Assembly (NCBI RefSeq): GCF_016861785.1
Contig: NZ_BOLS01000001.1
Span: forward strand, 124,001-188,000
DNA from: Lacticaseibacillus mingshuiensis
GTDB lineage: Bacteria > Bacillota > Bacilli > Lactobacillales > Lactobacillaceae
Length of the DNA stretch: 64,000 nt
Direction of reading: 5' to 3'
Shown piece after piece: positions 1-64,000 of this stretch (position 1 is the stretch's first letter; each line of letters begins with the position of its first letter). The notes under the pieces were generated by a model, which did not search any database, was not told the origin of the DNA, and saw only the letters and a program-made list of their open reading frames with translations. The position numbers were made by a program, and so were the translations under genes.

Positions 1-1
1 T

Positions 2-280
2 TTCATCGGCTTGTTGGTCCTAGTGATCGCCTTGGCCTTGGTCCAGATCTTGCGCACGCGCTTGGTGATCGCGCCGGGACGCGTGGTGATCGATCACCTG
101 CTGCCGAGCAGTCGCACGATCATTGCGCCGACTGACGCCACGCTGACCGTTCGCGGCCACCAACTGACGCTTGTCGCCAAGTCTTGTGGCACGGTGCGGT
201 TGGTCTATCTGAAAGATCCGGCGCCGCTTGCCGCTGCCTTAGAAGCTGTCGGGGTCACTGTCAAAATGGAAAAGGGGTAA
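2..280 (+). CDS. C-terminal part of a small membrane protein (EbsA-like?), cut by the window edge
   Basis: The reading frame is open from the first bases of the window to the stop at 278-280, so the gene starts outside. The visible part begins with a hydrophobic stretch (about 15 residues), an arginine pair, then a soluble tail with alternating beta-like segments ending in KMEKG. This looks like a small protein with N-terminal membrane segments and a PH-like cytoplasmic tail; EbsA-family proteins of lactobacilli have this build, but that name is a guess from shape and not from a diagnostic motif. The next gene starts six bases after its stop, so the two are probably cotranscribed. Confidence 0.5.
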
Positions 281-285
281 CCAGG

Positions 286-1959
286 TTGTCAGATATTGAG
301 ATCGCACAAAAAAATGAAGCAGAAGAAATGCAGCCGATCGTGAAGGTCGCCGCAACGGTGGGTTTGACCGAGGATGATCTAGAGCTTTACGGCAAGGCGA
401 AAGCCAAGCTCAGTTTGCCGACACTCAAGCGTCTGCAGAATCAGCCGCAGGGCAAATTGGTGTTGGTCACGTCGATCAACCCAACGCCGGCCGGTGAAGG
501 CAAATCCACGGTCACCATCGGCCTTGGGGATGCGCTTCGCTTGCGCGGGAAAAATGCGGTGATCGCGCTGCGCGAGCCGTCACTGGGCCCGGTGATGGGG
601 ATGAAAGGCGGCGCGACTGGCGGCGGTTATGCGCAGGTCGTGCCGATGGAAGACATCAACCTGCATTTCACCGGGGACATGCACGCGCTGACCACCACCG
701 TTGATACACTGGCGGCCTTGATCGACAACCATCTCCAGCAAGGCAACGCCCTCAACCTCGATCCGCGGCGCATCACTTGGCGGCGGGTCCTGGACATCAA
801 TGACCGGTCGCTGCGCCATGTGGTTCTCGGTTTGGGCGGCGCTACCTCTGGCACCCCACGCGAAAGCGAATTTGATATCACAGTCGCCAGTGAGCTGATG
901 GCTGTTTTGTGCCTCGCCAGCGACCTGGCGGATCTCAAGGCGCGTATCGCCAAGATCGTGATCGGCTACACCTATGACCGCCAGCCTGTCACGGTCGGCG
1001 ATCTGCAGGTCACCGGCGCGATCGCGATGCTGCTCAAAGACGCGATCAAGCCGAACCTCGTGCAGACGCTGGCCCACACGCCGACGCTGATTCACGGCGG
1101 CCCATTTGCTAACATTGCCCATGGCTGCAATTCCGTCATCGCCACCCGTGCGGCCCTGGCGCTGGGCGATATCGCCATCACCGAGGCGGGCTTCGGCGCG
1201 GATCTCGGCGGTGAAAAATTCATGGATATCAAGACCCCGGTATTGGGCAAGCACCCGGATGCTGTGGTGATCGTCGCGACCGTGCGCGCGCTGAAATATA
1301 ATGGCGGCGTGAAGCTGGCCGACCTGACCGCGGAAAATCGTGAGGCGCTGGCCACCGGGTTTGCCAACCTGAGGCGCCACATTGCCAATATGAAACGTTA
1401 CGGCGTGCCGGTGGTGGTTGCGATCAATGCCTTCACTTCCGACACCGAAGCGGAGCTGTCAGACCTCAAAGCGCTTTGCGAAGCGAGCGGAGCAACGGCC
1501 GTCGAAGCAGACGTCTGGGCACGCGGCGGCGAAGGCGGCCTCGCGCTGGCCGATGCCGTCACCGCGGCCCTGAGCCAGCCGGCAGACTTCACCCCGCTGT
1601 ATGACCCGGCGGCTTCGGTCAAGGATAAGATCGCAACGATCGTGACCCAGATCTATGGGGGCGGCGGTGTCGTGTACGATCACAAGGCGGACCTTGCGCT
1701 GCGCACCATTGCCAAAAATGGCTGGGCGGATTTGCCGATCTGCATGGCTAAGACCCAGTACTCGCTGTCCGATGATCCCAAGAAACTCGGCGCGCCGACC
1801 GGCTTTACGATTCACGTGCGCGACATCGTACCACGGCTCGGCGCAGGCTTTTTGGTCGTGATGACAGGGGATGTCCTGACGATGCCGGGCCTGCCGAAGC
1901 ATCCCGCGGCCCTGGATATGGATGTGTCCGCAGACGGCGTGATCTCAGGCCTGTTTTAA
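286..1959 (+). CDS. fhs: Formate--tetrahydrofolate ligase
   Basis: Makes 10-formyl-tetrahydrofolate from formate, tetrahydrofolate and ATP in the cytoplasm, feeding purine and formyl-methionine synthesis. The P-loop TPAGEGKST lies at about residues 67-75 and the whole 557-residue chain has the usual length of the family. A longer frame is open from 184, but the start chosen is TTG at 286, preceded by an AAAGGGG ribosome-binding site at 272-278; this gives the N-terminus [10 protein letters not shown], typical of Fhs. The upstream gene ends at 280. It could use formate released by pyruvate formate-lyase, encoded further along the window; that link is inference. Confidence 0.96.
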
Positions 1960-1984
1960 AACACACCCCTGTGACAGCAGTGTC

Positions 1985-2058
1985 GTGGGCTAAATGTCCG
2001 GGTTCGAGCAGCTAAGGTCTCAATCACCTGGCGGACCCAAGCCCAACATTTGGCCCAC
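1985..2058. repeat. Long imperfect palindrome between fhs and lspA
   Basis: The left arm (1985-2018) starts GTGGGCTAAATGTCC and the right arm (2026-2058) ends ACATTTGGCCCAC, so the two pair imperfectly over about 33 bases around a 7-base loop. Many mismatches would be G-U pairs in RNA. No T-run follows, so it is not a classical terminator. It shares the string GCTAAATGTCC with the palindrome at 13638-13720. Confidence 0.6.
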
Positions 2059-2078
2059 TTCTTTTTTGGAGGAAAATT

Positions 2079-2540
2079 GTGCTCATTTATCTTATCTTAG
2101 CGGTGGTCCTGATCGCCGCCGACCAACTCATCAAAGCCTGGGTGGTCGCCCACATCGCATTGGGGGCGACTCAGCCATTCATCCCAGGCATCCTGAGCCT
2201 GACTCACATTCACAACAACGGCGCCGCGTTTTCCATTTTGGAAGGCAAGCAGTGGTTCTTCTACATCATCACCGTGGTGGCGCTGGTGGTCGTGGCAGCG
2301 CTGTGGCGTGATTCAAAAGGCGCGCCTTGGTATCGCCTGGGGCTGACGCTGATCTTCGCCGGGGCGATCGGCAACTTCATCGATCGCGTTCGGCTCAAGT
2401 ATGTGGTCGACATGTTCCAATTCGACTTCATGAATTTTGCCATTTCAAACTTTGCGGACTGGTGCCTGACCGTGGGCGTGGTGATCGTCGTGATCTACCT
2501 CCTGTTTTTTGACAAGGGGGACTCGAAACGGAAACGCTGA
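2079..2540 (+). CDS. lspA: Lipoprotein signal peptidase (signal peptidase II)
   Basis: Integral membrane aspartyl protease that removes the signal peptide from prolipoproteins after diacylglyceryl transfer. The 153-residue protein has four hydrophobic segments (about 1-22, 58-76, 86-101, 128-145). The conserved blocks are visible: HNNGAAFS near 45-52, GNFIDR at 98-103, VVDMF with Asp111 and NFADW with Asp127; the last two aspartates are the expected catalytic pair. GTG at 2079 is chosen because TTGGAGG lies 6-12 bases upstream. The following pseudouridine synthase gene overlaps or abuts its stop. The lipoprotein at 25681 would be a substrate. Confidence 0.96.
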   Translation: MLIYLILAVVLIAADQLIKAWVVAHIALGATQPFIPGILSLTHIHNNGAAFSILEGKQWFFYIITVVALVVVAALWRDSKGAPWYRLGLTLIFAGAIGNFIDRVRLKYVVDMFQFDFMNFAISNFADWCLTVGVVIVVIYLLFFDKGDSKRKR

Positions 2541-2578
2541 CCTTCACCATCCAGGCAGAAAACGGCCGGCTCGATAAG

Positions 2579-3451
2579 GTGATCGCCGACCATTATCCGG
2601 ACATCACGCGCTCTCAGGCGCAAAAGTGGCTGGAGGCTGGCCACGTGCTGGTGAGCGGCCAGGAGCAGGCGCCAAAATACAAGGTGCATGCCGGCGACGT
2701 GGTAGCCATCACGCCGCCTGAGCCGACGCCGCTTGAAGCTGTGCCCCAAGACATTCCGCTGGACATCGTTTACGAGGATGACCAGGTGATCGTTCTCAAC
2801 AAGCCCCAGGGGATGGTCGTTCATCCCGCACCGGGGCATCCAGATGGCACCTTGGTCAATGGCCTACTTTTTCACGTGGATCTGTCCGCCATCAATGACG
2901 TGATTCGCCCAGGCATCGTGCACCGCATCGACAAGGACACGAGTGGCCTGTTGATGGTGGCCAAGACGCCACTGGCCCAGCAAAGCCTGTCCGCCCAACT
3001 CAAGGCGAAGACCACCGACCGGGAATACCTGGCGATCGTGCATGGCACCTTCAAGGAAACAGAAGGGCGCATCGACAAGCCGCTGGGCCGTGACCCCAAG
3101 GACCGCAAACGTCAGGCGGTGGTCGCAAATGGGCGGCATGCCGTCACGCATTTTCAGGTGCTTGAGCAATTCGCCCATTACGCGCTGGTGCGCTGCCGCC
3201 TGGAAACAGGCCGCACCCATCAGATTCGCGTCCACATGGCGTCGATCGGGCACCCACTGGCCGGCGATCCGCTGTACGGCCCGAAACGGACGCTGCCGGG
3301 CAACGGGCAGTTCCTGCATGCCGCAACGTTGGGCTTCACTCAGCCGGCGACAGGGGAGCGCCTCGAATTTTCCGTCGAGCCACCGGCGCTTTTTCAAAAA
3401 ACCTTGGCGGATCTTGAAGCGGGCATTGACAAGACCCGGCTGGTCCGCTAA
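2579..3451 (+). CDS. RluD-family 23S rRNA pseudouridine synthase
   Basis: Converts uridines to pseudouridine in 23S rRNA. An N-terminal S4 domain (RSQAQKWLEAGHVLVSG) precedes the catalytic RluA/RluD domain, whose motif HRIDKDTSGLL holds the catalytic aspartate; GRTHQIRVHMA follows. GTG 2579 is the first ordinary start codon, but it cuts the S4 domain: the open frame continues upstream with sensible family sequence (TLTFTIQAENGRLDK) as far as a stop at 2510-2512, and contains no ATG, GTG or TTG. Translation may begin at CTG 2537, which overlaps the lspA stop, or at another unusual codon. The AAGGGGG at 2514-2520 would be the ribosome-binding site. The pyr promoter lies in its 3' end. Confidence 0.9.
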   Translation: MIADHYPDITRSQAQKWLEAGHVLVSGQEQAPKYKVHAGDVVAITPPEPTPLEAVPQDIPLDIVYEDDQVIVLNKPQGMVVHPAPGHPDGTLVNGLLFHVDLSAINDVIRPGIVHRIDKDTSGLLMVAKTPLAQQSLSAQLKAKTTDREYLAIVHGTFKETEGRIDKPLGRDPKDRKRQAVVANGRHAVTHFQVLEQFAHYALVRCRLETGRTHQIRVHMASIGHPLAGDPLYGPKRTLPGNGQFLHAATLGFTQPATGERLEFSVEPPALFQKTLADLEAGIDKTRLVR

Positions 3452-3454
3452 AAT
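3426..3454 (+). promoter_or_regulatory. Promoter of the pyrimidine operon
   Basis: TTGACA at 3426-3431 and TAAAAT at 3449-3454, 17 bases apart. It sits inside the 3' end of the pseudouridine synthase gene, and the transcript would start just before the PyrR leader. Confidence 0.75.
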
Positions 3455-3479
3455 TCAGATTAATGTATAGCACCTTTAA

Positions 3480-4166
<687 letters not shown>

Positions 4167-4167
4167 A

Positions 4168-5475
4168 ATGGCTTATCACAATGATGACGCAGTTCTGGAC
4201 ATCCACGACCGCCCAGGCTTCGGCCAATGGGTGGGGCTTTCCATTCAGCATCTGTTTGCCATGTTCGGCTCGACCGTTCTGGTGCCGATCTTGGTCGGCC
4301 TGGATCCGAGCATCGCGCTATTTTCAAGCGGTGTCGGTACCCTGATCTACATTTTGATCACGCGCGGGAAGATCCCGGCTTACATGGGCTCGAGTTTTTC
4401 CTTCATCGTGGTCATGACGTCCTTGATGAAAACAGCGGGCTATCCGGCCATTGCGCAAGGGACCGTCGCAGTCGGCCTGGTCTATCTGATCGTCGCCTTG
4501 ATCGTCAACTTCGCCGGCTCGGCTTGGATCGATAAGGCGCTGCCGCCGATCGTCGTCGGCCCGATCGTGATGGTCATCGGTCTGTCGCTGGCAGGCACCG
4601 CGGCCACCGATGCCACCATGCGCGCCGTCTCTGCGACCAAATCCGTTTACGACATCAAATACTTCATCGTCGCGATGGTCACCTTGGCTGCGACGATCAT
4701 CTACAACATGTATCTGAAAAAATTCATCAGCCTCCTGCCAATTTTGCTGGGTCTGATCACGGGCTACATCGTCGCGATCTTCGCGGGCATCGTGGACTTC
4801 ACCCCGGTGGTCAAGGCCGCCTGGTTCTCCCTGCCAAACTTCCAGATTCCGTTTCTTACCTACCAACCGAAATTATACTTAGGCGCGATCTTGTCCATGG
4901 CGCCGATCGCGTTTGTCACCATGACCGAACATATGGGCCACATCATGGTCCTCAATGAAATGACGCACCGCAACTTCTTCAAGGATCCCGGCCTGAACCA
5001 CACCCTGGCAGGGGACGGCACCGCTTCGATCATCGCTGGCTTTGTCGGTGGCCCGCCGATCACCTCTTACGGGGAAAACATCGGCGTGATGGCCATGACC
5101 AAGGTCCACTCCGTTTACGTCCTGGGTGGCGCCGCGTTCTTCGCCATTCTGTTCGCCTTCATCGGCAAGCTTTCCGCCTTGATCCACACCATTCCAAGTC
5201 CCGTTATCGGCGGTATTTCCTTCCTTCTGTTTGGGGTCATTGCCTCAAACGGGTTGAAGGTCCTGATCGACAACAAGGTGGACTTCAATAAGAAGCGCAA
5301 TCTGATGATCGGCTCGACGATCTTAGTCATCGGCATCGGCAACGCCCAGCTCCAAGTGGCCGGCATGACCTTCTCCGGGCTGGCGATCGCCACCGTCATC
5401 GGCATCTTGATGAACTTCATTCTGCCGCAAAACGCAGCCAACGAGGAGGCGCCGGTCGATGCCAAACACAATTGA
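4168..5475 (+). CDS. pyrP: Uracil permease (NCS2 family)
   Basis: Membrane transporter that imports uracil, probably with protons. The 435-residue product is hydrophobic throughout, with about a dozen or more predicted membrane segments. NCS2-type features include the GLxxLF-like N-terminal region, [15 protein letters not shown] and [18 protein letters not shown] 4168 has GGAGG 7 bases upstream; the longer frame from 4039 is only the overlap with pyrR. Placement between pyrR and pyrB means that salvage uptake is under the same attenuation as synthesis. Its 3' end overlaps pyrB by 17 bases. The symbol uraA is used for the same family. Confidence 0.94.
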
Positions 5476-6415
5476 GCATTTTGTGGCCGCCGATCAGGTC
5501 ACAACTGAGTTGGCGGGGCAATTGATCGACCGGGCCGAGGCCTTTAAAAATGGTGCGATCGCCAATATCGATCTCCCGACCTATGCTGCCAATCTGTTTT
5601 TCGAAGCGTCGACGCGCACGCACACGTCCTTTGAAATGGCGGAGCGCAAACTCGGCATGACGGTCCTGCCTTTTGATCCCGCACACAGCTCGGTGACAAA
5701 AGGCGAGACGCTGGGCGACACCCTGCGGACGCTCGCCGCGATCGGCGTGCAGGTGGCGGTGATCCGCCATCCCGAAGACAATTACTACAAACCGCTGATC
5801 GAAGCGGGCTTGCCGCTGCATCTGATCAATGCCGGAGACGGCGCCGGCCAGCATCCCAGCCAAATGATGCTGGATCTGATGACCATTCACGAGGCATTCG
5901 GTCATTTCAAGGGCTTGAAAGTCGGCATCGTGGGCGACCTAGCGCATTCGCGGGTCGCGCGCAGTGACATGCAGATCTTGACGAAACTCGGCGCCAGCGT
6001 CGCATTTTCCGGGCCAAAAGCCTGGTACACCGACGACTTCAAGGCATATGGCCCGTATGTCCCGCTCAAGGACCTGGCCCCAGCCGTGGATGTGTTGATG
6101 TTGCTGCGGGTGCAGCTCGAGCGCCTGTCCGATGCGGAAAAAGCGGAGTTCTCGGCCGCCACGTATCACGCGCGTTTTGGGGTCACCCAAAGCATTTACG
6201 ATAGCATGCAGCCCCGCGCGATCATCATGCATCCAGCCCCCGTCAACCGCGATGTTGAACTAGCCAGCAATTTGGTGCAAGCCAATCGCTCCCGCATTTT
6301 TGACCAAATGCAAAACGGGGTCTTCATGCGCATGGCGATGCTCGAGCTGGTCTGCCACAGTCCGTTGACCGATAAAGGAGACTTCCCACATGCAAACGCT
6401 GATTCAAAACGCTGA
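5459..6415 (+). CDS. pyrB: Aspartate carbamoyltransferase catalytic subunit
   Basis: Condenses carbamoyl phosphate with aspartate, the second step of UMP synthesis. The carbamoyl-phosphate motif STRTH is at residues 51-55 and HPSQ at 132-135; [10 protein letters not shown] near the C-terminus binds aspartate. The length of 318 residues is usual. ATG 5459 lies within the permease 3' end, with GAGGAGG at about 5445. No regulatory subunit gene (pyrI) is present, as expected in Firmicutes. The 3' end overlaps pyrC by 26 bases, suggesting translational coupling. Confidence 0.96.
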
Positions 6416-7655
6416 CCTGCTCGGCGAAGGCACACTGCTCGACGTTCTGATCGACGACGGCGTGATCGTCGCGCTGGGCCGCGGCCTCGCGCATCAAGAC
6501 GGGGCAACCATTCTCGACGCCGATCGGCAAACGCTCCTGCCAGGGTTGATCGATGTGCACGTCCATTACCGCGAACCGGGCTTTGAGCAAAAAGAGACGA
6601 TCGCCACCGGGGCGGCTGCGGCTGCGCATGGCGGCTTCACGACGACCTTGGCGATGCCAAACCTTGATCCGGTGCCGGATACCGTCGACCACCTGATGCC
6701 ATTGCTGGCGAAAAATGCCAGCGATGCCAAGATCCATGTGCGCCAGTTTGCCTCGCTCACTCAGGGTCGAAGCGGCAACACGCTGGTGGATTTCCAGGCG
6801 CTGCACGACGCCGGCGCGATCGGGTTTTCCGATGATGGGTCGGGCATTCAAAACGCGTTGACGATGTACCAGGCAATGCAGGCGGCGGCTAAAGTCGACG
6901 CCCCGATCGCCGCGCACATCGAAGACGCCAGCCTCATGCAAGGCGGGGTAATGAACGCCGGCCGCATCGCTGATGAGCTGGGCCTCAAGGGCATCATCAA
7001 CCAAAGCGAAAGTAGCCAGCTGGCCCGTGACCTTGATCTGGCCGCCGCCACCGGGGTCCATTACCATGCCTGCCACATCTCCACGCGCCAAAGCGTCGAG
7101 TTGATCCGCGCCGCGAAAAAACAGGGCGTCAACGTCACCGCCGAAGTCTCGCCGCATCATTTGCTGCTGGATGAGACCGACATTCACAAAGACGACCCGA
7201 TGATGAAAATGAATCCGCCTTTGCGCAGTCGCGCCGATCATCTGGCCCTCATCGAAGGCCTTGCGGATGGCACGCTGGATCTGATCGCCACGGATCACGC
7301 GCCGCACACCGCCGCGGATAAGGCCGGGTCAATGGCGACCGCCGCGTTTGGCATCGTCGGCAGCGAGACCGCGTTTGCAACGCTGTACACGCAGTTTGTC
7401 GAAAGCAAAATGTTCACCTTGGCGCAGCTCATCAACTGGATGAGCACCAACCCTGCGACGCTGTTCAACCTGCCAGGCGGGCGCATCGCGGTTGGGGCCC
7501 CGGCGGATCTGACTCTGGTCGACCTGACCACGCCGTACACGATCGACGCCGCCGACTTTTTATCCAAGGGCAAAAACAGTCCGTTCATCGGGCGCGAAGT
7601 CCGGGGCAAAGTGCGATTGACACTCGCTGGGGGCCAGATCGCGTATCAGGCGTGA
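6390..7655 (+). CDS. pyrC: Dihydroorotase
   Basis: Zinc amidohydrolase that closes carbamoyl aspartate to dihydroorotate. The metal motif [10 protein letters not shown] is at residues 55-64 and TDHAPH, with the catalytic aspartate, at 301-306; the 421-residue length fits the type I class. ATG 6390 is inside the end of pyrB with AAAGGAG about 10 bases upstream. A structured spacer separates it from carA. Confidence 0.96.
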
Positions 7656-7669
7656 CCGGAAAGGCGCTC

Positions 7670-7720
7670 AGGCGCCACAGGGGCCTCAGACCGAGGCGGC
7701 GACTCAGACCTGTGGCGCCT
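7670..7720 (+). other. Intercistronic hairpin between pyrC and carA
   Basis: Perfect 12-base arms AGGCGCCACAGG (7670-7681) and CCTGTGGCGCCT (7709-7720), enclosing a small inner hairpin GCCTC/GAGGC at 7683-7697. No T-run follows, so it is not an ordinary terminator; it could protect or cleave the operon mRNA. Confidence 0.65.
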
Positions 7721-7789
7721 AGTCGGACCGCAACATGATCGCGCCCTGCACCTATTTTTCCAGCATGACCAATCAGAGGAGGGAACCAG

Positions 7790-8881
7790 TTGAAACGCTA
7801 TTTGATCCTAGAAGACGGCAGTGTTTTTCCAGGCGAGGGATTCGGTGCAAAAACCGTGACCACCGGTGAGATCGTCTTCAACACCGGCATGAGCGGCTAT
7901 CAAGAGACCATCACTGACCAAAGTTACAACGGCCAGATCATCACCTTTACCTATCCACTGATCGGCAATTGCGGCATCAACCGCGACGATTACGAAAGCA
8001 TCAACCCCACGGCCAAAGGGGTGGTGGTCCGCGAAGTTGCGCGCGTCACCGGCAACTGGCGCGCGCAAATGAGCCTGGATGAATTTTTGCGGCGCAAGCA
8101 CATCCCCGGCATTGCCGGCATCGACACCCGCGCGCTGACCAAGCGGCTGCGGGAGGCCGGCACCATGAAGGCCAGCATTGTCGACGCCGCAGACGCCCAT
8201 GCCTTTGACCAACTCAAGGCGCTTGTCCTGCCGAAAAATCAGGTGCTGCAGGTGGCCACAACGCACGCGTTTCCCGCCCCTGGCAGTGGCCGCAATGTCG
8301 CGGTGATCGATTTTGGGCTGAAGCACAGTATTTTGCGCGAGCTGGCCAAACGCGACTGCAACTTGACGGTCCTGCCGCCAACCACCACCGCAGAAGAACT
8401 CCTCGACCTGGATCCGGATGGCGTGATGCTGACGAACGGCCCTGGCGACCCCAAGGATGTCGCGGAAGCGCTGACCATGATTCGCGGCATCGAGGGCAAA
8501 ATTCCGCTGTTTGGCATTTGCCTCGGCCATCAATTGTTCGCGCTGGCCAATGGCGCCAACACCTTCAAGATGAAATACGGGCACCGCGGCTTCAACCATC
8601 CGGTGCGCGAGATCGCGACCGGCCGCATCGACTTCACCAGCCAAAATCATGGCTATGCCGTCGACCCGCAGTCGATCGACCCCGATCAATTGATCGTCAC
8701 CCATGAAGAGATCAACGACCACACCGTCGAGGGCCTGCGCCACCGGCTGTACCCGGCCTTTTCCGTCCAGTTCCATCCGGATGCGGCGCCGGGTCCACAT
8801 GACGCCGACCATCTCTTCGACGAATTTATGGAAATGATGGATGCCTTCAAGTTGCGAGGAAAGGAAGTTCACAATGCCTAA
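7790..8881 (+). CDS. carA: Carbamoyl-phosphate synthase, glutaminase (small) subunit
   Basis: Releases ammonia from glutamine and passes it to CarB. The N-terminal small-chain domain is followed by a class I glutamine amidotransferase domain: GICLGHQ with nucleophile Cys244, and FHPDAAPGP with His329. The third residue of the usual Cys-His-Glu triad is Asp331 here (HPD instead of HPE). TTG 7790 is the start, with AGAGGAGGG about 8 bases upstream, giving [13 protein letters not shown]. The stop overlaps the carB start by 8 bases. In this pyrimidine operon it would often be called pyrAA. Confidence 0.95.
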
Positions 8882-11800
8882 GCGTCAAGATATTCACAAG
8901 ATCCTGGTCATCGGCTCCGGCCCGATCATCATCGGCCAGGCCGCCGAATTCGACGACTCCGGCACCCAGGCCTGCCTGGCGCTCAAGGAAGAGGGTTACG
9001 AGGTCGTGCTCGTCAACTCCAACCCCGCGACCATCATGACCGACAAAGAGATCGCCGATCAAGTCTACATCGAGCCACTCACCGTCGAATTTGTTTCCCA
9101 GATTCTGCGCAAGGAATTGCCGGATGCGATCTTGCCGACGATCGGCGGGCAGATCGGCCTGAACTTGGCGATGGAATTGGCGAATTCCGGCATCCTCGAG
9201 CAGCTGCACATCGAATTGCTGGGCACCAAGCTCACCGCGATCGACCAAGCCGAGGACCGCGAGCTGTTCAAAAATCTGATGCAGTCGCTCAACGAACCGA
9301 TTCCGGAATCCACCATCGCGCATAATTTTGACGACGCCAAGGCCTTTGCGGAAAAAATCGGCTACCCGGTCATCATTCGGCCAGCCTTCACCATGGGCGG
9401 CACAGGCGGCGGCATTGCGAAAAACGAAGCCGACCTCGCCACCATCACCGAAAACGGTCTGAACCTCAGCCCCGTCAACCAGGTCCTGGTCGAGCGCTCG
9501 ATCGCCGGATACAAAGAGATCGAATTTGAAGTGATGCGCGACGCCGCCGATAACGCGATCGTGGTCTGCAACATGGAAAACTTCGATCCGGTCGGCGTTC
9601 ACACCGGCGACTCGGTGGTGTTTGCCCCGGTCCAGACCCTGACGGACAAAGAAGTGCAAATGCTGCGGGACGCCTCGCTGAAGATCATTCGCGCGCTGAA
9701 GATCGAAGGCGGCTGCAATGTGCAGCTGGCGCTCGACCCGAATTCCTTCAAGTACTACATCATCGAAGTCAACCCGCGGGTGTCCCGCTCCAGTGCACTG
9801 GCCTCCAAGGCGACCGGTTATCCGATTGCGAAAATGGCGGCGAAGATCGCAGTCGGTCTGACGCTTGATGAGATCAAAAACCCGATCACCGATGCGACCT
9901 TTGCCGAATTTGAACCGATGCTGGATTACGTCGTCTGCAAGATTCCACGCTTTCCATTTGACAAATTCGAACATGGCGACCGCCGCCTGGGCACGCAGAT
10001 GAAGGCGACTGGTGAAGTCATGGCGATCGGCCGCACGATCGAGGAAAGTCTCCTCAAGGCCGTGCGCGGGCTGGAAGTGGGCGCCGTGCATCTCTGGGGC
10101 CAGCCATATGCCGACAGCACCGATGAACAGCTGTCCACCAACATCATCCAGGCCAACGACATGCGCCTGTTTTACATCGCCGAAGCCTTCCGCCGCGGCT
10201 TTACGATCGAGGAGATCGCAGAACTTTCCGGCATCAACCCATTTTTCCTCGACAAGATTCTGCACATCACCGAGCTGGAAGATGAGTTAAAGGCGCAGCC
10301 GGAGGACGTGGACCTGCTGCACATCGCTAAACGCAACGGCTTTGCCGACGCGACGATCGCCAAGCTTTGGGCTGAGACGCCTGACGCCATTCGCGATCTG
10401 CGCAAGGAAAATGGCATCGTGCCGGTCTACAAGATGGTCGATACCTGCGCCGGTGAGTTTGCCTCGAGCACCCCATATTTCTACAGCACCTATGAGACCG
10501 AGACCGAAAGCACGGAAGATGGCCGCGAAAGCATTCTGGTGCTGGGCTCTGGCCCAATTCGCATCGGGCAAGGCGTCGAGTTCGATTACGCAACGGTCCA
10601 TTCCGTCAAGGCGATTCAAAAGGCGGGCTTTGAAGCCATCATCATGAACTCCAACCCCGAGACCGTGTCGACTGACTTTTCCATTTCGGATAAGCTGTAC
10701 TTCGAGCCGCTGACCGAAGAGGATGTGCTGAATGTGATCGACCTCGAGCAGCCCCGCGGCGTGATCGTCCAATTCGGCGGGCAGACCGCCATCAATTTGG
10801 CGGCGCCGCTTGAAAAACACGGGGTGAAGATCCTGGGCACCAGCCTCGACGACCTCGATGCCGCCGAGGACCGCGACCGCTTCGATGCGATCATCAAATC
10901 GCTGAACATCCCGCAGCCAGTCGGGGACACCGCCACGGACAAGGCCGGCGCGTTGAAAATTGCGGCGCGCATCGGTTATCCGGTGCTGGTCCGTCCAAGT
11001 TATGTGCTGGGCGGCCGGGCAATGGAGATCGTGCATGACGAAGACGAACTGGCCCAATACATCAACGAAGCCGTCTCGGTCTCACACGACCATCCCGTTT
11101 TGATCGACCAGTACCTCGTCGGCAAGGAATGCGAAGTCGACGCGATCACGGATGGCGAGACGGTCGTCATTCCGGGCATCATGGAACACATCGAGCGCGC
11201 CGGCGTCCATTCCGGCGACTCAATGGCCGTTTACCCACCGCAAGATTTTAGCCAAAAAGTGATCGATCAGATCGAACATCAGACCATCGCCCTGGCGCAT
11301 GCGCTGCATTGCATCGGCATCATGAATGTGCAGTTCATCGTCCGCGACGAACAAGTCTACGTGATCGAAGTCAATCCGCGGGCCTCTCGCACCGTGCCAT
11401 TCCTGAGCAAGGTGACGGGCATCGCGATGGCGCAAGTCGCCACTCAAGCCATTTTAGGCGCGAGCCTGAAAGACATGGGCTTCACGACGGGCATTTTGCC
11501 AGTGCGCCCAGGCGTGCATGTGAAGTCGCCAGTGTTCTCATTCTCCAAGCTCAATGAGGTCGATAGTGCGCTTGGGCCGGAAATGAAATCCACCGGGGAA
11601 GTCATGGGCAGCGACACGACGCTCGACAAGGCGCTGTACAAAGCCTTCGAAGCCAGCCACACCCATTTGCCGCGATACGGCACCGCGCTGTTCACGGTCG
11701 CCGATGCGGACAAGACAGAGGCCGTGGCCTTGGCCCGCCGCTTCCGTGAAGTCGGCTACCAGATCGTCGCAACGGCAGGCACCGCCGCCGCATTGCGCGA

Positions 11801-12053
11801 CGCCGGCATCACCGTTTCCACCATCACCAAGCTCGGCGAAAGCGGGGAAAACGCGATCTTGGATGCCATCGAGGACCGCAAGTTGCAGGTCGTCATCAAC
11901 ACGACGTCCGGCGACAAGGCAACCACCAGCGACGGGTACCGCATTCGCCAAGCCGCGATCATGCATGGCGTGCCGCTGATGACGAGCCTGGATACCGTGG
12001 GCGCCATTCTCGGCGTGCTCGAGTCCCGCGCGTTCACCACCCAGCCTTTATAA
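8874..12053 (+). CDS. carB: Carbamoyl-phosphate synthase, large subunit
   Basis: Makes carbamoyl phosphate from bicarbonate, ammonia and two ATP. The two homologous ATP-grasp halves are both intact: [14 protein letters not shown] in the first and [16 protein letters not shown] in the second, each followed by an ATP-grasp fold; the last 130 or so residues are the MGS-like allosteric domain. The length of 1059 residues is standard. ATG 8874 ([10 protein letters not shown]) is chosen over the open frame from 8841 because AGGAAAGGAAG precedes it. It ends in CCT TTA TAA, where the stop falls within a TATAATAGAAGAAA element. Often called pyrAB. Confidence 0.97.
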
Positions 12054-12112
12054 TAGAAGAAAAATTGGGCCAGCGTGGCGGTGAGACGCTGTGGGACCCG
12101 CCGCCATTACGG
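12049..12112 (+). promoter_or_regulatory. TATAATAGAAGAAA element and hairpin upstream of pyrF
   Basis: TATAAT at 12049-12054 followed by AGAAGAAA, directly at the carB stop, then a GC-rich stretch with TGGCGG and CCGCCA arms. The same element recurs elsewhere in the window. It could be a second promoter for pyrF-pyrE; no good -35 box is seen. Confidence 0.4.
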
Positions 12113-12187
12113 TTTTGTGACGTTCGTGTGCCGAGTTTTGCAGGTTGAAGTTGTTGCTGTTGTTGTCAGTCAAAAAAGGAGTTTGTC

Positions 12188-12901
12188 ATGCCACCGATCA
12201 TTGCGCTCGATTTTCCGGATTTTGATCAAGCCAAACAGTTTCTGCGTCAATTTTCACCCAGCGAAGAACTGGTTGTGAAAATCGGGATGGAGCTAGTCTA
12301 CGCGGAAGGCCCGCAACTGATGGCGGACATTGAAGCCGTGCATCCCGCCCAAGTCTTCTTGGACCTCAAGCTGCACGACATCCCGCACACCGTCGAACAG
12401 GCCGCGTTTCAGCTCGGCCGCCTCGGCGCGGCGATGACCACCGTCCACGCGGCGGGCGGCTCGGCGATGATCCAAGTGGCCAAGCGCGGGTTGGTGGCCG
12501 GCGCTCGGGAAGCAGGGAAGACGGCGCCGAAACTGCTTGCGGTGACCCAGCTGACCTCGACTTCACAGGAAATGCTGAACAACGAACTGCAGATTCCAGG
12601 CACGCCAGCCGAAAGCGTTGTGCACCTGGCAAAATTGGCAGCCGCAGCAGGCGCCGATGGGGTCATCGCCAGTCCCTTGGAGGCGAGCCTGATTCGTGCG
12701 GCGGTCGGTGATGATTTTCTCATCGTCACCCCGGGCATTCGCCCAGCCGGTGCCGCGATCGGCGATCAAAAGCGGGTCACCACCCCAGGCGACGCCAAGC
12801 GCCTCGGCAGCTCGGCCATCGTGGTCGGCCGGCCGATCACCCAAAGCGCCGATCCCGTTGCTGCTTATCACGCAATTGCCAAAGAATGGAGCGAAGCATA
12901 A
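12188..12901 (+). CDS. pyrF: Orotidine 5'-phosphate decarboxylase
   Basis: Last step of UMP synthesis. The catalytic lysine and aspartates are in LDLKLHDIP at residues 58-66. The length of 237 residues is usual. ATG 12188 has AAAGGAG 6 bases upstream. It follows carB after a 134-base spacer where pyrD would be expected; pyrE begins 3 bases after its stop. Confidence 0.96.
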   Translation: MPPIIALDFPDFDQAKQFLRQFSPSEELVVKIGMELVYAEGPQLMADIEAVHPAQVFLDLKLHDIPHTVEQAAFQLGRLGAAMTTVHAAGGSAMIQVAKRGLVAGAREAGKTAPKLLAVTQLTSTSQEMLNNELQIPGTPAESVVHLAKLAAAAGADGVIASPLEASLIRAAVGDDFLIVTPGIRPAGAAIGDQKRVTTPGDAKRLGSSAIVVGRPITQSADPVAAYHAIAKEWSEA

Positions 12902-12904
12902 ATC

Positions 12905-13537
12905 ATGGAAGAACTTGAAACGACCATTGCGCAGGACTTACTGAAGATCAACGCCGTCACCCTGCCCCCAAATGACCCGTTCACTTGGGCGAGTGGCATC
13001 ATTTCGCCGATCTACACCGACAACCGCCTGACGATCTCGTATCCCGCGGTCCGCACCGCGATCGCGGATGGGCTGGCGGCGTTGATCAAGGCTAAGTTTC
13101 CAGACGTTGAAGTGATCGGCGGGGTGGCGACGGCCGGCATTCCGCATGCCAGTTTGGTTGCCGAACGCCTGGGCCTGCCGCTGATCTATGTCCGCAGCAA
13201 GCCCAAGGATCACGGCCAGGGCCGCCAGATTGAAGGCGCGCTTCAGCCTGGGGCAAAAGTCGTCTTGATCGATGACCTCCTCTCGACCGGCGGCTCTGTG
13301 CTGAAAGCCGCCGAAGCCGCAACCAAGGACGGCGCCAATGTGATCGGCGTCGCGGCCATTTTTTCCTATCAACTGCCGGCTGCGGAAACGAATTTCGCGG
13401 CGGCGGGCATCCCGTTTGCCACGTTGACGAATTACACCGCCCTGATCCACACGGCAGAGGCGCAGGGGACGATCACCGCCAGCGAGCGCGAACTGCTCGC
13501 AACTTGGCGCGAAGATCCGACTGCTTGGGGAAAATAG
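12905..13537 (+). CDS. pyrE: Orotate phosphoribosyltransferase
   Basis: Adds PRPP to orotate to give OMP, the substrate of PyrF. The PRPP motif [12 protein letters not shown] lies at about residues 120-131, and [11 protein letters not shown] (101-111) is the flexible catalytic loop. 210 residues. It is the last gene of the operon and is followed by a strong terminator. Confidence 0.96.
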
Positions 13538-13570
13538 GGTGACGGGTTTTATCAAATGAGCATCAGTGAG

Positions 13571-13611
13571 GGGAGTTCGGACCAGCTATGATTGGTGCCG
13601 GGCTCCTTTTT
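13571..13611 (+). terminator. Terminator of the pyr operon
   Basis: Stem GGAG..CGGACC paired with GGTGCCGGG..CTCC, ending in TTTTT. Confidence 0.85.
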
Positions 13612-13637
13612 GATTCAGGGTGCGGAGGCACGCGTTT

Positions 13638-13720
13638 AGGGGTGGGCAGTTAGCTTGGCCTAGGTGCTTGGTGGCGCTCCTTGCCACCGAGTGCCTGGGT
13701 CAGCTAAATGTCCCACCCCT
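13638..13720. repeat. Long imperfect palindrome downstream of the pyr operon
   Basis: Arms of about 38 bases: AGGGGTGGGCAGTTAGC.. (13638-13675) against ..CAGCTAAATGTCCCACCCCT (13683-13720), with a perfect inner core GGTGGC/GCCACC around a 7-base loop. It has no T-run. The remaining spacer up to 13860 shows no credible gene; the frames open there have no family resemblance. Confidence 0.7.
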
Positions 13721-13872
13721 GCGAGCCGAAGCCCAACTGCGAGGGTGCGGCGCCGAGCGCTTGGCGAAGCCCAACTTGGATTTCGGAGAATGCACGTCTC
13801 TGCTCAAAAACGCGACGGCGTATTCCCAGCGAGTGCCGCGCCCCATCTATTTAGAAAAATATCAAAACAGTC

Positions 13873-13900
13873 TTGACCTCGCCGCCAAAAGGACTATATT
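13873..13900 (+). promoter_or_regulatory. Promoter of the SdpR/SdpI-like pair
   Basis: TTGACC at 13873-13878 and TATATT at 13895-13900, 16 bases apart, about 35 bases before the regulator start. The AT-rich stretch just after the -10 may hold the operator. Confidence 0.6.
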
Positions 13901-13935
13901 CTAGTTAGAAAGTTTTCGAAATAGGAGGCGAGCCC

Positions 13936-14220
13936 ATGGCGATGAGTGAGACGCTGAAGGCGATCTCAGATCCTGTACGACGGCAGATTCTGAATTTGCT
14001 GAAGACAGGACCGCAATCGGCCGGCGATATCGCAGCGCATTTTGACTTGAAAGCCGCAACCGTGTCATATCATCTGAAACTGTTGAAGGAAGCTGGCTTG
14101 ATCTCTGAACGGCGCGAAAAGAATTTCATCTATTACGACCTAAATGCCAGCGTATTCGAGGAAGTATTGAGCTGGCTTTATAGTTTAGGAGCGGGGGAGA
14201 ATAATGATGACAAAAAATAA
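13936..14220 (+). CDS. ArsR-family transcriptional regulator, SdpR-like autorepressor
   Basis: Small winged-helix DNA-binding protein of 94 residues. The recognition helix region reads SAGDIAAHFDLKAATVSYHLKLL, followed by the wing ISERREKNFIYYDLN. No metal-binding cysteine cluster is seen, so it is not a metal sensor of the ArsR type. AGGAGG lies just upstream of ATG 13936; ATG 13942 is an alternative. The next gene encodes an SdpI-like membrane protein and overlaps it by 17 bases. In Bacillus subtilis the SdpR/SdpI pair is an autorepressor and an immunity/signal protein; a similar arrangement is inferred here. Confidence 0.88.
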   Translation: MAMSETLKAISDPVRRQILNLLKTGPQSAGDIAAHFDLKAATVSYHLKLLKEAGLISERREKNFIYYDLNASVFEEVLSWLYSLGAGENNDDKK

Positions 14221-14851
14221 ATGGCGAACGTTGATTCTCACAAGTTTAGTGATTCTCTCGACAATGATCTATGGGGCCAGTCAATATGCGAGCCTCCCGA
14301 AGACGCTCGTCACGCACTGGGGCATCGACAACGAACCCAATGGCTGGATGCCAAAAGCCGCCGTCGTGTACGGCTTGCCGCTATTAATGCTGGCGTTTCA
14401 CCTGCTGTGTGTCGGCGTGACCTATGCGGCGGCGGCGCGCGGCCCGAAAGCGCCCAAGCTTGAGCGCGTGATTGCCTGGATCTTCCCAGTGATCACCGTG
14501 GTAGCCTATGTCACAACGATTCGCTATGCCCAAGGCGCCAACGTCGATACCCGGTTATGGGCGGTGACACTGATTGCCGCGCTTTTGATCGTGCTCGGCA
14601 ATTATTTGCCCACCGCGCCGGTCAAAAGGGGCTGGGTTGGGTTCGGCATTCGCGTGCCATGGTCGACCAATGCGCAGGCGGCTTTGCAAAAATTGGCCCG
14701 CACACTTGGCTACACCATGGTCGGCAGTGGGGCCGCGATTCTCCTGACATTGTTTTTCCCGCCCATGGTGACCTGGGTCGCGATTCTTGCCTTTATCGCG
14801 GCCATATTGATCGAGCTGGCGGTCGCGTATTTTCGCCAAAAAAGTCGCTAA
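14204..14851 (+). CDS. SdpI-family membrane protein (DUF1648-type N-terminus)
   Basis: 215 residues with about six hydrophobic segments. The N-terminal segment ends in LPKTLVTHWGIDNEPNGWMPK, the DUF1648 signature, and the middle part has GNYLPTAPVKRGWVGFGIRVPW, typical of SdpI proteins. SdpI gives immunity to the SdpC toxin and can titrate SdpR at the membrane; no sdpC-like toxin gene is in this window, so the target is unknown. It overlaps the regulator gene, which points to coupled translation. A bidirectional terminator follows. Confidence 0.85.
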   Translation: MMTKNKWRTLILTSLVILSTMIYGASQYASLPKTLVTHWGIDNEPNGWMPKAAVVYGLPLLMLAFHLLCVGVTYAAAARGPKAPKLERVIAWIFPVITVVAYVTTIRYAQGANVDTRLWAVTLIAALLIVLGNYLPTAPVKRGWVGFGIRVPWSTNAQAALQKLARTLGYTMVGSGAAILLTLFFPPMVTWVAILAFIAAILIELAVAYFRQKSR

Positions 14852-14886
14852 AAAAGCACTGGAGCTCAACGGCCCCAGCGCTTTTG
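14851..14886. terminator. Bidirectional terminator between the sdpI-like gene and rqcH
   Basis: AAAAGC-CTGG and CCAG-GCTTTT arms around a 12-base loop; runs of A and T on both sides serve both strands. Confidence 0.8.
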
Positions 14887-14911
14887 ACGATTCACGCAAA
14901 TTTTTTCTTCT

Positions 14912-14917
14912 ATTATA
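14912..14917 (-). promoter_or_regulatory. TATAATAGAAGAAA element beyond the rqcH stop
   Basis: On the minus strand TATAAT is followed by AGAAGAAAAAA and, some 25 bases on, by the terminator hairpin. If active, it would make only a very short RNA. The six bases are also part of the palindrome CTATTATAATAG. Confidence 0.35.
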
Positions 14918-14934
14918 ATAGCGAACGATAACCG

Positions 14935-16635
14935 CTAAAGCGTCGGCTTGACCCGGAGCTTCGCCACCGTCTTTTCTTCTGGCGTCACCGCGACTGTCCG
15001 TTGCCCCTCGTACACGACAAAACCCGGCTTGGCGCCATTTGGTTTGCGAATCTTCTTGACCTCGATCCAGTCGACCCAGACATTTGAGCCGGCGCGGTTC
15101 TTGGAAAAATAGGCCGCAAGCGTGGCGGCTTCCAGAAGCGTTTTTTCACTCGGCTTGGCACTGTCGATGATCACGTGGCTGCCCGGCACATCCTTGGCAT
15201 GCAGCCAAATGTCCGTCTTCTGCGCCTTGCGCAAGGTGAGCTGATCATTTTGCAAATTATTCTTGCCGACCCAGATGCGCGTGCCGTCCGACGCATAGAA
15301 CTCATCCGGCGCGCTGACCTTCGCGCGCTTCTCCGGTTTCTTGCCCTTTTTTTGCACCTTGAGATAACCGCCTTGCTGAAGCTCCGTCTTGATATCCGCC
15401 AGATTCTTCGGCGACGCCAGCTCGATCTCCGTCATGATGCCCGTTAAATAATCCAGCTCCTCCTGATTTTTCGCCATTTGCTCGTGCACAAACGCGACCG
15501 CATTCCGCAACTTCTGATACTTGGCAAAATACTTCTGCGCGTTTTGCGACGGGGACAGCTGGTTGGACAGCGCGATCGTCAGCGGCTTCTCCTCATCATA
15601 AAAGTTCGGCAGCGTGACCGCCGTCTCACCGCGCTGCACCTGATGCAGATACGTCGTGAGCACCTCGCCGCGGATCCGGTAATCATCCGCTTTCTCCGTC
15701 GACTTCAGCGTCTGCGCGAGTTTCTTCTGCTTCTTCTCATCCTTATCGATCAGATTTTTCAGCACATGAATCAAGTTGCCGCCCTGCGTCTGCACCCGAT
15801 CGTGCTCCGCCTTGCCCGCGTAGAACGCATCGAGCATCGCCGACAGGGTCGGGTACTGCGTCTGCGCGCCTGGCAGCGTCTCATAAGGAATCGCGGAAAA
15901 TTGTAACTGCTTGCCGGCCGCGATCGTTGCCGCCGGCTGCCGTAGTGCCTCAAAGAACCCATCCCACGCTGCGTCCGCGTCCCCGTTTTGCAGGCGGGTC
16001 GCCAGCTCCTGCGCCGAATCCCGGCCGAGACCCTGGTAGTGGCGCTGCAGCAATTTTTCCAGTGACAGGTCGCTGGTCTTCATCAATTGGCGATACCCGC
16101 GCGAGTCGTCCTTGAACGGATCGACCACATCCTGCTTTGGCGGGTCAACGTACTGCGCGCCCGGCATCAGAAGGCGATAGCGATTCTGATCGGCGCCGAC
16201 GTGGCGAATCAGATCCAGAATCTTGCCGGTATTCAGGTTGACCAGCGTGATATTGGAATGCCGGCCCATCAATTCGACCACCAGCCGAAGCGACAGGTCA
16301 TCCCCAAGTTCGTCGCGGGTCGCAAAGTCCAAGTGCAGCACGCGGTCATTGTCGACCTGTTCCAACTTTTGAAGCGAGGCGGCGGCCAGATATTTGCGCA
16401 GACTCATCGTGAAATTTGTCGGCACGGCCGGATTTTCAAAAGGAATCTGGGTGATCTGCACGCGCGCATATTGTGGATGCGCGGAAAGCAGCAGCGGCCA
16501 ATTCTTCCGCTGGGCCCGGATACCCAGAATCACTTCGTTTGGGTAGGGCTGGGTGATCTTGTTGACGCGCCCGCCGACCAGCAGGGTGCTGAGTTCATCG
16601 GCCATCGCGTGGGTGAATATGCCATCAAATGTCAT
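14935..16635 (-). CDS. rqcH: Ribosome quality control protein RqcH (NFACT family; FbpA / Rqc2 homologue)
   Basis: Binds stalled 50S subunits carrying peptidyl-tRNA and adds C-terminal alanine tails that mark the peptide for degradation; older annotations call it a fibronectin-binding protein. Domains in order: NFACT-N (MTFDGIFTHAM at the start, ATRDELGDD.. and ELMGRHSNI within it), a helix-hairpin-helix and long coiled coil in the middle, and NFACT-R near the C-terminus (KTDIWLHAKDVPGSHVII). ATG 16635 gives 566 residues and the family N-terminus; the frame extends to 16665. The ribosome-binding site is weak. It is convergent with the sdpI-like gene. Confidence 0.94.
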   Translation of the reverse strand: MTFDGIFTHAMADELSTLLVGGRVNKITQPYPNEVILGIRAQRKNWPLLLSAHPQYARVQITQIPFENPAVPTNFTMSLRKYLAAASLQKLEQVDNDRVLHLDFATRDELGDDLSLRLVVELMGRHSNITLVNLNTGKILDLIRHVGADQNRYRLLMPGAQYVDPPKQDVVDPFKDDSRGYRQLMKTSDLSLEKLLQRHYQGLGRDSAQELATRLQNGDADAAWDGFFEALRQPAATIAAGKQLQFSAIPYETLPGAQTQYPTLSAMLDAFYAGKAEHDRVQTQGGNLIHVLKNLIDKDEKKQKKLAQTLKSTEKADDYRIRGEVLTTYLHQVQRGETAVTLPNFYDEEKPLTIALSNQLSPSQNAQKYFAKYQKLRNAVAFVHEQMAKNQEELDYLTGIMTEIELASPKNLADIKTELQQGGYLKVQKKGKKPEKRAKVSAPDEFYASDGTRIWVGKNNLQNDQLTLRKAQKTDIWLHAKDVPGSHVIIDSAKPSEKTLLEAATLAAYFSKNRAGSNVWVDWIEVKKIRKPNGAKPGFVVYEGQRTVAVTPEEKTVAKLRVKPTL

Positions 16636-16744
16636 TGCGGAAAAGCCGCCTTTCTTGTCGCGCAAGCCCGGGAAAAATGCCCGGCGCTTGCCATTTTAAT
16701 AGTTCTATTCTATCTGTTTTGGGGCCGTGGCGCAAAAACGCCTA

Positions 16745-19500
16745 GGTCCTGGACCAATTGGGTGAGGTTAGGTGGGCTTGGCACTGGATTGGAAAGGTGA
16801 TCGGGAAGATTAGGGTGTGCGGGCCACGGGACCGCGGATGTTGATTTTTCCGGACAGAATCGCAACATTCGTGGACCCTGAGTCCGGTTGAGGGAAAATG
16901 CGGCCTTGGTGCGATCTCGGAGATTGCGGATGTGGATTTTTTGCGGGAGAATCCCGTAATTTTCATTCTCAGAGATTGCCTGCCCGGACTGTGGCATCCA
17001 CATTGGTGTGACGCCATCACAAAACTTGATGCCAAGCCGGCCGAGTTTGGCAATCTTTACGGACCACGGGACCGCGGATTTTGAGATTCACGAGCAAAAG
17101 AGCTATATTTGCGGACCGAGAGTCCAGACGATGCTAGATGAGTGTCCCAGTGCGATCTCGGAGATTGCGGATTTGAATTTTCTGCGGGAGAATCCCGTAA
17201 TTTTCAGTCTCGGAGATCGCATCCCCGGACTGCGGTATCCGCATTGGTGTGACACCATCACAAAACTTGATGCCAAGCCGCCCGGGGCGTGCGGACCACG
17301 AGACCGCGGATATTGAGACCGGCGAGCAAAAGAGCCATATTGGCGGACCGTGAGTCCAAGCGATGCTAAATACGTGACCCTGCGTGATCTCAGAGCTTGG
17401 CGATTTTATCTTTCTTCACGGCAATCACGCAATCTGAAGTCCCGGAGATCACATGCCCGGACTGTGGCATCCATATTGGTGTGATGCCATCCCAAAACTT
17501 GGTAACGAGGGTTTAAATTCAGCTATATTTTCGGACCACGGGATCGCGGATTTTGAGAATCAAAGGCAAAAGAGCGATATTTGCGGACCATGAGTCCAGG
17601 CGATGCGAAATACCTAACTCCGTGCGATCTCAGAGATTACCGATTTTGTTTTTCAGCGAGGAAATCACGCATTTTGCAGTCTTAGAGATCACATGCCCGG
17701 ACTGTGGCATCCACATTGGTGTCACGCCATCACAAAACTTGATGCTAAGCCGGCCGAGTTTGGCAATCTTTACGGACCACGGGACCGCGGATGTTGACTT
17801 TTACGAACATAATCGCAACATTCGTGGACCCTGAGTCCGGACGATGCGAGATGGGGGTCCGTGCGATCTCGGAGATTGCCGATTTGATTTTTTTAAGCGG
17901 GAATCCCGCAATTTGCAGTCTCAGATATCGGGCGCGCCCCAATCGTGCCATCAACATTGATGTGATGCCATCCCAAAACTTGACACCCAGAGTCTTGGAA
18001 ATGTCGAAGTTCGCGGACTATCGGTCCAGACAATGCGAGATGCGTGCCCCGATGCGATCTCTGAGATTGCTAATTCGACTCTTCTTCGCTGGAATCCTGC
18101 AATTTGCAGTCTCAGATATCGGGCACGCCCCAATCGTGGCATCAACATTAGTGCGATGCCATCCCAAAACTTGGTGCCCAGCGTATTGGGAATTGCCAAT
18201 CTTCGCGGACCACGAGACCGCGGATGTTGGAATCTACGAGCAAAAGAATCATATTTGCGGACCATGAGTCCAGACGATGCGAGTTGCGTGCTCCGGTGCG
18301 ATCTCTGAGACCGCCGATTTGTGTTTTGATCGCGGGCATCCTGCAATTTGCAATCTCAAAGATCGCACGCCCGAATCGTGGCCTCTACATTAGTGTGATG
18401 CCATCACAAAACTTGATGCCCAGCGTCTTGGAAATGTCGCACTTCGCGGACTACGGGACTGCAGAGGTTGGTATTTCGCGATCAAAAGAGCTACATTTGC
18501 GGACCATGAGTCCAGACGATGTGAGATAGGTGTCCCAGTGCGATCTCGGAGATTGACGATTTGTTTTTTCTGCGCGAAAATCATGCAATTTGCAGTCTCA
18601 GAGATTGCACGCCCGAATCGTGGCATCAGCATTGGTGTGATGCCATCACAAAACTTGATGCTCAGCGTCTGGGGGTGTAGGGTGATGGATAACTCGTGGT
18701 CCGAGAATTTTACCGTTTTTGTCAAAGATGTCGATCTTTTGTGACCGGGAGTCCACCTAAATCTCCTGACGACCCAAAGGATTCGATCTTGGTGTGATGC
18801 CGTCACACGAGTTTCTTTCGGCATGACGAGGGCGTGGGCTTCCCACACCCTGGGTACTTCCAATCGACATCTTTCAAGGTGCTAACGCAATATTTTCATA
18901 CCGGGGGTACGCAACCATGGACTCGTGGTCCGCGAATTTGGACAAGTTTGCCGAATAACTCGAAATTTGCGGACCGCGAATCCATCTGAATCTCCAGACT
19001 CCCTAGGAAACCGGCTTTGAGGTTGGTGTGATACCATCACATAAGTTTGTACGCGGCCCCCGGAAAATCCAGATCCGTGTACATCCAAGCACACCAAGCG
19101 ACATCTTTCGAATGAAAACAACAATACCCGCATAACCGAAGTACGCGAATCGTGATACTTCCACGCCCGGCCGGATATTCTTCAAACGAGTGTGATGCCG
19201 TTACACGACTTTGCTCCGGAGCCTCTGGAAAAACGAGGTCCACATCCCCTGAGTATGCCGATCATGGCACCTCCGCCTGAGCAGCCGCCAAACTTGTGTG
19301 ATGCCATCACACAACGCTGCTTCAGAGGTTTCGGAAAACCGAGAGCCTCGTATCCTGAGTTCGTCAATTGACATCTGCCGGAAGACAACAGCCAGATTCG
19401 CATCCCCGGAGTACGCGGCTCGTGGTACTTTTCCCCGAATACCCTTCAAACTGGTGGGATGCCATCACATCATTTGACGCCACGCCCCGAACTTGAGGAC
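16745..19500. repeat. Palindromic repeat array 1 (about 240-bp units, gene-free)
   Basis: Some 2.75 kb between rqcH and degV without a credible gene. Thirteen copies of a 15-base palindrome, TGTGATGCCATCACA or a close variant, start at 17007, 17248, 17480, 17720, 17961, 18152, 18394, 18636, 18793, 19027, 19191, 19297 and 19455; most intervals are 232-242 bases, those after 18636 are more irregular. Each full unit also carries GGACCACGGGACCGCGG-type and GGACC-N3-GAGTCC-type palindromes and two GATCTC-N-GAGATY palindromes, always in the same order. Units at 17000 and 17715 are nearly identical over about 80 bases, suggesting recent duplication. A partial unit precedes the first copy (16795-16900). 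Confidence 0.9.
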
Positions 19501-19610
19501 AAATGACGAGGCGGTTTGCGAGTCACGTTTCTGCCAATACGTGACGACAAGAATCGATGTGCACCCCCCGCGATATTTGGTGTCAAGCTCATGATATTCA
19601 AGACGAGACA

Positions 19611-19638
19611 TTGGCAAAAGTGGATAGTCGGGTATGCT
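19611..19638 (+). promoter_or_regulatory. Possible promoter upstream of degV
   Basis: TTGGCA at 19611-19616 and TATGCT at 19633-19638, 16 bases apart, 162 bases before the degV start. Confidence 0.4.
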
Positions 19639-19799
19639 GCATCGTTGTATTTTTTCCAGCATGATCATCGCCAGCCTGCCAAATATCTGCTTTGGCTCAT
19701 AAATCGTAAAGGAAATTTAGGCCATATACATTCAAATCGGGTCGAATTCATGGTATGGTTATTAAAGCTAATTTTGTGCGAAAAGTGGGTGGGGTTTTT

Positions 19800-20663
19800 A
19801 TGAAGATCGCAGTCGTCACTGATAGCACCGCGTATCTATCGCCGGCGCAGGTGAAAGACAACAACATCAAGATCGTCCCGATTCCTGTTATTTTGGACGG
19901 CAGTGTTTATGACGAAGGCAAGGATATCACCACCGCGGAATATTATGAGAAGCTCCGTTCGGCCAAGACTTTTCCGAGCACGTCTCAGCCGCCGTTGGGT
20001 GAGGTGCTGAAGCTGTATCAGGACCTCGCCAATGAAGGCTACGATACGATCATCAGCATTCATCTTGCCAGCACCATTTCCGGTTTTGTGCAGACGCTGC
20101 AGGGCGCGGTCGGCGAAGTCGAAGGCGCGCGCGTGATCGTGTATGACAGTCAGATCACGGTTATTTTGATGGGCGAGTTGGTCTTGACGGCCGCCCGGTT
20201 GGCGCGTGAAGGCGTCGATCCAGATGAGATCGTGCGTCAGCTGGATGCCTTGCGCGCGACGATGAACGAATATTTCATCGTCAATGACTTGCAGAACCTG
20301 GTCCGGGGCGGGCGCTTGTCGAATGCCGCAGGGTTCATCGGCGGGATGCTGAAGATCAAGCCGCTGCTCACATTTGACGACGACTCTCACAAGATCGTGG
20401 CGTTTGAGAAAATTCGCTCGCTGAAAAAGGCCTATGCGCGGGTCGAAGACTTGTTTGCGGAGACTCTTTCGCAGGTCGATTATCCGATCAAGGCGTGGGT
20501 CATCCATGCCAATGACCCAGAGGAAGCGGCTAATTGGCGCGATGAGCTGGCGGCGAAGTTCCCGGAAGTCAGCTTCGAGATCTCCTATTTCGGTCCTGTG
20601 ATCGGCACCCATCTTGGGGAAAAAGCGATTGCGCTGGCCTGGATTCGGGATCTGCAGAAGTAA
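19800..20663 (+). CDS. DegV family protein (FakB-type fatty-acid-binding protein)
   Basis: Binds a fatty acid and presents it to the FakA kinase so that exogenous acids can enter phospholipids; this role is known for the family, not shown here. The 287-residue chain begins MKIAVVTDSTAYLS, with the conserved DST, and has STSQPPLGE near 61-69 and the GRLSNAAGFIGGMLKIKPLL region that lines the lipid pocket. A longer frame opens at 19755, but ATG 19800 follows GGTGGGG. It is monocistronic, located just after the repeat array. Confidence 0.92.
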   Translation: MKIAVVTDSTAYLSPAQVKDNNIKIVPIPVILDGSVYDEGKDITTAEYYEKLRSAKTFPSTSQPPLGEVLKLYQDLANEGYDTIISIHLASTISGFVQTLQGAVGEVEGARVIVYDSQITVILMGELVLTAARLAREGVDPDEIVRQLDALRATMNEYFIVNDLQNLVRGGRLSNAAGFIGGMLKIKPLLTFDDDSHKIVAFEKIRSLKKAYARVEDLFAETLSQVDYPIKAWVIHANDPEEAANWRDELAAKFPEVSFEISYFGPVIGTHLGEKAIALAWIRDLQK

Positions 20664-20688
20664 GCAGGGCCTTGCCTCCAATCTGTGA

Positions 20689-20730
20689 GCGTCATGCCCA
20701 AATCAGTGCGCGTCATACCCAAATCAGTCC
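20689..20730. repeat. Two tandem 21-base repeats
   Basis: GCGTCATGCCCAAATCAGTGC (20689-20709) followed at once by a near copy (20710-20730), ending 4 bases before a TATAAT. The spacing of two helical turns fits a pair of protein-binding sites. Confidence 0.6.
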
Positions 20731-20734
20731 GCAT

Positions 20735-20740
20735 TATAAT
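20735..20740 (+). promoter_or_regulatory. TATAATAGAAGAAA element preceding a hairpin terminator
   Basis: TATAAT at 20735-20740 followed by AGAAGAAAC and, 18 bases later, by the terminator at 20759-20799. No clear -35 box is seen. Confidence 0.45.
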
Positions 20741-20758
20741 AGAAGAAACTCGTTCGGT

Positions 20759-20799
20759 GGCGGCTGCGATTCCATGTGAATCGCGGCCGCCGCTTTTTT
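20759..20799 (+). terminator. Strong intrinsic terminator downstream of degV
   Basis: 14-base arms GGCGGCTGCGATTC and GAATCGCGGCCGCC with a 5-base loop and TTTTTT. It could end degV transcripts or a tiny RNA started at the TATAAT just upstream. Confidence 0.85.
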
Positions 20800-20882
20800 C
20801 GTCGCATGCGTGAACTAATGACTGGAAAGTGGCAGGCGGCAGCCGTGAGAAGCTGGCTGTTGCCGTTAACTGGGACTGTTTT

Positions 20883-20902
20883 TTCCAGTGCTTTTACTGG
20901 AA
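20883..20902. promoter_or_regulatory. Inverted repeat upstream of the NUDIX gene
   Basis: TTCCAGT and ACTGGAA, perfect 7-base arms around CTTTTT-like loop, with TATCAT shortly downstream. Possible operator or leader hairpin. Confidence 0.35.
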
Positions 20903-20948
20903 GCGTTTGTTATCATGGAATAAGATGTCATTTCTGAGGAGGCAGAAA

Positions 20949-21512
20949 ATGTTCTTACAAGCAAGCAAGGCAACGGGGCGCATTCTTTCCAGCCGCAGTG
21001 TTTATTCCGGCCATATTTTTCAGATCTTTCAGCAGACAATCGACACGCCGGATGGGCTGCGGGTGGAGCGGGACTTGATCAAGCATGCACCGGCTGTGGC
21101 GATGCTGGCGCTGACGGCGGATGATCGGGTGCTGATCAATCGCGAATACCGCGTCGCGATCAATGCGGAGGCGTTTGCGCTGCCGGCGGGGCTGATGGAT
21201 CCTGGGGAGGACCCGGAGACGGCCGCCAAGCGTGAGTTGCATGAGGAGACTGGGTTTGCGCCGCTTGATGTCCAGGAGATGTGCGCGGTGCGGTCGAGTG
21301 AGGGCATGACGGACGAGGTCGTGCATCTGATGCTTTGCCATGTGGATCCAGATCAAGGCGGCCAGCAGGATTTTGATCAGGACGAATTTGTGACGAGTCA
21401 GTTCGTGCCGCTTGCCGAGGTGATCGATGCGGTGAAGTCCGGGTTGATTGCCTCCGCCCAATCCGTTTCCGCGCTTTCATATTATTTGGCGTTTATTCGC
21501 AAATCCAAGTAA
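20949..21512 (+). CDS. NUDIX hydrolase, ADP-ribose pyrophosphatase type
   Basis: Splits ADP-ribose or a related nucleoside diphosphate derivative. The complete Nudix box runs from Gly81 to about residue 103 (GLMDPGEDPE..RELHEETGF), with the metal-binding RELHEE core. ATG 20949 has GAGGAGG 9 bases upstream; the frame is open further 5' but without a ribosome-binding site. 187 residues. It is followed 35 bases on by a HAD phosphatase gene, probably in the same transcript. Confidence 0.92.
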   Translation: MFLQASKATGRILSSRSVYSGHIFQIFQQTIDTPDGLRVERDLIKHAPAVAMLALTADDRVLINREYRVAINAEAFALPAGLMDPGEDPETAAKRELHEETGFAPLDVQEMCAVRSSEGMTDEVVHLMLCHVDPDQGGQQDFDQDEFVTSQFVPLAEVIDAVKSGLIASAQSVSALSYYLAFIRKSK

Positions 21513-21547
21513 AATAGAAGCATCTTGTTATTCGAAGGAGTCTCCGC

Positions 21548-22354
21548 ATGGAAAATATTCGCCTGATTGCCAGTGATATGGATCATACGCTTCTCACCGA
21601 GGCGGGCCAGTTGCCACCACATTTTGGCCGCACGCTTGACGCGCTTGAAGCGGCCGGTATTCAGTTTGCCGCCGCCAGTGGCCGTCCGCTATACACGCTT
21701 CAGGATGTGTTCGGCGAGCGCAGCGACCAGCTCGCCTTGATCTGTGACAACGGCGGTGTGGTCAGCTACCGCGGGACGATCATTCATAAGCAATTGATGG
21801 CGGCCCATGATTATCAGCGCATCGCTCGGTTCGTTCAGGAGCACACGGATGGGCTGCCGCTGATCTGCGGCATCGAGCACGCGGTGGGTGCGCGCAAAGA
21901 TCAGGCATTTGATGCGGTGTACCGTGAATTTTACCATCAATTGATTTTTGTCGATGATCTGCCGGCCTGGTCGGGTGAGGCGGATAAGGTGACAATTTAT
22001 CTGCCACACAACAACGCGCAGCAGGTCTTTGATGAGGCGATCGCCCCTGAATTTGGGGCCGATTTCACTTGCGCCGTGGCTGGGCCGGTGTGGATCGATA
22101 TCACGCCCAAGCATATCAACAAGGCGAAGGGCATGTCGCTGGTCGGCCGCAAGATGGGCATTTCAAGCGAGCAGATGATGGCGTTCGGTGATAATTTCAA
22201 CGATAAAGAAATGTTGGCATATGTCGCCCATAGTTATTTGGTCGCTAATCATAATCCCAGCATGGCCGGTGCGGCGAAATATCAGGCGCCAAGCAACGAG
22301 GAATATGGCGTTCAGCAGGTGATCGCCAAGGTCCTGGCGACGCGCAATCATTAG
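21548..22354 (+). CDS. Cof-type HAD superfamily phosphatase
   Basis: Cytoplasmic sugar-phosphate or nucleotide phosphatase; the substrate cannot be told from sequence. Motif I is DMDHTLL (residues 11-17, with His where Gly is usual), the type C2 cap is in the middle, Lys196 region carries motif III, and motif IV is GDNFNDKEML near 217-226. 268 residues. AAGGAG precedes ATG 21548. It shares low overall resemblance with the second Cof-type gene at 56911. Confidence 0.92.
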   Translation: MENIRLIASDMDHTLLTEAGQLPPHFGRTLDALEAAGIQFAAASGRPLYTLQDVFGERSDQLALICDNGGVVSYRGTIIHKQLMAAHDYQRIARFVQEHTDGLPLICGIEHAVGARKDQAFDAVYREFYHQLIFVDDLPAWSGEADKVTIYLPHNNAQQVFDEAIAPEFGADFTCAVAGPVWIDITPKHINKAKGMSLVGRKMGISSEQMMAFGDNFNDKEMLAYVAHSYLVANHNPSMAGAAKYQAPSNEEYGVQQVIAKVLATRNH

Positions 22355-22393
22355 GAAATTGGTAAAGTTGTCACTAGTGCGAACACATGTCAG

Positions 22394-22424
22394 CAGCGGT
22401 GAGCCCCGGCCTGCCGCTGTTTTT
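22394..22424 (+). terminator. Terminator after the NUDIX-HAD genes
   Basis: CAGCGG and CCGCTG arms with an inner GC-rich loop, followed by TTTTT. Confidence 0.75.
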
Positions 22425-22449
22425 GTAGTGAGTTTGTAAGGTGAACAAC

Positions 22450-22479
22450 CTTGCAATGTTCGGTTTTGCAAGATACACT
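22450..22479 (+). promoter_or_regulatory. Promoter with inverted repeat upstream of the L,D-transpeptidase
   Basis: TTGCAA (22451-22456) and TACACT (22474-22479), 17 bases apart. The perfect repeat CTTGCAA...TTGCAAG (22450-22472) covers the -35 box and the spacer, so a repressor site is plausible. Confidence 0.55.
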
Positions 22480-22508
22480 GGTTGTAAGAAAACATTGGGG
22501 CTGATCGA

Positions 22509-23261
22509 ATGCAAGAACCGAAATGGCGGACCAGCATCCGCGACGCGAGGGACTATCTCAAGGCGCACCGGTTGAAGCGGCGGGTGCGGTACAGTTTATG
22601 GGTGATCTTGGCGGCCGTTCTCGTGGCCGGTGGGTTTGTGGTGGCCAAAACAATGGTGTCCGCGCAACCACAGTCAAGTACCCCGGCCGCAGCCGAAAAA
22701 TCATCCAGTTCATCCAAAGCCGTTGCGGCAAAGGCAAAACAGGCAGCCGCAGCCAGCAGCGCGGCAGCGGCCAAGGCCAGCAGTGCCAAAGCCAGCAGCA
22801 TCGCCGCCAGCAAGAAAGCCGCCGCGCCAAAGATCGACTGGCAAAAGCCATCCGAGGCGAAGGCCTATCCGGATCTGAACAAAGTCGGCACGATCGTTTT
22901 GGATGTCAGTCTCGCCAAACAGCGCGTCTACGTGAAGTCGGGCAATCGGGTGCTTTACACCATGTATGCCTCCACGGGAATGGATGACAGCACCCCGCAT
23001 GGCGATTTCACCATCTCGTCGCGTGGCAAATCGTTTTACAATCCAAACGAAAAAATGGGCGCGAATTATTGGACGAATTTCTTGGATAATCTTTATCTCT
23101 TCCACAGCGTCCCGACAGATGAAAATCAGGAATATATTCTCAGCGAGACCAGGGATCTGGGCATCAAGCCGAGCTCGCATGGTTGCGTTCGGCTGAGCGT
23201 CCCGGATGCCAAATGGATCAATGAGCACGTCCCGGATGGCACCAAGGTCCATATCGCCTAA
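22509..23261 (+). CDS. Membrane-anchored L,D-transpeptidase (YkuD domain)
   Basis: Cell-wall enzyme that forms or edits 3-3 crosslinks in peptidoglycan, or acts as a carboxypeptidase-like modifier. A basic N-terminus is followed by one membrane segment (about 28-46), a low-complexity Ala/Ser/Lys linker (about 52-118) and a YkuD domain whose catalytic motif SHGCVRL puts the nucleophile at Cys226; HSVPTDENQE lies upstream. 250 residues. The start ATG 22509 has only a weak ribosome-binding site (GGGGCTG). A complex palindromic terminator follows. Confidence 0.93.
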   Translation: MQEPKWRTSIRDARDYLKAHRLKRRVRYSLWVILAAVLVAGGFVVAKTMVSAQPQSSTPAAAEKSSSSSKAVAAKAKQAAAASSAAAAKASSAKASSIAASKKAAAPKIDWQKPSEAKAYPDLNKVGTIVLDVSLAKQRVYVKSGNRVLYTMYASTGMDDSTPHGDFTISSRGKSFYNPNEKMGANYWTNFLDNLYLFHSVPTDENQEYILSETRDLGIKPSSHGCVRLSVPDAKWINEHVPDGTKVHIA

Positions 23262-23272
23262 CCAACGATCAA

Positions 23273-23374
23273 CAGATGTTCAGTGATAAACAGTTGTTCA
23301 TTTTCCCGCGTGCTTCGGTGCGCGGTTTTTTTTCTGTTGGCCAAAATGAACAACTGAAAAGAATTGAACATCTG
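23273..23374. repeat. Two-tier nested inverted repeat around a terminator
   Basis: Outer arms CAGATGTTCA (23273-23282) and TGAACATCTG (23365-23374); inner arms CAGTTGTTCATTTT (23291-23304) and AAAATGAACAACTG (23343-23356). Both pairs are perfect. The centre holds the terminator at 23306-23333. The two tiers resemble each other (CAGNTGTTCA). Confidence 0.85.
23306..23333 (+). terminator. Terminator of the L,D-transpeptidase gene
   Basis: CCGCG..TTCG..CGCGG hairpin followed by eight T, at the centre of the nested inverted repeat. Confidence 0.8.
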
Positions 23375-23461
23375 TCTATTGTCGGCCAAAATGGTAGCGT
23401 TTACTTTTTTGGGGGGTATACTGGACTTGTACAAGATCAACAATGACTGGGGAAAATCACC

Positions 23462-23734
23462 ATGAAGAGGTATGGGAAATGGCTTTTGGCACTGGCGGCG
23501 GCGCTGGTGCTCGGTATTGTGATCGGCTTTGCGGGTGGGCGCGCGATCAATTTTACAGGCCCAAAGCAAGCAGCCTCTGCGTATCAGGTCGTGGTCGGAC
23601 CCACGACGAAGAAAACAGTGACCTACTCAGAGGGGTCGTCGAGTTATTCGTTCCCGAATCCTAAGGGCAAGCTTGTTCAGATCGTGTATCACAAGGATGC
23701 CTATCAGCTGGTGACGCTGGACGATGCGAAGTAA
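23462..23734 (+). CDS. Small membrane-anchored exported protein, paralogue 1
   Basis: Not a recognised family. 90 residues: a short basic start, one hydrophobic segment (about 8-24) with no lipobox, then a small soluble domain containing AYQVVVGPTTKKTVTYSEGS, a SYSFPNPKGKLVQIV strand pair and a final YQLVTLDD. It is likely anchored by an uncleaved signal with the domain outside. GGGGAAAA precedes ATG 23462. The next gene encodes a clear paralogue, so the pair arose by tandem duplication. TATACT at 23418-23423 may be the -10 box. Confidence 0.75.
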   Translation: MKRYGKWLLALAAALVLGIVIGFAGGRAINFTGPKQAASAYQVVVGPTTKKTVTYSEGSSSYSFPNPKGKLVQIVYHKDAYQLVTLDDAK

Positions 23735-23762
23735 TGCGGCGCGCGGCTATGAGGAGGCTAGA

Positions 23763-24044
23763 ATGACACACAGATCAAACCATCTCGTTCTTTTCACCGT
23801 CTTGGCCCTGCTGATCGGATTGATTCTTGGCGTTGCTGGCGGCCATTATCTGATTCCGGCGACCACCAAGCAGGATAGCGGTGACTATCAGGTCGTCGTG
23901 CCACCGACCCGAGACGCGACCCTGAAATATTCGGATGATACTGGCAAGTATTCCTTCAAGAACCCGGGCGGCAATTTATCGATCATTGTCAAAAATGGGG
24001 ACACGTATGGGCTGTATGTGCTACAGAGTCCGGCAGATAAGTAA
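23763..24044 (+). CDS. Small membrane-anchored exported protein, paralogue 2
   Basis: 93 residues with the same plan as the preceding gene: one membrane segment (about 8-30, ending AGGHYLIP), then DYQVVVPPTRDATLKYSDDTGKY and SFKNPGGNLSIIVKNGDTYGLYVL. The shared pattern YQVVV-P-T---T--YS, Y-F-NP-G-L--IV---D-Y-L-VL shows common descent. ATG 23763 has GAGGAGG 7 bases upstream; the open frame upstream is not used. Function unknown; an extracytoplasmic binding or sensor domain is possible. Confidence 0.78.
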   Translation: MTHRSNHLVLFTVLALLIGLILGVAGGHYLIPATTKQDSGDYQVVVPPTRDATLKYSDDTGKYSFKNPGGNLSIIVKNGDTYGLYVLQSPADK

Positions 24045-24056
24045 ATTTCAGATACG

Positions 24057-24090
24057 ACGCTTTTCGTTCACAGAAAGGCGTCTTTTTTTA
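24057..24090 (+). terminator. Terminator after the small-protein pair
   Basis: GACGC..TTTTC and GAAAG..GCGTC arms followed by seven T. Confidence 0.8.
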
Positions 24091-24160
24091 TATTTTATGT
24101 CAGATATTCCGCGCAGCATGCGTATTATTAGGTGTAAGGATAAGAAAGTTGGTGAGGAAT

Positions 24161-24691
24161 ATGACTGATGATGAGGCGCTCGTCGCCAAATTGCGCGTAC
24201 AAGATGACAGTGCGCTGGATGACTTGATCGACCAGTACGGAGACTTCATCCGAATGGTGATCTTGCATCACCTGACTTCGGATTATCAGCGCGGTTTTTC
24301 CCGTGATATCGAAAATCGGGTCTATTACCAAGTTTGGTCGAAGGGGGCCACGTTTGATTCAGCCAAGGGTAGCTTCAAGAATTGGTTGTCGGCGGTGATC
24401 AAACACTGCGCGATCGATTACCAGCGGGGGCTGGCAGGCACGCTGGCAACTATGGACCTGGATGAGGCCGTCGTGGAACAGGCGCCGCCCGATGATCCGA
24501 TCGATTATGCCGGGCTATTTGCCCCGCTCAGTGACGTGGAGCGGCAGGTGTTCCAGTTGTATTTTCAAAATGATCGCACGCCCGAGGAGATCGCGCGCCA
24601 GCTTCACATGAGGCGCGGCGCTGTGTACCAGCATCTATCGCGGGGCAAGAAGAAAATTCGGGAGGGGACGCACGATGTCTACTTTAGCTAA
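24161..24691 (+). CDS. RNA polymerase sigma-70 family (ECF-like) sigma factor
   Basis: 176 residues. An N-terminal region-2-like part (ALVAKLRVQDDSALDDLIDQYGDFIRMVI.., then FDSAKGSFKNWLSAVIKHCAIDYQR) and a C-terminal region 4 (SDVERQVFQLYFQNDRTPEEIARQL..GAVYQHLSRGKKKIR). No region 1 or 3, as in extracytoplasmic-function factors. ATG 24161 follows GGTGAGG; a start at 24149 is possible. The next gene starts inside its 3' end (17-base overlap) and encodes a PH-domain membrane protein, where an anti-sigma factor would normally be found. The inducing signal and regulon are unknown. Confidence 0.88.
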   Translation: MTDDEALVAKLRVQDDSALDDLIDQYGDFIRMVILHHLTSDYQRGFSRDIENRVYYQVWSKGATFDSAKGSFKNWLSAVIKHCAIDYQRGLAGTLATMDLDEAVVEQAPPDDPIDYAGLFAPLSDVERQVFQLYFQNDRTPEEIARQLHMRRGAVYQHLSRGKKKIREGTHDVYFS

Positions 24692-25445
24692 TCCATTCAC
24701 ACGCGTTATCGCTGACCTGAACGGGGTCCCGGCGCGGCCGCTTGCAGAGGCGTCGATGACGGAACTCGACCGAATCCGCAAACGCAAAGAGGCCAAGCTT
24801 TACATCACGATGCAACAGGTCATGGCCCAGGTAACGGACTTGCTGGCGCCGGGCGAGCAGCTCATCAACCTGATGGCCATGACCGACGAGCAAAATAGCG
24901 GTATGGCCACGGATGGCATCATGGGTATGTACGCGCCAAAGTCGCAGCGCGCCAAGGCTTACATCAAGGAGCAGGCTAGCCTGCGCGGCAACCGCCTGAT
25001 GGCTTTCACCGATCGGCGCATCATTTTCTTTATCGTCATCGAATTTTTGGATGACCCGACCGCTTATTTTTCGTACAAGTATTCCGATATCAAGGCCATC
25101 GCGCTGCGCGAAAAACATCTCAATGTGCCCAGCGACGGCACCCGGGGATTTATCCACCGGAAGACGGTCTCGTGGTATTTTCTGGATTTTCAAACGGCGG
25201 ATGGACATATTTTCTCCGAGAGTTTGACTGAAGCCAATGGGGCGTTGTTCAAGCAAAATCTCCTGACGATTCCCGGCATGGCGGACATCGAGGTCTCGCG
25301 GCGCATCACTCGCCGCAATAAATTCGACTTTGTGATGTCAAACGTCAGCCTCGGCTGGAAATTGTTGCTGGGCTTGCTGGCAGTGGTCTTTCTGCCGGTG
25401 CTTTATGAATTGGTGAAATTGTTGATCCATGCGCTGATCGGCTGA
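24675..25445 (+). CDS. PH-domain protein with C-terminal membrane segment, coupled to the sigma factor
   Basis: 256 residues. A helical N-terminal third (about 1-95), then a bacterial PH-like fold (LMAFTDRRIIFFIVIEF, YKYSDIKAIALREK, WYFLDFQTADGHIFSE) at about 96-205, and one hydrophobic segment near the C-terminus (about 228-254) that would anchor it with the PH domain in the cytoplasm. GGAGGGG precedes ATG 24675. Overlap with the sigma factor gene suggests fixed stoichiometry; an anti-sigma or membrane-recruiting role is inferred from position only, since no zinc-binding or ASD anti-sigma motif is seen. Confidence 0.8.
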   Translation: MSTLANPFTRVIADLNGVPARPLAEASMTELDRIRKRKEAKLYITMQQVMAQVTDLLAPGEQLINLMAMTDEQNSGMATDGIMGMYAPKSQRAKAYIKEQASLRGNRLMAFTDRRIIFFIVIEFLDDPTAYFSYKYSDIKAIALREKHLNVPSDGTRGFIHRKTVSWYFLDFQTADGHIFSESLTEANGALFKQNLLTIPGMADIEVSRRITRRNKFDFVMSNVSLGWKLLLGLLAVVFLPVLYELVKLLIHALIG

Positions 25446-25536
25446 GTGCGGGGCTTCGGTAGCGGTGTCGTGCTGGCTGGAGTCAGAACCGCGCTTCGTT
25501 TGTGACACTGGCCTCCCCAGTGCAAAATAGTGGCAG

Positions 25537-25571
25537 GGCGTCTCAGCTGCAGTCGGCTGAAACGCCTTTTT
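25537..25571 (+). terminator. Terminator of the sigma/PH-domain operon
   Basis: GGCGT-TCAGC and GCTGA-ACGCC arms followed by TTTTT. Confidence 0.85.
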
Positions 25572-25624
25572 GATTAAAATTGCGTAACGGTGGGAATTTG
25601 CCCATCGCCGCCCGGTGCGGGACT

Positions 25625-25633
25625 TGTTATACT
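25625..25633 (+). promoter_or_regulatory. Extended -10 promoter of the lipoprotein gene
   Basis: TTGTTATACT contains TGTTATACT, an extended -10 element, about 48 bases before the gene. No good -35 box at the right distance. Confidence 0.5.
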
Positions 25634-25680
25634 GTAGCCAAAGCGGCGGGATGCGCGCCAAACACGAGGAGGAAACATAC

Positions 25681-26328
25681 ATGAAAAAGGGGATCGCGGC
25701 AGGGGTGCTGCTGGTCACGCTGGGCTTATTGGGTGCGTGCAGTCAGCAGCAGCCCGCCAGTGACACAAGCAGCAAGGCCAGCAGTTCAAAAGTCAGTTCC
25801 ATTAAGAAAAAAACGGCCGCTTCCAGCGAAACGGCAGATTCTTCGTCCGAGTCTTCGACGGCGGCTTCCCAGCTGAAACCGGGACAATTTTCCTATCACC
25901 TGGCGAACACCGCGCAAGCCAGCGATGGCCCGCAGTTCAAGACGCTGGCGGTGCAGCAGGACGGCGCGGTCGTGACCAGTCTCAAGCCGGCTGGGGCGGC
26001 GCTGGACCTGGCACTTCAACTCGAGCTCACGCAGGCGATGTTCAGTGAGGGCCACCAAAAGCTGGCGGTGACGATCACCGGGGTGGACGCCAAGGGTCAG
26101 GCAATCGCCGATGCCACACTGGCGTCAAACACGCTGAGCATCGAGGATGAGGATCGCGGCGACTACAAGCTTCAGCTGCCGGTCAAACTGCAGACAGAGG
26201 CGCTCGCCAAAGCCGGGGTGAGCGGCCTTTCGATCGACCTCACGCTGCTGGTCGAATCGATGAAGGATGGCAAGGACCTCAAGCATCCGTTGGCCGTGAT
26301 CAAGGTGCCACTGACGGCGGAGAATTAG
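25681..26328 (+). CDS. Putative lipoprotein of unknown function
   Basis: 215 residues. The signal peptide ends in the lipobox LLGAC, so Cys20 would be lipidated and the protein anchored outside the membrane. A Ser/Lys/Thr-rich linker (about 25-60) leads to a single predicted domain of about 150 residues (FSYHLANTAQASDGPQFK.., ending HPLAVIKVPLTAEN) that looks beta-rich; I do not recognise the family. GAGGAGG precedes ATG 25681. It stands alone between two terminators. Confidence 0.85.
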   Translation: MKKGIAAGVLLVTLGLLGACSQQQPASDTSSKASSSKVSSIKKKTAASSETADSSSESSTAASQLKPGQFSYHLANTAQASDGPQFKTLAVQQDGAVVTSLKPAGAALDLALQLELTQAMFSEGHQKLAVTITGVDAKGQAIADATLASNTLSIEDEDRGDYKLQLPVKLQTEALAKAGVSGLSIDLTLLVESMKDGKDLKHPLAVIKVPLTAEN

Positions 26329-26353
26329 CGACGGGCATCAATACAACCCAACA

Positions 26354-26390
26354 AACGTAGGTGAGATCGCGATCTTGCTTGCGTTTTTTT
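26354..26390 (+). terminator. Terminator of the lipoprotein gene
   Basis: AACG..AGATC and GATCT..GCGTT arms followed by seven T. Confidence 0.7.
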
Positions 26391-26410
26391 GTCGACAAAT
26401 ATCAGCTATT

Positions 26411-26467
26411 TAGTTTTACAAACTAGTCAGGCGGTGTTAGACTATGGGTAGTTAGTAAAGCTAACTA
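26411..26467 (+). promoter_or_regulatory. padR promoter with two inverted repeats
   Basis: -35 TTTACA (26415-26420) and -10 TAGACT (26438-26443), 17 bases apart. TAGTTT-TAC-AAACTA (26411-26425) covers the -35 box and TAGTTAG-TAAAG-CTAACTA (26449-26467) lies just after the -10. Both are perfect and related (TAGTT..AACTA), which fits autoregulation by the PadR protein encoded next. Confidence 0.7.
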
Positions 26468-26479
26468 GGGAGGGCTGAG

Positions 26480-26812
26480 ATGAAACAGACGCAACTATTA
26501 AAGGGGGTGCTCGATGGCTGCGTGCTCGCGATCTTGGCGCGACATGAAAGCTATGGCTATGAGCTGATGCAGGCGCTACACGAGTACGGCTTTACCTCGA
26601 TCGTCGGCGGCACGCTCTACCCACTTTTGGCGAAGCTGGAAAAACAGGGTGATGTGACCAGCACGATCAAGCCGTCCCCAGATGGGCCTGATCGCAACTA
26701 TCTCACATTGACGGCGCACGGCCGGGAAAGTCTCGCCGAGTTCCAGGCGCAATGGCACCAGATTCAGTCGCAAGTCTCACACGTGATGGGGGAGAAAAAG
26801 GATGACGCATAA
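26480..26812 (+). CDS. PadR-family transcriptional regulator
   Basis: Winged-helix repressor of 110 residues: LKGVLDGCVLAILARHESYGYELMQALHEYGF and GTLYPLLAKLEKQGDVT are the family hallmarks, and a short C-terminal helix would dimerise. AGGGAGGG precedes ATG 26480. The downstream membrane protein gene overlaps it by 11 bases. Such pairs usually respond to membrane stress or lipophilic compounds; the inducer here is unknown. Confidence 0.93.
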   Translation: MKQTQLLKGVLDGCVLAILARHESYGYELMQALHEYGFTSIVGGTLYPLLAKLEKQGDVTSTIKPSPDGPDRNYLTLTAHGRESLAEFQAQWHQIQSQVSHVMGEKKDDA

Positions 26813-27641
26813 TGCGCAGTGGTACCGCGACGCGATGAACGAATTGGAGAAGCAACTCACTGATGCTGACCGCAGCTGGTTCAGTGAGTTGCGCGAATAT
26901 ACGACGCTGGGGGCGTTCATGCGCGATGAGACGACTGTGACCCGCCAGCAGCACGGCATGATGCTGGATCTGGTGGCGGCGGAGCGCGATGGCGGCGATG
27001 CTGAGCGCTTTTTTGGAAAAGAGCCCAAGGAAATGGCCGACGACTTACTCAAGCAACTGCCACCTGCAAGCTGGCGCGACAAAGGGCAACTGCTGGGGTT
27101 GATCGTCGGCATCAGCTGGCTGGTCATGCTGATCAGCGGGGGCATGACGAACGGGGCTATGTCGATCAATGTTCTGACCTATTTAGCGGTGCCGGTGCTC
27201 AACGCGGTGATGATCTTCGGGGTCCTTACGCTGATGCGCGCGCAGATCTATCCAGTGGTCCGCCTGATCAAGTCCCGTATTGCCGGCTTTTTCGTCATCT
27301 GGGCGGTGATGTTCCTGTATGTCGGCGCCAACCTCGCCACGGTGCGCCTGATGCCAGCCGTCCTCGTCATTGCCATTCCATTTGGCTGGGACATTGCCTT
27401 GGTGGGGGTTGCGACAATTTTTGCCTGCGCGCTGATTTTGCGCTTGCACGATCGCCTGTTCACGCCAATGGCCTTCATGGCGCTTGTAATCGGGGTGATC
27501 ACCATCTTGCGCCTGCTGTGGCAGCAGCTGCATTTCGTCTCAAAACAGGGCTTCACGGCAGTCGTCCTCGGTGTTTTGGCCGTAGCGCTGGTGATTTTCA
27601 CCATTTGGTCGCGGCAAGCCGCAAAACACGTCAAAAAATAA
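26802..27641 (+). CDS. PadR-associated multi-spanning membrane protein (DUF1129-like)
   Basis: 279 residues. A soluble helical N-terminus (about 1-90, with LREYTTLGAFMRDE and FFGKEPKEMADDLLKQLP) precedes about six membrane segments (about 99-119, 125-150, 163-185, 188-210, 220-240, 246-270) and a basic tail KHVKK. The N-terminal motif in which a short GK-P-E-ADDLL stretch precedes the membrane part resembles DUF1129/DUF1048-type proteins encoded next to padR. The function is unknown; it is translationally coupled to the regulator. Confidence 0.78.
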   Translation: MTHNAQWYRDAMNELEKQLTDADRSWFSELREYTTLGAFMRDETTVTRQQHGMMLDLVAAERDGGDAERFFGKEPKEMADDLLKQLPPASWRDKGQLLGLIVGISWLVMLISGGMTNGAMSINVLTYLAVPVLNAVMIFGVLTLMRAQIYPVVRLIKSRIAGFFVIWAVMFLYVGANLATVRLMPAVLVIAIPFGWDIALVGVATIFACALILRLHDRLFTPMAFMALVIGVITILRLLWQQLHFVSKQGFTAVVLGVLAVALVIFTIWSRQAAKHVKK

Positions 27642-27682
27642 GCGCGATCAAACGATACTCGCGCATGGAGGACTCCGCAAAA

Positions 27683-28432
27683 ATGACATTAGAAGACAGT
27701 TGGCGCGCGGAAAGTCGGCACGCCATGCACGGTTGGGATTTCAGCCATCTGAACGGCCGCTGGCAAACAGAGCCGCTGCCTTGGCAATACGAGGCACTGG
27801 TTCGGCGCCACATGCGGCCTGCTGACCAGTGGCTTGATATCGACACGGGCGGAGGCGAGCTGATGCAAAGCTTTCGCCATGATTCGGCGCTTACCAGCGT
27901 GACTGAGGGTTGGGCGCCAAATATTGACCTGCTTCGCCAAACGATCGTGCCCACAGGCGTCACATTGTACGCTGATCCGGATGAGACGCTGACAAACGTC
28001 CCAACTGAGGCCTTTGATCTGGTCACAGACAGTCACGGCGCGCTGCCGATGACGAACATCGCGCGCGTGATGCGAGCTGGGGCGCTGTTTGTCACGCAGC
28101 AAGTCGGCGGCGACAATAATTACGGCCTGTCGCGATTTTTCGACGAGGAATATGTGCCGACGTATCCGAAAAATACGTTGCTGCAGGTGGCCGCAGAATT
28201 CCAGGCAGCCGGCTTGCAGATTCTTGAAGCCAACAGCGCGATGGCCAAAATGACGTTTGCGGATGTCGGCGCCATCGTGTATTACGCAACGATGATTCCT
28301 TGGGAGTTTCCGCAGTTTGATATTGAACGTGCCATGCCGAAGTTACATCAGTTGCAAGACTTGCTTGAAGCCGGCATGCCGCTTCAGACATTTGAATCCA
28401 GATTTATGATCATCGCAACGAAACCAGTTTAA
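27683..28432 (+). CDS. Class I SAM-dependent methyltransferase
   Basis: 249 residues. The SAM-binding motif I is WLDIDTGGGELM (about residues 45-56); VTEGWAPN and TEAFDLVTDSHGAL supply motifs II and IV. The substrate is unknown; the family includes small-molecule methylases often found beside regulators in Firmicutes. ATG 27683 has GGAGG at 27667; ATG 27665 is an alternative, and the longer frame from 27518 overlaps the previous gene. Confidence 0.85.
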   Translation: MTLEDSWRAESRHAMHGWDFSHLNGRWQTEPLPWQYEALVRRHMRPADQWLDIDTGGGELMQSFRHDSALTSVTEGWAPNIDLLRQTIVPTGVTLYADPDETLTNVPTEAFDLVTDSHGALPMTNIARVMRAGALFVTQQVGGDNNYGLSRFFDEEYVPTYPKNTLLQVAAEFQAAGLQILEANSAMAKMTFADVGAIVYYATMIPWEFPQFDIERAMPKLHQLQDLLEAGMPLQTFESRFMIIATKPV

Positions 28433-28468
28433 GGGTCAAACAGGTAGCTGGGGGAGCCGTGAAAAATC

Positions 28469-28489
28469 GGTGGCGCTTGCCGCCTTTTT
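28469..28489 (+). terminator. Terminator of the methyltransferase gene
   Basis: GGTGGC-GCTT-GCCGCC followed by TTTTT. Confidence 0.75.
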
Positions 28490-28496
28490 CTTAGTT

Positions 28497-28806
28497 CACA
28501 TAATATATATTATGCGAAGAATTGCAAAAGACGAAACAGGGCGGGCCTGTTTCTCCATTGACCGCAAAAACCGCGGTCCGCGCATCCGCTGGTTCGCGCC
28601 GCAAAGTCTGATTCGCCTCGTTCATTGTTGGCTGAGTCCGGCCAGCGTTTTCGACAGCTCACAAAATATTTGGGCGGCACGTCCAGTTCTGTTCTGATGA
28701 AGATCTTCGCAGCACGTGCATGCGTGCTTCGCCAAATTGAATCGCACCTAGATGTCTTGGTAAAATTTGGCACAGCAAGCAGATCTTGTTGTGCCGAATT
28801 TTTTGC
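28497..28806 (+). ncRNA. Possible structured RNA ending in a terminator
   Basis: A stretch without a credible gene that holds, in order: the perfect palindrome CATAATATATATTATG (28499-28514, could supply a -10 box), GAAACAGG/CCTGTTTC (28534-28554), GACCGC/GCGGTC (28560-28578), the palindrome GAAGATCTTC and GCACG/CGTGC arms (about 28697-28730), and a 16-pair terminator-like hairpin with T-run at 28762-28804. The series suggests a transcribed structured RNA of about 290 bases. No Rfam family was recognised by eye. Confidence 0.35.
28762..28804 (+). terminator. Strong terminator-like hairpin in the gene-free region
   Basis: AAAATTTGGCACAGCAAG pairs with CTTGTTGTGCCGAATTTT around CAGAT, followed by more T. 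No protein gene precedes it within 330 bases. Confidence 0.75.
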
Positions 28807-28809
28807 GTT

Positions 28810-29520
28810 CAATCAGATCTTTGGCTATTTCGTTCAGTCTGTCAGATCGCTCTGGTTTGCGCGCAATGACCAACTATCCATTAAATCAAACGAACGCGAC
28901 GTCTGAGCGCGAATCTCAGGATGCTGAATTCTGGATGCTTGCCTCGCATGCGCGCTTCGCATCGACAGCTGCAATTGCTGCCAATTTGAGCCTCCAGTCG
29001 CGCCCTGATTGACGATCATCTGTCGATCAACAAACAGCCGCCAGCTTCAGTATTTCGGAGCAGATATGTGACCCGGAATCGAGACGCGATTTAGCCAAAG
29101 AAATCACGGCAATACATGGGTCCAAACTTGCTGATGGTCTGGCGGGCGTTTTAACTCGGTGAAAACTTGCGGCTGCTGAAGCCTCAGTTCAAATCAGATC
29201 AGACGCCAAAGACTGAACGTATTTTCGGGACAAAAATTGCTCTGAACCCGCCTCTCAAATCTTCCCATTATAGATTGCGCACAACTTTGAACCGGATACA
29301 AAGATTTCCCAACCAGATTCAACTTGATGCTAACCATGATTAAGTGTCCCAAATCAAATAACTGCTAGCGCGAGCCAGACGTGGTGGCCCCAATCTCTAT
29401 TCGCTGAAGGTGCTCAGCGTCCGCGCCAGTCAGCACCCACCGCCCAAACCAACAACAGCCAGCGCCCGCGTTCACGGAAAAAGGCGATGTCCCCCTACCC
29501 CGCCTCCCTATTTTCAGAAA
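28810..29520. other. Gene-free stretch of about 700 bases
   Basis: No frame here has a ribosome-binding site plus family-like sequence. It contains a 52-base segment (28868-28919) that recurs at 49818-49869. Apart from small stem-loops nothing else is identifiable; decayed mobile or coding DNA is possible. Confidence 0.5.
28868..28919 (+). repeat. Dispersed 52-base repeat, copy 1
   Basis: Shares GACCAACTATCCA, then CGAACGCGACGTC, then GCGAATCTCAG, in the same order and spacing, with 49818-49869. A fragment AGCGAATCTCAGGA also occurs near 48108. Confidence 0.7.
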
Positions 29521-29522
29521 AT

Positions 29523-29587
29523 AAAAAGCACTGGCTTCAGCTGCACAGCTCCGATCAGTCGGAACCGCGAAACCAAACCCAGTGCTT
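29523..29587 (-). terminator. Terminator of ppaC
   Basis: Read on the minus strand, AAGCACTGG and CCAGTGCTT arms enclose an inner TCCGACTGATCGGA hairpin and are followed by TTTTTA. Confidence 0.8.
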
Positions 29588-29597
29588 GATCTTGATA

Positions 29598-30524
29598 TTA
29601 GCCTTCGTACACAGCCTGAAGTGGCGGTACGACTTGCTTCTTGCGGGAAACGACGCCAGGCAATGCCAGACGGCCGTTTTCGTCAAACTTGCCATTGAAG
29701 GCCTTTTCCAGCTCTTCCTTGCCCGAGCCAACCACAAAGCCAGTCGAATCGGAATCGAGGATGTTGGTGGCGATCAGCAGGAAGCTGTCGTAGCCGTTCT
29801 TGCTGAGCTCGTCCGTCATGGTCTGCTCGATCGCAGCCTGGCGAGCGTAGACTTCATTGAGGTCCACGACATTGACCTGGCCGATGCGAATCGTTTTGCC
29901 GCCCATGGTGAAGGACTTGGCATCGCCTTCCACGATGGTCAGATCCGACTTCGCGGCGAGATTGGTGCCTGCCTTGAGCATTGCCAACCCGTATTCCTCA
30001 AGGTCGATGCCGGCAATTTTCGCCAGTTCAGGCAGCACGCGGCGCTCCAGATCGGTGGTGGTCGGGCTCTTCAACAGCAACGTGTCGGAGATGATCCCGC
30101 TGGCCATCAAGCCTGCCAATTGGGCTGGAATGGTGAACTCATTTTCTTCGAACAGCTCGAAGATGATGGAGTTGGTGCTGCCAACTGGTTCGCCGCGATA
30201 GTACAGCGGATAGGTCGTGTGGAAGTTGGCAATGCGGTGATGATCGACCACGGCGCGAATGCGGACGTCTTCGATATCAGACACGGACTGCGGGAACTCG
30301 TTGTGATCCACCAGCATCACGTCGTTCGGCGCGGCCTTTTCGATCACACGTGGGGCTTGCGCCTTAAAATAGTTCAGCGCGAATTTGGTCTCATCGTTCG
30401 GTTCGCCAAGCGCGACCGCCTCAACGTCGGTGTTGCCCAGTTGGCGCTGATATTCCGCAAAACTGAGCGCGGATGTCAGGGCGTCGGTATCCGGATTTTG
30501 ATGACCAAAGATCAAAGTTGTCAT
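29598..30524 (-). CDS. ppaC: Manganese-dependent inorganic pyrophosphatase (family II, DHH)
   Basis: Hydrolyses pyrophosphate released by biosynthetic reactions. Metal ligands are clear: His8, Asp12 and Asp14 in GHQNPDTD, Asp73 in VDHNE and the DHH triplet at 94-96; the C-terminal DHHA2 domain has the substrate-binding SRKKQ motif at about 294-298. 308 residues, standard length. ATG 30524 is preceded on the minus strand by GGGGGAAAA. It lies downstream of a LysR gene but is separated from it by a terminator, so it has its own promoter. Confidence 0.97.
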   Translation of the reverse strand: MTTLIFGHQNPDTDALTSALSFAEYQRQLGNTDVEAVALGEPNDETKFALNYFKAQAPRVIEKAAPNDVMLVDHNEFPQSVSDIEDVRIRAVVDHHRIANFHTTYPLYYRGEPVGSTNSIIFELFEENEFTIPAQLAGLMASGIISDTLLLKSPTTTDLERRVLPELAKIAGIDLEEYGLAMLKAGTNLAAKSDLTIVEGDAKSFTMGGKTIRIGQVNVVDLNEVYARQAAIEQTMTDELSKNGYDSFLLIATNILDSDSTGFVVGSGKEELEKAFNGKFDENGRLALPGVVSRKKQVVPPLQAVYEG

Positions 30525-30542
30525 GTCTTATTTTCCCCCTAT

Positions 30543-30572
30543 AAAAAGGCCCGCCATCAACACGGCGGACCC
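30543..30572 (-). terminator. Terminator of the lysR gene
   Basis: On the minus strand GGGTCCGCC and GGCGGGCC arms followed by TTTTTA; it lies between lysR and ppaC. Confidence 0.8.
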
Positions 30573-30579
30573 GTTTTGG

Positions 30580-31548
30580 TTACTCGTTAAGTTTAACACG
30601 GTTTTCGGCTACTCGCGACAAGTAATCTTCCTCTTCCAGATAGGCGTCAAACGCTTCCAGGAATTGGGCGACGCGCGGAATCTGATCCTTGCCCTTGCGA
30701 TAAACGAAGGCGAGCTCGAACTGAATCGCCGGCTCAAACGCAACTGCATACGCGTGGATCTGTTCCTGATGGGCCTGGTAAAAACTGTTTGGCAACGCCG
30801 AATTAACGCCGGTGCGATTGAGGAACTGCGTCAGCTGGAACGGTGTGGTGAACTCGGCAACCGAATGCGGCGCATCCACCAGCTGATTCTTGTAGGCTTC
30901 CTTCAAAATGTGGCTGAGGAAGTAGCTCGACGGATAGGTCACCCACGGACTGGCGATCGTGTCGCGGAAATGCACGCGCTTGCGAGTCGCGAGCTTGTCG
31001 CTGTGATGCAAAAACAGCAGCTGTTCGTCGATGATCTTGCGCGATTCATACGGCTTCCAGTTCTTGATCGTGTCATCCGGCAGGTACATGATCGCCAGGT
31101 CGATCTCGTTGTTTTCAAGATGCTCCCAGATCTCATGGCGCGTCATGTTGAAAAACGTCACCTTGACCTCGGGATTATGTAGATAATATTCGGAAATAAA
31201 ATGCGTGAAGGCCGAGTCTTCAACCGACGCCAGCAACCCGATCTTGATCACACCGGTATTGGCGTTGGTGGTCTGCTGAATCTCATCCGTCGCATCGTTC
31301 AGCACATCATAGATCTGATGCGTCGCACTGAGCATCGTGCGCCCCGCATCGGACAGATGCAGCTTTTTGCCGACCGAGTAAAACAGCGGTGCGCCAACGG
31401 TCCGCTCGAGCTTCTTGATCTGCTGCGTCAACGCCGGCTGGGTAATGCCGAGGAGCTGAGCCGCCTGCGTGTAATTCATCGTCTCCGCTAACTGGAGAAA
31501 ATATGTCAGCGTTTTGGACGAAAAAATACTTTCCTGTTTATTTTTCAT
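30580..31548 (-). CDS. LysR-family transcriptional regulator
   Basis: 322 residues. The N-terminal winged helix (about 10-70) reads TLTYFLQLAETMNYTQAAQLLGITQPALTQQIKKLE with FYSVGKKLHLSDAG after it; the rest is a two-lobed LysR substrate-binding domain. No ligand is predictable. ATG 31548 is followed upstream on the minus strand by AAAAAGGAGGAG. TATTATTAGAAGAGA about 30 bases further upstream resembles the recurrent TATAATAGAAGAAA promoter element. The pflA gene ends 117 bases upstream on the same strand; whether the pfl genes are its targets is unknown. Confidence 0.92.
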   Translation of the reverse strand: MKNKQESIFSSKTLTYFLQLAETMNYTQAAQLLGITQPALTQQIKKLERTVGAPLFYSVGKKLHLSDAGRTMLSATHQIYDVLNDATDEIQQTTNANTGVIKIGLLASVEDSAFTHFISEYYLHNPEVKVTFFNMTRHEIWEHLENNEIDLAIMYLPDDTIKNWKPYESRKIIDEQLLFLHHSDKLATRKRVHFRDTIASPWVTYPSSYFLSHILKEAYKNQLVDAPHSVAEFTTPFQLTQFLNRTGVNSALPNSFYQAHQEQIHAYAVAFEPAIQFELAFVYRKGKDQIPRVAQFLEAFDAYLEEEDYLSRVAENRVKLNE

Positions 31549-31605
31549 GGGAGCCGAGCTCCTCCTTTTTTTCGTAATTCTCTCTTCTAATAATAAGTTA
31601 TGGCG

Positions 31606-31638
31606 AAAAAAGAAGCAACCAGAAAATGGCTGCTTCTT
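31606..31638 (-). terminator. Terminator of pflA
   Basis: On the minus strand AAGAAGCA-CC and GG-TGCTTCTT arms followed by TTTTT. Confidence 0.8.
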
Positions 31639-31665
31639 ATCATCAAGCTAAGCTTAAAATGTCGC

Positions 31666-32499
31666 TTACGGACGCGGCCGCCATGTCTTCCAATCGTTGT
31701 AATCGGAGGTGTGAAGCAGGTTCTCCGCGTTTTTCACACGGGCTGCTGTCGGTGGTTCGATGCCCTCAAGTGGGTACGTGATTCCAAGTTCATGGTATTT
31801 CTTGACGCCGAGTGTGTGGTACGGCAAAACCTCGACTTTTTGAACATTATTTAGCGTTTTAATATACTCGCCGAGTTCAGCCAAATAATGATCGTCATCG
31901 GTCCGCTGAGGCACCAGCACGTGGCGGATCCACATGTCGCAATTATTCGCGGACATATACTGGATCATGTCGAGAATATTCTCATTACCAAACCCGGTCA
32001 GCTTTTTATGTTCAGCGGAATTGATGTGCTTGATGTCGACCAGGGAGACGTCCGTGACCTTCATCAACTGCTCGAACTTCGAGAACCATGGCTCGTCGCG
32101 CGTGAACGGTTGACCCGACGTATCCAAGCACGTGGAAATGCCGCGTCCCTTGGCCTTCGTAAACAGATCCAGCAAGAAGTCCAGCTGCACCAAAGACTCA
32201 CCGCCGCTGCACGTCATGCCGCCTTGCTCGCCCCAAAATGCCTTGTAGCGAATGGCATCATCGAGGATCTGATCGGCGGTCATTTCATCGCCCACCCCGA
32301 TGTTCCAAGTGTCAGGGTTGTGGCAATACTGACAGCGCATCCGGCATCCCTGCAGGAAAACGACAAAGCGGATACCAGGGCCATCAACGGAACCGAAGCT
32401 TTCGACAGAATGCACGTAGCCTTTGATCGGTCCATCATCGATGGCACCCACCGCGTCCAACACATTGAGAGGTGATTCGGTACTGTCGTATAGTTTCAT
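31666..32499 (-). CDS. pflA: Pyruvate formate-lyase activating enzyme (radical SAM)
   Basis: Installs the glycyl radical on PflB using S-adenosylmethionine and a [4Fe-4S] cluster. The cluster motif is C52-x3-C56-x2-C59 (GCRMRCQYCHNPDTW), followed by the TCSGGE motif. 277 residues from ATG 32499, which has AGGAGGAA about 9 bases upstream; the longer open frame reaches into a structured spacer and is not used. It lies downstream of pflB on the same strand, but a strong terminator and a promoter-like sequence separate the two. Confidence 0.95.
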   Translation of the reverse strand: MKLYDSTESPLNVLDAVGAIDDGPIKGYVHSVESFGSVDGPGIRFVVFLQGCRMRCQYCHNPDTWNIGVGDEMTADQILDDAIRYKAFWGEQGGMTCSGGESLVQLDFLLDLFTKAKGRGISTCLDTSGQPFTRDEPWFSKFEQLMKVTDVSLVDIKHINSAEHKKLTGFGNENILDMIQYMSANNCDMWIRHVLVPQRTDDDHYLAELGEYIKTLNNVQKVEVLPYHTLGVKKYHELGITYPLEGIEPPTAARVKNAENLLHTSDYNDWKTWRPRP

Positions 32500-32515
32500 C
32501 TTGTTGTTCCTCCTA

Positions 32516-32569
32516 TCAAAACGCTTTCTGCCCAAAATCGATGATACGCTTTGCGCGCAGGCGCGCCAA
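32516..32569 (-). promoter_or_regulatory. pflA promoter with cre-like site
   Basis: On the minus strand TTGGCG (32569-32564) and TATCAT (32546-32541) are 17 bases apart. Between the -10 box and the gene lies TCAAAACGCTTTCT (plus-strand 32516-32529), which fits the catabolite-response consensus TGWAARCGYTWNCW at 13 of 14 positions. CcpA bound there would block transcription. Confidence 0.55.
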
Positions 32570-32591
32570 GGGGTGATCACCCACTTTGGGC

Positions 32592-32616
32592 AAAAAGGGA
32601 GCCTAAGCTCCCTTTT
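32592..32616 (-). terminator. Terminator between pflB and pflA
   Basis: On the minus strand GGGAGC-TTAG-GCTCCC followed by TTTTT; it would stop most transcripts coming from pflB. Confidence 0.85.
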
Positions 32617-32690
32617 CGCGTGATGCTTGTTTGAGGTCAGAGTGCGTTGTTGAGCTCGCGCCCAGCTTCGCATCCTCATAGTTGAGCTAC

Positions 32691-32788
32691 GCCGCGCAGA
32701 CTGGGTGTCGCTAGCTACGGCTCGTACTCGGGGCGAAGACCGCCCCAAGCACGAACCTAGGCTACCGAACCCAGCCTGAACGCGCGGC
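32691..32788. repeat. Long imperfect palindrome just beyond the pflB stop
   Basis: Arms of about 45 bases: GCCGCGC..CTGGGT..TAGC..TCGTACTCGGGGCG (32691-32735) against CGCCCCAAGCACGAACCTAGGCTA..GCGCGGC (32741-32788), around a short loop. It lies between pflB and the pflA terminator. Confidence 0.7.
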
Positions 32789-32796
32789 TCCGCATC

Positions 32797-35058
32797 CTAC
32801 ATTTCTTCGAAGAATGTCCGGCTGATTACGTCGTCCTGTTGTTCCTTGGTCAGGTCTGCGAAGTAGACGCAGTAGCCTGATACGCGGACCGTCAGGGTTG
32901 GGTATTCTTCTGGGTGCTTCTGAGCATCGATCAGGGTCTCCTTGTTGAAGACGTTGATGTTCAGGTGCATGCCGTTGTTTTCCATATAGCCGTCGATCAT
33001 GTTAACGAGGGTGTCCTTGCGGGTCTCATCGTCGTGGCCGAGGGTGTTTGGCGTGACGCCGAACGTGTTGGAAATACCATCCGTTGCGTAGTGATATGGA
33101 ATCTTCGCAGTGGACATCAGGGATGCAAGCGCACCGTTCTTTTCAGCACCGTAAGCTGGGTTTGCACCAGGTGAGAACGGATCGCCCTTTTGACGGCCGT
33201 TCGGGGTGGTACCAGTGTTCTTCCCATAAACAACGTTAGAAGTAATGGTCAAAACAGAGGTGGACAGCTTTGCGTTGTGATAAAGGTGATGGGTGTTCAT
33301 CATTTCGTAGAAGTGCTTGACCAGCCACTTGGCAATGTCGTCTGCACGATCATCGTTGTTGCCATAGCGTGGGTAGTCGTTGTCTTCTGCCTTGAAGTCG
33401 ACCGCAACACCCTTTTCATCGCGAATTGGGTGAACCTTGCCGTACTTGATCGCGGAGATCGAGTCAACGGCATGGGAGAACCCAGAAATACCAGTCGCGA
33501 AGGTGTAATCGAGGCGGGTGTTCTTAAGGGCAAGCTGAGCGGATTCGTAGTAGTACTTGTCATGCATGTACTGAATCGCGTTCAAAGCGTTGACATAAAC
33601 ATCGGCCAACCATGCGAGTTGAACATCGAACTTCTTCATGAATTCGTTGTAGTCGATCACATCGGAGTCGATCGGTTCTGTCTCAGGACCAACCTGCTTT
33701 TCAGCGATTTCATCAACACCACCGTTGATCGCGTAAAGAATGGCCTTCGCCAAGTTTGCGCGGGCGCCGAAGAACTGAACGCCGTCTTGAATTGGCTGAG
33801 CGGAAACACAGCATGCGATGCCATAGTAATCCGTGCCCCATTCGGTCCGCATCAAGGAGTCGTTTTCGTACTGGATGGTGGAAGACTTGATGGATACTTC
33901 CGTTGCATAGCGCTTGAAGCCTTTTGGCAGCAGGTCGTCCCAGAGCAAGGTGATGTTTGGCTCAGGCGCAGCGCCCATGTTGTCGAGGGTCTTCAGGAAG
34001 CGGAAGGCAGTCTTTGTGATGTGATGACGGCCATCATAGCCAACACCGCCCAAGGACAGGGTCGCCCAGATCGGATCGCCAGAGAACAGGTCGTTGTACT
34101 CTTCCGTCCGGATGAAGCGAACCATACGGAGCTTCATCACGAGATGGTCGATCAATTCCTGAGCTTGGCTTTCGTTGATCAGGCCGCGCTTCATGTCGCG
34201 CTGAATGAAGGCATCGATCGTGGTATCGATACGGCCAACAGACATCGCAGCACCGTTTTGGGTCTTAACAGCGGCCAGATAGCCGAAGTAGATCCACTGA
34301 ACAGCTTCCTGCGCGTTGGTCGCAGGCTTGGAGATGTCGTAGCCGTAGCTTGCGGCCATCTTCTTGATGTCGTTCAACGCACGATACTGATCAGAAACTT
34401 GTTCGCGAAGACGAATCACATCGTCGGTCATTTCGCCGTCGCCGATGTGGGCAAAATCGTTTGCCTTAGAAGCCATCAAAGCATCGATCCCATAGATGGC
34501 AATCCGTGGGAAGTCCGCAACGATACGGCCACGGGCATAAGCATCTGGCAAGCCCGTAACGATCTTGTAGTGACGCGCTGCACGCATATCTGGGGTGTAA
34601 ACATCAAAGACACCCTGGTTATGGGTCTTGTGATAAGCGGTGAAGATCTTGTGCATTTCTGGATCTGGCTTGAACCCGTAAGACTCAAGGGCATCTTCAG
34701 CCATGCGGATCCCGCCAAATGGCATGAACGCACGCTTGAATGGCTTGTCGGTCTGGATCCCAACGATCTTTTCAAGATCCTTGTTCAAATAGCCAGGGCC
34801 GTGGCTGGTGATCGTTGCCACAACGTTTGTGTCAGCATCGAGGACCCCACCATTTTCGCGTTCCTGCTTCTTCAGGTTGAGGACCTGGTTGTTCAGGATG
34901 GTCGTGGCTTCAGTCGGGCCAGCGAGAAATGTCTCGTCGCCGTCGTATTGGGTCAGGTTCTGCTGGATAAAGTCGCGGACATTGATCTCGTCCTGCCAAG
35001 CGCCACCGTTAAAACCTTCCCAGTAGTTTTTAGCATCAGTTTTGTCTAACTGCTTCAT
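32797..35058 (-). CDS. pflB: Formate C-acetyltransferase (pyruvate formate-lyase)
   Basis: Converts pyruvate and CoA to acetyl-CoA and formate under anaerobic conditions, through a glycyl radical. The radical site is Gly728 in RVSGY near the C-terminus, and the adjacent catalytic cysteines are in [11 protein letters not shown]. 753 residues, full length. ATG 35058 is preceded on the minus strand by GGAGGCT. Activated by PflA, whose gene is next. Formate may supply Fhs (286-1959). Codon usage is strongly biased, as expected for an abundant enzyme. Confidence 0.97.
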
Positions 35059-35109
35059 CTGGATAGCCTCCTAAAAAGTGTATTTCCTTATCACAGATTT
35101 TACAGTCTT

Positions 35110-35137
35110 AGTATAACACATCACATAAGCCGTGCAA
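35110..35137 (-). promoter_or_regulatory. pflB promoter
   Basis: On the minus strand TTGCAC (35137-35132) and TATACT (35115-35110), 16 bases apart, with TGT before the -10 box. About 95 bases further upstream, CGAAACCGTTTGCA (plus 35229-35242) is cre-like (12 of 14). Confidence 0.6.
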
Positions 35138-35330
35138 GCCTTTTCTTTCCTACTTTTTGGGGATAAGCCGCGCCAAATAAAGGGCTTTAGACGACAACCT
35201 CGCTAGACATTTCACAAACTTATTTCCACGAAACCGTTTGCACGAATCGCGCCGTTATGCGGTTTTGCCACAGAGGTATGATACAGTTTCACAGGTACAG
35301 TTATCATACAGTTTCTTCACAAAGACACGC

Positions 35331-35363
35331 AAAAACGCACCCCGATTCGACTCGAGATGCGCC
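35331..35363 (-). terminator. Terminator of parE-parC
   Basis: On the minus strand GGCGCATCTCGA and TCGGGGTGCGT arms followed by TTTTTG. The rest of the 342-base spacer holds the pflB promoter and two ATACAGTTTC repeats (about 35280 and 35308). Confidence 0.75.
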
Positions 35364-35400
35364 TGCAAGATTAGAAAAATTTTAGATTCTTTTTGCCAGA

Positions 35401-37854
35401 TCAGCCCTCATCCGGTGTTGCCAGGATCTGAATCGGCGCCACTTTGATCGGCGTCCCCTGCGTATCCGTGTCGATCACAAACGACCCATTGGAATAGCGG
35501 TCGCCATCCGGATAGTTGTTTGGATCCACGATGAGTTTTTGGTCCTTATCCGTCAGCACATCCAGCTGGGTATTTGCGTCGACCTTCAGCATGGCCACGA
35601 TTCGATGCGGACTATTTTTCAGCTCATGAAGGACCATCAGGCCGCGGCGGGCGCGGGTCAGGACGCCTCCCATTTCCTTGAGCTTCATCTTCTTGAACGC
35701 CCCGCGTTGGGTCAAAATGCCCACCTCGGTCTGTTCCGGATCATCGGCCAAAATGAAGCTGACGACATAGGCCCCGTCCTTCAACGACATGGACTTCACG
35801 CCGGCTGCCCGTGCGCCCACGACCGACACCTCACTGAGGGCAAAAAGGTCCGCATAAGCATGGTCCGTGACGATGAACACGGATTTCTCCGCGCCCGGCG
35901 TCACCATGTAGGCATTGGTCACGATCGCGTCTTTGGACTTCAGGTGCATCCCCACCATCGCGCGACTGCGGTACGTGCGGCCCGGCTGCAGCTCGCTCAG
36001 CGCGGTCTGCTTGATGTAGCCATCTGACGAGCCAAGGACAAAGTTGACTTGGGCATCCAGCGCATCGAGGCCGAACACCGCGATGACTTCCTCGTTTTGG
36101 TCGATGCCAACGGTCTGGGACAAATGCTCCCCGGCATCCTTCCAGCGGGCGTCTGCGATCTCATGCACCGGCCGGTAGATCACGTTGCCGGCTGAGGTGA
36201 AAATATACAGATGCTGGAGCGTGCCCATTTCCTGAACGTACAGCGGAAAATCGTTCTCCTTCAGGCCGTTATCATTTGCGTCGACCGCCTGGAACGAGCG
36301 CAGACTCGAGCGCTTCATGTAGCCATCGCGAGAGACCATCACCATCACGCGTTCATCGGCCACGGTGACCGTGGTGTCGACTTCAAGCGCCTGAATCTGC
36401 GCCTCGATCGTCGACAGCCGGTCCGTGCCGTACGTTTTGGCGATCGCCGCAAGTTCCGTTTCGATGACCTGGTCGCGAACCTTGTCGTTGGTCAAGATCG
36501 CGTTGTAATGCGCGATGTCCTTGGCCAGTTGGGCGGCCTCCGCCTCAAGCGCCGTGATGTCGGTGTTGGTCAAGCGATACAGCTGCAGGGACACGATGGC
36601 TTCCGCCTGTTCCACGGAAAATTGATACGCCTTGACCAAATTGGCCTTGGCATCCGCTTTATCCTTGCTGGCCCGAATCGTCTTGATGACTTGATCGAGA
36701 ATCGAGATCATCTTGATCAGGCCTTCAACGATGTGTTGGCGCGCCTGAGCCTTTTTCAGGTCAAACTGCGTGCGCCGGGTGATGACCTCGCGCCGGTGCT
36801 TGAGATAGGCCTCCAGCATCGGCCGCAAGCCCAGCTGTTTTGGCTTTTGATCCGCAATGGCGACCATGTTGAAACTGTACGTGATCTGCAGATCCGTGTT
36901 TTTGAACAAGTAGGTCAAAATGCCATCCGCGTTGGCCTCTTTTTTCAGCTCGATGACGACGGACAGGCCAAAGCGGTCGGATTCATCCCGCACCTCGGCG
37001 ATACCGTCAACTTTTTTCGCCAGACGCAACTCGTCGATCTTCTTGACCAACATGGCCTTGTTCACTTCATACGGGAGCTCCGTGACGACGATCTGCTGCT
37101 TGCCGCCGCGCATGTCCTCGATCTTCGTGCGCGCCCGAACCACGATCTTGCCGCGACCGGTCTGATAGGCGTCGCGAATCCCGCTCAGCCCTTGAATGAT
37201 GCCGCCGGTGGGAAAATCGGGACCTTGCACGAACTGCATCAGCTGCTCGAGCGTCGCGTCGTCGTGCTTCATCAAAAACAGCAGGGCGTTGATCACCTCG
37301 CGCAGGTTATGCGGCGGAATGTCCGTCGCGTACCCCGCCGAGATGCCTGTCGCGCCGTTCACCAATAAATTGGGAAAAGCGGCCGGCAACACCGTCGGCT
37401 CCTGGGTGGTGTCATCGAAGTTGAGCACCATATCGACCGTGTCCTTGTCGATGTCCTTGAGCAATTCGCCCGAGATCTTCGACAGGCGCGCCTCGGTGTA
37501 CCGCATCGCAGCAGGCGGATCGCCATCCATGGAGCCATTGTTCCCGTGCATCTCGATCAGCGGCGCCCGCAGCTTCCAGTCCTGTGACAGGCGCACCATC
37601 GCTTCATAGATCGAGCTATCGCCATGCGGGTGAAAATTACCCATGACATTCCCGACAGATTTCGCGGATTTGCGAAACCCCTTGTCGTAAGTGTTGCCAT
37701 CCAGGTCCATCGCGTACAAGATTCGGCGCTGAACGGGCTTCAAGCCGTCCCGCACATCGGGCAGCGCGCGCTCTTGAATGATGTATTTGGAATAGCGCCC
37801 GAAGCGCTCGCCCATGACATCCTCAAGCGTCATTTCCTGAATCTGATTAGCCAT
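35401..37854 (-). CDS. parC: DNA topoisomerase IV subunit A
   Basis: DNA-cleaving subunit that decatenates daughter chromosomes with ParE. The active-site tyrosine is Tyr119 in AAMRYTEARLS; the quinolone-resistance region HPHGDSSIYE (75-84) looks wild type with Ser80 and Glu84. The C-terminal half is a beta-propeller with degenerate GyrA-box-like blades. 817 residues. ATG 37854 has AAGGGGTGAT upstream and follows the parE stop by 6 bases, so the genes are one operon. ParC rather than GyrA is chosen because of pairing with ParE and neighbouring plsY. Confidence 0.95.
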   Translation of the reverse strand: MANQIQEMTLEDVMGERFGRYSKYIIQERALPDVRDGLKPVQRRILYAMDLDGNTYDKGFRKSAKSVGNVMGNFHPHGDSSIYEAMVRLSQDWKLRAPLIEMHGNNGSMDGDPPAAMRYTEARLSKISGELLKDIDKDTVDMVLNFDDTTQEPTVLPAAFPNLLVNGATGISAGYATDIPPHNLREVINALLFLMKHDDATLEQLMQFVQGPDFPTGGIIQGLSGIRDAYQTGRGKIVVRARTKIEDMRGGKQQIVVTELPYEVNKAMLVKKIDELRLAKKVDGIAEVRDESDRFGLSVVIELKKEANADGILTYLFKNTDLQITYSFNMVAIADQKPKQLGLRPMLEAYLKHRREVITRRTQFDLKKAQARQHIVEGLIKMISILDQVIKTIRASKDKADAKANLVKAYQFSVEQAEAIVSLQLYRLTNTDITALEAEAAQLAKDIAHYNAILTNDKVRDQVIETELAAIAKTYGTDRLSTIEAQIQALEVDTTVTVADERVMVMVSRDGYMKRSSLRSFQAVDANDNGLKENDFPLYVQEMGTLQHLYIFTSAGNVIYRPVHEIADARWKDAGEHLSQTVGIDQNEEVIAVFGLDALDAQVNFVLGSSDGYIKQTALSELQPGRTYRSRAMVGMHLKSKDAIVTNAYMVTPGAEKSVFIVTDHAYADLFALSEVSVVGARAAGVKSMSLKDGAYVVSFILADDPEQTEVGILTQRGAFKKMKLKEMGGVLTRARRGLMVLHELKNSPHRIVAMLKVDANTQLDVLTDKDQKLIVDPNNYPDGDRYSNGSFVIDTDTQGTPIKVAPIQILATPDEG

Positions 37855-37860
37855 TTGCGA

Positions 37861-39870
37861 TCACCCCTTTTTCTTCAGTTGCTTCTTGATCTCTTGGGCG
37901 CCAAATTGCATGTCAGAATGATCCGTCGTCGTGGTCTCAAGAATGCTGCCGTCTTCGTCCATGTCAAAATCGACGTTCCGCTCGATCCACTCACGCCGCG
38001 GCTCGACCCGATCGCCCATCAACGTGGTGACCCGGCGCTCCGCCAGCTGTCCATCTTCGACCCGCACGCGAATCAGCGTCCGCGTCTCCGGATTCATCGT
38101 GGTCTCCCACAACTGATCGGCGTTCATTTCGCCCAGTCCCTTGAACCGCGTCAGCGTATAGCCCTTGCCGATCTTTTGAATCTCTTTTTCAAGCTCCTCG
38201 TCGGTCCAGGCATACGCGACCTTCACATTGCCGGCTTTGCCCTTTTGCAGCCGGTACAGCGGCGGCAGGGCAATGTAGACCCGGCCCGCATCCATCAACG
38301 GCCGCATGTACCGGTAGAAAAATGTCAGCAGTAAGATCTGAATATGCGCGCCATCGGTATCCGCATCGGTCATGATGATCACTTTGTCGTAGTTCGCCTG
38401 CTTGAGGTCAAAATCCGTACCGACCCCGGCGCCGATCGTGTAGATCATCGTGTTGATCTCTTCGTTTTTGATCACATCGGAGAGCTTGGCCTTTTGCGTG
38501 TTCAGGACTTTCCCGCGCAATGGCAAAATGGCTTGGAATTTCCGATCGCGGCCCTGCTTCGCCGACCCGCCCGCGGAATCCCCTTCGACCAGGTACAGCT
38601 CGTTCTTCTTGGCGTCCTTAGACTGCGCCGGCGTCAATTTGCCGGACAGCAATCCTTGATCCTTTTTCTTGCGCTTGCCACTGCGACTGTCATCGCGGGC
38701 CTTGCGCGCGGCTTCCCGGGCTTCACGGGCATGGATCGCCTTGCGCACCAGCTCCTGGGCCGCGTCGCCGCCTTCCATCAACCAGTAGCTCAGTTTTTCA
38801 TAGATCACCGCATCGACCACGGTGCGCGCTTGCGGGGTGCCGAGCTTGGCCTTGGTCTGGCCTTCGAATTCGAGGATCTCCTCGGGAATGCGGACTGACA
38901 GCACCGCCGCCAGCCCTTCACGGACATCCCCGCCTTCAAGGTTCTTATCCTTGTCCTTCAAGAGATTGACTTTCCGGGCAAAGTCGTTGAACGCCCTGGT
39001 CAAGCCGGCGCGCATCCCCGCCTCATGTGAGCCACCGTCGCCGGTGCGGACATTGTTGACGAAGCTGATCGTATTTTCCGAATAGCCGTCGTTGTATTGG
39101 CCCGCGAAATCGACGATAATGCCGTCCTTTTCGCCTTCGAAGTTGAAAACAGGACTGACGGTATCACGATCTTCATTTAAATATTTGACGAAGCTGACCA
39201 AGCCATCCGGATAATGATATTCCTCCGCCTGGCCGCTGCGCTCATCCGTCAGCGTGATCTTGATGTTTTTCAGCAAGAAGGCCGACTCGCGCAGCCGCTC
39301 CGCCAGCGTATCAAATGAATACGTCGTCGTGGAAAAAATGGTGGGATCTGGCTTGAACGTGATGGTCGTGCCGTTGGGTTCGTTGACCTTGCCCAGCTTC
39401 TGCAGCCCGCCATCCGGGTGGCCGCCATTGATGAAGGTCTCCTCGAACGCCTTTTTATCCCGGACCACACGCACCGTCAGACGCTCCGACAGCGCATTGA
39501 CGACAGAGGACCCGACCCCATGCAGGCCGCCCGACGTTTTATAAGAATTCTGATCGAATTTCCCGCCGGCGTGCAGCACTGTTAAGATCACCTCGATCGT
39601 CGGCTTGCCGGATGGATGCATCCCCGTTGGCATGCCGCGGCCGTGGTCCTTGACCGTGATCGAATTGTCCTTGTGGATCGTGACCGCGATCACATCCCCA
39701 AAGCCGGCCAGCGCCTCATCGACACTGTTATCGACAATTTCATAGACTAAGTGATGGAGCCCGCGGCCATCGGTGGAGCCGATATACATCCCCGGGCGTT
39801 TGCGCACCGCCTCCAGCCCATGAAGGACCTGGATCGACGCGTCGTTATATTGTTCTGTTCCGTTAGCCAT
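37861..39870 (-). CDS. parE: DNA topoisomerase IV subunit B
   Basis: ATPase subunit of topoisomerase IV. The GHKL ATP-binding site shows EIVDNSVDEA and the DHGRGMPTG loop near the N-terminus; the Toprim domain shows YLVEGDSAGGSAKQGRDRKFQ and ADTDGAHI. 669 residues from ATG 39870, which has AAGGAG 8 bases upstream; the open frame to 39975 is not supported. Divergent from plsY with about 130 bases between them, a common arrangement in Firmicutes. Confidence 0.96.
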   Translation of the reverse strand: MANGTEQYNDASIQVLHGLEAVRKRPGMYIGSTDGRGLHHLVYEIVDNSVDEALAGFGDVIAVTIHKDNSITVKDHGRGMPTGMHPSGKPTIEVILTVLHAGGKFDQNSYKTSGGLHGVGSSVVNALSERLTVRVVRDKKAFEETFINGGHPDGGLQKLGKVNEPNGTTITFKPDPTIFSTTTYSFDTLAERLRESAFLLKNIKITLTDERSGQAEEYHYPDGLVSFVKYLNEDRDTVSPVFNFEGEKDGIIVDFAGQYNDGYSENTISFVNNVRTGDGGSHEAGMRAGLTRAFNDFARKVNLLKDKDKNLEGGDVREGLAAVLSVRIPEEILEFEGQTKAKLGTPQARTVVDAVIYEKLSYWLMEGGDAAQELVRKAIHAREAREAARKARDDSRSGKRKKKDQGLLSGKLTPAQSKDAKKNELYLVEGDSAGGSAKQGRDRKFQAILPLRGKVLNTQKAKLSDVIKNEEINTMIYTIGAGVGTDFDLKQANYDKVIIMTDADTDGAHIQILLLTFFYRYMRPLMDAGRVYIALPPLYRLQKGKAGNVKVAYAWTDEELEKEIQKIGKGYTLTRFKGLGEMNADQLWETTMNPETRTLIRVRVEDGQLAERRVTTLMGDRVEPRREWIERNVDFDMDEDGSILETTTTDHSDMQFGAQEIKKQLKKKG

Positions 39871-40004
39871 GCACATACTCCTTCGTATTTCACTAAGTTT
39901 AACCTTACACCACGACCCGCATTTTTTGAAACGAATTTTACGACCCGCGCCACCATAATGGGAACAATGGTACAATATCCATATTGCGAAAGGAGTGGGC
40001 GCTG

Positions 40005-40640
40005 TTGCTTTTAGCCCTGAGTGTCATCCTATCTTATCTCATCGGCTCGATTCCAAGCGGTGTGTGGATCGGCCAATTACTCTATCGAAAAGACATCCGT
40101 ACCGCCGGCTCCCATAACATCGGGACCACCAATGCGTATCGCGTCCTCGGCCCGCTGGGGGGAACCATCGTGCTTGTGATGGACATCCTCAAAGGCACAC
40201 TGGGCGCAAGCCTCCCTGTGATCTTCGGCTACCAGCAGCATTACCTGATCTTGCTGGTGGGCCTGGCTGCCGTGTGCGGCCACACCTTCTCGATCTTCAT
40301 CCATTTCAAAGGCGGCAAGGCGGTCGCCACCAGCGCCGGCATCCTGCTGGCCTACAACCCGCCGTTTTTCGTGATCGCCTTCGCCATTTTCCTCTCGCTG
40401 GTCGCCCTGACATCCATGGTCAGCGTCGCCAGCACCCTGGGCATGACGATCATCACGCTCCTGTCTTTGGTCTATCACGACTGGCTCCTGACCACCGTCG
40501 CCGCCTGCCTGTGGGTGGTCTTCATGGTGCGCCACCGCGAGAACTTCAAGCGCATCCGCGAAGGCGACGAGAACATGGTGCCATTTGGCCTGGGCCTGTA
40601 CCTGCGCAAGCGGAAACAGTCCAAGAACAAGAAGGACTAG
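40005..40640 (+). CDS. plsY: Glycerol-3-phosphate acyltransferase PlsY
   Basis: Membrane enzyme that transfers the acyl group of acyl-phosphate to glycerol-3-phosphate, starting phospholipid synthesis. Conserved motifs: SYLIGSIPSG, GSHNIGTTNAYRVLG and GHTFSIFIHFKGGKAVAT. About five membrane segments in 211 residues, then a basic C-terminal tail. TTG 40005 is chosen because AAAGGAG lies 10 bases before it; the frame opens earlier at TTG 39984, which is upstream of that site. TACAAT at 39971-39976 may be the -10 box. Confidence 0.94.
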   Translation: MLLALSVILSYLIGSIPSGVWIGQLLYRKDIRTAGSHNIGTTNAYRVLGPLGGTIVLVMDILKGTLGASLPVIFGYQQHYLILLVGLAAVCGHTFSIFIHFKGGKAVATSAGILLAYNPPFFVIAFAIFLSLVALTSMVSVASTLGMTIITLLSLVYHDWLLTTVAACLWVVFMVRHRENFKRIREGDENMVPFGLGLYLRKRKQSKNKKD

Positions 40641-40744
40641 GGCCTGCCTCCTGTTTGTGGAAAATAGGCCGCAGCCGGTTGCCGCCGGCGCGTGCCGTTT
40701 CAGCCTGCGGATCAAACTTGCCCCGTACACTAAATACGCAAAAT

Positions 40745-40784
40745 AAACGACCGACTGCTTCGAAAGAAGTGGCCGGTCGTTTTG
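40745..40784. terminator. Bidirectional terminator between plsY and the epimerase gene
   Basis: AACGACCG..CTTC-GAAA-GAAG..CGGTCGTT, with T on one side and A on the other. The 100 bases before it also contain GGAAAATAGGCCGC, a motif seen again near 56534. Confidence 0.8.
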
Positions 40785-40829
40785 TTTGGCGTGGTGCAGG
40801 CGGCAGCGCGCAGCCTTCGCCGTTTCGCG

Positions 40830-41705
40830 TTAGAAAATGGTGATCTGGTAGCCGTGATCGAAGACTTCGCCAGGTGCGAGCTTGTTGATACCGAGTTTTT
40901 CGGTCAGCTCGCCGCTTGCGTCGGTCGTATCGGCGATGCCCCACCAAGGCTCGATGCAGACATAATCGCCTTGCGCTGGGTACGCGCTCCAGACACCCAG
41001 GAACGGCGCGTCCTCGGTGGTCAAGGAAACGCCATGACTCGTCTTATCGGATCTCAACGAGAATTTTGTTTTCCCATTCAGCGCGAAGATCAGCGCATCA
41101 TTTTTAAACGTCTCATGCGAGATCATCTGGTTCACATCCGTCGCCGCCAGCGTCCGGTGCGCATAATCGATGCCCGCCGCGCTCAGCGGAATCGTGACAT
41201 GTGACTTGCTCGGGGTGAAGCCCATGTAATAATCCGTGTACGCCGTGTCCTCAGTCGCCGGAATGCGGAAGCCTGGATGCCCGCCGACGGAAAAATACAG
41301 TGGCGCATCGGCCGCCGGATTCGTGACATGATACCGCACAGAAATATTATTATTTTCCAGGGTATAGGTCAGCGTCAACGTGAACGCAAACGGGTAATTC
41401 GTCCGCGTCGCCTCGCTGTCCTGCAAGGTGAACACCGCATGCTTGTCATCCGCTTCCGTGACCGTGAAATCATGGTCGCGGGCAAAGCCGTGCTGCCCCA
41501 TTTTGTAGGTCTGGCCGTCGTATGTGTACTCGCCATTTTTCAGCGCGCCAACGATCGGGAAAAGGACCGGGGCGTGGCGACCCCAAACGGCTGGGTCCGC
41601 TTGCCACAGTGTCTCGCGGCCGGTGTGGTTGTCGATGACTGAGGTGAGTTCGGCGCCATGTGCGTTGATCGTCACTGTCAGGAATTCGTTTTTGATCGTG
41701 ATCAT
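40830..41705 (-). CDS. Aldose 1-epimerase family protein, LacX-like
   Basis: 291-residue cytoplasmic protein of the galactose-mutarotase fold. LacX-type features are WGRHAPVLFPIVGALKNGEY, GQHGFARDHDF with a likely catalytic histidine, VGGHPGFRIP with the second histidine, and YVCIEPWWG with the glutamate base. The sugar substrate is uncertain. ATG 41705 is preceded on the minus strand by AAAGGAAG. A terminator-like hairpin immediately upstream and a cre-like site suggest control of transcription into this gene. Confidence 0.9.
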   Translation of the reverse strand: MITIKNEFLTVTINAHGAELTSVIDNHTGRETLWQADPAVWGRHAPVLFPIVGALKNGEYTYDGQTYKMGQHGFARDHDFTVTEADDKHAVFTLQDSEATRTNYPFAFTLTLTYTLENNNISVRYHVTNPAADAPLYFSVGGHPGFRIPATEDTAYTDYYMGFTPSKSHVTIPLSAAGIDYAHRTLAATDVNQMISHETFKNDALIFALNGKTKFSLRSDKTSHGVSLTTEDAPFLGVWSAYPAQGDYVCIEPWWGIADTTDASGELTEKLGINKLAPGEVFDHGYQITIF

Positions 41706-41725
41706 GAGTTTGTTTCTTCCTTTAC

Positions 41726-41764
41726 AAAAAGCCGCCGTCAGTCAGTTGCACCTGACCGGACGGC
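41726..41764 (-). terminator. Terminator-like hairpin directly upstream of the lacX-like gene
   Basis: On the minus strand GCCGTCCGGTCAG and CTGACTGACGGC arms with a 6-base loop, followed by GGCTTTTT. The run of T ends about 20 bases before the epimerase start, so it is either the end of an upstream transcript or an attenuator. Confidence 0.75.
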
Positions 41765-41791
41765 AGCTCATAGATTTGGCCAAGATTGCTT

Positions 41792-41819
41792 TGTCAAAGT
41801 TACCATGAAAGCGGTTTGC
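41792..41819 (-). promoter_or_regulatory. Possible promoter with cre-like site upstream of the lacX-like gene
   Basis: On the minus strand TTGACA (41797-41792); weak -10 candidates follow 17-19 bases later. TGAAAGCGGTTTGC (plus 41806-41819) beside it resembles a catabolite-response element (11 of 14 positions). Confidence 0.4.
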
Positions 41820-41851
41820 TTGCAAGCTTGGATTTAAGTGCGGGGGGCGCA

Positions 41852-41966
41852 GGGGCAAGCTGGGGCGCGGGCTGCTTCGGTCCGGTGCGGCTGGGGTGGA
41901 ACGCTGCCAAGCCACTAGACCCGCAGCCGCACCGGCCCTACGCCGCACGCGGCCCCAGCTTGACCC
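41852..41966. repeat. Long imperfect palindrome A between hslU and the lacX-like gene
   Basis: Left arm 41852-41895 (GGGGCAAGCTGGGGCGCGG.., TCCGGTGCGGCTGGGG) and right arm 41920-41966 (CCCGCAGCCGCACCGG.., GCGGCCCCAGCTTGACCC) pair over about 45 bases around a 24-base loop. Confidence 0.75.
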
Positions 41967-42115
41967 GGCGCCTGGCGACTACAGTGCGCGAATTTTTGGC
42001 TGGCGGAAGCGGCGGCGTTGACACGGTAACTATGATTGCCTCGATCCGTGGCCAAAAGCCATTTCGACCTTCAACGCAGACCTGCGCACTGCATCGCAGT
42101 TGGGCTTCGGTCCGC

Positions 42116-42198
42116 ATGGTGGAAGCATCTAGGTGTCGCATTCACTCGATGGCCAAGTGCGCCATCAAGCGCCTGCGCCAACCTAGCTGTTCCACCAT
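42116..42198. repeat. Long imperfect palindrome B just beyond the hslU stop
   Basis: ATGGTGGAAGCATCTAGGT (from 42116) pairs with ACCTAGCTGTTCCACCAT (to 42198), and pairing continues inwards to GATGGCC/GCGCCATC. It follows palindrome A in the same 510-base spacer; no gene is seen there. Confidence 0.7.
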
Positions 42199-42218
42199 AA
42201 GCGCGAGCCTTCGCACCC

Positions 42219-43625
42219 TTACAGAATAAACCGCATCAGATCTTTGTCGTCCGCAATATTCCCCACTTTGTCGTTGACGTACTTCTCTGTGATGGTGATG
42301 GCCCCCATTTGCATGTCTGGACCTTCGTAGAGGATGTCCTCGAGCAATTTTTCCAGGATGGTCGCGAGGCGGCGGGCGCCGATGTTGTCGGTGTCGCGGT
42401 TAACGGCGATGGCGATCTCGGCGATGCGGTTGATGGCTTCCTTGGTGAAGGTGATCTTAACGCCATCCGTGCCGATCAAGGAAATGTACTGCTTGACCAG
42501 CGCGTTGTCAGGTTCGGTCAAAATGCGCACGAAGTCATCTTGGGTCAGGTCCTTGAGCTCCACGCGAATCGGGAAGCGGCCTTGCAGCTCGGCGATCAGG
42601 TCGGACGGCTTGGCGGTGGCGAACGCACCGGAGCCGATGAACAGCACGTGGTCGGTGTTCAGCGGGCCGTATTTGGTCGAGACCTGAGAGCCTTCGACGA
42701 TCGGCAAAATGTCGCGCTGAACGCCTTCACGGGACACTTCGCCCGACGTGTTTTTGTTGCCGGCTGCGATCTTGTCGATTTCATCGATGAAAATGATGCC
42801 GTTGTTTTCGGCAGACTTGATAGCATTGTGATAAATGTCGGCGTGGTTGACCAGCTTGCTAGCTTCCTCGCGCGTGAAGACTTCGCGAGCCTCACGAACG
42901 GTCATGGTACGCTCCACTTTTTTCTTCGGCATCATCGAACCCATCATGTCGGACAAATCGATGCCCATCTGGCCGTACATGTCGCCGGCCCCGTTTGGCT
43001 TCTTCTCATCTTCAACAGCCACGGTGAGTTCGCGGTCCTCGAGCATCCCCGCATCGATCTGTTCGGCGACGTTCAGACGCTCATTGCGAATCGAATCGTT
43101 GAGCTCGCCGTCTTCTTGCTTCGGCTGCTGGGCATCATTGTTTTGCAGATTCTGCAGCATCGACATCATATCCGCCATCGGGTTGGCACTAGCCTTTTTT
43201 TCCTTCTTGATGGCCGGGACTAACAGGCGAACGAGGCGCTTGTTAGCTTCGCGTTCCGCGCGCTCATGCACATTGGCGTACGCGCGCTCTTCCTCCATCG
43301 ATACGGCCACATCGGCAAGGTCGCGGACCATGCTTTCGACATCGCGGCCGACATAGCCGACTTCGGTGAATTTCGTGGCTTCAACTTTGACAAATGGCGC
43401 GTCGACGACCTTCGCCAGGCGCCGCGCGATCTCCGTTTTGCCGACACCGGTGGGGCCGATCATCAGCAGGTTTTTCGGCGTGATGTCTTGTTGCATCTTC
43501 GCCGGCAGCTGCATCCGCCGGTAGCGGTTATACAGCGCGACCGCCACGGCGCGCTTGGCCTCATCTTGCCCGATCACATATTGGTCAAGTTCAGAGACGA
43601 TCTCTTTTGGGGTTTTGACAGTCAT
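42219..43625 (-). CDS. hslU: ATP-dependent protease ATPase subunit HslU (ClpY)
   Basis: AAA+ unfoldase that feeds proteins to HslV. Walker A GPTGVGKTE at residues 57-65, Walker B IIFIDEIDKIA, and an acidic inserted I-domain in the middle with a run of Met, Asn and Gln residues; the C-terminal tail LMRFIL inserts into HslV. 468 residues. AGGAGG precedes ATG 43625. It follows hslV by 12 bases in the order xerC-hslV-hslU, which matches codV-clpQ-clpY of Bacillus. Confidence 0.97.
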   Translation of the reverse strand: MTVKTPKEIVSELDQYVIGQDEAKRAVAVALYNRYRRMQLPAKMQQDITPKNLLMIGPTGVGKTEIARRLAKVVDAPFVKVEATKFTEVGYVGRDVESMVRDLADVAVSMEEERAYANVHERAEREANKRLVRLLVPAIKKEKKASANPMADMMSMLQNLQNNDAQQPKQEDGELNDSIRNERLNVAEQIDAGMLEDRELTVAVEDEKKPNGAGDMYGQMGIDLSDMMGSMMPKKKVERTMTVREAREVFTREEASKLVNHADIYHNAIKSAENNGIIFIDEIDKIAAGNKNTSGEVSREGVQRDILPIVEGSQVSTKYGPLNTDHVLFIGSGAFATAKPSDLIAELQGRFPIRVELKDLTQDDFVRILTEPDNALVKQYISLIGTDGVKITFTKEAINRIAEIAIAVNRDTDNIGARRLATILEKLLEDILYEGPDMQMGAITITEKYVNDKVGNIADDKDLMRFIL

Positions 43626-43637
43626 ATTGGCCTCCTG

Positions 43638-44159
43638 TTAGAAGCTTTCAACTAAGATGTTTTGATTTGTAAAAATATCGATGTTTGACGCGATCTCGAT
43701 CGCTTCTTTTGCGATATTCTCGGCGCTCATCTGCGTGTGGCGAATCATTGCCATCGCGGCGGCTTGGGCATAATTGCCACCAGAGCCGATCGCGATCACA
43801 TCCGCATCCGGTTCGATGACCTCGCCTTGACCGGAGATCAGCAGCAAGTCGTCCTTATCCAGCGCGATCAGCTCTGCCTGCAATTTTTGCAGCGTCGGAT
43901 CCTTGCGCCAGTCCTGCGCCAGCGCCACAGCGGAGCGCCGCAGATTGCCGGCATGCGTCTCGAGTTTTTTCTCGAGCCAGTCCTCCAGCGTGATGGCATC
44001 GGCCACCCCACCGGCAAACCCGATGACGACCTTGCCGCCATAGATGCGGCGAATCTTTTGGGCATTGCCCTTCATGATGACCTTTTCGCCCAGCGTGACT
44101 TGTCCGTCGCCGGCGATGGCGGTGTGCCCATTTTTTCTAACGGCTGCAATTGTTGTCAT
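43638..44159 (-). CDS. hslV: ATP-dependent protease peptidase subunit HslV (ClpQ)
   Basis: Threonine-type peptidase that forms the inner double ring of the HslUV protease. After removal of Met the N-terminus is TTIAAVRKNG, leaving the catalytic threonine exposed; GDGQVTLG and VIGFAGGVADA are family motifs. ATG 44159 has AAAGGAG upstream and gives 173 residues; the open frame to 44201 would bury the active threonine and is rejected. Confidence 0.96.
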   Translation of the reverse strand: MTTIAAVRKNGHTAIAGDGQVTLGEKVIMKGNAQKIRRIYGGKVVIGFAGGVADAITLEDWLEKKLETHAGNLRRSAVALAQDWRKDPTLQKLQAELIALDKDDLLLISGQGEVIEPDADVIAIGSGGNYAQAAAMAMIRHTQMSAENIAKEAIEIASNIDIFTNQNILVESF

Positions 44160-44266
44160 TGTATGAACTCCTTTAATTGATGATAATAGTCTATCAATCA
44201 TGACGTCCTGTCACATCAGACTTTTGGCCGAACCTGCCTCAACAATCTGGCGGGTCGGCGGGTGGG

Positions 44267-44377
44267 TGAAAATTGGACGCGCAAGATCTTGGGCGCGCCT
44301 GCGTGAAATAGGATGCACAAGAGCTGGGGCGCGCAAACTGAAATCAGGACGCGCAAAGATCTGCGGCGCGCAGGCGG
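44267..44377. repeat. Three tandem degenerate repeats of 35-39 bases between xerC and hslV
   Basis: Units begin near 44267, 44304 and 44339 with TGAAA, followed by a GGACGCGCAAGATCT-like core and a GGGCGCGC-like segment. A perfect inverted repeat GGCGGAA-TT-TTCCGCC (44373-44388) closes the block. There is no T-run, so transcription can continue from xerC to hslV. Confidence 0.65.
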
Positions 44378-44392
44378 AATTTTCCGCCGCGC

Positions 44393-45289
44393 TCAGTTGT
44401 GCTTTGGAAAATACTTCATGTAATCCGCCTTCAGGTGCTCCGTCGACAGATGCGTGTAGATCTGCGTCGTCGAGAGGCTTGCGTGGCCCAACAGCTCCTG
44501 CACACTGCGCAAGTCGGCGCCGTGATCCAGCATATGGGTGGCAAAACTGTGCCGCAACATATGCGGATGAATTTTCCCCGTCAGACTGGTCTGCTTGAAC
44601 AGCTGGTCCAAAATATATTCGATACCGCGCGACGTGATCGGCTTGCCGTGCTGATTGACAAAGACCTTGTCGTGGCGTTCGTCGAGCTTGGCCATCAGCG
44701 TCTTGCGCCCATCATCTATATAAGTACGCAAAGCGTCCGCAGCCAGTCCGCCAAACGGCACATACCGATCCTTGTTGCCCTTGCCATGCACCAACATGAC
44801 CTCCAGCTCAAAGTCCAGCTGACTGAGCGTCAAGTTCGCGCACTCCGACACCCGCACGCCTGTGTCATACAGCACCTCAAGCAGCGCGCAATTGCGCTGA
44901 TCCAGCGGCGTTTTGCCCTGCACCGTCTTGAACAACTCGGCGATTTCCGGCTCGTAGAAAAATTGCGGCAGGTGATCATGCGTCTTGCGAGTCTCGACCA
45001 ACTCAAACGGATCGGTCTTCGCCTCACCCACTTTGATCAGGTATCGATATAGACTACGCAAACTGGACAATTTTCGCGACACCGACGCGCGCGCCAATTG
45101 CCGATCATTGAGACTGGAGAGATACGTTTCCACATCCAGCTGATCGACATGGTTGAAGCCCTTGAAGCCGCCATTATTTTTGAGAAAATCAATGAACTCA
45201 TTGATGTCCTCTTCATACGCTTTTTTTGTCTCGGCCGAATAATGACGCTCGACCAATAAGTACTGCAAAAACTCGTTGACTTGCTTCAC
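44393..45289 (-). CDS. xerC: Tyrosine recombinase XerC
   Basis: Resolves chromosome dimers at dif with a partner recombinase. The N-terminal SAM-like core-binding domain (about 1-95) is followed by the catalytic domain with an arginine in DTGVRVSE, HMLRHSFATH (His243, Arg246), LGHASLSTTQIY (His269 and nucleophile Tyr278). 298 residues from GTG 45289, chosen because GGAGGTGAG precedes it. Placement before hslVU marks it as the chromosomal XerC/CodV rather than a phage integrase. Confidence 0.94.
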   Translation of the reverse strand: MKQVNEFLQYLLVERHYSAETKKAYEEDINEFIDFLKNNGGFKGFNHVDQLDVETYLSSLNDRQLARASVSRKLSSLRSLYRYLIKVGEAKTDPFELVETRKTHDHLPQFFYEPEIAELFKTVQGKTPLDQRNCALLEVLYDTGVRVSECANLTLSQLDFELEVMLVHGKGNKDRYVPFGGLAADALRTYIDDGRKTLMAKLDERHDKVFVNQHGKPITSRGIEYILDQLFKQTSLTGKIHPHMLRHSFATHMLDHGADLRSVQELLGHASLSTTQIYTHLSTEHLKADYMKYFPKHN

Positions 45290-45379
45290 CGCGCTCACCT
45301 CCAGCCACTGTATAGCGTACCACAAGCGGCCTCAAGTTGCGGGGAGAAATCGCCTGAAACCGCATCACCAGCGGGATTC

Positions 45380-45423
45380 AGAAACGCGCCGTCCGAGATC
45401 GGCGACGCGTTTCTTCTATTATA
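45380..45423 (-). promoter_or_regulatory. TATAATAGAAGAAA promoter element and hairpin upstream of xerC
   Basis: On the minus strand TATAAT (45423-45418) is followed by AGAAGAAACGCG; GAAACGCG and CGCGTTTC then form the base of a hairpin (45413-45380). No T-run follows. Probable promoter of xerC-hslV-hslU with a 5' stem-loop. Confidence 0.55.
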
Positions 45424-45576
45424 TAGTAAGTGGATCAGTCGGTGGCCAACTCAGCCTGAATCTCGGCCATTGCCAAATCAGAATCCAGGTCCGGCTCACC
45501 TTCTCGTCGTTAATGCTTTTTGTACAGCCGCTTCACTAGCATGTAAACATAGGGGGCGAATACGACTGTCTCAGCC

Positions 45577-45855
45577 TTAGTCATCGTCATCATCGTTAGA
45601 ATTTAAATAGTCCCGTGCCGCTTGAACATCGTTGAACGTAATCCCGTCTCCATCATTGACCGCTTGAACCGCCGCCTCGAGTGGCGAACCCTCAGGTATA
45701 AACGGCAGTTTGTTATCGCGGACAGCTTTAATCAAGAACATATTGATTGCCGTAGACCTGTCTAAGCCCATGCTTTCAAACACCTGAGTCGCGCGACGCT
45801 TCATATCGGGCGTGACCTGGGCTGTCACGGTTGTTTTATTCTCCTTATCATCCAT
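45577..45855 (-). CDS. RelB/DinJ-family antitoxin, apparently without a toxin gene
   Basis: 92 residues. The N-terminal ribbon-helix-helix reads KTTVTAQVTPDMKRRATQVFESMGLDRSTAINMFLIKAV, and the C-terminal part (LPFIPEGSP..) would wrap a toxin; it ends in a run of Asp. GGTGAG precedes ATG 45855. A YafQ/RelE toxin gene would be expected directly downstream (minus strand, below 45577), but only 250 bases without a convincing frame lie before xerC. It may be an orphan regulator or a remnant. Confidence 0.88.
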   Translation of the reverse strand: MDDKENKTTVTAQVTPDMKRRATQVFESMGLDRSTAINMFLIKAVRDNKLPFIPEGSPLEAAVQAVNDGDGITFNDVQAARDYLNSNDDDDD

Positions 45856-46195
45856 AGCTTCTCACCTCGGGTCGGTTGGCTTAAGTATTGCATTGGCGTC
45901 CCAATTGACGACACACTCGTTACTTCGTGCAACGGAGGGATTCTTTGGCAGCGTACCACACGAGTCTCTCATCTAGAAATGCCACGCCCATTAAAACGAC
46001 TACTGGCTAAGAATCCAGTCCCAGATGAGCCCCGCTTAAGAGGTCGCTTCCGGAGTACCAGCTGGTGTGGTCTCAGGGACAGGGTGCGATTCCGGTCACC
46101 CTCAGTCGGCTTTGCAATTCTTAGGTACGATGCACATGATACAGATCCAAAGACGAAGGACATATCGTAATATATCAGATTTCGCTTCGTGGTCC
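45856..46195. other. Intergenic region of 340 bases
   Basis: No gene is supported: short open frames on both strands lack ribosome-binding sites and family resemblance. It should contain the antitoxin promoter; no clear boxes or operator palindrome could be picked out. Confidence 0.5.
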
Positions 46196-46954
46196 TCAAT
46201 CTTGTGCATTCGCCTCAACTGCCGCGGCCAGTACCCGCACCGCCCGGTCATCCCCGACCAGCTTCGTGTAATAATCCGCAAACCGCGAATCCTCCAAGTA
46301 CATCTCGACCAGCCCGCGGTGCATCGCCGGATCATACTTGCCCCACATCAACGTCAACCACGCCCGGTGCGCCGCATAGATCCGCTTGGCCACCGGCGAG
46401 TCAGCCGGCGCCTGCGTGGCAAGAGCCTCCTGCAATAACGATCGTAATTGATCTTGCAACCCTTGGGCGCGCGCAAACTGATCCGGCGTCAAGCCCATCA
46501 GCTGCGCATCGGCCTCACGTTTCGCATTTTTCCCATAACGCGCCTCGACCTCGTCGCCATAATCCGCGTCATTTTTCGCAACCATGTCCTTCTTGAACGC
46601 CTGGAATTTCTCTTCATCTGTCATATTTTCCGCCTCGTTTCTGAGGGTCGCCTCGACTTGCGCGATCAATTGCTGAACCTGGGACTGCTTCGCCAAGAGA
46701 TTTTCCCGCTGGTCCCGCAGCGCCGCCACCTGATCAGCTCGCGGTGCATCCAGCAGCGAGCGAATCTCGCCAAGCGGCACCTCCAAGTTGCGATAGAAGA
46801 GGATCTGTTGCATCCGGTCCGCATCCGCACTGGTATAGACCCGGTAGCCATTTTCCTCGACCCGCGGCACCAACAGCCCGACCTCGTGATAATACCGCAG
46901 CGTCCGCTCCGACACCCCGGCCAGCTTCGCAAATTGCTTGATCTTGTAAGTCAT
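46196..46954 (-). CDS. MerR-family regulator with TipAS-like antibiotic-recognition domain
   Basis: 252 residues. The MerR winged helix (about 1-70) starts YKIKQFAKLAGVSERTLRYYHEVGLL, followed by the dimerising coiled coil (about 75-110) and a helical TipAS-type domain (about 120-250), which in TipA binds thiopeptide antibiotics. GAGGTGAG precedes ATG 46954. No transporter or resistance gene is adjacent, so it may regulate only itself or distant targets. Confidence 0.9.
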   Translation of the reverse strand: MTYKIKQFAKLAGVSERTLRYYHEVGLLVPRVEENGYRVYTSADADRMQQILFYRNLEVPLGEIRSLLDAPRADQVAALRDQRENLLAKQSQVQQLIAQVEATLRNEAENMTDEEKFQAFKKDMVAKNDADYGDEVEARYGKNAKREADAQLMGLTPDQFARAQGLQDQLRSLLQEALATQAPADSPVAKRIYAAHRAWLTLMWGKYDPAMHRGLVEMYLEDSRFADYYTKLVGDDRAVRVLAAAVEANAQD

Positions 46955-47149
46955 TTTCTCACCTCATCGAGAAGCTTACGGCCTCACGCCGCGTCAGGGT
47001 CAACAACTTTTGGGAAAATAGAAAGCAAAAGTAGTCCCATTGGTGTTTTCCCCGTCCCGTTTGCGTAACCGGCCACGGGGATGCACCAGTCCACGGCCAC
47101 GAAGTCGCTGAATTCGCCAATATCAGTATGCCACGGCAGCCCCCGTGGC

Positions 47150-49330
47150 GCAGCGTGAAAATAATGTGATGGCGTCACAGCAGGTGCTGACACGGGCGTG
47201 GGCTCAGGGTCCATCAGTTTACCCTATCTCGGTTGTCCGCTCAGCAAATAATGTGATGGCGTCACACTGATCCGGCGCACGCCCAGGTAGATTCTTGGTG
47301 CGCGCGATCTCTGAGAACGAAAATTTTGACAATTCAGCCCGGCAGCGGCAAATCAGCGGTCTCAGAGATCGCGCGATTTCGCAGATGCGCTGATCTTCCG
47401 GTCCACGGGTCCGCGAAATAGACGTTTTTGATCTGAAAAGACGACATCCGCGGTCCACGGGTCCGCACGCCCCCAGAACTCTGGCAAGAAATAGTGTGAT
47501 GGCGTCACACTGATGTAGCGGGTGCTCAGAGAATTCTTGGTTCGGGCGATCTCCGAGACCGCAAATTTCGCCAATTCAACCCGACAGAGGCAAATCGGCG
47601 GTCTCAGAGATTGTGCGATTGCGCAGGTGCCTGATTTTTCGGTCCACGGGTCCGCGAATTAACCTCTCTTGACCTGAAACGACGACATCCGCGGTCCACG
47701 GGTCCGCACGCCCCAGACTTCTGGCAAAAACTAGTGTGATGGCGTGACACCGATGTACCGGTTGTCCGGGAGGGTTGGTGGTTCGGGCGATCTCTGAGAT
47801 CGGAAATCTCGACAATTAAGCACATAAGAAGCAAATCGACGGTCTCAGAGATTGCGTAATTTTCGCAGATGGGGTGAGCTTTCGGTCCACAAGTGGCACG
47901 CCCGGGCCCCCTGTCAGAAAGTTATGTGATGCCATCACACTGATTCGGTGTCCCAACCAAGAATGGCGTCTTGGTACACGTTTTTGTTCCTAGGAAATAC
48001 GAGGCAACCGGCATTCCAGTGTTTATTTGGGCACAACTATCTAACGCACATTCTACGACGATTTCACGATCAATCCATCAGATTCAAAATGAATTCGACC
48101 TTCTAGAGCGAATCTCAGGACCCGATCCATCCTTTAGAAACAGCGGTGTATCAACGTTCCCATTGATTGTTTCTGGATAACTCGATACCGGAGAAGATTG
48201 TCAATCAAGAAATGCCGTTAAATCAACGTTTTATGTGTTAGTAGTGCGTCGCAATCGACGTACCTTAGTCCACCGAATAGAGAAGTCGTTTCGGGCAGAA
48301 CCCTCCGTACGCCCGGGAAAAGCACTAGAAAATAATGTGATGGCATCACACCGTTTTGCTTCGATTCACCCGGACCCCGAGTCCGCAAATGTGCCGATTT
48401 CTCACTACAAACGTCTGATCCGCGGACTATGGGTCCATCACTTTGGACGCCCCCCGGGAATAGTCTGAAAATAATGTGATGACATCACACCGTTTTGCTT
48501 CGATCTCCCCTGGACCCCGAGTCCACAGATGTGCCGATTTCTCACTACAAACGTCTGATCCGCGGACTATGGGTCCATAATTTTGGGCAAGTCCCTGGAA
48601 ATAGAATGATATTAATGTGATGGCATCACACCGGTTTGCTTCGATTCGCCCGGACCCGGAGTCCGCAAATGTGCCGATTTTTCACTACAAACGTCTGATC
48701 CGCGGACTCAGGGTCCATGACTTGGGCAAGCCCCAAGGAATAGCCTGAAATCAATGTGATGGCATCACACCGATTTGCTTCGATCTCATGGACCCCGAGT
48801 CCGCAAATGTGCGAAGCTCTCACTAAAAACGTCTGATTCGCGGACTCAGGGTCCATAAGTTTGGGCAAGTCCCCTGGGAATAAACTGATATTAATGTGAT
48901 GGCATCACACCGGTTTGCTTCGATCTCATGGGCCCCGAGTCCACAAATGTGCAAAGCAATCACTAAAAAATGTCAGATTCGCGGACTCAGGGTCCATGAC
49001 TTTGGGCAAGCCCCCCGGGAATAGCCTGAAAATAATGTGATGGCATCACACTGGTTTACTTCGATCTCCACCGAGTCCGCAAATGTGCTGACTTCTCACT
49101 ACAAGCGTCAGATCCGCGGACTCTGGGTCCATAATTTGGGGCAAGCCCCTGGGAATAGACTCATAATAATGTGATGGCATCACACCGGTTTGCTTCGATC
49201 TCCCGGACCCCGAGTCCGCAAATGTGCGAAGTCCTCACTAAAAACGGCAGATCCGCGGACTCAGGGTCCATGACTTTGGGCACGCCACGGGCAATAGCCT
49301 GAAAATAATGTGATGGCATCACACCAGTTC
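47150..49330. repeat. Palindromic repeat array 2 (240-bp and 140-bp units, gene-free)
   Basis: The 15-base palindrome TGTGATGGCATCACA or a close variant starts at 47165, 47252, 47495, 47735, 47935, 48336, 48475, 48616, 48755, 48895, 49036, 49170 and 49309. The first part repeats at about 240 bases and, on the minus strand, shows the same order of secondary palindromes as array 1. The second part (48336-49323) has seven units of 134-141 bases, each with GGACCCCGAGTCC, then AAATGTGC.., then GGACTCAGGGTCC. Units of the second part differ at only a few positions. 47950-48330 is a less repetitive, AT-richer interval. No credible gene overlaps. Confidence 0.92.
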
Positions 49331-49350
49331 CGCACGCCTTAATTAGAAAG

Positions 49351-49389
49351 AAAAATGCCCACGTCGCCGATTCGCAACGTGGGCATTTT
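49351..49389. terminator. Terminator of the DUF6176-like gene
   Basis: AAATGCCCACGT and ACGTGGGCATTT arms with a 12-base loop, T-rich on both sides; it also separates the gene from array 2. Confidence 0.85.
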
Positions 49390-49394
49390 CCAGA

Positions 49395-49721
49395 TCATGG
49401 TTGGGCGCGAAAGGAATTCTCGAGCGCAAATTTGATGCTTGGCACCGACTCGTCAATGCATTCCTGCCAAAATGCGACATGCATCCGATCGACGGAAGCG
49501 GCAGACGCGGTCACATCGGCGCCGCCATCCTCGCCATCCGTGTACCAACAGAGATACAAACGCCCCGCCAGCTCAAACGAAAAGATCTGTTCGACCCGCA
49601 AGTGCTCGCCGGCCAACGTTGCATCGACCGCCGATTGATTTTTGCGAAGGAATCGCATCCATTCCCGAGCACGTTCTCGTTTATCGGACTTCACCGCGAA
49701 TCCTTCCAGCTCGATCACCAA
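49395..49721 (-). CDS. DUF6176-like small protein
   Basis: 108 residues with a ferredoxin-like alpha-beta pattern: MVIELEGFAVKSDKRERAREWMRFL, then VEQIFSFELAGRLYLCWYTDGE and MHVAFWQECIDES. The family resembles small dimeric alpha-beta barrel proteins; its role is not known. The start at 49721 lacks a strong ribosome-binding site in the minus strand (GGAGGCG at about 12 bases). It is followed by a strong terminator. Confidence 0.7.
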   Translation of the reverse strand: MVIELEGFAVKSDKRERAREWMRFLRKNQSAVDATLAGEHLRVEQIFSFELAGRLYLCWYTDGEDGGADVTASAASVDRMHVAFWQECIDESVPSIKFALENSFRAQP

Positions 49722-49817
49722 AAACGCCTCCGAAATACAAGCTCAGCAGATATCCGACCATCAAAATAGTTGCGCTCACACCTCAGAACGCCCAAACGCG
49801 TCTCTAGTGTTCCGTTC

Positions 49818-49869
49818 GACCAACTATCCACATTTTCGCGCGAACGCGACGTCCTAGGGCGAATCTCAG
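49818..49869 (+). repeat. Dispersed 52-base repeat, copy 2
   Basis: Three blocks shared with 28868-28919: GACCAACTATCCA, CGAACGCGACGTC and GCGAATCTCAG, 37 identical bases in the same spacing. It lies just beyond the trmFO stop. Confidence 0.7.
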
Positions 49870-49895
49870 ACACCCCGCCACGGGCAAGAATCCCG

Positions 49896-51227
49896 TCACT
49901 GCGCGGTTTCTACCGCAACGTCGGCATTGGCGGTCGGCAAGAACCCATCAAGCGTCGCCAAAGCCCGGTCCGCCAAGGCTTGATTGCGCTCGCGTTTGTC
50001 CTTGATGCGGGTCGGAAGCGCAGGCATGATGCCGAAGTTTGCGTTCATCGGCTGGAAATGCTTGGCGTCCGTGTGCGTGATGTAGTGCGCCATCGCGCCG
50101 ATCTGCGTGTCATCCGGGAACGTCAACGCGTCCAGCCCCTGCGCCAGCCGCGCCGCATTGATTCCCGCAACCAAGCCGGAACCCGCGGACTCAACGTACC
50201 CTTCGACCCCAGTCATTTGCCCGGCGAAAAATAATCCCGAACGACGGGTACTTTCGTAGGTATCTTTTAACACAACAGGCGCATTCATATAAGTATTTCG
50301 ATGCATCACGCCGTAACGGACGATCACCGCATTTTCCAGACCAGGAATCATGCGGAACACGCGCTTTTGCTCGCCCCACTTGAGATGCGTCTGGAAGCCG
50401 ACAATATTGTAGAGGCTTGCCGCCGCATTGTCCTGCCGCAGTTGAACCACCGCATACGGATCGCGGCCGGTGCGCGGATTCGCCAGCCCGACCGGCTTCA
50501 GTGGGCCAAACAGCATCGTGCGTTCGCCGCGCTTGGCCATCACTTCGATCGGCATGCAGCCTTCGAAGACAGTCAAATTTTCAAAATCATGCCCTTCGGC
50601 GACTTCGGCATTGACCAATTCCCGCTGGAACGCGAAAAATTGATCGCGGTCCATTGGGCAATTGAGGTACGCCGCCTCGCCCTTGTCGTAGCGCGACTTC
50701 TTGTAGACGATGTCCATGTCGATGGAGTTCGCATCGAGAATTGGTGCGGCCGCATCGAAAAAGTGCAGGCCGTCTTCGCCATTCAGCGCAACGATCGCCT
50801 CCGCCATTTTCGGCGCGGTCAAAGGACCCGTCGCCACCACCGTGATGCCATCCGGAATGGTCTCGACCGCTTCTTCGATCACATGGATGCGGGGATGCGA
50901 CCGCAGCGTTTTCGTTACCAACGCGGAAAATGGCTCGCGGTCCACCGCCAGGGCGCCGCCAGCCGGGACAGCCGTAGCGTCGGCCGCCGTCATGATCACA
51001 GAATTCAACCGCCGCATCTCTTCCTTCAGCAGGCCGACGCCGTTCGTCACGCTATTTGCGCGCAGCGAATTGGTGCAGACCAGCTCGGCAAACTGGTCCG
51101 TGTGGTGCGCCGGAGTCGTTTGCTTGGGCCTCATCTCATAAAGGTTCACATCCACGCCGCGGCTGGCGATCTGCCAAGCGGCTTCACTGCCGGCCAAGCC
51201 GGCGCCGATCACGTTCACAGTGGTCAT
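49896..51227 (-). CDS. trmFO: Methylenetetrahydrofolate--tRNA-(uracil-5-)-methyltransferase TrmFO
   Basis: Folate- and FAD-dependent enzyme that makes 5-methyluridine at position 54 of tRNA. The FAD-binding motif [13 protein letters not shown] is near the N-terminus; [24 protein letters not shown] and [20 protein letters not shown] are hallmarks. ATG 51227 ([10 protein letters not shown]) has AAGGAGG 7 bases upstream and gives 443 residues. It often stands near topA and xerC in Firmicutes, as it does loosely here. Confidence 0.95.
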
Positions 51228-51328
51228 TGCCATTCCTCCTTGAAAATCTGATTGCAATCATGATACACCAATTCGAATGATGGCGCTTTAATAAATCGTT
51301 TAAAACAGATTAACCCGTCGCCATTTTT

Positions 51329-51362
51329 AAAAAAGGCTCCTCGAAAATAATTTCGAGAAGCC
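51329..51362 (-). terminator. Terminator of the TMEM175-like gene
   Basis: On the minus strand GGCTTCTCGAAA and TTTCGAGGAGCC arms followed by TTTTTT. Confidence 0.85.
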
Positions 51363-51379
51363 CTCCAGTGAGAGTCGAG

Positions 51380-51955
51380 TTACGCCACATGATCCGAATC
51401 GGCAGGCGTCATCACAGCCCAAGTCAAACTCTGCAAAATGACGATCACCATCCCGGAGATCGGCAGGAACCAGATCAGCACGATGCCGACCACCAACAAC
51501 GAAAGGTCGATCACCCAATGCGAGACGCGACTTAGCGATGCGCTCATCTTGAATGACGCATCCGGATTGTCCTTCACCAGCACATAATTCAGCAGATAAT
51601 ACGCGATCGCCCACGCCACATAAACGAAAAAGTAGAAATATTCCGGTGCGCGATCATTCAGGTGTTCACTGACCCAGCCAGTGGCTACAGGGAAAAACGC
51701 CATCAAAAGCAGCCACAACGTATTCGCCCAAAACGCGCGCTTGGAGATCCACTTAGCTTTTGAAAAGAAATAATGATGGTGATACCACGAGCTGGCAATG
51801 ACAATAAAACTGATGATGAACGCCAGAAAATATGGCGCCTCATGCCACAAGCTCGCCGCCGAGCTCCCATCTGGCACTTTGATCTCCAGCGCCATGATCG
51901 TCATCACGATCGCGACGATGGCATCGGTAAAGGCTTCAACGCGTGCTTTGTTCAT
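51380..51955 (-). CDS. TMEM175-family potassium channel-like membrane protein
   Basis: 191 residues with about five or six membrane segments. The first segment has RVEAFTDAIVAIVMTIMALEI; the family signature RxxxFSD is present with Thr in place of Ser. Bacterial members form tetrameric potassium-selective channels. GGGGGAT precedes ATG 51955, and the NAD(P)-binding protein gene ends 15 bases upstream on the same strand, so the two are probably cotranscribed. Confidence 0.88.
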   Translation of the reverse strand: MNKARVEAFTDAIVAIVMTIMALEIKVPDGSSAASLWHEAPYFLAFIISFIVIASSWYHHHYFFSKAKWISKRAFWANTLWLLLMAFFPVATGWVSEHLNDRAPEYFYFFVYVAWAIAYYLLNYVLVKDNPDASFKMSASLSRVSHWVIDLSLLVVGIVLIWFLPISGMVIVILQSLTWAVMTPADSDHVA

Positions 51956-51970
51956 CGACTATCCCCCAGA

Positions 51971-52621
51971 TTATTCCGCGCTGGGCGCATCTTTGGTCGT
52001 CGGGTCTGCGATGCCAATTGTTTCGCCGACGTATAGATTCGGGTCGGCCACAATCTTCAAGATCGCATCGGCCATGCTCTTGCGCGAGCCTGAACCGCCT
52101 GCCATTAATGCGCCTGAATTTGTAATCGTATAACGAATCTCATTCCCATTATTCATCCACGCAAAACGCAAGATCGTGACCGCCAACCCAGACTCAGTCA
52201 ACAGTTTCCCGGCTTGGCGCATCGGTGGCAGCGCGTCCGCCAGTTCTTCCTGATTCCACGCGTGGAAACGCCGGTTTGGCTCCTCATTATCGATACCGAT
52301 AGAACTGGCCGCCAGTAGCCGCGCCACGCCTTGCGTCTGCATCGCCTTGATGACGTTGCGGGTGACCTCGTTTTCAGGATCGGTATCGACCGTCGCTAGG
52401 AGCACCAAGTCCTGATTCTGGACGGCGGCTGTCACTGCGCCGAGATCGGCGAGGTCACCATCGATGATCGAAACGCGCGGCTCATTTTTCAACGACGCAA
52501 GCCGGTCGCTATTGCGCAAAAAGAGAGTCAGCTCAACGTCTTGAAATGCGTCCTCGTTCAGGATGCGCGTTTCGATGATGCGGGCGATCTGACCGCTTGC
52601 CCCGAGTATCAATAATTTCAT
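51971..52621 (-). CDS. NAD(P)-binding oxidoreductase-like protein (atypical SDR / NmrA type)
   Basis: 216 residues. The N-terminal Rossmann motif is LLILGASGQIARIIE; NRRFHAWNQEELADALPP and ILRFAWMNN follow the pattern of NAD(P)H-binding proteins of the NmrA/YwnB type. The substrate, if any, is unknown. ATG 52621 has GGGAGGA upstream; the frame is open to 52645 without a better start. Confidence 0.87.
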   Translation of the reverse strand: MKLLILGASGQIARIIETRILNEDAFQDVELTLFLRNSDRLASLKNEPRVSIIDGDLADLGAVTAAVQNQDLVLLATVDTDPENEVTRNVIKAMQTQGVARLLAASSIGIDNEEPNRRFHAWNQEELADALPPMRQAGKLLTESGLAVTILRFAWMNNGNEIRYTITNSGALMAGGSGSRKSMADAILKIVADPNLYVGETIGIADPTTKDAPSAE

Positions 52622-52762
52622 ATGCCTGTCCTCCCATAGCCCCAAAATTATTTCCCCACATCAGTTTACCCATTAGCGAAATAACACGCAATTTGTTTTT
52701 AGCCAATAGCGCGCACCAGCCGAGGTACTGGTTCACCCCTGAAGACACCAAGCCGAAAAAAC

Positions 52763-52793
52763 AAAAAATGTCCCTCTTTGCAGAAGGACATTT
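52763..52793 (-). terminator. Terminator of the coiled-coil membrane protein gene
   Basis: On the minus strand AAATGTCC and GGGACATTT arms followed by TTTTG. Confidence 0.8.
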
Positions 52794-52813
52794 CGATGGT
52801 GCGATTTTGCGTA

Positions 52814-53851
52814 TCAGTGGCTGATCTTATCGACCGCGACAGACGGAATCGTGATGTCGCCGCCCATGGTCGATTCGTAGGTGATCAAACCGGCGGACAC
52901 GCCGAAGATCGTGATCTGATCATTTTCCAAAATACGCGAGGAGACCGTGCTGCTGGTCCAGTCGCAAAGCAGCATGTTGTCATAATCGCCGTTGACCGCA
53001 AGCCGCGCCTGAACGCTGTCGCCATCTTCCATGATCTGAACGACTTCCCCGTAGAACTTCACCTTTTTACCCATGTAAGAATCCGGGGTCCGGGCGAGTT
53101 GATCGTAGGTGATGCCCGTTTCATACCCGCGACGTTCCTCTTCGGCTGCCTTGGCTTTGGCGGCCGCGGCCGCAGCGGCTTTGGCTTTCGCAGCCGCAGC
53201 GGCTTCTTCCTTCTTCTTCTTGGCTGCCGCGGCTGCCGCAGCTTCCTTCTTTTTCACCCCTGGCAGGGCACTTTCTAGCTCAGACAGATGGGTCACATTG
53301 ACAAGCTTTTTCTGATCAGCGGTTAGTGAGTTATACATGGTGCGTGTTTTCTTGAGAGAAGCCTCATCCTTTGAAGCGAGTGTGCCGACGCTCGGAAGAT
53401 CTTGCAACAGCTCATTCACTTTATCTGCCGCCGCTGCATCATTTTGCCGCTTCTTCGCATCCGCATCGGACAGTTTCTCATAAGGTTCCATCTTCGTGTG
53501 GTAGTCGTTGTTCTCGGTCTGAAGATCATTATACTCACTGTCGAGCTTGTTATAATCCGATTTCAGCTCGCGATAATCGGTCGCGGTGCCTTTTTCCTTT
53601 GCGACCAACTTCTTGTATGTCGCGTTGAGATGGTCGTACGACTTACTCTTCACGGAATTCGAATTGATCGTCCCGATGCCAATCAAAAAGACCAGTGTCG
53701 CGACGGCTGAAAAAATGATCCGGCCATTTTTCGTGAACTTCTGATTCTTCCACACCAGATAGATTCCCAATGGTGCGAAAACGATGGTCGCGATCAAGAG
53801 CCCAATCTCCGACGCAAAAAATTCCTTTGTTTTTGCCAATAGATCCTTCAC
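52814..53851 (-). CDS. Membrane-anchored coiled-coil protein with Ala/Lys-rich helix and OB-like C-terminus
   Basis: 345 residues, family not recognised. Two hydrophobic segments (about 13-33 and 42-60), a coiled coil with heptad spacing (about 70-130), a helical region, an extreme KKKEAAAAAAAKKKKEEAA-type tract (about 200-240) likely to form a single long helix, and a C-terminal domain (YDQLARTPDSYMGKKVKFYGEVVQIMEDGD..) with an OB-fold pattern. The last domain probably lies outside the membrane. GTG 53851 has GGGGGAG 8 bases upstream; the open frame extends to 53902. The tract is encoded by many GCN-AAR repeats, which could slip during replication. Confidence 0.8.
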   Translation of the reverse strand: MKDLLAKTKEFFASEIGLLIATIVFAPLGIYLVWKNQKFTKNGRIIFSAVATLVFLIGIGTINSNSVKSKSYDHLNATYKKLVAKEKGTATDYRELKSDYNKLDSEYNDLQTENNDYHTKMEPYEKLSDADAKKRQNDAAAADKVNELLQDLPSVGTLASKDEASLKKTRTMYNSLTADQKKLVNVTHLSELESALPGVKKKEAAAAAAAKKKKEEAAAAAKAKAAAAAAAKAKAAEEERRGYETGITYDQLARTPDSYMGKKVKFYGEVVQIMEDGDSVQARLAVNGDYDNMLLCDWTSSTVSSRILENDQITIFGVSAGLITYESTMGGDITIPSVAVDKISH

Positions 53852-53902
53852 GTAAAACTCCCCCTGATAATAAATATAGTTGCTTGCGATGATCCCGCTC
53901 AC

Positions 53903-54327
53903 CCAGCGGATGTCGCACCCCCAAAGTTCAAAAGTATGGTCGCAGTCAATTACGGCGCGGGTTCACGGCACCTCGACACCCAAAACAACCCGCGATCACT
54001 GCCACCGTAAATAAATTACGAAAATCGAGAGTCGTTTGTCATAGGCACGCAAAACCGTCTTTAAAAAACTGCAACTATACCAGTATCCTCGAGAATAGCA
54101 GAGAAGGCAACCAATATATCCCACACTCTCATCTAGTTTTCACCCGCAACCAATCGGATTCAAACTGGGCAACCGTCACAAGCACCTCCCGCATGCGACC
54201 GCTGGCGGCCGAATCAAAAATGGCGCCGCCCCAACCACCACAGTCGGGGCAACGCCATCCTATTTGGGGCTTAGCTAGTTGGTGCTGGGCAAATCAACGC
54301 CATCCTATTTTCTAAAACCCGGAACTG
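53903..54327. other. Intergenic region holding the topA terminator and a short direct repeat
   Basis: Apart from the terminator at 54216-54258, CAACGCCATCCTATTT occurs twice (54250-54265 and 54295-54310). No gene is supported in the rest. Confidence 0.6.
54216..54258 (-). terminator. Terminator of topA
   Basis: On the minus strand ATGGCG-GCCCC and GGGGC-CGCCAT arms followed by TTTTTG, 70 bases after the stop. Confidence 0.75.
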
Positions 54328-56409
54328 TCAGCTCTTCGCCACAGCCTCTTTATAATCATTATTCGGGCAGACGACCTGCATGCCGCCGCGCCCGCGCTTT
54401 TCGACCAGATAGTGGCCGCAGACCGGGCAATCACGGCCGACCGGTTTGTCCCAGGCGACGAAATCGCAGTCCGGATAGCGCGAACAGCCATAGAACGTGC
54501 GGTTGCGCTTGGATTTGCGCTCGACCAGCTGGCCGATGCCACACTTCGGGCACACCACGCCGATCTCCTTGACCACCGCCTTGGTGTTGCGGCAATCCGG
54601 GAAGCGCGAGCAGGCGTAGAACTTGCCGAAGCGACCCATTTTGACCACCATCGGCGCACCGCAGACATCGCAGTCAAAGCCGGCCGGTTCGTCCTTCATC
54701 TGAATCTTTTCGATTCCGACCTCGGCCTTGGCGACTTCCTTGGCAAACGGCTTGTAGAACTCGTCCACGATCGGGACCCAGTCAGCCTTGCCCGTTTCGA
54801 TTGCATCGAGCTCGCCCTCGACCTTCGCCGTGAACTTGATATCCACGACATCTGGGAAAAATTCTTTGATCAGCGAATTGACGATCTCACCCAGCTCCGT
54901 CGGCTCAAACCGGCGGGCGGTCAGCTTCACATAGTAACGCTTTTGAATCGTCTCGATCGTTGGCGCATACGTAGACGGCCGACCGACACCATTTTCTTCC
55001 AGCGCCTTGACCAGGTTCGCTTCGGAATAGCGGGCAGGCGGCTGGGTGAAATGCTGCGCCGGATCAGTCTTCACCAGCTTGACCGCGTCCCCGATCGCAA
55101 GCTCCGGCAAAAGGTTCTCCTTCTCGCCGTCATCGCGACTCGACACGTAAAGCGTGGTGAACCCGGGGAACTTCGTGTGGCTCCCGTTGGCGCGGAAGGT
55201 CGCACCGTTTTGCTCGATCGTCACCGCCACCGTGTCGACCACGGCCGGCGTCATTTCACTGGCGACGAAGCGATTCCAGATGAGCTGGTACAACTTCATC
55301 TGGTCCTTGTCCAAAACAGATTCCAGACTCTTCGGCGTGCGCAGGGTGGACGTCGGGCGAATCGCTTCATGGGCGTCTTGGGCGCCTTCCTGCAATTTAC
55401 CCTGACGAATTTTCACAGCGGCGTAGGCCTCGCCATAGACCTCATGGATGAACTTGGACGTCTCGGCCTTCGCGACACTCGACACACGCGTCGAATCGGT
55501 ACGCATGTAGGTGATCAGCCCGGTCGTGCCTTCCTTGCCGCCAAGATTGATGCCTTCATAAAGCTGCTGGGCCAGCATCATCGTCTTGCGCGTGCGGAAG
55601 TTCAGCTTGCGGTTGGCCTCCTGCTGCAGGGAACTCGTGGTGAAAGGCGGCGCCGGATAACGGTTGCGCTCCTTCTTCACGACATTCGTGATGGCAAACG
55701 GCTTCTTCTTGTCGATCTGCTTGAGCACGTCCTGGACCGCGGCGTTATCCTTCAGATCCATCTTCTTATTATTCAGCCCGTAAAAACTCGCGGCAAACTT
55801 CGCGGTCCCCTTTTGGAACTCCGCATCCAAGGACCAGTATTCTTCCGGCTTGAAATTGCGGATCTCCTCTTCGCGGTCAATGATCAGCTTCAGCGCAACA
55901 GATTGCACGCGCCCCGCGGACAGCCCCTTCTTCACCTTTTTCCAAAGAAGCGGCGAGATCGAATAGCCGACCAGCCGATCCAAAATACGGCGGGCCTGCT
56001 GGGCATCGACCAGGTTCATATCGATACTGCGCGGCGACTTGAACGCGTTTTTCACCGCGTCCTTCGTGATCTCGTTGAACACCACGCGGTTCTTGGCGGT
56101 CGGATCGAGCCCGAGAATGTGACTGACATGCCACGCGATGGCTTCCCCTTCACGGTCCGGATCGGCTGCGAGATAAATATTGTCGGCTTTGGCGGCCTCT
56201 TTGCGAAGCTCCTTGATCACATCGCCCTTACCGCGAATAGAAATATACTTTGGCTCATAATTATTATCAACGTCGACACCCATTTGGGACTTGGGCAAGT
56301 CGCGGATATGACCGAGGCTGGCGACGACCCTGAACGAGCGCCCCAGATACTTCTCGATAGTTTTGGCTTTTGCTGGCGATTCCACAATGACCAGATTCTT
56401 GGCGGCCAT
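54328..56409 (-). CDS. topA: DNA topoisomerase I
   Basis: Type IA topoisomerase that relaxes negative supercoils. The Toprim acidic motif is DPDREGE at 83-89, the nucleophile is Tyr301 in [10 protein letters not shown], and three C-terminal zinc-ribbon modules follow ([30 protein letters not shown]). 693 residues. ATG 56409 has AAGGAGGG upstream. It lies upstream of nothing on its strand; dprA, usually directly before topA in this group, is here separated from it by the HAD gene and a spacer. Confidence 0.96.
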
Positions 56410-56910
56410 GTGCGCCCTCCTTCCTGCGAGCGAGCTGCTCGAAAACACCAAACATCATAAAGCCCCGGTTCGCGCTTTGTCAAACATCTGATTCTGTTTC
56501 TTCTATTATACAGCGTCTATTCAGGTCGTTTTCAGGGGAAAATAGGCCGCCACCCGCTGGCCACGGCGCAGCAAACAGGCCCCGTCCCAGCAGGCTTTTC
56601 AGCTAGTTTGGGGATCGTGGTTCCGGGCGGCTGGTGCGGCTCGAAAAATTTAGTTGACTCGCGCCTGATATTTTGCCGGCCCCCATTGGTGGTGGGACCC
56701 GGGCGATGCGGAGACTCGTGCGGCTTACCCCAACAGAATGGCTCGCCGCCTATTGCCCAACCGCACCTAAATAGAATTGATCGCCACATATTGCCCAACC
56801 TCATAACTAGCAAGCCGCAAAATACCAGGCAGCACACCCCCATATTTGATAGCCACATATTGCCCAGCATGAGATACTGACATTAGGAATTCAATTTGCA
56901 GGAGGCCAAC
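56410..56910. other. Structured intergenic region between topA and the HAD gene
   Basis: About 500 bases without a gene. On the minus strand TATAATAGAAGAAAC (TATAAT at 56520-56515) probably belongs to the topA promoter. GCCGCCTATTGCCCAAC (about 56749), GCCACATATTGCCCAAC (about 56783) and GCCACATATTGCCCAGC (about 56851) are three copies of one motif, and GGGAAAATAGGCCGCC (56535) resembles its complement. Confidence 0.6.
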
Positions 56911-57708
56911 ATGATCAAATTAATTGCCGTTGATATGGACGGCACATTTCTCAACTCCAACCAAGATTATGACCGAGAACGCTTCGCCGCAGTCCATGCA
57001 GCGATGACTGCGCGAGGCATCCAATTTGTCGTCGCCAGCGGGAATCAGTATTACCAGCTACGCTCATTTTTTTCAGCCTATCCGGAAACGATCTACGTGG
57101 CCGAAAACGGCGCCTACATTCGAGACGCCAAGCAGACCTATGCCACCCACACTTTTTCCCCAGAGGCGACGGACCAGATCACCGACTTTCTCAGCAGTGA
57201 TCCCGCCCTGTCCGTGATCGCGTGCGGCGTGGGCGCAGCGTATGTCCGCGCGCTGGAAGGCCCGGAATACATCGCCCAGACTCGGCGCTTCTACCACCGG
57301 CTCGAGGTGCGCGATGATCTGACCATTTACGGCGACCCGATCATGAAGTTTGGCGTCAACATGGCTCCCGCCCGCACGCAGGAATACTTGGCGCGCTTCA
57401 CCGAGGCCTTTGCCGGAATCGCGGAAGTCACCAGCTCCGGCCATGGCGACATCGACATCATCCAGCCAGGCCGCCACAAAGCCGCGGGCCTCAAAGAACT
57501 CGGCGCCCGGCTTGGCATTTCGCTGGCGGACATGGCCGCGTTTGGCGATGGCGGCAACGACCTTGAAATGGTCCGCGAAGTCGGCCTCGGGGTTGCGATG
57601 AAGAACGCAGCTCCGGCAGTCCTTGCCGCGGCGGATGTGATCACTGAGAAGACCAATGACGAGGCCGGGGTGTGTGACTTTTTGGAACGGTATTTTGCGA
57701 CACACTAA
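56911..57708 (+). CDS. Cof-type HAD superfamily phosphatase
   Basis: 265 residues. Motif I is VDMDGTFL near the N-terminus, motif II VVASGNQ, and motif IV FGDGGNDLEMV; the cap is of the C2B type. Substrate unknown, probably sugar phosphates or flavin/PLP intermediates. ATG 56911 has CAGGAGG 8 bases upstream; the frame opens at TTG 56896. It is the only plus-strand gene in this interval and is followed by a two-way terminator shared with dprA. Confidence 0.93.
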   Translation: MIKLIAVDMDGTFLNSNQDYDRERFAAVHAAMTARGIQFVVASGNQYYQLRSFFSAYPETIYVAENGAYIRDAKQTYATHTFSPEATDQITDFLSSDPALSVIACGVGAAYVRALEGPEYIAQTRRFYHRLEVRDDLTIYGDPIMKFGVNMAPARTQEYLARFTEAFAGIAEVTSSGHGDIDIIQPGRHKAAGLKELGARLGISLADMAAFGDGGNDLEMVREVGLGVAMKNAAPAVLAAADVITEKTNDEAGVCDFLERYFATH

Positions 57709-57723
57709 ATAAGCCTCGACCGC

Positions 57724-57757
57724 GCACGCTTTTTCCAGCTGGAAGGCGTGCTTTTTT
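57724..57757. terminator. Terminator between the HAD gene and dprA
   Basis: GCACGC..CCAGCTGG..GCGTGC hairpin followed by six T; A-rich on the opposite side for dprA. Confidence 0.8.
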
Positions 57758-57768
57758 GCTTGCTTTAG

Positions 57769-58620
57769 TCAGTCAAAATATTGCAACTCATCGGTAATGT
57801 CCCGCGCGCTCATCACGGGCTTGGCGCCGGCCTGAATCAGCGCATTGGTACCCGCGCCCAGTGGCTGGTCGAAATCGCGGGGCAGCGCGAACACTTCCCG
57901 GCCCGTTTCAAGCCCCATGTTGGCGGTGATGAGACTGCCACTTTTCAGCCGCGCCTCGGTCACCAGCACCCCATGCGCCAGGCCGGCGATGATGCGGTTG
58001 CGGGCGACGAAGCGATACGGCATCGGCCACGTGCCCGGCGGATATTCAGACACGAGGAGACCGCCCGCCGCGATGCCCGCCTGAAGCTGCCGGTTGTGCG
58101 CCGGGTAGACGCGGTCCAGCCCATTCGCCAGCACCGCGATCGTCGGCAAGCCCTGCGCCAACGCCATTTCGTGCGCCATCGTGTCCGCCCCGCTCGCCAA
58201 CCCAGAAACAATCGTCAGATCAGGCGGGAAGGCCTTGCCAAAATTGTCCAGCGCCGCTTTTGTGTAGCGCCCCGCATCCCGCGAGCCAACCACCGCCAAT
58301 GTGCGCGTCTGAAGCAGGTCCCGGTTGCCCGCCGTGAACAGCACCAATGGCGGCTGGGGAATCTCGCCCAGGCGCGGCGGATAATCAGGGTCAGCGCGCG
58401 TGATGATGCTGGGGTCATGCGCCAAGCGGAGGGCAAGGCGCTGTTGATTTTCAAGCGCAGGCCGGTGCGCTGCCAGCCCCGGCCAATCCGCTAAGGCCCG
58501 CGCATCGCTGGTCGCCGTCAGCTGCCGCAGCGCGATCTCTGGCCAGATCTCATTTTCCGTCTGCCACTCCTTTGTGAACATGGCCAGGTGCCACATGATC
58601 AATAACTTGCGTATCTGCAA
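57769..58620 (-). CDS. dprA: DNA-processing protein DprA
   Basis: Loads RecA on incoming single-stranded DNA during transformation. The Rossmann-like domain shows VVGSRDAGRYTK, VSGLASGADTMAHEMAL and VLANGLDRVYPAHNRQL; the N-terminal helical part is about 80 residues. 283 residues from TTG 58620, preceded by AGAGGTG on the minus strand. No other competence gene is in the window. Confidence 0.93.
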   Translation of the reverse strand: MQIRKLLIMWHLAMFTKEWQTENEIWPEIALRQLTATSDARALADWPGLAAHRPALENQQRLALRLAHDPSIITRADPDYPPRLGEIPQPPLVLFTAGNRDLLQTRTLAVVGSRDAGRYTKAALDNFGKAFPPDLTIVSGLASGADTMAHEMALAQGLPTIAVLANGLDRVYPAHNRQLQAGIAAGGLLVSEYPPGTWPMPYRFVARNRIIAGLAHGVLVTEARLKSGSLITANMGLETGREVFALPRDFDQPLGAGTNALIQAGAKPVMSARDITDELQYFD

Positions 58621-58750
58621 GATTCACACCTCTTTCTCGATCGATACATATAAATTACGCGAAATGCCTTGACCAACTGGTACAATAAATCGCAGACACT
58701 TCATCAATTGGGAGTGAACAGAAACGCATGATCATGGGGGTTCATGAGGG

Positions 58751-61266
58751 ATGACAAAGAGATGGCGAAAAGTTGGGGCGCTGGGTGTCACTTTGGGCAT
58801 CGCGCTGGGTATCGCGGGGGGCGCATTAACTGGACCAAGAGTCTCGGTGCAAGCCACGACCACACAGCCGCTTGAAACGCAGATCGAACGGCAAAAAGGC
58901 AATCAGTACGATCTGATTCTGAAAAATAATAGCGATCGCCTCTATCAAGATGTGATGGTCCAGGCAAAATTTCCCAAGGCGCTCGGCGGCACTAATGGGA
59001 CGTTGAAATGGCAGCTCAAGACATTTGGCGTGGCCGGCCAGCACCGATTGCATTTTACGATCGATCCGAAAACGCACCAATTGGCGACCGACAGTCACGC
59101 GGCGACGCTGACTTACCAGAAGACAAACTCGTTGATCAAATGGGTCGTGATCGGTGTCGTAGCCATTGTTGCGTTGGGTGGCGGTGTGCTTTTGCTGCGG
59201 CGACGCCGGGGTGGCGCGGCCGTCATGGTATTGCTGGCCGCGGCCGGCGGCATCACCCTATTTTCGGCGCAGCCGGCGTCCGCAGCCAGTCAGTCGAAAG
59301 AATTGGCGCTGGTGTCGACAGGAAATCGTATCCGGTTCAGATGACGATCGCATATACGCGGGTTAAAGATGCGGGCATTGTCCCCTATTCCGCGCGAGTC
59401 GGCGTCGCGTCCGGGACAGTCACGTTCACGGATCAGACGACCAAGACGACTCAACAGGTGCCGGTCGCTCGCAACAAGACGATCTCGACGCGCCTGATCA
59501 AGACGCACGCCTACACGCTGAGCGGATCGGGCATCACAGCGACCCTCACGCCCGGTGGGAAAGATGGCTATGTGGTCAAGGCGGCCACGGGCACCGTTGA
59601 AAATGGCGAAGCGGTCACGGATACGGCTGGTCAGGCAGTCTTCACGAGCGGCAGCCAGATTCTCGGCGAAAATGGCGAGCGGTACAAGCTGGAGCCAGCG
59701 AAGGCGCAAGTCATTCTGAGTTCGACCAAAGCGGATTACCGGGTCGGCGACCGGTTGTATGTCCCACCGTTTGGCTTCAACTTCGGCGGTGAGGCGGTGA
59801 AGGTCACGGATGTCTCACTCAAGAATGGAACCACGGTGCTCACTTTGGCGGATCTGCCCGCGCAGGAGCTGCTTCACACGCTAACAGCCGACAACGGCAA
59901 GGCGGAGTTGGATAAGGCGGTGTTTGTGCCTGCGGATGACGTTGCCGTGAGTGGCACGCCTGCGAAGGGACTCAGTTTGACGCAGACGAGTTGGTATGAC
60001 GGCAAACTTGAGGCCTCGGCAAATGCATACATGGGCGAAAGCTTTACGTACAGTTACCCAAAGAACGATCCAAAGAAGGCAAAATTCACCGCAAGCAATG
60101 AGCTGTCAATAAAGGGTAGTCTCGATTTCGACGCAAACATCAACCTTTTTTCTGAACAATACAAGGTTACTGCTGAAGAAGCCCTGACATATGGCAATCA
60201 CACCAAAATCAGCCTCACTGCTACCCCTGATAACAATAAATTTCTCAAGAAGCTCAAAGACGGTAAGCCAATTGGCGAAATACACATCCCAACCGCCGTG
60301 CCGTTGGTTTCAATCACTATTCCGATAAAGCTCGTCCTTGATGCCAATGGCGAGCTTGGTGTCGAATTGAACTTCGATGCGATACAAAAGGCCACACTTT
60401 CAATCAACAATAAGGGCATCAAATTCAAGCCGACCGTCAGCAGCGAGACTTCAGGCAAAGTCGGCGCAAAGGGTGAAGTCAAAGTCGGACTCGACGCCGC
60501 ACCAGGTATCACAATTCTGGCTGGCATCGATTGCGCCGATCTTTCGGCTTTCGCTGGACTTGATTTTAACGCGAACGCAGATTTTTCATTCGAGAACAAA
60601 TCGGTGTCACCTGTTAAAACTTCAACAGATTCCTCGCTAAGCGGAGACTTTATCGCTTCTGCAAAAGCTGAAAGCAAGCTTCCAGAGCTGATTGGGAAGG
60701 AAACGGTTGAATCAAAGTCCATCGAATTTCGGATACCCCTCTTCAAATGGCCTGAAGAGAAAAAGACAACGGCTAAAGTGAAAGAGAAAAAGCCTGCGGA
60801 AAAAACAGACTCGGTTGACGGAGCTACTGCAAAAATTCCAGATCTAACTGGCAAAGTCCTCACGATCATCCCACTTCTCTATGATGGCGAAGACTCTAGC
60901 AAGGCCATGGATGACCAAACCGCCCCGACAAATCTGGTCCATGACTATAGCGGGTATGGCTATTTCAAGTCGAATAGCGAGTTCCGTCTCACGGGGAACG
61001 GCAACTACATTCCAGTCTGGAGCGATACTGTCACCTTCAGCGATGGCGTGATGACCTTGAAACCTGGAAAAGACGGGACTGACGGCATGCTCTTAAGTTC
61101 CGGCTACACGTTCAAATACGCAGTGAAAAACGGCCAATTAGTCTTCCCGAATTGGACCACGACTGAAGAACGCGATGGAAAAACACACACGATCACGTGG
61201 TCTGCGACGATTACGGATGATTCGGCCCAGCGCGAGATGATCGAGAACAAACCGATGCAACAATAA
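58751..61266 (+). pseudogene. Secreted or surface protein split by a frame change at about 59325
   Basis: Two frames make one apparent protein. 58751-59344 encodes a signal segment (about 8-35), a small beta domain, a membrane segment (about 126-148), RRRR, and a second signal-like stretch ending in SAQPASAASQSKELALVSTG. The frame then shifts and continues as KSYPVQMTIAYTRVKDAG.. to 61266. One missing G in AGGAAAT near 59322 would join STG to KSYPV. Alternatively there are two genes: the second could start at ATG 59341, overlapping the first stop as ATGA, giving 641 residues but no signal peptide. The large part is beta-rich with no cell-wall anchor. Family not recognised. Confidence 0.6.
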
Positions 61267-61305
61267 CCGATAGAAATCAGCCGGTTGTCGCGATCTGTAC
61301 AATAT

Positions 61306-61360
61306 GAAGAAGCCAGGTTCCTCCCACGGCACATTGCCGAAGCGGAACCTGGCTTCTTCT
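61306..61360. terminator. Bidirectional terminator between the secreted protein and rnhB
   Basis: GAAGAAGCCAGGTTCC and GGAACCTGGCTTCTTC arms, 16 bases, with an inner stem-loop. Confidence 0.85.
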
Positions 61361-61396
61361 TGTATTTGGAATAGTGCGCAATCTAAGCCGCCCGTC

Positions 61397-62185
61397 TCAC
61401 CCGCGCCCATTCTCCTGGATCCACTGTTGCTGGCGCATGTATTCTTCGCGGACCGGGGCGAAGCTCATCCGGTGAATCGGGGTGATGCCCAGCTCGGCGA
61501 GGCCGGCGAGGTGCTTTTTCGTGCCATAACCCATGTTGTCTTTGAAGTCGTAGCCCGGATACAGGCCGTCGTACATTTCCATCAAACGGTCCCGCACGAC
61601 CTTGGCGACGATGCTGGCGGCGCCGATTGAGATGCTGTTCGCGTCGCCGTGAATGAGCTTGCGCTGCGGCACCTCGACCGGCACGCGCATCGCGTCGACG
61701 AGTAGAAAATTGGGCTGAACGCGCAGCGACGAAACAGCCCGGCCCATTGCGAGCTCGGTGGCATGATAAATATTTTCGGTATCGATGGCGCGCGAATCCG
61801 CGACGCCCAGCGAAACAGCGATCGCTTGTGAAATGATCAGCGGATACAGCCGCTCGCGTTCATGGCGAGTCAGTTGCTTCGAATCGTTGACTGGGAGCTC
61901 GCAATCCTGGCGCAAGATCACGGCCGCCGTGACGACCGGCCCAGCCAGTGGCCCCCGCCCGACTTCATCGATGCCGGCGATCAAAGGATAGCGCGGCCAC
62001 AGCTCGCGCTCATAGCGACTGCGATATTGCAGGTCCAGCGCAGCGGTGGCGGCTTCGTCTTGGCGGCGCCGGTACGTGGCTAATAATTTTTGGGCGCCGA
62101 CGCGGCTGTCGCGCGCCACTTCCTCGAGAAACGTGTCATCGACCGGATCTGCGGCCAATTTTTCCCGGATCTCACTCAGCTTCAT
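61397..62185 (-). CDS. rnhB: Ribonuclease HII
   Basis: Removes ribonucleotides from RNA-DNA hybrids. The catalytic motif is [16 protein letters not shown], with further acidic residues in VDAMRVPV and in the DRLMEMYD segment. 262 residues including an N-terminal extension of about 70 residues usual in Firmicutes. Its start overlaps the rbgA stop by 14 bases, so translation is coupled. Confidence 0.95.
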
Positions 62186-63020
62186 TCGGCACCTCGAGGG
62201 TGAAGCGGCCGAGCTTGCCCTGGCGCGCGTCGAAGATCACGCGCTCGGCCATGCGGTTGTATTCGTCGCCGAAGCCGTTGGTCTTGGCGAGGTGCACCAT
62301 GAGGTCAGGCGTAGGCAGCGCGATGTCAGCCGCCGTCGCATGATAGGCTTTGCGCAAAGCGTCGGGGTGGCGCTGTTGAAAATAATGCAGGCCAAATAGC
62401 CCAACATCGTCAGGATTGACAACGTTATCGGCGATGGCGCCGGTAAATGCAAGCTTGAGGCCGACTTGCTCATCGTCAAACTTCGGCCACAGAATGCCCG
62501 GGGTGTCCAGCAACATAAAACTGTTGTCAGCCTTGAGCCACTGCTGATTCTTGGTGACGCCAGGCCGGTTTCCGGTGACGGCGATATTCTTGCTGATGAG
62601 GCGGTTGAGAACCGTTGATTTGCCGACATTGGGGATGCCGATGCACATCGCCTTGATCATCGGGTCACGAATCCCGCGGGCCTGCTGCCGCGCGATCTTC
62701 TCGTGTAGCAGTTTCTTCGCAAGTTGCGGAATCTGCTTGAGCTGGCGCGCGTGCTGGGCATCGATCGCGATCGCCGCCGTCCCTTGGCTTTCGTAAAAAC
62801 GAATCCATTGCGCCGTCACATTGGGGTCCGCCAGATCCTGCTTGTTGAGCACCATGATCTTGGGTTTATCCCCCACAAGCTCGTTCATCATCGGATTGCG
62901 GCTGGCCTCGGGCGTCCGCGCATCCGTGATCTCAAGCACAAGATCAACCTGTTTAAGTTTTGCCTGGACCTCATTGCGCGCTTTCGCCATGTGCCCCGGG
63001 AACCATTGAATCGTTGCCAT
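62172..63020 (-). CDS. rbgA: Ribosome biogenesis GTPase RbgA (YlqF)
   Basis: Circularly permuted GTPase needed for late assembly of the 50S subunit. Motifs come in the order G4 (VLNKQDLAD), G1 ([12 protein letters not shown]) and G3 (DTPGILWP), after the N-terminal [14 protein letters not shown]. 282 residues. AAAGGAGA precedes ATG 63020. Followed directly by rnhB, as in Bacillus. Confidence 0.96.
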
Positions 63021-63058
63021 TGTTGTCTCCTTTGTGAATCTCTTCCGTACAGTGTAGC

Positions 63059-63083
63059 AAAAAAGCCCGTGGGTTGCACGGGC
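63059..63083 (-). terminator. Terminator upstream of rbgA
   Basis: On the minus strand GCCCGTG-CAACC-CACGGGC followed by TTTTTT; it would end transcripts from the partial gene at 63198. Confidence 0.8.
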
Positions 63084-63197
63084 AAAGGTTTTTTTATCAG
63101 TTATTCGAGGACACCTTTACATATGGGAATTTTTGGTAAACGAATTTGACTGTAACAAGAAGCACGAAGGCAACTAAATACGAGAACGTGGAAAAAT

Positions 63198-64000
63198 CTA
63201 TAGCGTTTCAAGATAATTCGAGCGTCCAAAAACATTAGTGATGTGTTGCTCTAAAATTCTAGATAAATTGGAATCCCCGACTCCTGGTTTCAACTGCATA
63301 TACGTCACTGAATTCTGTCTATTTATAATTGCCTCCTCCTTGTCCGGTTTGTCTGGGTAAAGGACAATGACCGCATCAACAGGTTTTGGTTTAATGGCTT
63401 GTGGTATATGAAGTAATGGTGAGTCAGGATCATTACGATAGGCTCGAAACTGTTCAGCTACCCCCGCAAATCCTTCATTTCGTTCTCGCATAAGCGCTTT
63501 AAGATTTTTATACTTTGCATCAAGAATTATCGAGCCTAAATATAAGTCCTCCTTAATAAAGATATCCAATCGAATATCAGGTTTGTTCTTTCTCGCGTAT
63601 ATCATGAGAGGCATTTGCTTAGTTACTTTTTTTTCATCATGTGGAATAGCTTGATTGAAAGCTAGCTGTAGAGTAACATCATCTCCTTTAAGAATAACAG
63701 TGGTTTCATCGTCGAGAAAAGGAAGGACCGTGGCAGAATCGTAAATCCAACCGGAAATGGGCCTATAACCAGAATTAATTAGACTATCTAAAACCTTGAT
63801 GTAGGTCCAGATCTCATAAAGTTTTGCCGTCTTTTTCCAATAACGAGAGTAGTAGGCATCGGTAGTATAATGTTTGTCCTGATGTCTAAGCCCGTAGTAT
63901 ATTTTGTACAGCAGGTTATATTGAGGATTAAGCATAAGCCCCTTAGGAAAGATTCGATTCGCAGGAAGATCTACCGAAGCGAGAAATTCATCTTGTAGGA
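63198..64000 (-). CDS. DUF2357-type protein with PD-(D/E)XK nuclease-like domain, N-terminus outside the window
   Basis: The frame is open through the window edge; an internal Met at 63935 is not the start, because upstream sequence (PANRIFPKGLMLNPQYNLLYKIYYGL) fits the family. YEIWTYIKVLDSLINSGY is the typical linker, and LDIFIKEDLYLGSIILDAKYK carries the D..DxK core of a PD-(D/E)XK nuclease (DUF2357/DUF524 type). Such proteins usually pair with a McrB-like AAA+ GTPase in type IV-like restriction systems; that partner would lie beyond 64000. The gene is visibly AT-rich compared with the rest of the window, suggesting recent acquisition. Confidence 0.75.
   Translation of the reverse strand, partial: LQDEFLASVDLPANRIFPKGLMLNPQYNLLYKIYYGLRHQDKHYTTDAYYSRYWKKTAKLYEIWTYIKVLDSLINSGYRPISGWIYDSATVLPFLDDETTVILKGDDVTLQLAFNQAIPHDEKKVTKQMPLMIYARKNKPDIRLDIFIKEDLYLGSIILDAKYKNLKALMRERNEGFAGVAEQFRAYRNDPDSPLLHIPQAIKPKPVDAVIVLYPDKPDKEEAIINRQNSVTYMQLKPGVGDSNLSRILEQHITNVFGRSNYLETL

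Follow-up and report, generated by a model that had tools for sequence, protein, structure and literature searches.

Helically phased palindrome arrays in a Lacticaseibacillus genome as probable cooperative operators of dedicated TetR-like proteins

Phased palindrome arrays and adjoining TetR-like genes

Palindromic sites of a few families recur in arrays on the chromosome of a Lacticaseibacillus strain (genome G000, 2.76 Mb in 56 contigs), where they are spaced in helical phase, are constrained in sequence, and in two cases adjoin a gene for a TetR-like protein. The reading that we favor, as moderately probable, is that dedicated TetR-like proteins bind these arrays cooperatively as operators, for a role more likely to lie in structuring the chromosome than in regulating neighboring genes. 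The analysis started from a 64-kb stretch of DNA, C1:124001-188000, referred to here as the window; positions without a contig or locus name are those of the window.

Array 2 contains two repeat architectures

Four families of odd-centered palindromes make up the arrays: P1 (TGTGATGNCATCACA), P2 (GGAC-N5-GTCC), P3 (ATCTCNGAGAT), and P5 (GCRTAC-N5-GTAYGC; 24 exact copies in G000). With exact P5 sites, no array made of P5 only was found. The window holds two arrays of the same type, and the features of array 2 are as follows.

47165..49323, no strand: array 2, 13 P1 palindromes with P2 and P3 pairs in between
47165..47939, no strand: 240-bp section of array 2
48336..49323, no strand: 140-bp section of array 2, seven units
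47165..47179, no strand: P1, TGTGATGGCGTCACA
47252..47266, no strand: P1, TGTGATGGCGTCACA
47495..47509, no strand: P1, TGTGATGGCGTCACA
47735..47749, no strand: P1, TGTGATGGCGTGACA, two mismatches
47925..47939, no strand: P1, TGTGATGCCATCACA
48336..48350, no strand: P1, TGTGATGGCATCACA
48475..48489, no strand: P1, TGTGATGACATCACA
48616..48630, no strand: P1, TGTGATGGCATCACA
48755..48769, no strand: P1, TGTGATGGCATCACA
48895..48909, no strand: P1, TGTGATGGCATCACA
49036..49050, no strand: P1, TGTGATGGCATCACA
49170..49184, no strand: P1, TGTGATGGCATCACA
49309..49323, no strand: P1, TGTGATGGCATCACA
47307..47369, no strand: P3 pair, one mismatch in the first copy, center distance 52 bp
47549..47611, no strand: P3 pair, center distance 52 bp
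47790..47852, no strand: P3 pair, center distance 52 bp
47400..47464, no strand: P2-like pair, two copies of GGTCCACGGGTCC (one mismatch to P2) in the same orientation, center distance 52 bp
47641..47705, no strand: P2-like pair of the same-direction GGTCCACGGGTCC kind, center distance 52 bp
48372..48436, no strand: P2 inverted pair, center distance 52 bp
48512..48576, no strand: P2 inverted pair, center distance 52 bp
48652..48716, no strand: P2 inverted pair, center distance 52 bp
48790..48854, no strand: P2 inverted pair, center distance 52 bp
48930..48995, no strand: P2 inverted pair, one mismatch in the first copy, center distance 53 bp
49118..49130, no strand: single P2, its partner partly deleted in that 140-bp unit
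49205..49269, no strand: P2 inverted pair, center distance 52 bp
16821..19469, no strand: array 1, same array type, sites in opposite strand order
46196..46954, minus strand: MerR/TipAS-type regulator adjoining array 2 (Pfam)
49896-51257, minus strand: TrmFO-like ORF on the other flank of array 2, named by eye from ORF lists

A first-pass annotation, made by a model from the letters of the window, had listed 13 palindromes here, and all were recovered as P1-like sites between 47165 and 49323, nine exact to TGTGATGNCATCACA, three with one mismatch, and one with two. When up to two mismatches are allowed, the whole 64-kb window has 26 P1-like sites, whereas 100 shuffled versions had 0.24 on average. 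The first full unit of the 240-bp section reads P1-53-P3-52-P3-42-P2-52-P2-44-P1 (numbers are center distances in bp), with a TRF period of 241 across 47246-47890; the architecture of array 1 had been recognized in this part, and its site order is indeed the same, read on the other strand. The 140-bp section follows the order P1-35-P2-52-P2-52-P1, and its eight P1 sites (48336-49323) start 134 to 141 bp apart, as had been noted. Many P2 sites carry a C.A or T.G mismatch at the edge of the five central bases (48372-49269; L020:8324-9757), and since this mismatch is mirrored between the two members of a pair, each P2 site has a direction.

The 140-bp units had further been described as nearly identical, each holding GGACCCCGAGTCC and GGACTCAGGGTCC, and the identity of neighbors had been read as recent amplification. 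Mean pairwise identity of the seven units is only 84%, and each of the two sequences is present exactly in four of the seven units but not in all, one unit being without part of GGACCCCGAGTCC. Because adjacent and non-adjacent unit pairs are equally similar (84.4% versus 84.4%), neighbor-to-neighbor recent amplification is not evident. The suggestion that the array is actively evolving held up better: arrays do change, and that of the sister genome, G027, is much shorter at two orthologous places. Array length at orthologous places differs, at C7:49k for example by about 2.2 kb in favor of G000.

The finding by which the annotation would have been refuted, palindromes no better conserved than the flanking bases, was not obtained: palindromes are better conserved than spacers. 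Column agreement across the seven 140-bp units is 96.7% in palindromes versus 87.6% in spacers, with the P1 at both unit ends counted twice, and 47 of 56 palindrome columns versus 57 of 98 spacer columns are invariant; out of 154 circular shifts, counting the unshifted arrangement, one gives as strong a contrast. The same tendency holds between species. Over six segments orthologous between G000 and G027, differences affect 19 of 380 bases in sites and 198 of 1612 in spacers (Fisher P = 1.4e-5), where sites were defined by a motif match in either genome, which favors low site divergence.

The MerR/TipAS-type regulator next to array 2 is not thought to be the binder of the sites. Its closest relative among those found is in Lacticaseibacillus yichunensis 33-1 (98% identity), which places G000 near that species. 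A RelB-type antitoxin ORF lies near its gene (45577-45855), and a 36-bp repeat of about 2.9 copies lies between two ORFs at 44270-44372. Array 1 is flanked by FbpA-like and DegV-like ORFs, named by eye. A long ORF at 54328-56451, judged topoisomerase-like by eye, contains a tRNA-Arg predicted on the minus strand (54599-54696), which is probably a false positive.

Arrays recur around the chromosome in two related species

Sixteen arrays with three or more sites lie in the G000 stretches scanned, for a total of 329 sites; the two smallest have three sites each. In G000, exact P1 sites number 35, matches to TGTGAYGNCRTCACA 80, and sites within one mismatch of P1 95, while the P1 pattern read backwards had no match. 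Odd-centered palindromes (six pairs) reach 2.47 per kb in array regions versus 0.27 outside, about nine times denser, and even-centered ones 0.16 versus 0.37 per kb, a contrast that is descriptive because array regions were drawn round known sites.

The arrays have a narrow distribution. Exact P1 was found in 6 of 30 genus genomes (35 in G000, 8 in G027, and one in each of four others). Of 397 Lactobacillaceae genomes, three have a P3 pair at 52 bp (up to two mismatches), with 44 such pairs in G000, 30 in G027, and 1 in G122, and a 1-kb array query had matches in G000 and G027 only, among the 30 genus genomes. Among viral contigs, 118 stretches carry the exact P1 pattern and 5 the P3 pair, but chance matches to a 14-base pattern are expected in so large a collection. 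Several G027 contigs start or end in arrays (L032, L033, L038, L039, L182, L183, and L184), so short-read assemblies may hide such arrays.

According to simple ORF calls in G000, the flanking genes are divergent at array 1 and C1:74k, co-directional at array 2, and convergent at C3:44k, C7:115k, and C26. With arrays between genes of all three arrangements, promoter control of neighbors is unlikely to be their main role. The arrays were placed on the chromosome by way of ten proteins encoded next to arrays or sites, which were located on G019, where dnaA stands at the start of the contig. Five of the nine mapped arrays lie within 250 kb of the origin antipode of G019 (P = 0.009), or three of six when counted by contig (P = 0.06); with C18, which flanks a single P1 site in G000, the counts become 6 of 10 and 4 of 7. 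Since that range was chosen afterwards and the gene order of G000 was assumed to be similar, these counts give only a hint of a weak bias to the replication antipode.

Site centers lie mostly on one face of the helix

The 19 array regions analyzed, 13 from G000 and 6 from G027, supplied the spacings, which were measured between neighboring sites closer than 120 bp. The center distance is 52 bp in 65 of 69 P3-P3 cases and 55 of 57 P2-P2 cases; P5 neighbors, counted separately with up to two mismatches, are at this value in 25 of 35 cases. Neighbors of different families are mostly about 41 to 45 or 50 to 54 bp apart, some 34 to 36 bp, and the same junction occurs in two lengths, 43 and 53, about ten bases apart.

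For the phase test, repeats of the same distance and ordered type within an array were reduced to one value, and P2-P2 and P3-P3 pairs were left out. The remaining 186 spacings gave a best period of 10.50 bp (phase 0.04, R = 0.51) that none of 20,000 random sets reached, although many of them are not independent, because duplication links the units to one another and the set combines orthologous arrays from both genomes. Control odd dyads outside arrays gave an R of 0.11 (n = 259). Taken alone, G000 (13 regions, n = 151) gave an R of 0.50, reached by 0 of 20,000 random sets, and G027 (6 regions, n = 35) an R of 0.56 at a best period of 10.25, reached by 1 of 20,000. Two subsets behave differently. 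P1-P1 spacings (n = 32) fit 11.1 bp (R = 0.60) better than 10.5 bp (R = 0.46), and those upstream of the gene for TetR-A, described below, are often 36 to 37 bp, or 3.5 turns. The arrays next to the TetR-B gene have a best period of 12.9 and do not single out 10.5 bp, because nearly all their intervals are 52 to 53. Spacings at multiples of 10.5 bp place the centers mostly on one helix face, an arrangement that suggests DNA-bound proteins in register.

Two TetR-like genes lie in or beside palindrome arrays

An ORF inside the array at C7:91k encodes a probable TetR-type protein, TetR-A. Twelve P1 sites, counted with up to two mismatches, lie upstream of it (L025:8729-9265), and downstream P1 is mixed with P5 and P2. 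A homologue, TetR-B, is encoded at C1:203727-204395, about 16 kb beyond the window, and has an orthologue in G027 (98% identity). All the sites beside it are of the P2 family, and exact copies number 15 in G000 and 25 in G027; with one mismatch allowed, its array has 23 P2-like sites in G000 and 34 in G027, nearly all 52 to 53 bp apart. Among 30 of the 36 TetR_N loci of G000, only TetR-A and TetR-B have P1, P2, P3, or P5 within 1.5-kb flanks. The ordinary TetR loci L189 and L191 have three similar palindromes each that belong to none of these families; those at L191:2400-2650 (C7:130k) are odd-centered and 123 to 127 bp apart.

Assignment to the family differs in strength among the proteins. 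Against the curated Pfam cutoff of 24 bits for TetR_N, TetR-A scores 23.2 bits as an extended ORF and 26.9 bits in the genome search, and TetR-B scores 19.6 and 22.2 bits, below the cutoff. The predicted model of TetR-B has low confidence (pLDDT of 54; 70 to 81 in the HTH part), and its 50 listed Foldseek matches, TetR-type as far as named, are weak, none of those listed having an E value of 0.001 or below.

TetR-A and TetR-B are 31 to 32% identical and have in common the C-terminal tail GLRQPRRP, which may be a docking motif. ORFs ending in this tail are found at L025:9407-10044, L178:9725-10396, and L179:9436-10107. Between G000 and G027 the TetR-B tail shows two base differences, both synonymous, in keeping with selection on the peptide. 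The 24 coding bases were also considered as a DNA element and rejected as such, their matches (up to three mismatches, in the loci scanned) being the TetR genes themselves.

Strong homologues of TetR-A or TetR-B (E < 1e-20) occur in G000 and G027 only, among the 30 genus genomes, and these are the two with arrays. Weaker matches in the genus were found in G013 (best E = 3e-10), G014, and G001, and 34 of 397 Lactobacillaceae genomes have a match at an E value of ≤1e-5, mostly to the N-terminal part. The genus search did not detect TetR-A in G027 despite the P1 sites there, and a TetR partner turned up for neither P3 nor P5.

An independent gene-array pair in a third species

The flanks of TetR homologues in other genomes were checked for at least three similar palindromes. 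G013 provides an independent case. Its distant TetR gene (C2:303690-304319; 32.3 bits against TetR_N) adjoins a different, unrelated palindrome, TGACGCGTNACGCGTCA, with 20 sites in G013 at one mismatch and none in the other 29 genus genomes. The unit lengths of its clusters (51 to 53, 72 to 75, 95, 104 to 105, and 114 to 116 bp; sites with up to four mismatches) are near whole helical turns, about 5, 7, 9, 10, and 11, and the 14 distinct lengths gave an R of 0.85 at 10.5, a value that none of 20,000 random sets attained. Two of the clusters have convergent ORFs as their nearest neighbors. Two other G013 homologues have no tandem array in long surrounding stretches, and their flagged palindrome sets are scattered.

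Nine of 30 loci in the first set were flagged. Two are TetR-B itself and two (L221 and L222) have 39-bp palindromes; the sets at L225, L229, L234, L245, and L247 are A+T-rich or scattered and were judged to be chance. The second set had 11 loci: the G013 gene and its array (L255), the 39-bp cases again (L260 and L261), one locus with three scattered sites (L264), and seven in which none were seen. In the 39-bp cases, which belong to another genus, three to four even palindromes of the TGGAAGTATA(C/G)TTCCA-like type lie upstream of the gene (L221:1253-1370 and L222:1249-1366) at a distance that is not a whole number of turns.

Proposed mechanism and alternatives

We propose that dedicated TetR-family dimers bind the arrays, with successive palindromes mostly facing the same side of the DNA. 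That the named proteins bind the sites can be proposed with good confidence: TetR-A would most likely bind P1 and TetR-B P2, while P3 and P5 may be bound by paralogues not found here or may be variants of P2. We infer that the arrays function as cooperative units, in which bound dimers would touch neighbors four to five turns away and so build a cooperative nucleoprotein stretch. Its likeliest role would be in structuring or marking the chromosome, in the manner of a nucleoid-associated or occlusion-type system, and not in the control of adjacent genes, given that arrays lie between genes of all orientations and are scattered round the chromosome. This role is put forward less firmly than binding, as a serious possibility short of a probable one. 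With about the same reserve, the arrays may be taken to represent a new chromosome-organizing class, in which lineage-specific TetR-like proteins, each with an array of its own palindrome beside the gene, would seed helically phased mixed arrays over the chromosome, where different protein species would assemble in a set order at set distances; each lineage would reinvent the palindrome and keep the phasing rule.

A simpler account is that the proteins are autorepressors whose own operators have multiplied, the dispersed arrays being decoys or fossils of no chromosomal role that keep phase by whole-unit copying. It agrees with the position of the TetR genes beside their presumed operators and with the homology of units within and between arrays, and the three to four palindromes at 39 bp upstream of the other-genus homologue are a possible starting point. 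Unit copying, however, would not be expected to yield the G013 intervals, where classes of about 5, 7, 9, 10, and 11 turns are each near phase, and the greater conservation of sites than of spacers between species also argues against this account, which we regard as rather unlikely.

A mobile element of the MITE or REP/BIME kind, spreading non-coding cassettes, might instead have the palindromes as its ends or targets. Such an element would be expected to leave dispersed copies between genes, pairs with a fixed spacing, and arrays that differ in size at orthologous loci. Yet two in-array ORFs run against Pfam are a TetR-like protein and an acetyltransferase, with no transposase, array 2 had no match in phage or plasmid collections, and mobility leaves the 10.5-bp phasing unexplained; we consider this origin improbable. 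Transcription of the array into a structured RNA of hairpins is more improbable still. Inverted pairs could form stems of 13 to 26 bp, but Rfam gave no match at gathering score in 16000-50000, and the two subthreshold hits in 47000-49450 (E = 0.0026 and 0.86), to plastid and microRNA models, were judged to be chance. Phasing between different palindrome families is, moreover, a property of DNA.

Relation to known chromosome-organizing and multi-operator systems

The closest parallels in E. coli are SlmA, a TetR-family protein of nucleoid occlusion with palindromic sites dispersed on the chromosome, and MatP, which acts at matS in the Ter macrodomain. According to a review, the SlmA site is GTGAGTACTCAC, with 50 sites in E. 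coli and none in Ter; matS, GTGAC(A/G)N(T/C)GTCAC, is a 13-bp palindrome found 23 times in Ter; and the two have identical outer four bases (PMC3116907). P1 has the outer GTGA...TCAC in common with both. The differences from SlmA are the dense phased arrays, the several palindrome families, and the location of some arrays near the predicted terminus; sites are not absent from there, given the five of nine mapped arrays close to the G019 antipode, if the gene order of G000 is similar, and TetR-A scores 13.2 bits against the SlmA sequence model, whose cutoff is 120. As for matS, none of 187 P1-like sites matches its full consensus, GTGACRNYGTCAC, and the candidate binders here are TetR-like.

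A search of the open-access literature returned, among the matches listed, no natural arrays of tens of phased TetR-like operators repeated over a chromosome. In multi-operator TetR regulators of the EthR type, the regulator lies beside palindromic operators that are bound cooperatively, usually in one operator region at the promoter. Here, in contrast, 12 to 34 sites adjoin the gene and about 330 sites are spread over the 16 arrays of G000. If confirmed, this would be a Firmicutes system where chromosome structure may be a target of TetR proteins. Laboratories insert operator arrays to tag DNA, and the arrays described here would be a natural counterpart of those.
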